A DNA stretch of 36,721 bases, taken from positions 1 to 36,721 of the forward strand of contig JADLDB010000130.1 in the NCBI GenBank assembly GCA_020846875.1, given 5' to 3'. The notes beneath the pieces were generated by a model. It saw only the letters and a program-made list of their open reading frames with translations. It ran no database searches and was not told where the DNA came from. The translations under genes were made by a program, and so were the position numbers. Origin of the DNA: Myxococcales bacterium (GTDB lineage: Bacteria; Myxococcota; Myxococcia; Myxococcales; Myxococcaceae). This document shows positions 1 through 36,721 of the stretch, piece by piece. Numbering within the stretch: the first letter of the stretch is position 1; every line of letters starts with the position of its first letter.

Positions 1-133
1 GACATCGGCGATTTGCGTCGCATCCCGTCGTTGCTCCTCGGTCAGCTGCCCACCAGCAGCTTCCCTCGTCGCGCCTTGGTCTGCTCGCAACTCACCGACG
101 TCACTCGGTCCGCCAACCTGATCGGCGTTCTAG
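1..133 (-). repeat. Dispersed structured repeat, copy A (truncated by window edge)
   Basis: The reverse complement of this stretch aligns without gaps to 29521-29653 with 5 mismatches in 133 bp by hand comparison. It begins with CTAG at 130-133, whose TAG (read on the minus strand) is the stop codon of the Nudix gene, and runs off the left edge of the window. The last 31 bp expected from copy B, including the far terminal inverted repeat, lie outside the window. The inner arms GTGACGTCGG and CCGATGTC are both visible. Orientation relative to the upstream gene is the same as in copy B. It is a non-coding repeat; the reading frames through it look like shadows. Confidence 0.9.
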
Positions 134-672
134 CGCCACGCCTCGTACAAGAGCGCCGCCAGCACCAGCGCGTGGGTGATCTGCCCCTCGCGCACCAGGC
201 GCTTGATCTCCCCCCGCGGCACCACCTCCACGCGAAGGTCTTCACTGGTGTCGTGCCGCCCGTCGTGCACCCGATCGCAGTCCAGGGCGAGGAAGGTGTG
301 CAGCCGGTTGGCGAAGACGGCCGGGTTGGGGTGGGACACGCCCAGTGGCTCGAGGCGGGCAGGGCGATAGCCGGTCTCTTCTTCCAGCTCTCGCGCGGCG
401 GCGGCGGGAGGAGCCTCCCCCTCGTCCAGCATGCCCCCGGGGAGCTCCAGGTGGTTGGACCAGGTGCCGAAGCGGAACTGCCGCACCAGCACCACCTCGC
501 CCGCGCGGGTGACGGGGATCACGTTGCACCAGTCGGGGGCGTCGATCACCGTGCGCACGTAGGGCTTCCCGTCGCGGGGATCGGCCACGTCCAGGGTGCG
601 TGCGCGGAAGATGTGGAAGTCCTTCGTCGATCGCTCCCCAAGCAACGTCCACTGAGGCGGTTGTTGGCTCAT
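130..672 (-). CDS. Nudix hydrolase, probable ADP-ribose pyrophosphatase
   Basis: The 180-residue protein has a complete Nudix box from G80 to Y102: GMLDEGE, seven residues, then RELEEETGY, matching GX5EX7REUXEEXGU. The glutamates would bind the Mg2+ that supports pyrophosphate-bond hydrolysis. The preceding strand with VRQFRFG and ELPGG is typical of the ADP-ribose/NDP-sugar branch (NudF-like), which cleaves ADP-ribose to AMP and ribose-5-phosphate in the cytoplasm. Exact substrate is inferred. The ATG at 672 has no clear Shine-Dalgarno. The gene is divergent from the protease gene, with 83 bp between starts. Its TAG stop lies within the CTAG end of repeat copy A. Confidence 0.9.
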   Translation of the reverse strand: MSQQPPQWTLLGERSTKDFHIFRARTLDVADPRDGKPYVRTVIDAPDWCNVIPVTRAGEVVLVRQFRFGTWSNHLELPGGMLDEGEAPPAAAARELEEETGYRPARLEPLGVSHPNPAVFANRLHTFLALDCDRVHDGRHDTSEDLRVEVVPRGEIKRLVREGQITHALVLAALLYEAWR

Positions 673-755
673 GCGGTGGGAGTGTACGCCTCAGCCCGGC
701 GCACACAGCGGAGCACCTTGGGTGGGCCTGTCCGAGCGAGTAGAACCTCTGGTGC

Positions 756-1706
756 ATGGTGCCGCTCGACGCCGCCAGCGCGATCGTCCTGCTCGAGTTC
801 GAGCGCTCGTACGGGCTGGGCTTCGTGGCGCCGAACGGGCGGATCGTCACCTGCTTCCACGTGGTGTCGGACGAGCCGGAGATCGTCGCCCACCTGGCCG
901 ACGGGCGGGCGCTGCCGGTGCTGGCGGTGTGCGGGGCGGACGCGCGGCGCGATCTGGCGGTGCTGGACGTGGGGCTGCTGGACGCGACCCCGGTGAGGCG
1001 GCCGTCGGAGCGGCTGGCCACGGACGGGACGAAGGTGTTCGCCTTCGGCATGGTGCCCAACGAGGGCCGGGCCCGCTGGGTGGAGGCGAAGCTGGCCGAG
1101 CTGCAGGTGCTGGGATCCTCGCTGACGGTGTACCGGGTGGACGGCGACGTACCCATCGACTCTTCGGGTGGACCGCTGGTGGGGGAAGACGGGACGACGC
1201 TGGGCGTGGTGACGGTGGCCGAGTCCGACGATGGGCTGGTGACGCTTGGGGTACCCTGGAAGTACGTGGAGCCGCTGCTGGGCAAGCACCAGCACCTGCC
1301 GCTGAGCTCTTTGTCGTTGTCGGAGCGCAAGCCTCCGCGCCGGGAGATCCCCACCCACTCCATGTCGGTGCTGGAGGGCAGCACCATGGCCGGTCTCGAG
1401 GCCAGCACCGAGGCGATCGCCGGGGCCATTCGCGAGGGGGCGCCGGCCTACAACTCGGGCGACGTGGCCCACTGTTACCGGGTGTACAGCGACACTGCGA
1501 GGCGGTTGATCGACGGGCGGCGCGACTGTCCCGGGGTGCAGAAGGTGCTGCGCGAGGGGCTGGCCCGGGCCGAGTCGATGAAGGACGTGGACGCGCAGGC
1601 CTGGGCCATGCGCGACGCCTTCGACGGACTGTTGGCGGTGATCGAGAAGTTCATGCGCACGCAGGGCGCGGTCCAGGGGGCCAGCAAGCCCCGGCTGCTC
1701 AACTGA
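756..1706 (+). CDS. Trypsin-like serine peptidase with a C-terminal helical domain
   Basis: The 316-residue protein has the chymotrypsin/HtrA-like triad in order: H35 in TCFHVV, D66 in RRDLAVL and S137 in DSSGGPL. The N-terminal 190 residues form the protease fold. About residues 205-300 are a separate, mostly helical domain (AIREGAPAYNSGDVAHCYRVY onward is its start) that I do not recognise. No signal peptide or membrane segment is seen, so it is either cytoplasmic or exported by an unseen route. There is no PDZ domain, so it is not a classical DegP/DegS. The ATG at 756 is the first in-frame start; the ribosome site is weak. Confidence 0.8.
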   Translation: MVPLDAASAIVLLEFERSYGLGFVAPNGRIVTCFHVVSDEPEIVAHLADGRALPVLAVCGADARRDLAVLDVGLLDATPVRRPSERLATDGTKVFAFGMVPNEGRARWVEAKLAELQVLGSSLTVYRVDGDVPIDSSGGPLVGEDGTTLGVVTVAESDDGLVTLGVPWKYVEPLLGKHQHLPLSSLSLSERKPPRREIPTHSMSVLEGSTMAGLEASTEAIAGAIREGAPAYNSGDVAHCYRVYSDTARRLIDGRRDCPGVQKVLREGLARAESMKDVDAQAWAMRDAFDGLLAVIEKFMRTQGAVQGASKPRLLN

Positions 1707-1742
1707 CGGCGCGGTGGGCGGCCCTGTGGTATGACTGGCGGT

Positions 1743-1970
1743 ATGAAAGTCGCCGTCTCCCTCCCGGACGAGCTGGGCAAGGCCGCTGATCGGGCCGCGC
1801 GCCGTCACCGGGTCAGTCGAAGCGAGCTCTACCAACGGGCGCTCCGCTCCTGGCTCTCCAGGGAGGGAGACGATCTGACGGCGCGAATCAACGCCGCCCT
1901 CGAGGGCCTCGAGCCGCTGCGCACCTCTCCGGCAGCCGTTGCGCAGGCCTGGAAGGACCTGGAGTGGTAA
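1743..1970 (+). CDS. Ribbon-helix-helix antitoxin (MazE/CopG type)
   Basis: This is a 75-residue protein beginning MKVAVSLPDEL. The short strand followed by two helices (AADRAARRHRVSRSELYQRAL) is the ribbon-helix-helix DNA-binding fold of CopG/MazE-like antitoxins. The tail after about residue 50 is acidic and probably wraps the toxin. An ATG four codons upstream (1731) is in frame, but the family normally starts with the strand KVAVSLP, so 1743 is preferred. The toxin gene starts inside its last codons (overlap 1964-1970), so the two are translationally coupled. The RHH dimer would be expected to repress its own promoter in the short gap after the protease gene. Confidence 0.85.
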   Translation: MKVAVSLPDELGKAADRAARRHRVSRSELYQRALRSWLSREGDDLTARINAALEGLEPLRTSPAAVAQAWKDLEW

Positions 1971-2314
1971 TCGCCCAGGGCGACGTCTTGTGGGTCGAGT
2001 TTCCGCGTCCACGGGGTTCCGAGCCAGCGAAGCCGCGGCCTGCGGTGGTGGTGCAGGGGGACGCGTGGAACCGCAGCGCGCTGCGGACGGTGATCGTAGT
2101 TCCGTTGACGAGCAACCTGAACCGGGTAGCGGTGCCTGGAAACGTCAGGCTGCGTCCCCGCGATCAGCTCCGCAAGCCATCGGTCGCCAGCGTGTCGCAC
2201 GTCACCGCGATTGACCGGTCCATGGCCAGGCGGCGCCTCGGGCGGGTGACGCCGGCAGAGCTCGAGGCGATCATCGACGGCGTGCTGCTCGTCCTCGGGC
2301 GCACCAGCGGGTGA
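1964..2314 (+). CDS. MazF/PemK-family toxin, probable mRNA endoribonuclease
   Basis: The 116-residue protein has the MazF/PemK signatures: GDVLWVEF near the N-terminus, the basic loop SEPAKPRPAVVVQ, then TVIVVPLTSN and SVASVSHVTAIDRS. This family cleaves mRNA at short specific sequences to stop growth when the antitoxin is lost. The start is GTG at 1964, overlapping the antitoxin stop by 7 bp, which is the usual coupled layout. The C-terminal helix (TPAELEAIIDGVLLVLG) also fits the family. The gene is convergent with the SRPBCC gene, with 10 bp between stops. Target sequence cannot be predicted. Confidence 0.9.
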   Translation: MVIAQGDVLWVEFPRPRGSEPAKPRPAVVVQGDAWNRSALRTVIVVPLTSNLNRVAVPGNVRLRPRDQLRKPSVASVSHVTAIDRSMARRRLGRVTPAELEAIIDGVLLVLGRTSG

Positions 2315-2324
2315 GGCCTTTGGA

Positions 2325-2936
2325 TCAGGGACTGCCGGAGTCGGCGGCGCTGGTACCTGCGTCCGGCTCCGCGTCCTCGGCGACCGGCGTCGGAGGCGGA
2401 GGGGGCGGCAGCGCTTCGACGAGGCCCTTCAGCTTCGTCAGGCCCTTCGAGAAGTTCTCGGCCAGCATCGACTCGATCATCCCGCGGAAGTAGCCGCCGA
2501 TGACCGGGGGCAGGGCGCCTTCGTCGATCCAGGTCACCTTCGTGCCGTCGCCCTCGCGCGTGTAGAGGAAGCGGCCCTGCGCGTTCACCTCCTCCGACTC
2601 GATCGCCTCGTCCACGGTGAGCCCCACGGAAGCATCGCTCTTCACCACCTCCATGCGGCCCTTGCCCATCACCGGGCCGCTCCACGCCCACCGTGCGCCG
2701 ACGCCGCGATCCGGCCCTTCCCAGGTCCACACCACCTTCGGATCCAGCTCCTTGTTCCACGCGGACCAGTCCACCCACCTGCGCAAGTCCTCGAGGAACG
2801 GGTGGATCTGCTCCGGCGGGGCCTTGATCAGAATCGACTGCTCCACGTGCCACCTGCGTGGGAGCAGCGCGCCGATGATCAGCGCGACGAGGATGAGGCC
2901 GACGAGGCCCAGCGCGACGCGTCCCAGGAGCTTCAT
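2325..2936 (-). CDS. Membrane-anchored SRPBCC (polyketide cyclase/START-like) protein
   Basis: The 203-residue protein starts at the ATG at 2936 with a good GAGGGG ribosome site. Residues 6-26 (VALGLVGLILVALIIGALLP) form one transmembrane segment. The rest resembles the SRPBCC/Polyketide_cyc2 fold: strand SILIKAPPEQIHPFLEDLRRW, WSAWN, a series of beta strands, and a long C-terminal helix (GYFRGMIESMLAENFSKGLTKLKGLVE). SRPBCC proteins bind hydrophobic ligands in a helix-grip cavity; the ligand here is unknown. The C-terminus ends in a run of prolines and an acidic tail. Transcription is divergent from the YceI-like gene, with 46 bp between starts. Confidence 0.82.
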   Translation of the reverse strand: MKLLGRVALGLVGLILVALIIGALLPRRWHVEQSILIKAPPEQIHPFLEDLRRWVDWSAWNKELDPKVVWTWEGPDRGVGARWAWSGPVMGKGRMEVVKSDASVGLTVDEAIESEEVNAQGRFLYTREGDGTKVTWIDEGALPPVIGGYFRGMIESMLAENFSKGLTKLKGLVEALPPPPPPTPVAEDAEPDAGTSAADSGSP

Positions 2937-2982
2937 GGCGGTTCCCCTCTGGTTTGCCGCCTGCTTATGCCAGAAGCGGCGC

Positions 2983-3489
2983 ATGGCCCACCTCGATCCC
3001 CAGAGCGCGGAAGTGCTGGTCTTCACCTTCAAGGACGGCTCCCTGCTCTCGGCCCTGGCGCACGACTTGAAGCTCAAGGTGACGAAGTTCGGCCTCGAGG
3101 TGGAGGCCGACTCGGTGAAGGCCGAGCTCGACGCCGCGTCACTGGAGCTCGTCACCGCGATGAAGGACGGGAAAGAGAACCCCGGGGCCCTGCCCGGCTT
3201 CGCGCCCGCGGAGATCCGCAAGAACACCGCCAACGACGTGCTGGAGGCGAAGAAGTTCCCCACCATCCGCTTCGAGACGACGCAGATCACCGACGCGCAG
3301 GTGAGGGGCCGGCTGACGCTGCACGGGCAGACGCGCGAGGTGAACGGCGAGCGCAGGGACGCGGGCGGGAAGAAGATCGCCGAGTTCCGATTCGATCAGC
3401 GCGCCTTCGGGATCAAGCCGTACTCCGCCATGCTGGGCGCGCTCAAGGTGAAGCCCGAGGTGGTGGTGCGGGTGGCCTTCAGCGCTTGA
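2983..3489 (+). CDS. YceI-family protein
   Basis: The 168-residue protein has the YceI lipocalin-like pattern: an early FTFKDG strand, LAHDLKL, the middle motif DVLEAKKFPTIRFETT, then VRGRLTLHGQTREV and a final strand (EVVVRVAFS). YceI proteins bind long isoprenoid or amphiphilic lipids. Most are periplasmic with a signal peptide; this one has none, so it may act in the cytoplasm. The start at 2983 follows AAGCGGCGC, a modest ribosome site. Its last 11 bp overlap the end of the convergent cyclic-nucleotide-binding gene. Confidence 0.85.
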   Translation: MAHLDPQSAEVLVFTFKDGSLLSALAHDLKLKVTKFGLEVEADSVKAELDAASLELVTAMKDGKENPGALPGFAPAEIRKNTANDVLEAKKFPTIRFETTQITDAQVRGRLTLHGQTREVNGERRDAGGKKIAEFRFDQRAFGIKPYSAMLGALKVKPEVVVRVAFSA

Positions 3490-3991
3490 TCGCCGGGCGG
3501 ATCAGCGTGTTCTCGATCTCGTCGTCGTCGGCGGCCAGATCCTGCAGCCTGGCGTTGGTGACCCGCAGGCGGCGGGACAGCTCACGGCAGAGGTTCTGCA
3601 GGATCATCACGTAGCCGGCGACGTCCTGCTGGTAGAGCGTGTAGAGATCCCGGTTGCCCAGCGAGTAGAGCAAGGCCGGCTTCTCCACCACCACCGTGGC
3701 CGAGCGCTTCTGGATGTCGATCAGCGTCATCTCGCCGAAGAACTCGCCCGGCCCCATGCGCACCATCTTGATCCGCCGGCCGTCGGGGAGCTCGCGGCAC
3801 ACCACCGCCTCGCCGTGGCGGACCAGGAACATCGCCCGCCCGGACTCGCCCTGCTTGCAGACCGGCTCCTCGGGGCCGACCTGGTGCACGCAGAGGAGGT
3901 CGATCACCCGGCGCAGCGTCGGCTCCTCCAGGCCCCCGAAGAGGGCGATGGTCGGCAGCCAGGCCACCAGATCGTTGACGTCTTTCGTCAC
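3479..3991 (-). CDS. Free-standing cyclic-nucleotide-binding domain protein
   Basis: The 170-residue protein is one cNMP-binding domain of the CAP/PKA-R type: GPEEPVCKQGESGRAMFLVRHGEAVV, then the phosphate-binding-cassette region PGEFFGEMTLIDIQKRSATVVVEKPALLY. After the domain come helices (ILQNLCRELSRRLRVTNARLQ) but no helix-turn-helix, so it is not a CRP-like transcription factor. Translation starts at GTG 3991, after an AGAGG site, 2 bp past the stop of the VWA gene, so it is the last gene of the moxR-VWA operon. It may sense a nucleotide and act on its operon partners; that is inference from position. Confidence 0.88.
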   Translation of the reverse strand: MTKDVNDLVAWLPTIALFGGLEEPTLRRVIDLLCVHQVGPEEPVCKQGESGRAMFLVRHGEAVVCRELPDGRRIKMVRMGPGEFFGEMTLIDIQKRSATVVVEKPALLYSLGNRDLYTLYQQDVAGYVMILQNLCRELSRRLRVTNARLQDLAADDDEIENTLIRPAIKR

Positions 3992-3993
3992 GG

Positions 3994-5166
3994 CTACCTC
4001 TGGCGCGTGAGCTGGGAGACGGCCTCGCCCAGCCCTTCCAGGGTCAGAGGGTACATCGGGTAGACCTTGCGGAGTACGTCGATCGTCGTCTGCCACCAGG
4101 CCGACGGGGGCTCGGGGTTCATCCACACCGACGCGGGGTAGTGCTCCCGCAGCTTCGCCATCCACATCAGCCCTTCCAGCCCCTCGTCGCCAGGCCAGCC
4201 GGAGCCGCTCATCAGCTCCCACGGCGCCATCAGCGCGTCGCCCACGATGATCAGCTTGTAGCGGCGATCGGTCTCGGTGAAGAGCTCGGACACCTTCATG
4301 GGATCCGCGAAGCGTGCGCTCTTGTACACGCGGCCGTAGACGCAGTTGTGGAAGTAGTAGGTGCGCAGCTCCTTGAAGTGGGTGGCCTTCTTCGCCGCGG
4401 TGAAGAGGCGCGACATCAGGTGGGAGTACGGATCCATCGAGCCGCCCACGTCCATCAAGAGGATGACGCGGGTGTTCGACTTGCGCGGCGGGCGGGTCAC
4501 CACCTCGAGCTCGCCCAAGTTCCGCGCCGTCTCGTCGATCGTCTTGTCGAGATCCAGCTCCTGCTCGGTGCCCTCGCGGGAGAAGGCCCGCAGCTTGCGC
4601 AGCGCCATGCCCAACTGGCGCACGTCCAGCACCAGGTCGTCCCGGTAGTCCTTGAAGTGCCGCTCCCCGGCCACGCGGATCGCGCTGCGCCCTCCGCCCG
4701 AGCCGCCCACGCGGATCCCCGGCCGCGCCGCCCGCCCGGAGTGCCCGAAGGGGGACGTGCCCCCGGTGCCCACCCACTTGTTGCCGCCGTCGTGGCGCTC
4801 CTTTTGCTCGCGCAGGCGCTCCTCGAAGAGGCGCTCGAGCTCCTGCGGATCGAGCTGCTCGAGCAGCGCCCGCTCCGCGTCGGTCAGCTCCGGCAGGCGG
4901 CGCCGCGCGTCCTTGAGCCAGTCGAGGAGCTGCTGGTGCAGCTCGACCGCCTGGGACTCGAGGCCCTGGAACACCTTCGCGAAGGCCTGATCGAACGCGT
5001 CGAGGTGCTTCTCGTCGTGCACCAGGAGCGCGCGGGAGACGAAGTAGAAGCCTTCCAGCGAGCTCTCGTGCAGCCCCTCCTTGAGCGCCGCGGCCAGGGC
5101 CACCGCCTCCTGGGCGCCCACGGGCACCTTGCGCGCGCGCAGCTCGTAGAGGAAGGGAATGAACAT
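3994..5166 (-). CDS. VWA-domain protein of the CoxE-like family, MoxR partner
   Basis: The 390-residue protein has an N-terminal helical region, a charged glycine-rich linker (about residues 125-165) and a C-terminal VWA domain. The metal-site motif is LLMDVGGSM, where the first serine of DxSxS is replaced by glycine. Later VWA elements are YYFHNCVYGRVY and KLIIVGDALMAPWEL. Such proteins pair with MoxR AAA+ ATPases in chaperone or cofactor-insertion systems. The gene lies 3 bp downstream of the moxR stop (5170) and just before the cNMP-binding gene. The substrate protein of this pair is not indicated by the neighbours. Confidence 0.87.
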   Translation of the reverse strand: MFIPFLYELRARKVPVGAQEAVALAAALKEGLHESSLEGFYFVSRALLVHDEKHLDAFDQAFAKVFQGLESQAVELHQQLLDWLKDARRRLPELTDAERALLEQLDPQELERLFEERLREQKERHDGGNKWVGTGGTSPFGHSGRAARPGIRVGGSGGGRSAIRVAGERHFKDYRDDLVLDVRQLGMALRKLRAFSREGTEQELDLDKTIDETARNLGELEVVTRPPRKSNTRVILLMDVGGSMDPYSHLMSRLFTAAKKATHFKELRTYYFHNCVYGRVYKSARFADPMKVSELFTETDRRYKLIIVGDALMAPWELMSGSGWPGDEGLEGLMWMAKLREHYPASVWMNPEPPSAWWQTTIDVLRKVYPMYPLTLEGLGEAVSQLTRQR

Positions 5167-5169
5167 GCC

Positions 5170-5997
5170 TCACGCCCGGGTGCGCTTGCCGCCCGCGAAG
5201 GCCTCCTGCACGGCGAGCAAGTCCTGCTCCCGCTTGAGCAGCGCGCCCAGGAAGGGCAGGTGCTCGTCCAGCTTCACCGTGGTCATCCCCGAGGCCTTGA
5301 GCGCGGCCAGCCAGTCCACCAGCTCGCTGGTGGAGGGCCGCTTGCGCAGGCGGGTCAGGTTGCGCAGCTCGTAGAAGACCTCCAGCGCTTGATCGGCGAG
5401 GCGCTCGGAGAGATCCGGGTGGTGGACGGTGACGATCCGCTTCATCAGCTCCTGATCAGGGAACTCGATGAAGTGGAAGACGCAGCGGCGGAGGAAGGCG
5501 TCGGGCAGATCCTTCTCGTTGTTGGAGGTGATGATCACCACCGGCCGCTCTTTGGCGACGATCTCCTTCTCCGTCTCGATGATCCGGAAGCGCATCCGAT
5601 CGAGCTCGTGGAGCAGATCGTTGGGGAACTCCAGGTCGGCCTTGTCGATCTCGTCGATGAGCAGCACCCGGCGCTCCGGCGCGGCGAAGGCCTCCCCCAG
5701 CGGCCCCAGGCGGAGGTACTTGTTGATGTCGCGCACGTCGTGATCGTTGAAGCGGGAGTCGTGCAGGCGCTGGACGGCGTCGTACACGTACAGGCCTTCC
5801 ATGGCCTTGCTGGTGCTCTTCACGTTCCAGGTGAGCAGCTTCATCCCCAGGCCCTGGGCGATCGCCTCGGCCAGCAGCGTCTTGCCGGTGCCCGGCTCGC
5901 CCTTCACCAGCAGCGGGCGCTGGAGCACCAGGGCGCAGTCGACGGCGGAGCGCAGAGACTCGTTGGTGAGGTAGGTGTCGGTGCCCTTGAAACGCAT
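5170..5997 (-). CDS. MoxR-family AAA+ ATPase
   Basis: The 275-residue protein carries a Walker A motif GEPGTGKT (residues 33-40), Walker B VLLIDEIDKAD, sensor 1 in VVIITSNNEKDLPDAFLRRC (with an arginine-finger-like RRC) and a C-terminal lid. The overall pattern is MoxR/AAA_5. It would use ATP to remodel a target together with the VWA protein encoded immediately downstream. The gene is first in a three-gene minus-strand operon. The start codon ATG at 5997 faces the divergent membrane-protein gene, with 59 bp between starts holding the promoters. Confidence 0.93.
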   Translation of the reverse strand: MRFKGTDTYLTNESLRSAVDCALVLQRPLLVKGEPGTGKTLLAEAIAQGLGMKLLTWNVKSTSKAMEGLYVYDAVQRLHDSRFNDHDVRDINKYLRLGPLGEAFAAPERRVLLIDEIDKADLEFPNDLLHELDRMRFRIIETEKEIVAKERPVVIITSNNEKDLPDAFLRRCVFHFIEFPDQELMKRIVTVHHPDLSERLADQALEVFYELRNLTRLRKRPSTSELVDWLAALKASGMTTVKLDEHLPFLGALLKREQDLLAVQEAFAGGKRTRA

Positions 5998-6056
5998 GGG
6001 CGCAGGTTAACCCCGAGTGCGGTAGCGTGCCTTCCCGATTCGGGGAGGGACAAAGC

Positions 6057-6833
6057 GTGCGCAAGTGGAGGCTGATGATCACCACCCTGCCGTTCGTGGC
6101 CGGGGTGACGGTGCTCAAGCTGGTGCTGGACAAGGTGGTGGGCTTCACCGGCGTGGTGGAATTCAGCGACGTGGGCATCGTGCTGACCGGCGGCGTCTTC
6201 CTGCTCGGCTTCATGCTGGCGGGCACGATGGCCGACTACAAGGAAGCCGAGAAGATCCCCGGCGAGGTGGCCACCACCCTGGAGACGATCGAGGAGATCT
6301 TCGTCCTCGCGGCCACGGGGCGCCCCGCGCTGAAGCTGCCCGAGCTGCGCAGGCAGGTGCTGGGGCTGGTGGACGACATCAAGGCGTGGGTGCTGAAGAA
6401 GAAGGCCACCGCCGAGATGTTCGCGGCGATGACGCGGATGACGGGCACCATCCGTCAGCTCGAGGGGAGCGGCGCCGGCCCGTACGCCTCGCGCGCGGTG
6501 CCCCAGGTGCTGATGCTGCGCAAGAACCTGCAGCGGATCGACGTCATCTCGAAGACCGGGTTTCTGCCGCCCGCCTACGCGCTGCTGGAGGTGCTGCTGG
6601 CGATGATCCTCGCGCTCTTGTTGGTCGCGAAGTTCAAGAGCTTGATCGCCGAGGTGATCCTGGTGCCCTTCGTCACCCTGGTGAACGTCTACATGCTGCG
6701 GCTGATCAAGGACGTGGACGATCCCTTCGACTACCAGCCCGACGGCAGCCACAAGGGCGGCGCGGAGGTGGAGTTCTACCCGCTGGACGACTACCGGGAG
6801 CGCCTGGCGAAGCGGCTCGACGAGGGCGGGTGA
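6057..6833 (+). CDS. Unrecognised multi-pass membrane protein
   Basis: The 258-residue protein has four probable membrane segments: two near the N-terminus (about residues 5-22 and 34-54) and two after the middle (about 180-198 and 204-222). Between them is a cytosol-sized, mostly helical region of about 120 residues (KLPELRRQVLGLVDDIKAW and so on). This 2 + soluble + 2 topology is reminiscent of bestrophin-like DUF4239 proteins, but I see no diagnostic motif. GTG at 6057 is chosen because GGGAGGGA ends 6 bp before it; an ATG ten codons earlier overlaps that site. The C-terminus is charged. Confidence 0.75.
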   Translation: MRKWRLMITTLPFVAGVTVLKLVLDKVVGFTGVVEFSDVGIVLTGGVFLLGFMLAGTMADYKEAEKIPGEVATTLETIEEIFVLAATGRPALKLPELRRQVLGLVDDIKAWVLKKKATAEMFAAMTRMTGTIRQLEGSGAGPYASRAVPQVLMLRKNLQRIDVISKTGFLPPAYALLEVLLAMILALLLVAKFKSLIAEVILVPFVTLVNVYMLRLIKDVDDPFDYQPDGSHKGGAEVEFYPLDDYRERLAKRLDEGG

Positions 6834-6834
6834 C

Positions 6835-7545
6835 TCACTCCTCCAGCTCGAACCGGGTGGCCTCGCGCCGCGCGTGGGCGTCGAGGTAGGCGGCGAAGCC
6901 GGCGCGGGAGTCCAGTTGGAAGGCGGGGAGGCGCGCCAGGACTTCGGGCGCGAAGTGGTACTGCTCCACCACCAGGCTGGCGCGGACTGCGCCCGGGGCG
7001 CCCGAGAAGGCGCACACCTCGTGCGAGAGGCCGCCGTGGAAGTGGACGAGCTGGTTGTCCTGCGGCCTCACGGATCCGACGGGTAGCCTGCCCAGGTAGA
7101 GCTTGAGCTGCCCGCCGCGCGCCTTCGGCACGTCGAGGTAGAGGACGGACACGCACTCGGGGATCGCCTCGGGGGCCTCGGCCGGCTTGCGCAGGGTCGC
7201 GTCCACGTGGCGTCCGACGGTGCCGCCCTCGGACACGAGCAGCACGTTCAAGTACCAGGCGTTGGGGGTGCGGCGGTGTGTGCGCCTCCAGAAGGGCGCC
7301 ACCGCGACCGCGCCGGGCGCGCCGAGGATCGCCGGCAGGTAGGCGGCGAGGGGCGCAAAGCGCTGCGTCACCTTGGCGATCCCCTCGGCCCTGAAGATCA
7401 CCGCGAAGCCGCGGCTGGACTGAAACGGGCCGGTGAGGGTGCTGCGGCCGACCAGCGGGGAGGTGAGCAGCGCGTCGCGCAGCGCGTCGAAGTCGGCGCG
7501 GGGCAGGGCGTCTCGCTTCACCCGGTAGGGCCACACGCAGGCCAT
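6835..7545 (-). CDS. 2-oxoglutarate/Fe(II)-dependent oxygenase-like protein
   Basis: Counting from the ATG at 7545 (236 residues), the protein has H113 and D115 in GRHVDATL, H175 in HGGLSHEV, and R188 in VRASLVVEQY. This is the HxD...H...R set that holds iron and 2-oxoglutarate in the double-stranded beta-helix oxygenases. Strands SVLYLDVPKARGGQLKLYLG between them match the prolyl-hydroxylase-like group. The start is uncertain: the frame stays open to 7653, overlapping the divergent PilZ gene, and 7545 leaves room for promoters. The substrate is unknown. Confidence 0.75.
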   Translation of the reverse strand: MACVWPYRVKRDALPRADFDALRDALLTSPLVGRSTLTGPFQSSRGFAVIFRAEGIAKVTQRFAPLAAYLPAILGAPGAVAVAPFWRRTHRRTPNAWYLNVLLVSEGGTVGRHVDATLRKPAEAPEAIPECVSVLYLDVPKARGGQLKLYLGRLPVGSVRPQDNQLVHFHGGLSHEVCAFSGAPGAVRASLVVEQYHFAPEVLARLPAFQLDSRAGFAAYLDAHARREATRFELEE

Positions 7546-7609
7546 GGTGCCCCAGCGGGCGTCCGGGAGGAAACTTGCCTGTGGCTGCCTGTAGCGGAAG
7601 CTCTCGGGC

Positions 7610-8716
7610 GTGGTGATTGAGCTCCAGCACCGCGCGCCCCGCGTCCGCTTCAAGCACCCGGTGCGCGTCGTGCCGTTGGACGGCGCGCCGCGGATCTACC
7701 GCACGCTGACGGCCAACCTGTCGCGCAAGGGCATGTTCGTCCGCATGCCGGAGCCGCTGCCGAAGGGGACGCGGGTGGCGCTGTCGCTGGAGGCTGGCGG
7801 CCAGGCGCTGCCCTTCGCCGAGGCGGAGATCGCCTGGTGCCGCACCTCCCAGTCGCAATGGCCGGGGCGGTACGCCGGCTTCGGGGTGCGCTTCACCTCC
7901 TTCCTGAACCCGCGCGCGCCGGAGCTGGTCGAGTACCTGGTGAGGAACCTGGATCGCGGGCGCCCGCTCAGGGTCGCGCCGGCGACGTCCCTGCGGAAGC
8001 GCTGGCTCCTCCAGGCGCTGCTGGGCCTGGTCGGGTTGGGGATCACCGCCCTTCTCTCCCTCTCCCTCAGCCTGGGAGTGGGTGGGGAAGAGGAGAAGTC
8101 TCCCGCGGTGGCAGCTCCCGTCGCGGCGGAGGGCGTGGGCGTCGAGGGCCCCGTCGAGGCGCCGGCGGCAGCCATTGAGCCGCCATCGCCTGCGCCTCTC
8201 GTCGCGGCCGTGCCCGCTGGAGCGCCTGAGGCTCCCCTCGCGCGGGAGGCCCCCACGGGGCCGGTCTCTGCGAGTACTCCTCCGCCCGGCGCCGAGGCGA
8301 ATGGTCCCGTGGAGTCGCTGGCCGCCGCAGCGAAGAGCGCGCCCGCACGTGCTCCCCACGCCGCCCCGCGCGCGAGCGCTCCGCCTTCGCCGCCCAACCG
8401 CCTGGCGCTCCCCTCGGGGGCGCTCGAGGCCTTCAGGTGGTCGGGCCAGGCCACCACCATTCACCTCGCGCTCGAGCTTGCGCCCGGCGCGAGCCTCTCC
8501 AGGGCCTTCTTCATGGCCTCACCGCCGCGCCTCGTCCTCGACCTCGACGGCAAGGCCCCGAAGAAGAGCTTCACGCTGGGGCCGGCCGCCGCGTGGCTGG
8601 AGCAGGTCCGCATCGGTCCGCACGGCCCCTCGACGCGGGTGGTGCTGGATCTGAAGCGCGCGCCCGAGGGCGTGTCCCAGTCGGCGGACGGAGTGACGCT
8701 CTCGTTCTCCCGCTGA
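7610..8716 (+). CDS. PilZ - transmembrane - AMIN domain protein
   Basis: The 368-residue protein joins three parts. Residues 8-115 are a PilZ domain with the second c-di-GMP motif as NLSRKG (N/DxSxxG); the first motif is weak, with R11 and K15 in place of a clean RxxxR. Residues about 134-154 form one membrane segment. Residues 160-270 are an alanine/proline-rich linker, and 272-368 look like an AMIN domain, a periplasmic domain that binds peptidoglycan or secretin partners. The layout would place a c-di-GMP sensor inside and an envelope binder outside. Start is GTG at 7610 or the adjacent GTG at 7613. Confidence 0.82.
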   Translation: MVIELQHRAPRVRFKHPVRVVPLDGAPRIYRTLTANLSRKGMFVRMPEPLPKGTRVALSLEAGGQALPFAEAEIAWCRTSQSQWPGRYAGFGVRFTSFLNPRAPELVEYLVRNLDRGRPLRVAPATSLRKRWLLQALLGLVGLGITALLSLSLSLGVGGEEEKSPAVAAPVAAEGVGVEGPVEAPAAAIEPPSPAPLVAAVPAGAPEAPLAREAPTGPVSASTPPPGAEANGPVESLAAAAKSAPARAPHAAPRASAPPSPPNRLALPSGALEAFRWSGQATTIHLALELAPGASLSRAFFMASPPRLVLDLDGKAPKKSFTLGPAAAWLEQVRIGPHGPSTRVVLDLKRAPEGVSQSADGVTLSFSR

Positions 8717-8829
8717 GCTGCAGCGCCCAACACTTCTTCACCCACGACTCACGGCGGCCTGACACGTCTCGGGTTTCCTCGTCCCACGCGAGCTGGACTC
8801 CACCGGCCGCGGCTGACGGAGGAACACAC

Positions 8830-9258
8830 ATGAAGACGCTGATGCTGACGGGAGCGCTGGGACTGACGCTGGCGGTGGGCGCCACGGGCTGTGGGCGCGG
8901 CGCGGATCGCCTCGAGCGCGCCGAGAAGCTGGTGGACTGGAAGGTGGCCGACGCGATGGATGATCTCGACGCTACGCCGCGGCAGGCCGAGCGCGCGCAG
9001 GGGCTCGCGAAGGGCCTGGTGGTGGAAGCCAGGCCGCTGGTGAAGCAGGCCCTCGAGGCGCGGGACGTGCTGATCGCCGAGTGGAAGACGAACAAGCCCG
9101 ACTCCGCGAAGGTGCACGCGGTGGTGGACAGCCAGCTCGACGCCGCCCGCGGCTTCGTGCACCGGGTGGCCGACGCCGCCATCGAGCTCCACGGCCTCCT
9201 CACGCCCGAGCAACGCGACGAGGTGACGGCGCGCTTCGAGAAGCACGCCAGGCACTGA
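8830..9258 (+). CDS. Spy/CpxP-like periplasmic lipoprotein
   Basis: The 142-residue protein begins with a lipoprotein signal ending VGATGC (lipobox cysteine at about residue 21). The mature part is almost entirely helical and ends with LHGLLTPEQRDEVTARFEKH, the LTxxQ motif of Spy/CpxP periplasmic chaperones and metal-responsive proteins. The ribosome site ACGGAGGAA precedes the ATG at 8830. It lies 113 bp after the PilZ-AMIN gene, so it may have its own promoter. A role in envelope stress is inferred from the family. Confidence 0.82.
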   Translation: MKTLMLTGALGLTLAVGATGCGRGADRLERAEKLVDWKVADAMDDLDATPRQAERAQGLAKGLVVEARPLVKQALEARDVLIAEWKTNKPDSAKVHAVVDSQLDAARGFVHRVADAAIELHGLLTPEQRDEVTARFEKHARH

Positions 9259-9304
9259 GCCGTGACGGTTGGTGAAACGGGGCGCGGCCGGTAGAAGCCG
9301 CCGC

Positions 9305-10072
9305 GTGGACGTCTCCGCCGCGGCGATCATCACGCTCAGCTTCGTCGCCTTCGCCGCGGGCCTGGTGGACGCGATCGCCGGTGGGGGAGGGCTCCTCACC
9401 GTCCCCGCGCTGCTCACCGCCGGCCTGCCACCGCACGTCGTCTTCGGCACCAACAAAGGCCAGTCCGTCTTCGGCAGCTTCTCTGCGCTGCTGCGCTTCT
9501 GGAGGGCCGGCCTCGTCGATCGCCCGCGTGCGAAGTTGTTGTTCCCCCTGGGCGTGGTCGGCTCCTTCGGCGGCGCCGCGCTGCTGTTGCTGGTGAAGCC
9601 CGACGTCCTCAAGCCGGTGGTGCTGGTGCTGCTGGTGGCGGCCGGGGCGGTGGTGGCCTTCGTGCGGCCTCCCGAGGGCGCGGACGAGCGCCCGGTGCCG
9701 AAGAAGGCGGTGCTGGAGGGCGCGGTGATCGCGCTGGTGATCGGCGCCTACGACGGCTTCTTCGGCCCCGGCACCGGCACCTTCCTGATCATCGCCTTCG
9801 TCACCGCGCTGCACTTCTCCCTCCAGCAGGCCTCGGCCAACGCCAAGGTGGTGAACTTCGCCTCCAACCTGGCCGCGGTGATCATCTTCTCCGCGCGGGG
9901 GCTGGTGCTGTGGAAGGTGGCGCTGCCGATGGCGGCCGGACAGTTCCTCGGGGGCACGGTGGGCGCCCACCTGGCGGTGAAGGGCGGCGATCGGGTGGTG
10001 CGGCGCGTGGTGCTCCTGGTGGTGCTGGCGCTCGTCGTCCGCCTTGGTTACGACGTGTGGACGGCTTCCTGA
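9305..10072 (+). CDS. TauE/SafE (YfcA-like) membrane permease
   Basis: This protein of 255 residues has about eight hydrophobic segments. It carries the family motifs FAAGLVDAIAGGGGLLTVPALL near the N-terminus and GAYDGFFGPGTGTFLIIAF in the middle, the repeated glycine-rich turns of TauE/SafE transporters. These export sulfite, sulfoacetate or related organosulfur anions across the inner membrane, though for many YfcA members the substrate is unknown. GTG at 9305 is favoured by family length; TTG 9269 or GTG 9272 would add about 12 basic residues. The selenoprotein gene follows 26 bp downstream, so the two are probably cotranscribed. Confidence 0.9.
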   Translation: MDVSAAAIITLSFVAFAAGLVDAIAGGGGLLTVPALLTAGLPPHVVFGTNKGQSVFGSFSALLRFWRAGLVDRPRAKLLFPLGVVGSFGGAALLLLVKPDVLKPVVLVLLVAAGAVVAFVRPPEGADERPVPKKAVLEGAVIALVIGAYDGFFGPGTGTFLIIAFVTALHFSLQQASANAKVVNFASNLAAVIIFSARGLVLWKVALPMAAGQFLGGTVGAHLAVKGGDRVVRRVVLLVVLALVVRLGYDVWTAS

Positions 10073-10098
10073 AAGGGGCCGGCTGGGAGCGACGCACC

Positions 10099-10329
10099 AT
10101 GCCGAGAGTCACCATCACCTACTGCGGGGCGTGAGGGTACCTCCCCCGGGCCGCCCGTGCGGCGGCCGCGCTGAAGGAGGAGCTCGAGCTGGACGCCGAG
10201 CTGATCAAGGGGTCGGGCGGGATCTTCGAGGTCGCGGTCGACGGCCTGGTGGTCGCCGCCAAGAAGCTGGGGCAATTCCCCACCGAGGAGGACGTGGTGG
10301 ACGCGGTCGCGAAGGCCACGACCGGCTAG
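10099..10329 (+). CDS. SelW/Rdx-family selenoprotein (in-frame TGA = selenocysteine)
   Basis: The gene is read through TGA at 10132-10134 as selenocysteine (U). The 76-residue protein starts MPRVTITYCGAUGY, so C9 and U12 form the CxxU redox motif of the SelW/SelT/SelH (Rdx) family, and CGAUGY is the typical SelW active site. After the TGA the frame runs 64 more codons to TAG, with family features: a long helix (RAARAAAALKEELEL), GSGGIFEVAVDGLVV, KKLGQFPTEEDVVDAV. GGGAG at 10085-10089 precedes the ATG by 9 bp. A conventional gene finder would stop at codon 12 and miss the gene. It is a small thioredoxin-like protein, probably a thiol/selenol redox partner. The neighbours are the TauE/SafE permease upstream and an esterase 12 bp downstream. 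Confidence 0.88.
10132..10180 (+). promoter_or_regulatory. Candidate bacterial SECIS hairpin after the TGA codon
   Basis: Just after the TGA (10132-10134) the RNA can fold into a hairpin. The upper stem is GGCCGCC (10149-10155) with GGCGGCC (10161-10167), closed by the loop CGTGC (10156-10160), 21 nt past the TGA. A lower stem pairs CCTCC (10140-10144) with GGAGG (10176-10180), with unpaired bases between. Bacterial SECIS elements lie within the coding region immediately 3' of UGA, with a G/U-bearing apical loop that SelB contacts; position and loop fit. Pairing was done by eye. Confidence 0.6.
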
Positions 10330-10341
10330 AGTCCCGGGCAG

Positions 10342-11400
10342 ATGCACCGCCACCACCTCTCCATCGAACGGCCCCGCCTCAGCCTGTCCGAGCGGGTGCG
10401 GCGAGGCCTGGGCGCCGCCGTCACCGACGGCTTCTTCAAGGGCGCGGCGAAGGGCGCGAAGTGGCTGCCCATCGCCCGGCCCAGCGTGCACGGGGTGGCG
10501 GTGGAGAAGGACCTCCCCTACCGGCGGACGGGCCGGGTGGAGCACACGGTAGACGTGTACCGGCCGGTGGACGCGCGTGGGCCGCTGCCGATCGTCTTCT
10601 ACATCCACGGCGGCGGCTTCCGCATGCTGTCCAAGGACACCCACTGGGTCTTCGGGTTGGCCTACGCGCGCCGCGGCTACCTGGTGGTGAACATCAACTA
10701 CCACCTGGCGCCGGAGCACCCCTTCCCGGCGGCGGTGACGGACGTGAGCGCGGCCTGGCAGTGGCTGGTGGCGCACGCTGATCGCCTGGGGGGCGATCTG
10801 GGTCGGGTGGTGGTGGCCGGCGAGTCGGCCGGCGCCAACCTGGCCGCGGTGTTGGCGCTGATGACGTCGTACCAGCGCCCCGAGAGCTACGCCCGCGACG
10901 CCTTCTCCGCCGGAGTCGTGCCCCGCGCCGTGGTGGCCGCCTGCGGCATCTACGACGTCAGCCGCCCGGAGCGCTTCGCCGGCCAGGGCGCCTTCCTGCG
11001 CGACCGCCTCGAAGAGGTGACCGACGCCTACCTCCACGGCGTGAAGCTGCGCGATCGCCGCACGCTGGAGCTCGCGGATCCGGTAGTGGCGCTCGAGCGC
11101 GAGGACGCGCCGGCGCGTCCGTTGCCGCCCTTCTTCCTGCCGTGCGGGACCTGGGACGTGCTTCTGGGGGACTCCCGGCGCCTCCACGCGGCGCTGCTGA
11201 AGCAGGGCTCGACGGCCAGCGAGGTCCGCGAGTACCGCCGCGGACCGCACGCGTTTCACGCCTTCGTCGTCACCCCCCAGGCCCGCGCCTGCTGGAAGGA
11301 CACCTTCGCCTTCCTCGAGCGGCACCTGGGCCCGGCGCGCGAGCCAGCAGCTACCGCTCGCAGACCATCGACGGGGCGCGCTGCCCCAGCCGGGCCATGA
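10342..11400 (+). CDS. Alpha/beta hydrolase, HSL-type esterase
   Basis: The 352-residue protein has the hormone-sensitive-lipase family oxyanion motif HGGG (residues 89-92), the nucleophile elbow GESAG (S162), an acid in GTWDVLLGD (D272) and a histidine in GPHAFHAF (H303 or H306). It would hydrolyse short-chain carboxylic esters; the natural substrate is unknown. There is no signal peptide. The gene starts 12 bp after the selenoprotein stop, so it is probably in the same operon. The last 50 bp overlap the end of the convergent YceK-like gene, and the C-terminal tail there is low-complexity. Confidence 0.9.
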   Translation: MHRHHLSIERPRLSLSERVRRGLGAAVTDGFFKGAAKGAKWLPIARPSVHGVAVEKDLPYRRTGRVEHTVDVYRPVDARGPLPIVFYIHGGGFRMLSKDTHWVFGLAYARRGYLVVNINYHLAPEHPFPAAVTDVSAAWQWLVAHADRLGGDLGRVVVAGESAGANLAAVLALMTSYQRPESYARDAFSAGVVPRAVVAACGIYDVSRPERFAGQGAFLRDRLEEVTDAYLHGVKLRDRRTLELADPVVALEREDAPARPLPPFFLPCGTWDVLLGDSRRLHAALLKQGSTASEVREYRRGPHAFHAFVVTPQARACWKDTFAFLERHLGPAREPAATARRPSTGRAAPAGP

Positions 11401-11851
11401 GCTGCTCCCGGGCCTCGGGGGTGAGCTGGGTGACCACGAAGTGGCCGTCTTCGGTCAGCGTCAGCGCGCTGTCCTTCGTCAGCTTGCCGGACTCGAGCAG
11501 CTCCTTGAGCTCGGCGACCGCCACCGCCTTCTGCTCGTCGGACAGCCGCTGGAAGCGGGGATCCTGCTCCAACATGGCCACCGACTGCGGCAGCGAGCCC
11601 TTGGTGTCGTTGAAGGGGAAGTCGTCGCCCAGGATCACCAGGAGCAGCGCCTGGATGGGGAAGGTCACCAGATCGACGGCGAAGGTGATGGGGATGAGGA
11701 AGACGCCCGTCGCCTTGCGATCGACGTACGAGGGCCGGCGGGTCGTGACGCCGAGGAAGGCGCGATCGACGGCGCGCGACAGCAGGCAGCCGGTGGACAA
11801 CAGCGAGGTGGCGACGGCGAGAGCGATGATCCGCATCAGACGGCTGCGCAT
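11351..11851 (-). CDS. YceK/YidQ-like lipoprotein
   Basis: The 166-residue protein has a lipoprotein signal ending LLSTGC. The following segment (YVDRKATGVFLIPITFAVDLVTFP, with a hydrophobic stretch ending VILGDDFPF) recalls the short YceK/YidQ lipoproteins, which have a conserved aspartate and proline-rich hydrophobic patch. The extra C-terminal 80 residues are helical and end LTPEAREQLMARL. The ATG at 11851 is preceded by AGGAG; an upstream in-frame ATG would put the signal peptide internal. Function is unknown. It overlaps the esterase gene tail to tail by 50 bp. Confidence 0.8.
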   Translation of the reverse strand: MRSRLMRIIALAVATSLLSTGCLLSRAVDRAFLGVTTRRPSYVDRKATGVFLIPITFAVDLVTFPIQALLLVILGDDFPFNDTKGSLPQSVAMLEQDPRFQRLSDEQKAVAVAELKELLESGKLTKDSALTLTEDGHFVVTQLTPEAREQLMARLGQRAPSMVCER

Positions 11852-11962
11852 GGAGGTGCTCCTGGGAAGGAAGGAAGGCCGGCGCTGATCTTGGGCCCGG
11901 CGCTCGAGCGGATCAAGAGATCCACCGCGTGGGCGAACGGCCACAGGGTGCTACAGGCCGAC

Positions 11963-13012
11963 TCAGGTGCGGGGCTGCTCGGGCGCGGGCGTCTCGCCGG
12001 TGATCGTCTTCTCCGGCTTCACCCGCATCCCGTAGCGGATCGCCGCCGACTCGATGATGCGGCTGATCAACTGGGTGTACGACAGGCCGCGCTCCTCGGC
12101 GGCCATCCCCAGCTCGCTCTCCTTCTCGAGGTAGGGGTTGGGGTTCACCTCGAGGACGAAGGGCTCACCCTTGGAGGAGATGCGGAAGTCGACGCGGGCG
12201 TAGTCGTGCAGCTTGAGGGCGCGGAAGGCGAGCAGGGCGCTGCGCTCGATGCGGGCCTTGAGCTCCGCGGGCAGATCCTTCGCCACCATCAGGTACGGCC
12301 CGTCCTCGCCCAAGTCGGCGAACTTCACCTCGCGGTCCGACACCTTGGGCACCGCCGGATCCCACTTGCCCCAGTTGAGCTCGAGGATGGGGAGGATCTC
12401 GGGACGGGTGCCGTTGCCCAGCACGCCCACGTACATCTCCCGCCCGTCGATGAACTCCTCCGCCAGCGCCTCGTCGTTGAAGGTCTTGCGGATCTCGCGC
12501 ACCCGCCGGGTCATGTCTTCCCAGTCGCTCACCACCGAGTGCCTTCCGATGCCCAGGGACGCGTCGGTGCGCGCCGGCTTGACGATCAACGGGAAGCTCA
12601 TCCGCCCGAAGGCCTCGAAGGCGTCGCCGTCGAAGGTGAGGAAGCGCGGCGTCGGCACCTCGTGGTACTCGAGCAGCTGCTTGGTGAGGATCTTGTTCTG
12701 CGCCAGCAGCAGGCCGGCGGTGCCCGAGCCGGTGAACTTCATGCCGGCCATCTCCATCACCGCCGCGACGTTCACCTCCAGGCGGTAGTCGTCGGCGAAC
12801 GTCTCGCAGACGTTGAAGACCAGGTCGGGCTTGGCCTTGTCCAGCGCCTTGAGCAGATCGAAGACGCGGTCGTGCACGCCGACCAGCGTGGGGGTGTGGC
12901 CCAGCTCGGTGAGCGCCGCCGCGACGTCGTGGACCACCTTGTCCACCGGCTCGCCCGCGGGCTGGTAATGAAGAACGGCGATCTTCATCGCGGGGACGGT
13001 CGGAGCGGCCAT
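11963..13012 (-). CDS. D-alanine-D-alanine-ligase-like ATP-grasp enzyme
   Basis: The 349-residue protein follows the Ddl/ATP-grasp order: N-terminal domain (KIAVLHYQPAGEP), VFNVCETF, the TGSGTAGLLLAQNK helix, FPLIVKPARTDASLGI (ATP-binding lysine), EEFIDGREMYVGVL, and the metal site near the end, FVLEVNPNPYL. Ddl joins two D-alanines, but this divergent version may ligate other amino acids or peptides. The metallopeptidase gene lies 80 bp upstream on the same strand, suggesting a ligase/peptidase pair rather than the usual cell-wall cluster. The ATG at 13012 has GAAGGTGC before it; an in-frame ATG at 12988 is an alternative. Confidence 0.85.
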   Translation of the reverse strand: MAAPTVPAMKIAVLHYQPAGEPVDKVVHDVAAALTELGHTPTLVGVHDRVFDLLKALDKAKPDLVFNVCETFADDYRLEVNVAAVMEMAGMKFTGSGTAGLLLAQNKILTKQLLEYHEVPTPRFLTFDGDAFEAFGRMSFPLIVKPARTDASLGIGRHSVVSDWEDMTRRVREIRKTFNDEALAEEFIDGREMYVGVLGNGTRPEILPILELNWGKWDPAVPKVSDREVKFADLGEDGPYLMVAKDLPAELKARIERSALLAFRALKLHDYARVDFRISSKGEPFVLEVNPNPYLEKESELGMAAEERGLSYTQLISRIIESAAIRYGMRVKPEKTITGETPAPEQPRT

Positions 13013-13092
13013 GCACCTTCGGACTGTAGATCGGATCGCGCGTCTTGGGTCGCGCGGCGTCGCGTCGACTTCAGGCCCGCTTCACTCCCGCT

Positions 13093-14154
13093 TCACTCCA
13101 CTTCGAAGAAGCGATCGGTGTACACGAAGTTCATCGCGAGCGTGGTGAGCAGCGCGGTGAGCCGGGTCATGTACTCGCGGGCCTCGTCGCGCTGCACGGT
13201 GAGCTTCAGCGCGGCGACGCGCTCCAGCAGGTGATCGAGCACGCTGGTGGCCACGCCCCGCGACACGCCCGAGTACTGCGTGACCGACGCCAGCAACGAC
13301 TGGCGCTCGGCCCGCACCAGGGTGTCGGCGCTGGTGTTGCCGACGCCCTCGGCCTCGAACAGCTCCTGCAGGTCCTGGTCGAGGTGATCGCCGATGGAGA
13401 TCTCGATCTTGTCCTCCAGCATCCGCTGCCGGTAGTGATCGAGGACCGTCTCTTCCATCTGCTCCACGTCCATGTCCCGCTCACCCAGGGTGACCAGCGG
13501 CGGCGTCGTGCACAGCGCCTGGACGATCTGCCCGACGTACTGGAGCTTCTTGAGCGCGCCCCAGCCCTTGTAGCGGGCCTCCCAGTTGGAGCCGGGCGTC
13601 AGCCACACCGCGAAGGTCTCGGCGAAGTCCTCGTCGGGGTGCTTCTGCGCGTACCAGCCGGTGATGTGCACCACGTACTTCCGGCTGAAGGGCCGGGGCT
13701 TGTACGACTCGAGGTAGGGCCGGGAGTAGTCGCCGAACTGCTTCTTCCACTCCTCCGTCTCGTACAGCTTGTAGGCGTAGTTGAAGGCGTGCCCGGCCTC
13801 GTGGCGGAGGAACATCATGATGTCCTCCTCGTCCTCCGCGCCCGCGCCCAGCGCGTCCTCGATCCGCTGCAGGTTGGGATCCGCCAGGTAGAAGGGAATG
13901 CCGATGACCGGCACCTCCGTCGGGCAGCCCCATTGATCCGACAGGTAGCACTCGGGCTTGAGCGAGACGCCCTTCGCCTCCAGCTCCTCGTACAGCTTCT
14001 GGATGAAGCGCTCGAGCGGCGTGTCCTTGACGTGGAGCTCGAGATCCTTGATCCGCGCCTGCAGCAGCGCCGCGCTGGCCGGTGGCAGCCCCTCTCCGAA
14101 GTGGAGCTCAGGCGCCTTCTCGCGAAACGCAGGCTGGGCAAAGGCGGTCGTCAT
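13093..14154 (-). CDS. Putative zinc metallopeptidase (HExxH)
   Basis: Counting from the ATG at 14154, the protein has 353 residues. It has the zinc motif HEAGH (residues 118-122) followed by FNYAYKL, and a distal glutamate in DEDFAETFAVWLTP (E179). The pattern matches the bacterial 'putative zinc-binding metallopeptidase' family. No signal peptide is seen, so it should be cytoplasmic. The ATG at 14154 is preferred to one at 14199 because the upstream 15 residues look unrelated. It is followed by the ATP-grasp gene. Substrate unknown. Confidence 0.82.
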   Translation of the reverse strand: MTTAFAQPAFREKAPELHFGEGLPPASAALLQARIKDLELHVKDTPLERFIQKLYEELEAKGVSLKPECYLSDQWGCPTEVPVIGIPFYLADPNLQRIEDALGAGAEDEEDIMMFLRHEAGHAFNYAYKLYETEEWKKQFGDYSRPYLESYKPRPFSRKYVVHITGWYAQKHPDEDFAETFAVWLTPGSNWEARYKGWGALKKLQYVGQIVQALCTTPPLVTLGERDMDVEQMEETVLDHYRQRMLEDKIEISIGDHLDQDLQELFEAEGVGNTSADTLVRAERQSLLASVTQYSGVSRGVATSVLDHLLERVAALKLTVQRDEAREYMTRLTALLTTLAMNFVYTDRFFEVE

Positions 14155-14171
14155 CGCTTGAACCTGCGGGC

Positions 14172-14219
14172 ACCTTAACGAAAGAAGGCAACGCGCCAAG
14201 GGGGGCCCGCGTTCCTTCT
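14172..14219 (-). terminator. Candidate intrinsic terminator for the Ser/Thr kinase transcript
   Basis: AGAAGG (14183-14188) and AACGCG (14190-14195) pair with CGCGTT (14208-14213) and CCTTCT (14214-14219): 12 bp with a one-base bulge and a GC-rich loop. Read on the minus strand, the hairpin is followed by CTTTCGTTAAGG, a moderately U-rich tail. It sits between the end of the kinase gene and the start of the metallopeptidase gene on the same strand. A second short hairpin, CTCAGGA/TCCTGAG, lies at 14226-14250. The rest of 14155-14354 shows nothing else I can identify. Confidence 0.45.
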
Positions 14220-14354
14220 GAAATACTCAGGAAGATCAGGTGCTCCTGAGGGGCGAGATCCGCTCCTGGGAAACGCTGACGCGCTGCGGCATGGCCGATT
14301 GGGGCTGATGTAGGTGTCTTGCTTTTGAGGCGAGATTCTGGAAACGGCCTGTGG

Positions 14355-15914
14355 CTACTCGAAGGCGCCGATGTCCTCGTCCGGCTTCTTCGGCGGCGGC
14401 TTCTTGCCCGTGCCCACCTTCGGGGCGATCCGCTCCAGGTTGAACTCCAGGTCCTGGTCGCTCTCGGGGCGCAGGCTCTTCTCCAGGTCGCGGTAGTCCG
14501 CGAGGCGGAAGGTGAGGGTGCGCGTGGTGCCTTGATCGAAGCCGGTGGTCAGCGGCGTCTTGCCGATCACCACGCCGTCTTCGATCACCTCCGCGCCGGC
14601 CGGCTTCGTCTTGAGCGTCAGCGTCACCTTTGCAGAGGCCGTCGGCGGGTCGAGGTCCTTCGCCGCTTCGGGCCTGGTGGGCGGCGGCGTGACGGCGGGC
14701 TTGTTCACCGGAGGCGGCGGGTGCTCCGTGGACCTCACCTTCCACGCCACCGCGCCGCCGATCCCCAGTACCAGCACCGCCGCGAAGCCCACCAGCAGGC
14801 CCATCCCCCCGGACTTCGGCGCCGGCTTCGGGGCGCTCCCAGCAAGCGACGGTGAGAGCTCCACCTTCGACGAGCTCTTGGGGATCGGCTTCGACACCGC
14901 CGACACGGACCGCGACACCGGCCGGGACTTGCTCTGGCTGCCCTTGCGCGACGCGCTGGAGCTGCCGCTGCCCGACTCCTTCGAGGTGTCCGGGGTGAAG
15001 GTGGGGGCCGCGTCCAGCACCGCGTCGGGCACGCCGGACGTCGCCGCCAGCAGCGCCTTGATGAAGTCATCGGCGCTCTGGAAGCGGTCCTCCTTCTCTG
15101 GCTTGAGGCCTTTGGTGAGGAAGCGATCGATGGCCTCGGGCACCGGCGCACCCTGGCGGTAGGTGGCCACCGCGGGCACGTTGCCGCTCAAGGACGCGGT
15201 GAGCGCCTTGCGCACCGAGTTGGCCCCGTACGGGGAGTGCCCGGTGAGGCAGTAGTAGAGCACGCCGGCCAGCGAGTACAGGTCTGAGCGCTGATCGACC
15301 ACCTCGCCGCCGGCCTGCTCGGGCGGCATGTACTGAGGGGTGCCCAACACCTGCCCGGTGGAGGTGAGGTGCTCTTCGTCCTCGCTCTCCAGCGCCTTCA
15401 CCAGGCCGAAGTCGAGGACCTTCACGTACTCGTTGCCGTCCACCTGGGTGAGCATCACGTTGTGGGGCTTGATGTCCCGGTGGATGACGTTCTGCTTGTG
15501 CGCGTGGCCCACGCCCAGGGCCGTCTGTTCGATCACCGCGGCGGCCTCGCGCAGCGTCATCGGGCCGTGCTGCTTGACGCGCTGGCGCAGGCTCTCGCCC
15601 TCGAGCAGCTCCATCACGTAGTAGCACATGCCGTCGGCCGTCTGGCCGAAGTCGAAGATGGTGATGATGTTCGGGTGGTGGAGGCGGCTGGCGATCTCGG
15701 CTTCCCGGCGGAAGCGCTCGAAGAAGCTGGGCGCCATGGCCAACTGCGGGTGCAGCGTCTTCAACGCCACCGGCCGCTGCATGGACGTCTGCACCCCGCG
15801 GAAGACCATGCCCATGCCGCCCTGGCCCAGCACCGAGTCGATCCGGTACCGGCCGTCGAGCGTCTTGCCGATCAGGTCCTGGGCGTTGACTGAGTCGAAC
15901 GGGTCCTTCGCCAT
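14355..15914 (-). CDS. Ser/Thr protein kinase with transmembrane and PEGA-like domains
   Basis: The 519-residue protein has a complete Hanks kinase domain: glycine loop GQGGMG (30-35), lysine K52 in VALKTL, HRDIKPHN (145-152), DFG (168-170), GTPQYMPPEQ and a C-lobe to about residue 290. A Ser/Lys-rich linker (310-368), a membrane helix (371-391) and a PEGA-like surface domain (about 427-493; KPAGAEVIEDGVVIGKTP) follow. Kinases of this form in myxobacteria transmit envelope signals. The ATG at 15914 puts MAKDPFDS before the kinase; the frame stays open much farther upstream only because the opposite-strand GC pattern lacks stops. It faces the ABC-F gene. Confidence 0.92.
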   Translation of the reverse strand: MAKDPFDSVNAQDLIGKTLDGRYRIDSVLGQGGMGMVFRGVQTSMQRPVALKTLHPQLAMAPSFFERFRREAEIASRLHHPNIITIFDFGQTADGMCYYVMELLEGESLRQRVKQHGPMTLREAAAVIEQTALGVGHAHKQNVIHRDIKPHNVMLTQVDGNEYVKVLDFGLVKALESEDEEHLTSTGQVLGTPQYMPPEQAGGEVVDQRSDLYSLAGVLYYCLTGHSPYGANSVRKALTASLSGNVPAVATYRQGAPVPEAIDRFLTKGLKPEKEDRFQSADDFIKALLAATSGVPDAVLDAAPTFTPDTSKESGSGSSSASRKGSQSKSRPVSRSVSAVSKPIPKSSSKVELSPSLAGSAPKPAPKSGGMGLLVGFAAVLVLGIGGAVAWKVRSTEHPPPPVNKPAVTPPPTRPEAAKDLDPPTASAKVTLTLKTKPAGAEVIEDGVVIGKTPLTTGFDQGTTRTLTFRLADYRDLEKSLRPESDQDLEFNLERIAPKVGTGKKPPPKKPDEDIGAFE

Positions 15915-15962
15915 GGGGGCTCGCGCGGGCACTGTACCGGAAGAAGACGCCGCTTGCGTGGC

Positions 15963-15986
15963 CCAACGTTCCCCGGGTAACGCTGG
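15963..15986. promoter_or_regulatory. Imperfect 24-bp palindrome, candidate operator
   Basis: CCAACGTTCCCC is followed by GGGTAACGCTGG, whose reverse complement, CCAGCGTTACCC, matches 10 of 12 positions. It sits 6 bp before the GTG of the ABC-F gene, in the 78-bp gap shared with the divergent kinase gene, so a protein bound there could control both. No repressor is indicated and the match could be chance in GC-rich DNA. Confidence 0.3.
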
Positions 15987-15992
15987 CCCGTC

Positions 15993-17930
<1,938 letters not shown>

Positions 17931-17988
17931 CCCCCACCTCGTTCTGGTGTAGGTTTCGGCCCAAGGGCCGTACCCGAGCGGAGCCTCG

Positions 17989-18546
17989 ATGCCACGCCTT
18001 CTTCCCCCTGTCGTCCTCGCCCTCTTCACCGCCTGCGGAGGAGGTTCAAGCAACGGCCTGGCGCCCAACGCCGTCTACTTCTGGCAGATCACCTCCAGCA
18101 CGGTGGAGTTCGGCCAGTGCAGCGACAAGCCGGAGTTCCGCATGGACGCCAAGCCCCTGGCCTTCTCCGACAACAGCTACATCATCTACCGCGTCTCCGG
18201 CGACGGGAAGACGGCGGTGACGCAGGACTGCACCAGGCTCGACGCCTCCACCTGCAGCAGCAGCGCCACCCCCATCACCTTCAACATCGCGGGGCGCGAG
18301 CTGACCTTCACCCAGGAGTCGAAGGCGCCCGTGGGCACCACCGGGTGCAACCTGCAGCAGGCCGAGACGTGGACCCTCGCCGACAGCGGGAAGGCCATGA
18401 CGCTGGACATCGCCAACGTGCTGTCGCTGGTGGACTCGCCGCCGGCCTGCGACTCGGTGGAGGCAGACCTGAAGATGAACTCGCCCAACATGCTGGGCGT
18501 CCAGGGCTGCGTGGTGACCTTCAAGCTGACCGGAAACCTCAAGTGA
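17989..18546 (+). CDS. Cysteine-rich lipoprotein of unknown function
   Basis: The 185-residue protein has a short lipoprotein signal ending LFTACGGG. The mature part contains six further cysteines (FGQCSD, DCTRL, STCSS, TGCNL, PACDS, QGCVV), suggesting disulfides in a secreted beta-rich domain. No known domain is recognised. The ribosome site GGAGCC precedes the ATG at 17989. It lies 58 bp after the ABC-F gene and 10 bp before the next kinase gene, so it is probably cotranscribed with that kinase and may be an envelope partner; that is inference. Confidence 0.78.
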   Translation: MPRLLPPVVLALFTACGGGSSNGLAPNAVYFWQITSSTVEFGQCSDKPEFRMDAKPLAFSDNSYIIYRVSGDGKTAVTQDCTRLDASTCSSSATPITFNIAGRELTFTQESKAPVGTTGCNLQQAETWTLADSGKAMTLDIANVLSLVDSPPACDSVEADLKMNSPNMLGVQGCVVTFKLTGNLK

Positions 18547-18556
18547 GGGCCGACGC

Positions 18557-20218
18557 CTGAGCGGACGCGACGCCAGCCAGGCAGCGACCCACCCCGAGAC
18601 CCCGGCCCTGCCCGCGGGGCCCCCGGCCTTCGGCGATCGCTACCCCGCGATCAAGAAGCTGGCCGAAGGCGGCATGGCCGAAGTGTACCTGGCGCGCGAC
18701 CTCGGCGCCTCGCCTCCCCGGCTGTGCGTGCTCAAGCGGATCCTCCCGGAGCTGGCGAAGAACCCCGACTACCTGAAGATGTTCCACGACGAGTGCCGGA
18801 TCGCCTCGCTGATGACCCACCCCAACGTGGTGCGCGTCTTCGACACCGTCCGCTCGCCCCAGGGCCCCTTCCTGGTGATGGAGTACCTCGCCGGGCAGGA
18901 TCTGCACGACGTCGGGGCGCGCGCGCGCCGCAACGGCCTCTTCATTCCCTGGGACTTCGCGGCGGGGCTGGTGATCGAAGCGGCCGAGGGGATCGCCTAC
19001 GCTCACCAGCTCAAGGGCGCCGACGGCCAGCCGCTGCAGATCGTCCACCGCGATCTCACCCCGTCCAACGTCTTCGTCACCTGGGACGGTCTGGTGAAGG
19101 TGCTCGACTTCGGCATCGCCCACGCCCAGCACCGCATGTCCAAGACGCAGCAGGGCCTGGTCAAGGGCAAGGCCCAGTACCTGGCGCCGGAGCAGATCAC
19201 CGGCAAGGCGCTGGACGGGCGCGTCGATCAGTTCGCCCTGGCGGTGGTGCTGTACCAACTGCTCGCCGGCAAGCCGATGTTCGATCTCGACAACGAGCTG
19301 GCCTGCCTGCACGCGATCCTCGAGGGGAAGCGGCCTTCCGTGCGCGAGGTGCGGCAGGACGTGCCGGAGGCGCTGGAGCAGGTGATGGCCCGCGCCACGC
19401 GCGTCAACCCCGACGAGCGCTTCCCCTCGGTGAAGGTGTTCCGCGACGCGCTGGGGGCCTGCCTCGGCGCCGAGGTGACGCGCGTGGCGCTGGGCGCCAG
19501 ACTGCGGGAGCTCTTCGCCAGCGAGTTCGAGTCCCACGCCCAGTTGATGGGCAAGCTGGCCAGCGCTGGCACCGACGAGCTTCGCCGGCTGTACGAAGGC
19601 GCCCGCCACCCAGAGCCCTCCGGCGCCCGCACCGAGCTGATGAGCGAGCCGCACCGCGCCCCGGGTGGCTCTTCGCGACGGTACGTCCTCCTCGGCGGGG
19701 CGCTGGTGCTGGGCGCGGGGCTGCTCGTCGCGCTGGGTGCCGGAGCGAAGAAGGCGCCGCCGCCGCCCACCGGCAGCATCACGGTGCGCAGCGATCCCCC
19801 CGGCGCCACGGTGGTGCTGGACGGCAAGCCCACCACCTGGTCCACCCCGGTGGTGCTCGATCACCTCGCGCTGGGTGACCACCGGCTCTCGCTCAGCCTC
19901 GCCGATCGCAAGAGCGCGGAGCAGCAGGTGTCGCTGACCCTCGAGGCGCCTGCCCCCACCGTCCACTTCGTGCTCCCGCCGCTGATCGGCACCCTGCGCC
20001 TGCGCGTCCACCCCGTCACCGCCCGCGTCACCATTGACGGCAAGCCGCTGCCCATCGCCGACGGCCAGGCGAAGCTGGAGGATCTCGTCGTGGGCGAGCG
20101 CTACCTGGTGCGGGCCGAGGCCCCCGGTTTCTCCGCGCGCGAGGTGGTGACCCGGGTGAGCGCCGACGAGGTGACCGAGCTGGAGCTCGAGCTCACCCCC
20201 GTACAACCTCCGCGCTGA
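18557..20218 (+). CDS. Ser/Thr protein kinase with PEGA repeats; apparent CTG start
   Basis: The kinase domain begins with FGDRYPAIKKLAEGGMAEVY, so the glycine loop lies upstream of the first ATG (18674). The only start-like codon between the in-frame stop at 18527 and that ATG, with AGGG before it, is CTG at 18557; this gives 553 residues. K60 (VLKRIL), HRDLTPSN (164-171; the usual HRDxK lysine is Thr), DFG (184-186) and the AQYLAPEQ segment are present. A membrane helix is at about 374-395, followed by two PEGA-like stretches (about 403-450 and 465-540), the first beginning GSITVRSDPPGATVVLDGKP. A 514-residue form from ATG 18674 would lack half the glycine loop. Confidence 0.85.
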   Translation: MSGRDASQAATHPETPALPAGPPAFGDRYPAIKKLAEGGMAEVYLARDLGASPPRLCVLKRILPELAKNPDYLKMFHDECRIASLMTHPNVVRVFDTVRSPQGPFLVMEYLAGQDLHDVGARARRNGLFIPWDFAAGLVIEAAEGIAYAHQLKGADGQPLQIVHRDLTPSNVFVTWDGLVKVLDFGIAHAQHRMSKTQQGLVKGKAQYLAPEQITGKALDGRVDQFALAVVLYQLLAGKPMFDLDNELACLHAILEGKRPSVREVRQDVPEALEQVMARATRVNPDERFPSVKVFRDALGACLGAEVTRVALGARLRELFASEFESHAQLMGKLASAGTDELRRLYEGARHPEPSGARTELMSEPHRAPGGSSRRYVLLGGALVLGAGLLVALGAGAKKAPPPPTGSITVRSDPPGATVVLDGKPTTWSTPVVLDHLALGDHRLSLSLADRKSAEQQVSLTLEAPAPTVHFVLPPLIGTLRLRVHPVTARVTIDGKPLPIADGQAKLEDLVVGERYLVRAEAPGFSAREVVTRVSADEVTELELELTPVQPPR

Positions 20219-20227
20219 GGAAGGGGC

Positions 20228-20878
20228 CTACACCATCTTCCGGTACACGCCGACCACCTTGCCCAGGATCATCGTCTGGCGGAACTCGGCCTTCGCCACG
20301 TAGATGGGCTGCATGTCCTTGTTGGCCGGCTGGAAGCGCACCCGCTCACCTTCCGGGTAGAAGCGCTTCACCGTCGCCTCCTCTTCGATGAGCGCCACCA
20401 CGATGTCCCCGGCCGAGGCGCTGGGGGCCTTCTTCACGAAGATGAAGTCACCGTCCTGGATCCCGTCGTCGATCATCGACTGGCCCTTCACCCGCAGGGC
20501 GAAGACCTCCCGGCCGCTGCCGCCCAGCAGGAAGCTGTCGATCCGCACCGTGTCCTCGACGTTCTCCTGCGCGAGGATCGGCGCGCCCGCCGCCACCCGG
20601 CCCAGCAGGGGCACGTCCACCATCGTCGGGTCCGCCTTCTTGCCCAGGCCCAGCACCAGGCGCGCCCGCTTGGTGGGCACCAGGCTGCGGCTCTGCTGCT
20701 CGCCGCGGGTCAGAAAGCCCTTCCGCTCCAGCGCCTTGAGGTGATCGTTCACCCCGTTGGTGGAGCGAATGTCCATCTCCTCGCCGATCTCGCGGATCGT
20801 CGGCGGGTAGCCCCGGTCCTCGCTGGTCCGCACGATGTACTGGAGGATCTCCTTCTGCCGGTCCGTGATGTCTTCCAT
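20228..20878 (-). CDS. lexA: LexA repressor, SOS regulator
   Basis: The 216-residue protein has the LexA winged-helix DNA-binding domain ([28 protein letters not shown]), the self-cleavage site A97-G98 (VAAGAP) and the catalytic pair S134 (GQSMIDDG) and K171 (ATVKRF). The protein represses SOS genes until RecA-ssDNA promotes its self-cleavage. Length matches the family. It starts at the ATG at 20878. A LexA-box-like sequence lies upstream in its promoter, consistent with autoregulation. The gene is divergent from the lipoprotein gene at 20985. Confidence 0.96.
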
Positions 20879-20904
20879 GGTGCCCTCGCGAGAAGCTGGT
20901 CTTG

Positions 20905-20941
20905 TGTTCAGTATGGTCCCTGAACGGCCGTGCAGAGTCAA
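20905..20941 (-). promoter_or_regulatory. lexA promoter with candidate LexA box
   Basis: On the minus strand, TTGACT (20936-20941) is a good -35 hexamer and CATACT (20910-20915) a partial -10, though the 20-nt spacer is long. Within the spacer, CTGCACGGCCGTTCAGG (20919-20935) matches, with one mismatch, the Myxococcus LexA box CTRHAMRYBYGTTCAGS as I recall it. GTTCAG at 20906-20911 and CTGAAC at 20920-20925 also form a perfect 6-bp inverted repeat with 8 bp between. Binding there would block lexA transcription. Confidence 0.65.
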
Positions 20942-20984
20942 CTTTTCGCGGCTGGCGCGGCGGCGAGCGACTAAACCCCCAGCG

Positions 20985-21482
20985 ATGCCGAGGGGCTGGG
21001 CGATCTGGCTGGCGGTGCTCTTCCCGGCGTGCGCGGGGGGCCTCAAGGGCGAGGTGTTTCGCAAGTCGGCGGTGGCCTACCGGGTCAGCGCCCCGAGCGC
21101 CGATCAGTTCCACCGGGTGGACTTCTCGGACAACGATCTGGCGTGGGCGGCGAACAAGGGCCCGCACCTGCTGGCGATGAACGCGGTGTGCCAGGGGACC
21201 GACGACGCGTCTTTGGAGGTGCTCACCCGGCACCTGCTCTTCGGCTTCACCGAGAAGGAGCGATTGTCCGAGCAGCGGCAGACGGTCGACGGGCGGGAGG
21301 CGCTGCACACGGTGTGGAGCGCGAAGCTGGACGGGGTGCCCATGGAGCTCGAGCTGGTGGTGCTGAAGAGAGACGGCTGTGTCCACGACTTCACGTACGT
21401 CAGCCCGCCTGGGGAGCGGCCGGCCCACCAGGAGGCCTTCGACGCGCTGGTGAAGGGCTTCAAGCAGGAGGAGCGGAACTAG
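20985..21482 (+). CDS. Lipoprotein preceding the mla-type operon
   Basis: The 165-residue protein has a short lipoprotein signal ending LFPACAGG. The mature part ([11 protein letters not shown], a mixed alpha/beta body, then AFDALVKGF near the end) shows the form of small myxobacterial envelope lipoproteins, but I do not recognise a family. Only 5 bp separate its stop from the MlaE-like permease start, so it is almost surely cotranscribed with the lipid-transport genes and may be an envelope partner. The start is the ATG at 20985. Confidence 0.78.
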
Positions 21483-21487
21483 CAGCC

Positions 21488-22342
21488 ATGGCGGCCCGCA
21501 CGCACCGGCGCAGGGACGATCTGCACGAGCCCGCCGAGACGGAGCTCACGCAGTTGGTGCAGCAGGAGCTGGCGGCGATCCTGCCGTGGTCGGCGCGGCT
21601 TCGCGAAGGCATCGTGTCGCTGGGGGGGATGGTGGTGATGTTCGGGCGGGCGCTGGCGCGGGCGGTGCGCGGACCGAGCTCCCTGTCGGCGACCGCCTAT
21701 CAGCTCGAGGTGCTGGGGATCCGCAGCCTGTCGATCGCCACGCTCACCGCGCTCTTCGCCGGCCTGGTGCTGTCGCTGCAGTTCGCCTTCTTCATGGCCC
21801 GCTTCGGCGTGCAGCACACGGTGGGGAAGGTGGTGGTGCTGACCTTGTTCCGTGAGCTGGGGCCGGTGCTGACGGCGCTCACCGTGGGCGCGCGGATCGG
21901 CTCGGGCATCACCGCCGAGCTGGGCTCGATGGCCGTCACCGAGCAGCTCGACGCCATTCGCGCGCTGGGGGCGGACCCGGTGAAGAAGCTGGTCACCCCC
22001 CGGCTGCTCGCCTGCATGGTGGTGATGCCGGCCCTCACCGCCCTGGCCGACGTGTTCGGCCTCTCGGCCGGCAGCGTGGTCGTCTACACGCAGTACGACA
22101 TCCCCTTCGAGCAGTACTTCCGCAGCGCCATCGAGACCGCCACGCTGATGGACTTCGGCTCCGGCATCGCCAAGAGCGTGGTGTTCGGCGGGATCATCGC
22201 GGTGGTCGGCTGCTCCAAGGGCTTCTCGGTCACCGGCGGCACCGAGGGCGTGGGCCGGGCCACGACCGAGACGGTGGCCATCACCTCGGTGGCGGTGTGC
22301 CTGTCGGACTTCCTCTTGACCAAGCTGTTTCTCGCCTTGTGA
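21488..22342 (+). CDS. mlaE: MlaE-family ABC transporter permease
   Basis: The 284-residue protein has the MlaE/YrbE pattern: a cytoplasmic N-terminal helix, LTALFAGLVLSLQFAFFMARFG, the conserved loop RELGPVLTALTVGARIGSGITAELGSMAVTEQLDAIRALG and final membrane helices. MlaE forms the inner-membrane channel of MCE lipid transporters that move phospholipids between membranes. The gene ends in GTGA, which overlaps the GTG start of the ATPase gene by 4 bp. The order E-F-D matches the Mla systems of Proteobacteria, but mlaC and mlaB are absent here. Confidence 0.93.
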   Translation: MAARTHRRRDDLHEPAETELTQLVQQELAAILPWSARLREGIVSLGGMVVMFGRALARAVRGPSSLSATAYQLEVLGIRSLSIATLTALFAGLVLSLQFAFFMARFGVQHTVGKVVVLTLFRELGPVLTALTVGARIGSGITAELGSMAVTEQLDAIRALGADPVKKLVTPRLLACMVVMPALTALADVFGLSAGSVVVYTQYDIPFEQYFRSAIETATLMDFGSGIAKSVVFGGIIAVVGCSKGFSVTGGTEGVGRATTETVAITSVAVCLSDFLLTKLFLAL

Positions 22343-23097
22343 GCGCCCCCGCCGCCAGCGACGCGATCATCCGCTACGACGGCCTGTGGAAGGCCTTCGG
22401 CCCCAAGAAGATCTACGAGGACCTGACGCTCGAGGTGAGGAAGGGCGAGACGATCACCGTGATCGGCGGCTCCGGCACCGGCAAGAGCGTGATGCTCAAG
22501 TGCCTCATCGGCCTGCTCTTCCCCGATCGCGGCAGCGTGTGGTTCGAAGGCGAAGACGTCACCACGCTGGACGAGCAGCACCTGCGCGAGGTGCGCAAGA
22601 AGGTGGCCATGGTCTTCCAGGGCTCGGCGCTGTTCGACTCGCTCACCGTGGCCGAGAACATCGCCTACCCGCTGCGGGAGCACCTGCCCGCGCTGTCCGA
22701 GGACGAGATCGCCGCCCGGGTGGCGAAGAACCTGGAGCTGATCAACCTGCCGGGCATCGAGGCGATGAAGCCGTCGGATCTCTCCGGCGGCATGAAGAAG
22801 CGGGTGGGGCTGGCCCGCGCCATCGCCATCGAGCCCGAGGTGATCCTGTGGGACGAGCCCACCACCGGCCTCGATCCGATCAGCACGCGGATCATCGACG
22901 ATCTGATCGTCTCGATGAGCCAGCGCCTGGGCTGCACGTCGATCGTCGTCACCCACGACATGGACAGCGCCTTCCGGGTGTCGGACCGGATCGCCATGCT
23001 GTCCCAGCGGAAGATCGTCGCGGTCGGCACCGTCGACGAGATGCAGGCCTCCGAACACCCCGACGTGCGCGCCTTCTTCGACGCGCGGAAGGACTGA
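22339..23097 (+). CDS. mlaF: MlaF-like ABC transporter ATPase
   Basis: The 252-residue ATPase has Walker A GGSGTGKS, a Q-loop (VAMVFQGSALFDSL), signature LSGGMKKRVGLARAIA, Walker B VILWDEPTTGLDP and the switch histidine VVTHD. LSGGMKKR is typical of MlaF/Ttg2A. It starts at GTG 22339, overlapping the permease stop by 4 bp, so the two are translationally coupled. It would drive lipid transport with MlaE and the MCE protein. An in-frame start 14 codons upstream lies inside mlaE and is not favoured. Confidence 0.94.
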   Translation: MSAPAASDAIIRYDGLWKAFGPKKIYEDLTLEVRKGETITVIGGSGTGKSVMLKCLIGLLFPDRGSVWFEGEDVTTLDEQHLREVRKKVAMVFQGSALFDSLTVAENIAYPLREHLPALSEDEIAARVAKNLELINLPGIEAMKPSDLSGGMKKRVGLARAIAIEPEVILWDEPTTGLDPISTRIIDDLIVSMSQRLGCTSIVVTHDMDSAFRVSDRIAMLSQRKIVAVGTVDEMQASEHPDVRAFFDARKD

Positions 23098-23103
23098 CGC
23101 CCC

Positions 23104-24231
23104 ATGGCCACCCCCTTGAACCAGGCCGAGCGCGAGAAGCGTATCGTCGTCCGCGCCGGCCTCTTCGTCGCCCTCGGCCTGGGCCTCGCGGCGATCGTCG
23201 TCTTCTTGATCGGCAAGGAGCGCATGCTGTTCGAGAAGGAGCTCACCTACCGCGGGGCGTTCGAGAACGTGGACGGCCTGGCCCTGGACTCGCCGGTGCG
23301 CCTGGGAGGCCTGCAGGTGGGCCGGGTGACGAGCATCTCCTTCGCGGACGATCTGAAGGACCAGCGGATCATCGTGCGGATGGAGGTGAGCCAGCGCTTC
23401 TCGGAGCGGATCCGCGCCGACTCGGTGGCCCGCGTCACCGGCCGCGGCGTACTGGGAGACAAGGCCATCGACATCTCCCTGGGCTCGCCGGGCAAGCCCG
23501 TCATCCCCGACGGCGGAGAGATCCCCACCGGCTCGTCGGGCGACCTGTCCAGCCTGCTCAAGGCCACCGGCGAGATGGTGGACAACGCCGTCAACATCAC
23601 CCGCGACCTGCGCTCCGGCGTGCAGACCTACGCCGGCCCCGAGGTCCGCGACGACGTGGTGGCGATCGTCAAGGCGACCCGCAGCGTGCTGAGCGAGATC
23701 GAGAGCGGGAAGGGGGCGCTCCACGCGTTGATCTACGACCGGAAGACGTCCGACGACCTGAAGACGCTGCTGGCCCGCGCTGCCGACACCGCCGCGAAGC
23801 TGGACGCCGCGGCCGAGAAGGTCGACGGGCTGCTCGCCGACGTGAAGAACGGCCAGGGCTCGCTGCATGCCTTGATCTACGACCAGAAGATCGCCCAGTC
23901 GATCGTCGAGCTCGGGGAGGCGGCCGACGAGGTGTCGACGCTGATCCACGACGCGAAGACGTCCAGGGACGGCGCCGTGTACCAGCTCGTGTACGGCGAC
24001 GCGCGCGCGGTGATGGGCGACCTGGGCAGGGCCGCGGCGGACGTGAAGGCGATCACCCAGAAGGTCCGCGCAGGTGAAGGCTCCCTGGGCGGGCTGATCA
24101 ATGATCCCACCGTCTACGAGGACCTGAAGGAGGTCCTGGGGAACGTGAAGCGAAACCGTGTGCTGCGCGAGCTGGTCCGCATGTCGATCAGCAACGAGGA
24201 CGAGCTCAAAGGGGCCGGCCAGAAGAAGTGA
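23104..24231 (+). CDS. mlaD: MlaD-like MCE-domain protein
   Basis: The 375-residue protein has an N-terminal membrane helix (about 18-36), an MCE domain (about 48-135; YRGAFENVDGLALDSPVRLGGLQVGRV is its start) and a long helical C-terminus. That region contains four spaced copies of a GxGxLxxLIxD-type motif near residues 202, 249, 289 (degenerate) and 324, separated by helices. MCE proteins form hexameric rings or tubes that carry lipid across the periplasm. The extended C-terminus is longer than E. coli MlaD (about 183 residues) and could build a tube to the outer membrane. It follows mlaF after 6 bp. Confidence 0.92.
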   Translation: MATPLNQAEREKRIVVRAGLFVALGLGLAAIVVFLIGKERMLFEKELTYRGAFENVDGLALDSPVRLGGLQVGRVTSISFADDLKDQRIIVRMEVSQRFSERIRADSVARVTGRGVLGDKAIDISLGSPGKPVIPDGGEIPTGSSGDLSSLLKATGEMVDNAVNITRDLRSGVQTYAGPEVRDDVVAIVKATRSVLSEIESGKGALHALIYDRKTSDDLKTLLARAADTAAKLDAAAEKVDGLLADVKNGQGSLHALIYDQKIAQSIVELGEAADEVSTLIHDAKTSRDGAVYQLVYGDARAVMGDLGRAAADVKAITQKVRAGEGSLGGLINDPTVYEDLKEVLGNVKRNRVLRELVRMSISNEDELKGAGQKK

Positions 24232-24306
24232 TACATGGGTGTCGCTTGTGCGCGCTGGCCGTACATTTTGAGCGGGCCTCCCAGGCCCTAGGATTCGGCT
24301 TCAGCC

Positions 24307-27300
24307 GTGCAGTCCCGCCCGACGATCCTCTGCGTCGATGACGAGCAGAACGTGCTGGACGTGTTGTCCAGGACGTTCAGCCGCCTGGGCGAGGTGATCA
24401 CCGCGCGCTCCGGCGCCGAGGCGCTCGAGATCCTCAGGCGCCGACGCGTGGATCTGCTGCTCACCGATCAGAAGATGCCCGAGATGACCGGCATCGAGCT
24501 CGCCCGCCAGGCGCGCGCCGAAGGCTTCGAGGTGATCACCATCCTCCTCACCGCGTACACCAACCCTGGCGATCTGATCTCCGCGATCAACGAGGGCCAG
24601 GTGTACCGGTACGTCACCAAGCCCTTCGATCTGCAGGATCTGTCGTTCGCCGTGTGCAACGCGCTCGAGCTGGTCACCCTGCGCCGCGAGAAGGAACGGC
24701 TGGCCGCCTCCCTGCACAAGCGCGTCGAGGCGCTCAACGTGATGTACGAGGTGAGCAAGCACAGCGCGAAGGACGCGCCGAGCCTGACCGCGATCGTCGA
24801 CCGGCTCCTGTCCACCGTCGGCCGGGTGCTGCCCCACGAGGCCAGCGCGGTCCTGCTGGAAGGGGAAGACGGGCGCTCCGCGTCCCTGCGGATCCGCTGC
24901 GCCGGCGCGCTGTCTGACTCGGCGCTGCTGCACGTGAAGGACTCGGTGCTCAACAGCCACCGCAAGGCGGCCGGGGTGGTGCTGCCCGAAGACCGGGTGA
25001 TCACCAACGTCAGCGGCCAGGCCCCCAACGCCCAGGGCGGGCTTCCCGGCTTCGCCTGCGGCCTCTCTGTCCCCCTGGTCAGCTCGGGCCGCACGGTGGG
25101 CACCCTGGCGCTCTTCAGCGCGCGCGCCGAGGCCTACGGCACCGAGGACGGCGAGCTGCTGGATCTGCTCGTCAACCAGACCACCGATGCGCTCACCCAC
25201 GTCCGCGCCACCGAGCGCGAGTCGCGCCAGCGCATCGAGCAGATGGTGGACGCGATGTCCGACGGGGTGGTGCTCACCGATCAGCAGGGCCAGGTGCTGG
25301 TGTGCAACGCCGCCGCCCGGGCGCTGCTCCGCGCCAGCGCCGGCGACGAGGAAGTCACCCTGGAGCGCCTCACCACCTGGCTGGGCGTGTCGCCCTTCGA
25401 GATCGTCCGCGGGTGGGAGTACGGCGGCCAGAAGACCTGGCGCGAGGAGCTGCAGCTCTTCGATCGCTTCGTGCAGCTCATCGTCAGCCCGGTCACCGGC
25501 CCCGGGCCCTCGCTGCGCGGCGTGCTGGTGGTGGCCCGCGACGTCACCGAGGCCCGCCAGCTGGCCCACCGCAAGGACGAGTTCGTCGGGATCGTCAGCC
25601 ACGAGCTGCGCACGCCGCTCACCAGCATCACCGGCGCGCTCGACCTGGTGCTCAACCACATCACCGGCGAGCTGAACGACAAGCAGAAGCGCTTCCTCGA
25701 GATGGCCCGCGAGTCGACCGACAAGCTGAACGTGCTGGTCGACGACCTGCTGGATCTGGCCAAGCTGGAGAAGGGCCGGATGAAGATGTCCTTCGAGCTG
25801 GCCCACCTCGACGAGCTGGTGCGCGCCGCCGCCGAGAAGTACGGGCCGGCGCTGGCCGAGCGGGGCCTGTCTCTGACGCTGGACGTGCCTGCCGAGGGGG
25901 TGCGGCTGCTCGCGGATCCGGCGCGCGTCACCCAGGTGCTCAACAACCTGCTCACCAACGCGGTGAAGTTCGCGCCCGCGGGCGGCCTGGTGAAGGTGGC
26001 GGTGGGCCAGTCCACGGCCGCGCCGGGCTTCGCTGCCCTCTCGGTGTGGAACTCCGGTCCGACGATCCCCGAGGCCAGCCTGGAGCGGATCTTCGACCGC
26101 TTCGAGCAGGCCCGCACCGACGCCAACCGCGCCGTGCCCGGCACCGGCCTGGGCCTGTCGATCTGCCGCAGCATCCTCCAGGCGCACGGCGGGCGGATCT
26201 GGGCCGAGCCCGACGCCACCGGCGCGCGCTTCGTGGCCGTCTTCCCCGAGGAGCCGCCGGCGTTGATCGAGGAGCCGGCGCAGCAGCTCGCTGGCCGAGG
26301 CACCGTGCTGGTGGTGGAAGACGACACCCGCGTGGCCTGGCTGATGAAGGCCGTGCTGCTGGAGGCTGGCTTCCACGTGGTGCTGGCCGCCACCGGCGAC
26401 GACGCGCTCACCCTGGCTCGCCGCCACCGGCCCGAGGTGATCACCCTCGACCAGGGCCTGCCCGATGTGCAGGGCCTGGAGCTGCTCGACATCCTCCAGC
26501 ACGATCCCGACACCAAGGACGGGCGGGTGCTGGTCGTCTCGGGCCTCGATCTGCGCGACGAGGCGCTGGCGGCCGGGGCGGGCGGCTTCGTGCAGAAGCC
26601 CTTCACCGCGGCGTCGCTGGTGGCCAGCGTGTCGGCGGCGGCGGATCGCCAGCGCGGCGGGCGCGGCCGCGTGCTGGTGGTGGACGACGACGCCCAGATC
26701 GTCGCCATCTGCGCGGAGGTCCTCACCAACCAGGGCTTCGAGGTCGATCGCGCCGGCAGCGTGGGGGAGGCCCGGGCGGCGATGCAGCGGGCCCGCCCGG
26801 ACCTGCTGCTGCTGGACGTCTCGCTCCCCGACGGCGACGGCTTCAGCTTCTTCGAGGCGATCAAGGCCGATCGCGCCGCCGCGCCCCTGCCGGTGGTCTT
26901 CATCTCAGCGCGGTCGGACACCGGCGCCAAGGTGCGGGCGCTCAAGCTGGGCGGCGACGACTACCTCACCAAGCCCTTCGACGCGCTGGAGCTGGGCGCC
27001 CGCGTGGAGTCGGTGTTCCGACGCCGGTCCGCCGAGGCCCAGGCCAGCCCCACCACCCAGCTCCCCGGCTCCGCCGCCATCGAGCGCGAGGTGCAGCGCC
27101 GCCTGTCAGCCGCGAGCCCCTTTGCCTTCTGCTACCTCGATCTCGACAACCTGAAGGCCTTCAACGACTACTACGGCTTCGCCAAGGCCGACGGCGTGGT
27201 GAAGCAGACCGCGGATCTGCTGCGCGAGGTGGTGGCTCAGCACGGCGACGGCAGTGAGTTCGTCGGGCACGTCGCCGGCGACGACTTCGTCTTCATGGCC

Positions 27301-27600
27301 TCGCTGGAGCGCGTCGACGAGCTGTGCCGCCGCATGGTGGAGTCCTTCGATCGCGTCATCCCGCTCTACTACGACCGGGCCGATCGCGAGCGCGGCTTCA
27401 TCGAGGCCGAGGATCGCTTTGGCCAGCAGCGCCGCTTCGCGGTGATGAGCGTGTCCATCGTGGCGGTGGTGACAGACGGCCGCGCGGCGCACCCTGAGCT
27501 GGCCCGACAGGCGGCCGAGCTGAAGAAGAAGGCCAAGGCGATCTCCGGCTCGGTGTACCTGCGCAGCGACGACGCCGACGCCTCGCGATCGATCGCCTGA
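24307..27600 (+). CDS. Hybrid histidine kinase: REC-GAF-PAS-HisKA-HATPase-REC-REC-GGDEF-like
   Basis: The 1097-residue protein has an N-terminal receiver (D54 in LLLTDQKMP), a GAF-like region (about 140-300), a PAS-like domain (about 315-415), HisKA (H432 in VSHELRTPL), HATPase_c (NNLLTNAVKFAP; GTGLGLS), then receivers with D715 (TLDQGLP) and D837 (LLLDVSLP), and a C-terminal GGDEF-like domain. The last carries AGDDF (990-994) instead of GGDEF and the DLDNLKAFNDYYGF segment, so cyclase activity is uncertain. There is no membrane segment. The start is GTG at 24307. The membrane histidine kinase gene follows 43 bp downstream, probably as a functional pair. Confidence 0.93.
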   Translation: MQSRPTILCVDDEQNVLDVLSRTFSRLGEVITARSGAEALEILRRRRVDLLLTDQKMPEMTGIELARQARAEGFEVITILLTAYTNPGDLISAINEGQVYRYVTKPFDLQDLSFAVCNALELVTLRREKERLAASLHKRVEALNVMYEVSKHSAKDAPSLTAIVDRLLSTVGRVLPHEASAVLLEGEDGRSASLRIRCAGALSDSALLHVKDSVLNSHRKAAGVVLPEDRVITNVSGQAPNAQGGLPGFACGLSVPLVSSGRTVGTLALFSARAEAYGTEDGELLDLLVNQTTDALTHVRATERESRQRIEQMVDAMSDGVVLTDQQGQVLVCNAAARALLRASAGDEEVTLERLTTWLGVSPFEIVRGWEYGGQKTWREELQLFDRFVQLIVSPVTGPGPSLRGVLVVARDVTEARQLAHRKDEFVGIVSHELRTPLTSITGALDLVLNHITGELNDKQKRFLEMARESTDKLNVLVDDLLDLAKLEKGRMKMSFELAHLDELVRAAAEKYGPALAERGLSLTLDVPAEGVRLLADPARVTQVLNNLLTNAVKFAPAGGLVKVAVGQSTAAPGFAALSVWNSGPTIPEASLERIFDRFEQARTDANRAVPGTGLGLSICRSILQAHGGRIWAEPDATGARFVAVFPEEPPALIEEPAQQLAGRGTVLVVEDDTRVAWLMKAVLLEAGFHVVLAATGDDALTLARRHRPEVITLDQGLPDVQGLELLDILQHDPDTKDGRVLVVSGLDLRDEALAAGAGGFVQKPFTAASLVASVSAAADRQRGGRGRVLVVDDDAQIVAICAEVLTNQGFEVDRAGSVGEARAAMQRARPDLLLLDVSLPDGDGFSFFEAIKADRAAAPLPVVFISARSDTGAKVRALKLGGDDYLTKPFDALELGARVESVFRRRSAEAQASPTTQLPGSAAIEREVQRRLSAASPFAFCYLDLDNLKAFNDYYGFAKADGVVKQTADLLREVVAQHGDGSEFVGHVAGDDFVFMASLERVDELCRRMVESFDRVIPLYYDRADRERGFIEAEDRFGQQRRFAVMSVSIVAVVTDGRAAHPELARQAAELKKKAKAISGSVYLRSDDADASRSIA

Positions 27601-27643
27601 AAAGGTCGTTTCCCCGCGCCGCTGGCGTAACCTCGAGGCTCCT

Positions 27644-29520
<1,877 letters not shown>

Positions 29521-29524
<4 letters not shown>

Positions 29525-29684
29525 AGCGCCGATCAGGTTGGTGGACCGAGTGACGTCGGTGAGTTGCGAGCAGACCAAGGCGCGACGAGGGAAGCTGCTG
29601 GTGGGCAACGGACCGAGGAGCAACGACGGGACGCGACGCAAATCGCCGATGTCACGACGGGAGCTAACCTGTTCGGCGCCCTAG
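29521..29684 (+). repeat. Dispersed structured repeat, copy B (complete, 164 bp)
   Basis: Bounded by CTAG at both ends (29521-29524 and 29681-29684). The ends are imperfect inverted repeats: CTAGAGCGCCGATCAGGTT and the complement of AACCTGTTCGGCGCCCTAG. Inside, GTGACGTCGG (29550-29559) pairs with CCGATGTCAC (29645-29654), then TTGCG with CGCAA, so the whole element is one long imperfect palindrome with a branched centre. Its first 133 bp match copy A with 5 differences and no gaps. The first CTAG contains the stop codon of the histidine kinase; after the last CTAG, GAGGAG is the ribosome site of the FecR gene. Confidence 0.9.
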
Positions 29685-29700
29685 AGGAGACCGAGGTCCG

Positions 29701-30633
29701 ATGCCGAAGCGCAGCAGCACACCGTTCGTGTTGGGGCTTGTGGCCATCGCGGCGGTCATCCCGCTGGCGTGGTGGCTGTTCTTGCGCGAGCCGTCGCCGC
29801 CTCCTCTTCCACCGAAGCCACCCACGGCGGCGAAGGTGGACGCCGGCGCTCCCTCGCACGAACTCAAGCTGGCGGAGATCTCCGGCACGGTCGAGGTGCG
29901 CCGCGGCCTGGACGGGGGCTGGGAACCGGCCGCGCCCGGGACAAGGCTGTCCCCTTCCGACGGCGTGCGCACCACCAACGGCAGCTACGCCGTGCTGGTC
30001 GGCGAGGAGTACTGGGAAGTGAAGATGGAGCCGGGCACCGAGGTGGGCATCGGCGAGCTGTCCGACTCGATCAGCCGGCTGCTCCTCGAGAAGGGCATGG
30101 CCAGGGCGAAGGTGAAGGGCGCCGGCCGGCACACCTTCGAGGTGCGGGCCGCGCAGAGTGACGCGGTGGCCAGCACCGACGGCGGCGTCTTCACCATGGC
30201 CACCAACGGCCAGGGCACGGTGGCGGTGGGCGCGGAGTCCGGAGAGGTGGTCTTCGGAGGCGGCGGGCGGGTGGTGATCGTCCGCGCGGGGCAGCAGTCG
30301 TTGATGAAGCCGGGCCAGGCGCCCAGCGAGCCGGAGCCGATCCCCTCCAGCCTGCTGCTCAAGGTGGCGCTGCCGGGGAGGTCGACGCTCAACACCCCGA
30401 AGGTGCTGGTGAAGGGCACGGCCGCGGCGGGCGCGATGGTGGAGGTCCAGGGCGCGGTGGTGCAGGCCGACGAGCAGGGCCGCTTCGAGACCGCGGTGAC
30501 GCTCAAGGAAGGGAAGAACAGGGTGCAGGTGAAGGCGAGGGGCGTGGGCGGCAACGGGGCCCAGTCGACGCACGATCTCGAGCTGGACACCACGGTGAAG
30601 GCGCCCACCATCGACAAGAACCTGTGGAAGTGA
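29701..30633 (+). CDS. FecR-domain membrane-anchored protein with Ig-like C-terminus
   Basis: The 310-residue protein has a signal-anchor helix (about 9-28), a proline-rich spacer (31-50), a FecR-like domain (about 55-215; SGTVEVRRG, LSPSDGVRTTNGSYAVL, LLEKGMARAKV, FTMATNGQGTVAVGAESGEV) and a C-terminal Ig-like part (VLVKGTAAAGAMVEVQGA, EGKNRVQVKA). It is expected in the periplasm as a scaffold or sensor; no sigma factor gene is adjacent, unlike the Fec system. The gene starts 16 bp after the repeat element with GAGGAG, so the repeat separates it from the histidine kinase gene. It is convergent with the PHP gene. Confidence 0.83.
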   Translation: MPKRSSTPFVLGLVAIAAVIPLAWWLFLREPSPPPLPPKPPTAAKVDAGAPSHELKLAEISGTVEVRRGLDGGWEPAAPGTRLSPSDGVRTTNGSYAVLVGEEYWEVKMEPGTEVGIGELSDSISRLLLEKGMARAKVKGAGRHTFEVRAAQSDAVASTDGGVFTMATNGQGTVAVGAESGEVVFGGGGRVVIVRAGQQSLMKPGQAPSEPEPIPSSLLLKVALPGRSTLNTPKVLVKGTAAAGAMVEVQGAVVQADEQGRFETAVTLKEGKNRVQVKARGVGGNGAQSTHDLELDTTVKAPTIDKNLWK

Positions 30634-30651
30634 GCTGCGCGCAGGCCCGTC

Positions 30652-31470
30652 CTACTGCGGGCGCCGCGCCTCGAGCCGCGCCAGCTCGGCCGGGCTCATC
30701 GTGATCGTCCCGAAGCTGCGCCCCGGCGACACCGTCGGCCCGTGGAAGTCGCTGCCCGCCGTCTTCACCAGGTCCAGCTCGTCCGCCCAGCGGGCCAGCT
30801 TCTCCTGCTGGGAGGGCGGGTGATCGCTGTGGCCGACCTCCACGCCCACCAGCCCGTCGCGCTTCAACTCCTCCAGCTCACGTCGATCGATGCGCGTCAT
30901 CCCCGGGTGGGCCACCGTCGCCGTCCCGCCGGCCCCGCGGATCAGCTCGATCGCCTCCTTCGGCGGCAGCTCCAGCCGGGGCACGTACGCCGGCTTCCCG
31001 TCGCCGAGGAAGCGGGTGAAGGCGTCCTTGGGCGAGCTGGTGTACCCCAGCTCCGTCAGCACCCGCGCCAGGTGCGGCCGCGTCAGCGACACGTCGCCCG
31101 CGAGCTGACGCACCATCTCCATCGTCACCGGGAAGCCGAGCCCCTTCACCTTCTCCACCATCAGCTCCATGCGCCGCTGGCGCTCCGCCTTGAGCCGCTG
31201 CTCGAAGCGGGCGAGGTGGGGCTCCGCCGGGTCGACGAAGTGCCCCAGGATGTGGACCTCCCGCCGATTCAGCGAGGTGGAGATCTCGATCCCGGGCACC
31301 AGCCGCACGCCCAGCTTCGCGGCCACGCGCCGGCACGCCTCGACGCCTCCCACCGTGTCGTGATCCGTCACCGCCAGCACGGTGACGCCCTTCGACGCGG
31401 CCAGGGCCACCTGCTCCTCGGGCGGGTACTCCCCATCGGAGGCCGTGGTGTGCGAGTGGAGGTCGATCAT
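30652..31470 (-). CDS. PHP-domain phosphoesterase
   Basis: The 272-residue protein has the four PHP motifs: DLHSHTTASDG (H5, H7, D12), AVTDHDTVGG, VPGIEIST and AHPGMTR, with SDFHG near the end. The motifs bind metal ions for phosphoester hydrolysis. The size and layout match the YciV/RNase AM and nucleoside 3',5'-bisphosphate phosphatase group, which acts on RNA 5' ends or pAp; which substrate it uses is not visible. It starts with the ATG at 31470, 34 bp from the divergent Rrf2 gene. Confidence 0.9.
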   Translation of the reverse strand: MIDLHSHTTASDGEYPPEEQVALAASKGVTVLAVTDHDTVGGVEACRRVAAKLGVRLVPGIEISTSLNRREVHILGHFVDPAEPHLARFEQRLKAERQRRMELMVEKVKGLGFPVTMEMVRQLAGDVSLTRPHLARVLTELGYTSSPKDAFTRFLGDGKPAYVPRLELPPKEAIELIRGAGGTATVAHPGMTRIDRRELEELKRDGLVGVEVGHSDHPPSQQEKLARWADELDLVKTAGSDFHGPTVSPGRSFGTITMSPAELARLEARRPQ

Positions 31471-31504
31471 GCTATTTCCCACCGTAGCCCCGTTTCGAGG
31501 CCCC

Positions 31505-31975
31505 ATGCAGCACGCCTTCCAGATCTCCCGGAAAATCGAGTACGGCGCCCGCGCCATGGTCTTCCTGGCGTCGCTGCCGGAAGGGATGACCACGTCCTTC
31601 CGCGAGATCGCCCGGAAGATGGACATCCCCCAGGAGTTTTTGGCGAAGATCCTGAAGATCCTGGGGAAGGCGAAGCTGGTGAAGTCCACCCGCGGCGCGC
31701 GGGGCGGCTACTCGCTGGCCCGGTCGGCCTCGCAGATCAGCTTCCTCGACGTGATCGAAGCGGTGGAGGGTCCGGTGGGCGTCAACCTCTGCACCGAGAC
31801 GGATCACGGCGATCACAACGCCTGCACCTTCTCGGGCGCGTGCACGATGAACGCCGTGTGGAAGCTGGGCCAGGAGCGGATGCTCGAGGTCTACCGAAGC
31901 GCCCGCCTCGATCGCCTGGCGATGCGCAGCCTCACCTACCGCTCTCCGCTGCTGGCGGCTGAGCCGCGCGCCTGA
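31505..31975 (+). CDS. Rrf2-family transcriptional regulator, probable Fe-S sensor
   Basis: The 156-residue protein has the Rrf2 winged helix (FQISRKIEYGARAMVFLAS, FREIARKMDIPQEFLAKIL, the wing TRGARGGYSLAR). Three cysteines, C96, C107 and C113, lie in the sensor loop. IscR and NsrR use C-x5-C-x5-C to bind an Fe-S cluster; here the first gap is x10, with two histidines and acidic residues between (DHGDH), so a cluster is likely but its ligands differ. It shares a 34-bp gap with the PHP gene and may regulate both. Confidence 0.9.
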   Translation: MQHAFQISRKIEYGARAMVFLASLPEGMTTSFREIARKMDIPQEFLAKILKILGKAKLVKSTRGARGGYSLARSASQISFLDVIEAVEGPVGVNLCTETDHGDHNACTFSGACTMNAVWKLGQERMLEVYRSARLDRLAMRSLTYRSPLLAAEPRA

Positions 31976-32005
31976 GCCGCCTCCCCCCTGGGCCTCAGGC
32001 CTGTG

Positions 32006-33976
32006 TCACGGGTACACGTTGACCAACAGGACGGGCGTGTTGCCCGACTTCTGCCCGCGATCGTCCCAGACCTCGAGGCTGACGCGGTACAAGCCGGTGG
32101 CCCCGTCCGGGATGGTCAGCTTGGTGGTGGGCGTCATGATCTTCGTGTCGTGGTTGGCCAGGTTGGCGGAGGTGGCGCCCGCGGGCAGCGGCGGGAGCAG
32201 CTTGAAGCGGTACTCCCGCACCTGGTTGTCGTCGGTGGACTTGACACCCGACAGCGTGACTTCCTTCGGGTTGGTGGTGCTCAGGTTGACCGTGAGGCTG
32301 GTGGTGGGCCCCATGGTGCAGGTCGGATCGTTGATCAACGACGGCGGCAGGCAGCCGCTCAGCGTGGCGATCGGCACCCGGTCCAGCGGAGACTGCGAGA
32401 GGAGCTGGACGATCTTGTACTGGGGCGGGCCGAAGTCCGTGTCGTTGCTGCGCACCCGCAGGGTGCCGATCTGCATGCCGCCCGAGGGAGGACGGCGGTA
32501 CTGCACGGTGGCCTCCACCTGGCCGCCGGCGGGCACCTGGGTGTTGGGCGGCACCTGCGGATCGAGCAGCGTGAAGAAGGGGTTGGCCTCGATGGACACC
32601 TCGTTGATGATCAACGTCCCGCAGCCGGCGCCGTTCTTGATCAGCAGCGTCTGGGCGGTGAGCTCGTTGGCCGGGTTGTTGAAGTTCATCTGGTCCATCG
32701 GATCGGTGGTGAGGCAGGGCTTCAAGCCTCCGTACACCGCCACCGCGATGGTGCCGGCGTTGACCTCGGGCGGGCCGGGCAGCACCGCCTCGATGTCGAT
32801 CACGTCGCTCACGTAGAGCGGCATGTCGTTGTGGGCGATCTTCAAGGTCGCGGTGCCCAGCGGCGCGATGTCCTGGCCGGTGATGTCCTGGCTGATGGTG
32901 AAGCGCCCGCCGGCGCCGGTGCTGCCGCCCGAGGAGCGGAACTTCACCGACTTGATCCGCACCGACGCGTTCCCGTCGTTGGTCACCTGGAAGGTGGCGG
33001 AGTCGGGCACCTTGGCCGCCTCGCCGCAGAGATCGCTGGGGTTGGAGAAGTCGCAGAAGGTGGGCGAGGTGTAGATGCTGGGCTTCACCGCCGTGGCGGA
33101 CAGGGCGATCCGCGCGGGCTGCGCGAAGCCGTCGCCGAGCAGCGGATCGTTGGAGAGGATCACCAGCGAGGCGAAGCGATCGACGTTGCCGGTGCCGTCG
33201 TCCACCGGCGAGAAGCGGATCCGCACGGTGGTCTCCTCGGTGCCGTCGGCCGTGGAGAGCAGGATGGGGGAGGTGGCAGACGGCAGCACCGCCGGGCTGT
33301 CGATGGAGAAGTTCTGCTGGTCGCCGCGGGCCGACTCGATCGCCAGGCCGGTGATCTTCAGCGCCGGGCAGCCCTTGTTGCGGATCTTCACCTCCAGCAC
33401 CTCGGTGTGATCGTACAGGGTGTCGGGGAACTGGAGCGTGCAGTCGGACAGCGGAGAGGCCTCCTCACAGTTCAGGTAGCCGGTCTTGTCCGTCTTCTGC
33501 GGCGAGGTGCCGATGCTGGGCTGGGCGGGCAGGTTCGTGCCGGTGCCCACCAGGGTGACGATCTGGTTGTCGGTGCCTTCGGTCTGGTCGTCGATCACCA
33601 GGTCGGCGCGCAGCTCGCCCTTCTTGGCCGGGCTGAACTGCACCTCCACCTCCACGCTGCTCAACGAGCCCACCGTCGCCGGCGGAGTCCCCACCACGCT
33701 GAAGGCGGTGGCGTCGGTGCCGGTGATGGACAGCGCGAGGCCGCCGCTGGCCTTGGCGACGTTCTCGATGGTGACCTTCTGCTTGTCGGGGAAGACGTCC
33801 ATCACCGTCCCGCCGGTCTCGTCCTTCGTGGGGCAGGCCTCGAAGGACAGCGCCGCGGGTGAAGGCCGGTAGTCGGGCACGCCGTCGGTGGTCTGGGTGG
33901 GGCCGCACTTGCAGCCAAGGACGGAGGCCGCGGCGACGCCGAGGGCGAGGAAGAGTCGGAGGTGGGTGGTCTTCAA
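32006..33976 (-). CDS. Large lipoprotein with repeated choice-of-anchor/ASH-type domains
   Basis: The 656-residue protein begins at TTG 33976 with GGAG 8 bp before it and has a lipoprotein signal ending SVLGC. The rest is a string of beta-sandwich domains with the repeated logic 'mean value differs, anomalies sum' typical of choice-of-anchor D/ASH domains: SVEVEVQFSPAKKGELRADLV, TTVRIRFSPVDDG, SNDPLLGD, GQVEATVQYRRPP and RVRSNDTDFGPP. Conserved CxxxxC pairs suggest disulfides. It is probably a surface-exposed outer-membrane lipoprotein; no enzymatic residues are seen. It is divergent from the deoxyhypusine-synthase-like gene, 55 bp between starts. Confidence 0.83.
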   Translation of the reverse strand: MKTTHLRLFLALGVAAASVLGCKCGPTQTTDGVPDYRPSPAALSFEACPTKDETGGTVMDVFPDKQKVTIENVAKASGGLALSITGTDATAFSVVGTPPATVGSLSSVEVEVQFSPAKKGELRADLVIDDQTEGTDNQIVTLVGTGTNLPAQPSIGTSPQKTDKTGYLNCEEASPLSDCTLQFPDTLYDHTEVLEVKIRNKGCPALKITGLAIESARGDQQNFSIDSPAVLPSATSPILLSTADGTEETTVRIRFSPVDDGTGNVDRFASLVILSNDPLLGDGFAQPARIALSATAVKPSIYTSPTFCDFSNPSDLCGEAAKVPDSATFQVTNDGNASVRIKSVKFRSSGGSTGAGGRFTISQDITGQDIAPLGTATLKIAHNDMPLYVSDVIDIEAVLPGPPEVNAGTIAVAVYGGLKPCLTTDPMDQMNFNNPANELTAQTLLIKNGAGCGTLIINEVSIEANPFFTLLDPQVPPNTQVPAGGQVEATVQYRRPPSGGMQIGTLRVRSNDTDFGPPQYKIVQLLSQSPLDRVPIATLSGCLPPSLINDPTCTMGPTTSLTVNLSTTNPKEVTLSGVKSTDDNQVREYRFKLLPPLPAGATSANLANHDTKIMTPTTKLTIPDGATGLYRVSLEVWDDRGQKSGNTPVLLVNVYP

Positions 33977-34031
33977 GGGGCAAACTCCATTGAGGCCGGC
34001 CGTGAGAACCGGGTGTATACCCCCCGCGCTC

Positions 34032-35201
34032 ATGGCGACCAAGACCCAGCAGAACCTTCGACAGGCGTACGACAAGGCCCGCCGCGTCAACCCCCGACCC
34101 ATCACCGGCCGCGAGACGGCCCTGGAGCTGCTCGAGCACGCCTTCGGCGCCTACGTGGGCCGGCAGGAGCGCACCGCCTTCGAGTTGATGAAGCGCTCCC
34201 TGGAGGAGAACGCCTCGGTGTTCCTCACCCTCTCCGGCGCGATGACGCCCGCGGGGCTGCACCAGAGCTGCCTCATCCCGCTGGTGGAGTCGGGCGCGAT
34301 CTCCGTCATCACCACCACCGGCGCGAACCTGTACCACGACGCGCACCGGGCCCTGAAGCACCACATCCGCGAGGTGAACCCGAACGCCGGCGACTTGCAG
34401 TACCGCACGGCGCGGATCATCCGCATCTACGACTTGGGCTTCCGGGAGGAGGTGCTGCTGGACACCGATCGCCTCTTCTCCGCGATCATCCGCCAGAGCG
34501 AGTTCCAGCGGCGCATGACGACGCCCGAGTTCCACTACCTGCTCGGCAAGCATATGAATGCCATCGAGCAGGAGCTGGGCATCGAGCAGCCGTCCCTGCT
34601 CTCCACCTGCTACCGCCGCGCGGTGCCGATCTTCGTGGGGGCGGTGCAGGACGGCTCGATCTTCCTCAACGTGGTGAAGCTGAAGAAGCTGTTCGGCTCC
34701 GAGTTCAAGTTCGAGCTCGACATCAACGACGACGTGTACGCGATGGCGGCGATCCAGCACTACTGCCGGCACCACTTCTCGAAGCGGATGGCGATCTGGA
34801 TCCTCGGAGGAGGCGTGCCGAAGAACTACACGCTGCAGGGCGAGCCCTTGCTCGATCAGATCCTCAACGTGCCCACCCAGGGCTTCGACATCGACGTCCA
34901 GTTCTGCGTGGACCCGGTGGACAACGGGGCGCTGTCCAGTTGCCCGGCGGGGGAAGGGCACACCTGGGGCAAGGTGTCGGCGGACGCGGTGGAGACCGGC
35001 AGCGTCTACTGCCACTGCGACGTGACGGCGGTCTTCCCCTGGCTCACCCACGCGCTGATGCAGACGAAGGTCGCGCGGCGGAAGCCCTTCCGCCTGATGG
35101 AGAAGCTGGACGAGGCGATCGGGTTCCTCGACAAGGACGTGGCGAAGCGCAGGAAAGAGCTGCTGGCCACCGTCGAGTGGAGCGTGAAGGAAGTGAAGTA
35201 G
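34032..35201 (+). CDS. Deoxyhypusine-synthase-family protein
   Basis: The 389-residue protein has the DHS-family pattern: LTLSGAMTPAGL, the NAD-binding segments VITTTGANLYHD, and a lysine in LGGGVPKNY (K264), the place where eukaryotic DHS has its catalytic lysine in GGGVVKHH. DHS moves an aminobutyl group from spermidine to eIF5A lysine. Bacteria lack eIF5A, so this homologue probably acts on another acceptor (homospermidine synthesis is one suggestion for such proteins). The start is the ATG at 34032. The neighbouring genes give no pathway clue. Confidence 0.88.
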   Translation: MATKTQQNLRQAYDKARRVNPRPITGRETALELLEHAFGAYVGRQERTAFELMKRSLEENASVFLTLSGAMTPAGLHQSCLIPLVESGAISVITTTGANLYHDAHRALKHHIREVNPNAGDLQYRTARIIRIYDLGFREEVLLDTDRLFSAIIRQSEFQRRMTTPEFHYLLGKHMNAIEQELGIEQPSLLSTCYRRAVPIFVGAVQDGSIFLNVVKLKKLFGSEFKFELDINDDVYAMAAIQHYCRHHFSKRMAIWILGGGVPKNYTLQGEPLLDQILNVPTQGFDIDVQFCVDPVDNGALSSCPAGEGHTWGKVSADAVETGSVYCHCDVTAVFPWLTHALMQTKVARRKPFRLMEKLDEAIGFLDKDVAKRRKELLATVEWSVKEVK

Positions 35202-35204
35202 CCG

Positions 35205-35996
35205 CTACCGGGTGAGCCGCCGGTAGTCCTTCAGGTGGCGGATCGCCGCCATCTTCTCGCCCTTCTTCTCGTACAGCCGCGCGAGGTTGAAGTACGCGTC
35301 GACGCACTGGGGATCGAGCTCGATGGCCTCCAGGTACCGGCTCATCGCGTCGTCGACGCGGCCCAGATCCTCCAGCACCACGGCCAGGTTGAAGGTGGCC
35401 GTCGCGTCGGTGGGCCGGGACACCAGCGCCGCCACGTAGTGGGCCTCGGCTTCCTTCAGCTTCCCCCGCTGGTGGAGCAGCCGCCCCACGTTGACGTGCG
35501 CGTCCGCGTGGTGAGGGTTGGTCGCCAGGGCCTCGGAGTACGCGTCCACCGCCCCGGCGGGGTCCGCCTCCTCCAGCTCCACCGCGCGGGCAAACAGGGC
35601 CTCGGCGTCGCGGCGGGGCGCGGCCTTCACTTCGCGCAGCCACACCGCGGGCCGAGGCGGCTGTCCCCCGAGATCGAGCAGCCCCTGGCCCGACGCCGCG
35701 TTCCACTTGCCGCTGGCGACGCTCACCACCAACTCCTTGCCCGACGGCGCCAGCGTCACCGCCGACAGCGGCTGGTCCTTCGGCATCTGCTCGCGCAGCC
35801 GGCCCAGCGCCTCGGCGATCCGCCGCTTCGGCACGCGTCGATCCGCCAGGCCCTTCGCGGTGCGCAGCAGCACCAGGTCCTGGAACGTCAGCACCTCCCG
35901 CTCGCCCGAGAAGACCAGCCGCACCAGCGCCCCCGCCACGTCCGGCGTGACGTTGAGCAGCGAGGCGACCTCCGAGACGTTGTACGACTGCTTCAT
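35205..35996 (-). CDS. MerR-like helix-turn-helix protein with C-terminal TPR repeats
   Basis: The 263-residue protein starts like a MerR-type regulator: YNVSEVASLLNVTPDVAGALVRLV, then a wing-like region (LTFQDLVLLRTAKGLADRRVPKRRIAEAL). Residues about 140-260 are three to four TPR repeats (NPHHADAHVNVGRLLHQRGKLKEAEAHY, TATFNLAVVLEDLGRVDDAM, DAYFNLARLYEKKGEK). TPRs normally bind proteins or peptides, so DNA binding may be coupled to a protein partner. The start ATG at 35996 is preferred over one ten codons upstream. The gene ends 3 bp after the convergent deoxyhypusine-synthase-like gene. Confidence 0.85.
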   Translation of the reverse strand: MKQSYNVSEVASLLNVTPDVAGALVRLVFSGEREVLTFQDLVLLRTAKGLADRRVPKRRIAEALGRLREQMPKDQPLSAVTLAPSGKELVVSVASGKWNAASGQGLLDLGGQPPRPAVWLREVKAAPRRDAEALFARAVELEEADPAGAVDAYSEALATNPHHADAHVNVGRLLHQRGKLKEAEAHYVAALVSRPTDATATFNLAVVLEDLGRVDDAMSRYLEAIELDPQCVDAYFNLARLYEKKGEKMAAIRHLKDYRRLTR

Positions 35997-36071
35997 AGCC
36001 CCATCGATAGCAGGTGGGTCTGACAACCAACCCAGCTTCTTGGGGATTTCAATGGGTTAGAGTCCGTACCC

Positions 36072-36721
36072 ATGCAACGGCCCGAGCTGAACGAGGCCTC
36101 GCGGGTCCTGGTCCTGACGGGCGCGGGGGTGTCCGCGGAGAGCGGCGTGCCCACCTTCCGCGGCGCCAACGGCCTGTGGGAAGGCCACCGCATCGAAGAG
36201 GTCGCCAGCCCGGAAGGCTTCGCGGACGATCCGACCCTCGTCTGGAAGTTCTACGGCCTGCGGCGCGAAGGCGCGCTCAAGGTGCACCCCAACCCCGGGC
36301 ACCTGGCGATCGCGAAGCTGGAGGAGCGCATGGGGAACCGCTTCTTCCTCGCCACGCAGAACGTCGACGGCCTGCACGCGCGCGCGGGCAGCCAGCGGAT
36401 GGTGGCGATCCACGGCGAGCTCTTCAAGAGCCGCTGCCTCTCCTGCGAAGTGCCCTTCGAGGACACGAAGAGTCACCTGGGCGAGCCGCTGCCGCGCTGC
36501 CCGAGGTGCGATCAGCTGATCCGCCCGCACATCGTCTGGTTCGGAGAGCTGCTCGATCCCGATCACCTGCAGCGGATCGGCTCGTTCATCGCGCAGGCGG
36601 GCTCGAAGCTGCACTTCTTCGCGGTGGGCACCTCGGGGCAGGTGTACCCGGCGGCGGGCATCGTCGACGAGGTGCGCCACCGCGGCGGAACGGCCTGGCT
36701 CATCGACGTCGATCCCTCGCC
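36072..36721 (+). CDS. Sirtuin (NAD-dependent deacylase), truncated by window edge
   Basis: The visible 216 residues have the SIR2 motifs: VLTGAGVSAESGVPTFRG (NAD-binding), TQNVDGLHARAG, the catalytic histidine in AIHGEL, a zinc ribbon CLSC...CPRC, and RPHIVWFGE. The frame is open to the last base. Sirtuins remove acetyl or other acyl groups from protein lysine using NAD+. It looks like the bacterial CobB type without the extra N-terminal region. It starts with the ATG at 36072, divergent from the MerR-TPR gene with 75 bp between, where its promoter must lie; I see no clear hexamers there. Confidence 0.94.
   Translation, partial: MQRPELNEASRVLVLTGAGVSAESGVPTFRGANGLWEGHRIEEVASPEGFADDPTLVWKFYGLRREGALKVHPNPGHLAIAKLEERMGNRFFLATQNVDGLHARAGSQRMVAIHGELFKSRCLSCEVPFEDTKSHLGEPLPRCPRCDQLIRPHIVWFGELLDPDHLQRIGSFIAQAGSKLHFFAVGTSGQVYPAAGIVDEVRHRGGTAWLIDVDPS

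Follow-up and report, generated by a model that had tools for sequence, protein, structure and literature searches.

A predicted SelW-like selenoprotein gene with an in-frame TGA and a candidate SECIS hairpin in a Myxococcaceae genome

We analyzed a 36,721-nt stretch of DNA from a Myxococcales bacterium of the family Myxococcaceae (assembly GCA_020846875.1, contig JADLDB010000130.1, positions 1 to 36,721 of the forward strand), hereafter the window. It contains a short coding frame that crosses a TGA and lies between a TauE/SafE permease gene and an HSL-type hydrolase gene (Abhydrolase_3), as a first-pass annotation had placed it. The following features were recognized:

9269..10072, + strand: TauE/SafE permease gene, ending 26 nt 5′ of the SelW start (profile; upstream of selW in at least 14 relatives)
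10085..10089, + strand: GGGAG, a possible ribosome binding site 9 nt 5′ of the ATG (suggested by sequence)
10099..10329, + strand: SelW-like selenoprotein gene of the Rdx family, encoding 76 residues with active site CGAU-GY (frame, profiles, conservation, dN/dS, predicted fold)
10132..10134, + strand: in-frame TGA, read as selenocysteine (U12) (TGA column in 105 of 107 homologues, TGC in the other two)
10149..10167, + strand: candidate bacterial SECIS hairpin with a stem of 7 bp and the loop CGTGC, which lies 21 nt past the TGA (folding, cross-species comparison, rules of PMC13188914)
10342..11400, + strand: alpha/beta hydrolase gene (HSL-type, Abhydrolase_3), starting 12 nt past the SelW stop (downstream of selW in at least 9 relatives)

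The SelW-like frame runs from the ATG at 10099 through CCGAGAGTCACCATCACCTACTGCGGGGCG, the TGA and GGGTAC, and is then open up to the TAG at 10327-10329. The string TAC TGC GGG GCG TGA GGG TAC and the 64 stop-free codons beyond the TGA, both described in the first-pass annotation, were recovered in this frame. With TGA translated as selenocysteine (Sec, U), the product has 76 residues with one U; its N-terminal part is MPRVTITYCGA-U-GYLPRAARAAAALKEEL... and the whole reads MPRVTITYCGAUGYLPRAARAAAALKEELELDAELIKGSGGIFEVAVDGLVVAAKKLGQFPTEEDVVDAVAKATTG, so that the TGA occupies the Sec position of a CxxU motif. The order TauE-selW-hydrolase was kept in part of the family, and the neighbor counts of 14 and 9 are lower bounds, given that the loci compared are short and that contig ends cut some of them. 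Upstream of the TauE gene, an ORF at 8437-9258 weakly matched the Metal_resist / LTXXQ families.

Membership in the SelW/Rdx family, which had been proposed from the active-site motif, was borne out by profiles, solved relatives, and the predicted fold alike. The read-through product scored 49.6 bits against Pfam Rdx (PF10262; cut-off 22.6; residues 3-71) and 47.9 bits against TIGR02174 CXXU_selWTH (cut-off 34.2), and the Rdx match spanned the TGA in a six-frame search of the genome. Since these curated Pfam and NCBIfam cut-offs were passed, with Rdx matched across the TGA and the TGA itself present in 86 genomes, the frame is, judged from sequence, not a product of chance. Residues C9, C/U12, G13, and Y14 were invariant in the alignment. 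AlphaFold2, run on an alignment with 19 relatives and with the TGA position entered as Cys, gave a model with pLDDT 93.5 and the order beta-alpha-beta-beta-beta-alpha, in which the motif C9-G-A-U12 lies at the end of strand 1 (strand 4-9). All 23 PDB matches of this predicted model at E <= 0.001 were SelW-related, MIEN1 included, while thioredoxins ranked after them at E above 0.001. The solved relatives found by sequence were MIEN1/C17orf37, several bacterial SelW-related proteins, and mouse SelW.

The assembly that holds the window (7.06 Mb, estimated 100% complete) also encodes the machinery for Sec, as the first-pass annotation had presumed, with selA, selB, selC, and selD all present. The tRNA-Sec scored 68.6 bits (gathering score 47) and was called tRNA-SeC with anticodon TCA by ARAGORN; selA scored 574 bits, selB 301 bits with its neighbors in frame, and selD 373 bits without an internal stop, its active-site motif CAGCAAK being the Cys form. 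Another in-frame TGA stands at a classical Sec site (...SCNRTU-HAPS) in the gene for the alpha subunit of formate dehydrogenase (FdhA) and provides independent support for UGA being read as Sec in this organism. Since the N-terminal domain of FdhA stands apart, its profile score of 639 bits falls slightly below the cut-off of 666 bits. This FdhA appears to be split (L092, G000:C94:50500-61000, about 2427-7418), with its pieces in swapped order: the molybdopterin part with the TGA, a NuoE/NuoF-like fusion, and an ORF that closes with the N-terminal Fe-S domain of FdhA (CAYCGVGC, profile positions 1-49).

Just past the TGA of the SelW-like gene, the RNA can form the hairpin GGCCGCC-CGUGC-GGCGGCC (stem 10149-10155/10161-10167, 5-nt loop 10156-10160), the short-loop structure already remarked on 21 nt after the TGA. 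Bacterial SECIS elements are described as having an upper stem of 4-16 bp, a loop of 3-9 nt with G at its first or second position, and a distance of 16-37 nt from the UGA (PMC13188914), and the candidate, with 7 bp, the 5-nt loop CGUGC, and 21 nt, agrees with every one of these rules. Folded alone, a 59-nt stretch had no unusual stability (z -0.75), so that the case for a SECIS rests on comparison between species. Because the stem sits in an Ala/Arg-rich coding stretch, where part of the pairing follows from the protein sequence, synonymous codons were resampled with local codon usage; mean hairpin energy over 46 distinct sequences was -12.9 kcal/mol versus -9.5 (sd 0.33) in the resampled sets, none of 200 rounds reaching the observed value. 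In a few relatives (L024, L026, and L027) the hairpin was no better than resampled sequence. The stem pair at offsets 20-32 from the TGA joins the third positions of the sixth and tenth codons past it, and across 77 distinct sequences it was C-G in 58, U-A in 10, U-G in 8, and G-C in 1, with no mismatch; most U-A pairs came from a few related genera, so independent events are fewer than these counts. At the loop arginine codon the same 77 sequences had CGU (61), CGG (14), AGG (1), and AGU, encoding Ser (1), and never CGC, though it is the commonest arginine codon nearby (44%). Such changes in the hairpin are silent in the protein and point to selection on the RNA. A distant family of Sec-form SelW (f3; L074, L076, and L077) has a SECIS-like hairpin at a nearly equal distance, in which the loop is GGUC and the stem CCCGA/UCGGG, its sequence changed and its place kept; the loop resembles that of E. 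coli fdhF.

Homologues were found in 87 of the 145 genomes of the order, and 86 of these have the TGA. When homologues were read directly from sequence, 105 of 107 had TGA and two had TGC, a set that includes the same species from two collections and holds 80 distinct TGA sequences. The two TGC codons, which align with the TGA column, belong to the sole TGA-less genome (G038, active site CAPCGY) and to one member of a tandem pair in G087 (L073, G087:C44, 1360-777), where a Sec copy (CNSU-GY) is accompanied about 160 nt on by a Cys copy (CVTC-NY); this pair is possibly a duplication with a Sec-to-Cys change. In G038 no selA match was present and no tRNA-Sec exceeded the cut-off (best 45.4 bits). 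A TAA flagged within its homologue proved to be the ordinary stop of that gene. Across the order, 84 of the 86 Sec-form genomes had selA above the cut-off, versus 44 of the 59 others (Fisher p 2.7e-5, uncorrected for kinship), and the two Sec-form genomes without a selA above it are assemblies that are 80% and 87% complete. One assembly with both the Sec form and selA (G003) yielded no tRNA-Sec over the cut-off. Named matches came from Myxococcaceae and Archangiaceae, with more distant ones in MAGs labeled Deltaproteobacteria, Alicyclobacillus, and Chloroflexi; a myxobacterial-type Sec SelW with 59% identity was also in a MAG labeled Klebsiella pneumoniae (L059, CAMAWH010000005.1), a label that is probably wrong.

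These comparisons bear on whether the TGA encodes Sec at all. Translation as another residue, by near-cognate read-through to Cys or Trp, is compatible with the sequence taken alone but becomes very improbable beside the four sel genes and the SECIS-like hairpin, and beside the fact that the only homologue-bearing genome of the order without the TGA encodes Cys there and lacks selA. Even less credit is due to a dead gene, in which mutation or sequencing error turned TGC or TGT into TGA. The TGA is one base from TGC and Cys forms do exist, yet it is common to 86 genomes, the genome has the Sec machinery, and the frame after the TGA is under purifying selection, its substitutions being mainly synonymous (dN/dS of 0.06-0.59 in comparisons with ten relatives, and a median of 0.41 over 1204 pairs). 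The frame, moreover, ended 63-72 codons past the TGA in every homologue read, and in close relatives the TGA and the coding sequence after it are both present, contrary to a plain stop followed by unrelated DNA. Similarly implausible is a reading in which the TGA ends a short peptide and a second, unrelated gene begins downstream: UGA is generally a stop in this organism, but residues 3 to 71 of the read-through product align as a single Rdx domain, and the YC..U-GY residues on either side of the TGA are conserved jointly and make up one active-site motif. Conservation thus led us to reject the pseudogene, sequencing-error, and short-peptide readings.

We therefore favor, with a probability of roughly 96%, a functional SelW-like selenoprotein gene whose UGA specifies selenocysteine 12, the reading that the first-pass annotation had advanced and that the sel genes, the Rdx match, the hairpin, and the relatives now support. 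By analogy with the family, SelA, SelD, and tRNA-Sec would make Sec-tRNA, and SelB, on the hairpin just past the UGA, would bring it to the ribosome for insertion at codon 12. The product would be a small protein of thioredoxin-like fold whose first strand ends at the C-x-x-U active site, where C9 and U12 most likely form a putative reversible selenenylsulfide in thiol redox reactions. SelW may be functionally linked to the neighboring permease and hydrolase. The stronger proposal, that in myxobacteria a lineage-wide Sec-form SelW works with the TauE/SafE permease and the HSL-type hydrolase as a dedicated redox unit dependent on selenium, seems unlikely. Sec-form SelW is the norm in Myxococcaceae rather than an isolated case, and the relative that lacks selA and carries Cys offers a clean natural contrast. 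Annotation that takes every TGA as a stop can truncate or miss the gene.

Among solved structures, the Cys-type SelW-related proteins 2fa8, 2oka, 2obk, and 3dex resemble the predicted fold (TM 0.83-0.88 over ~76 columns) and have 30-38% identity to the product, and they are 103-107 residues long; in 2fa8 and 3dex the alignments place Cys where the product has Sec. Mammalian selenoprotein W (2npb) and MIEN1/C17orf37 (2ljk) share the family and the position of the redox motif, with a weaker fold match to the predicted model. Eukaryotic Sec insertion uses a SECIS in the 3′UTR, unlike that of bacteria. SelW-like selenoproteins of bacteria have been on record since about 2005, and the occurrence described here adds Myxococcaceae to them; we found no paper on a SelW-like protein in this family or on myxobacterial selenoproteins in the open-licence literature, a search that leaves absence unproven. 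The earlier sets comprise 48 SelW-like selenoprotein genes in Sargasso Sea data (PMC1088965) and representatives in Geobacter sulfurreducens, Desulfotalea, Desulfotomaculum, Alkaliphilus, and Symbiobacterium, with Anaeromyxobacter dehalogenans listed without SelW (PMC1794560). As in those sets (PMC1088965, PMC1794560), the gene described here combines CxxU in a SelW/Rdx protein, a candidate SECIS just past the UGA, and a host with the Sec trait. Unlike them, it is spread across Myxococcaceae in CGAU, CTAU, and CNSU variants of about 75-84 residues, with TauE and hydrolase neighbors in a subset.

Follow-up and report, generated by a model that had tools for sequence, protein, structure and literature searches.

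A dispersed 164-bp palindrome in a Myxococcales genome

The 36,721-nucleotide stretch of Myxococcales DNA analyzed here (the window) contains, at positions 29521-29684, a 164-bp palindrome with CTAG at its start and end. What is this element, what moves it, and which part of it is conserved? An earlier reading of the sequence (the original prediction) described a CTAG-bounded palindrome with inverted ends of about 19 bp. Alignment of the genome copies confirmed this description: copy B (29521..29684, plus strand) is a complete MITE-like element in which 17 of 19 bases match between the terminal arms, forming imperfect inverted ends of about 19 bp with nested arms between them. The element folds at -88.3 kcal/mol (z = -7.4 relative to shuffles). 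It contains no transposase gene and is shorter than 500 bp, as expected of a MITE.

The predicted second copy, copy A (1..133, minus strand), corresponds to the first 133 bases of copy B in reverse orientation, with five mismatches and no gap. The alignment was as described, but the length of 133 bp is an assembly cut. The window is the whole of contig C130 from an assembly of 7.06 Mb in 200 contigs. Roughly half of the family copies are located at contig ends, with about 95-165 (mostly 125-134) bp of the element remaining. Because the window is an entire contig and many copies stop at contig ends, copy A was cut by the assembly and is not biologically shorter. We therefore rejected copy A as a truncated variant; the contig end falls inside it.

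Across this genome, BLAST returned 34 rows for the element family, equivalent to about 25-32 physical copies after allowing for split copies and contig ends. This number is far above chance, and the family is dispersed, as had been proposed from two copies. One remnant of about 27 bp, CTAGAGCGCCAACCTGTTCGGCGCTCTAA, has lost nearly all of the element interior (L037; G000:C20, about 920-947). In a plasmid search, the window element had no match, and the betaproteobacterial element described below matched two records, each only in part.

Insertions coincide with stop codons

The common pattern of the aligned copies is CTAG-AGCGCCGATCAGGTT...AACCTGTTCGGCGCT-CTAG, with one CTAG occasionally decayed; most copies have terminal inverted repeats and CTAG on both sides. 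In copy B, the left border (29521..29524) contains the TAG stop codon of a histidine kinase gene (27644..29524, plus strand), identified by its reading frame and its HAMP, HisKA, and HATPase_c domains. The right border (29681..29684), assigned from sequence and copy alignment, is the probable target copy. The CTAG border of copy A (130..133) contains the stop codon of a Nudix hydrolase gene (130..672, minus strand; Pfam NUDIX, 6.1e-17).

This arrangement extends beyond the window. A flank was considered scorable when its best coding frame towards the element had no stop in 450 bp and a GC3 - GC2 excess above 0.25. The border CTAG provided the in-frame TAG of the neighboring gene in 14 of 14 scorable flanks, one of them after a 1-nt shift; by chance, one frame in three is expected, and agreement in all 14 would then have a probability of about 2e-7. 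At the borders, the proteins have natural-looking ends that resemble those of RodA, NuoN, a chemotaxis receptor, Nudix, and histidine kinase proteins (names assigned partly by eye). At two loci (L003 and L010), two convergent genes finish at opposite borders of a single element. Genes enter from the left side of the element in seven or eight flanks and from the right side in six or seven, about equal counts that indicate no orientation bias relative to flanking genes.

Element-free sites in relatives, a check that the original prediction had suggested, agree with insertion at existing stop codons. Nudix orthologs without the element stop at the same position (...LLFEAWR-TGA at L335 compared with ...LLYEAWR-TAG in the window), and in several relatives the Nudix stop naturally lies in a CTAG. 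No polymorphic insertion was seen within one species. CTAG is probably a target duplicated on insertion rather than part of the element. Of the earlier proposal of a CTAG target duplication, CTAG at both borders is thus observed, and the duplication is its likely cause. Insertion at stop codons was not part of the original prediction, and neither were the phylum-wide core and the exchangeable ends described below. The stop-codon position explains how such elements may accumulate without gene breakage.

The ends match those of an IS1182-family insertion sequence

A related genus (genome G022) carries an IS of about 1.7 kb with CTAG borders and the ends CTAGAGCGCCGATCAGGTT and CTAGAGCGCCGAACAGGTTAG. 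The left terminal inverted repeat of copy B (CTAGAGCGCCGATCAGGTT; 29521..29539, plus strand) is identical to the left end of this IS over 19 bp, and the family consensus of the right repeat (CTAGAGCGCCGAACAGGTTAG; 29664..29684, minus strand) is identical to its right end over 21 bp, each on its own side; copy B has one difference from the consensus. The 491-aa transposase encoded by this IS belongs to the IS1182 family (E = 1.5e-93; 314 bits, cut-off 270). The element thus has ends in common with an autonomous IS of a relative, as expected of a MITE and as foreseen in the claim that it copies IS termini; the suggested search for a full-length element with a transposase sharing the ends succeeded in relatives. 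The ends of the G022 IS also occur at or near contig ends in three other genomes (G004, G029, and G030). Searches for an IS1182-family transposase were negative in the genome of the window and in the majority of relatives that carry the core.

The similarity to the G022 IS stops after the ends. A covariance model of the conserved element core (below) finds nothing in this IS or in the Anaeromyxobacter IS described below, indicating that the interior is not derived from IS1182. The ends of the element, and not its body, are IS1182-like. Among known members of the family, direct repeats of 4 bp are listed for ISPse1 (PMC3281130), and IS1272 prefers inverted repeats, which are replaced without target duplication (PMC5678879).

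The body contains a conserved hairpin core

The body of the element is centered on a hairpin core (model R1) with three tandem G-A motifs, located at 29558..29645 on the plus strand in copy B (cmsearch, 73.7 bits, E = 7.2e-17) and at 9..96 on the minus strand in copy A (82.5 bits, E = 4.1e-19). As read from the folds, the core motifs oppose each other as three consecutive tandem G-A mismatches with C-G pairs between them. Consistent with the fold and compensating changes that the original prediction proposed to look for, a 19-pair structure placed on 44 diverse cores has 83% standard pairs compared with 63% in shuffles, and 175 double changes compared with 69. The covariation score of these cores was 0.469 compared with 0.150 in shuffles, and none of 500 shuffles reached it. 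This covariation stems from the helices around and above the motifs, because the search pattern fixed both motifs.

In almost all of 34 diverse elements, the better fold is that of the plus strand. In the arms, G-U outnumbers A-C (95 compared with 63, P = 0.013), a modest excess. Tandem G-A pairs also form in DNA. Rfam gave no match up to E = 1 for six loci and none over the core at gathering thresholds for 18 others. We also considered a coding function. One consensus frame is open between the bordering stops, yet we rejected this candidate because the lengths of indels between relatives are not divisible by three and because base-pairing covariation explains the conservation. Of the predicted family of structured mobile or RNA-forming elements, the mobile character is well supported; the covariation makes RNA formation possible, but folding of single-stranded DNA would leave a very similar trace.

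The core occurs in more than 10 phyla

We scanned a collection of one genome per species for exact matches to AGGCRCGACGA and GAGGAGSAACG with 18-40 bases between them. Both inner motifs occur in at least 119 stretches of DNA, which represent more than 10 phyla; a rough estimate by hand gives about nine chance matches if the whole collection had 65% GC. The records are from Acidobacteriota, Gemmatimonadota, Elusimicrobiota, Omnitrophota, Verrucomicrobiota, Nitrospirota, Nitrospinota, Planctomycetota, Eisenbacteria, Krumholzibacteria, Binatia, Myxococcota, and beta- and gammaproteobacteria, and many of them are metagenome bins whose names may be imperfect. Among the matches listed, the spacing between the motifs is 22-29 bases in 125 of 125, and in most cases paired inverted ends enclose the core, which is set in from the left one by 55-60 (typically about 56) bp. 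The elements total about 160-168 bp, or about 237-296 bp with an extra right-hand stretch, and the ends around the core are of many unrelated sequences. Within Myxococcota, the core model detected 33 of 195 genomes (25 of 90 genera) in a patchy pattern, with 1 to more than 20 copies; this patchy, multicopy distribution fits a mobile element and not a housekeeping RNA.

Additional ends around 80 loci in other phyla yielded no convincing IS-length pair, and no mobilizer was found for end types of other groups, such as those of betaproteobacteria and Acidobacteriota. We found no description of the core in the open-access papers that were searched; subscription journals were largely outside this search, and an earlier description is possible.

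Several loci had further features. In a Longimicrobiales record (OX639991.1; L131 and L147), core copies are arranged head to tail with a period of about 171 bp and form arrays of two and three copies. In a Pseudomonadales bin (OX638346.1; L161, about 590-810), two genes a short distance apart have a core-bearing element between them; the TAG of the upstream gene is at the element border, and the second gene starts like a PIN-domain (VapC-like) toxin, as judged by eye. A locus from an Elusimicrobia bin (L153) contains a 2dG-II riboswitch at 4109-4180 on the minus strand (RF03165, 77.2 bits).

The same body carries different ends

Elements in Anaeromyxobacter-like genomes have interiors that match the window element and ends that differ. 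Within one Anaeromyxobacter genome, a single body can carry at least two unrelated end types (G057 and G054). Comparison between end types gives about 70-100% identity over the inner 32 bases of each side and about 25-65% over the outer 26, the latter range being near chance and sensitive to one-base shifts. Another Anaeromyxobacter genome (G045) has about 50 copies with CGTGAANNMATCC ends. It also contains a 1.5-kb IS bordered by CTCAG, whose ends resemble those of the element and whose transposase belongs to the IS1182 family (E = 2e-110); the ends of IS and element agree only in part. At three loci (L410, L411, and L086), this IS adjoins the right end of the element at a shared CTCAG, which does not represent a rate of adjacency because the loci were chosen for holding the element. 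At L411, elements lie on both sides of the IS, and element and IS could move as a unit. The IS1182-family transposases of G022 and G045 have no similarity detectable by BLASTP.

In betaproteobacteria, the element has CCTAGAAACCGCAGTT ends and 5-bp direct repeats (TTGAA, ATGAT, ATTAT, and ATGAA). One betaproteobacterial genome contains core-less derivatives of 117-130 bp with the same ends, read at seven sites, and another contains similar ends around an unrelated interior. The spread of core-less derivatives indicates that movement in that lineage does not need the core; a role of the core in mobility is not general. Paired ends in betaproteobacteria are about 45-370 bp apart, and no IS-length autonomous element was found among them. 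In the MITE-like elements at two loci (L312 and L313; G066), CCTGGAAANCGCAGTTGA ends enclose an unrelated interior based on GCGAATTCATTCGC, and ATGAA flanks the elements. Variants of about 310 bp in Denitromonas (L308-L310; G061) carry a further palindromic repeat (GGCCCCCACGCTCACTTCGTTCGCTGCCCCCC...), nested in the arm immediately ahead of the core.

The targets of the three groups (CTAG, CTNAG, and WTNAW) mostly hold TAG or TGA on one strand. This composition fits the survival of harmless stop-codon insertions, the stop position having been checked in the window's genome.

Candidate explanations

Two classes of mobile element other than IS1182 were considered as sources of the palindrome. 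The original prediction favored the IS5 type, and an IS5-family MITE moved by an IS5-type transposase would be compatible with the CTAG target (CTAG/YTAR) and with the DDE_Tnp_1 fold that IS5 and IS1182 transposases have in common. However, the transposases with matching ends score 314 and 370 bits with the NCBIfam IS1182 model (NF033551, cut-off 270) and 21-49 bits with IS5 models, whose cut-offs are 110-275. With no matching transposase above an IS5 cut-off, we rejected this assignment and regard an IS5 origin as very improbable. Even less credible is a REP/RAYT-type repeat moved on single-stranded DNA by a Y1 tyrosine transposase. The element is palindromic, multicopy, and located downstream of genes, and long inverted repeats are known to flank some RAYT genes (PMC3733652). 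REPs, however, are stem-loops of 20-40 bp with GTAG or CGTC tags; the present element is 164 bp with a CTAG border, and its ends are common to ISs with DDE transposases.

A reading in which the body acts as RNA deserves more weight, but we still consider it doubtful. The plus strand would be transcribed, the tandem G-A hairpin would be bound by a conserved host factor, and the ends would serve only as a vehicle. The covariation in the core, motifs that are invariant in sequence across phyla, the better fold of the plus strand, and the excess of G-U over A-C are as such an RNA would predict, and the movement of core-less copies argues that transposition by itself does not maintain the core. Against this, there is no Rfam family, the flanking genes reveal no orientation bias (about 7 compared with 7), occurrence is patchy, tandem G-A pairing is available to DNA as well, and the G-U excess is small.

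Collectively, our results make it likely that the element is a MITE with IS1182-type ends, served by a transposase in trans and inserted at stop-codon CTAG, with a conserved hairpin body that outlasts its ends. Mobilization in trans would begin when an IS1182-family DDE transposase encoded elsewhere recognizes the ends of about 19 bp; the source for the window's own genome was probably lost or was brought by a passing IS. The transposase would move or copy the element into CTAG, leaving CTAG on both sides, and the surviving insertions would be those at CTAG sites that are stop codons, where no gene is broken. The body of about 110 bp, centered on the hairpin and more widely spread than the ends, would persist as ends are exchanged between transposase lineages. 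The body most likely acts through folding of a single strand, as single-stranded DNA or RNA, and this fold may favor survival or movement of the element. A bolder version, which we consider possible but unlikely, is that the hairpin module is a persistent RNA- or single-stranded-DNA-level parasite of more than 10 phyla that takes up successive IS ends and has its own conserved host interaction.

Comparison with known systems

Considered purely as a MITE, the element is ordinary, but its combination of exchangeable ends and a core that spans phyla is not. The usual expectation for MITEs is that the ends persist and the interior is lost. In this family the reverse holds: the interior has been retained across phyla and the ends have been swapped, pointing to some function of the core and to a way for small elements to change transposases. 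The core motif can also serve as a query for finding members of a large repeat family absent from Rfam.

Like the prokaryotic MITEs Chunjie, MITEAba12, and Correia/Nemis, the element is shorter than 500 bp, has inverted ends and short direct repeats, lacks genes, occurs in many dispersed copies, and has ends in common with an IS. We know of no ordinary MITE with an interior conserved between end types; in contrast to those MITEs, the present element has an interior conserved across phyla between ends that differ. Its ends and the transposase family of the matching ISs are those of IS1182-family ISs such as IS1272 and ISPse1, but it lacks a transposase and, unlike IS1272, which makes no target duplication (PMC5678879), has CTAG on both sides. 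It resembles REPs and RAYT-associated inverted repeats in being palindromic, often downstream of genes, and present in several phyla. It differs from REPs in length and border, and the GTAG REP families are tied to Y1 tyrosine transposases and not to DDE ends (PMC3733652).
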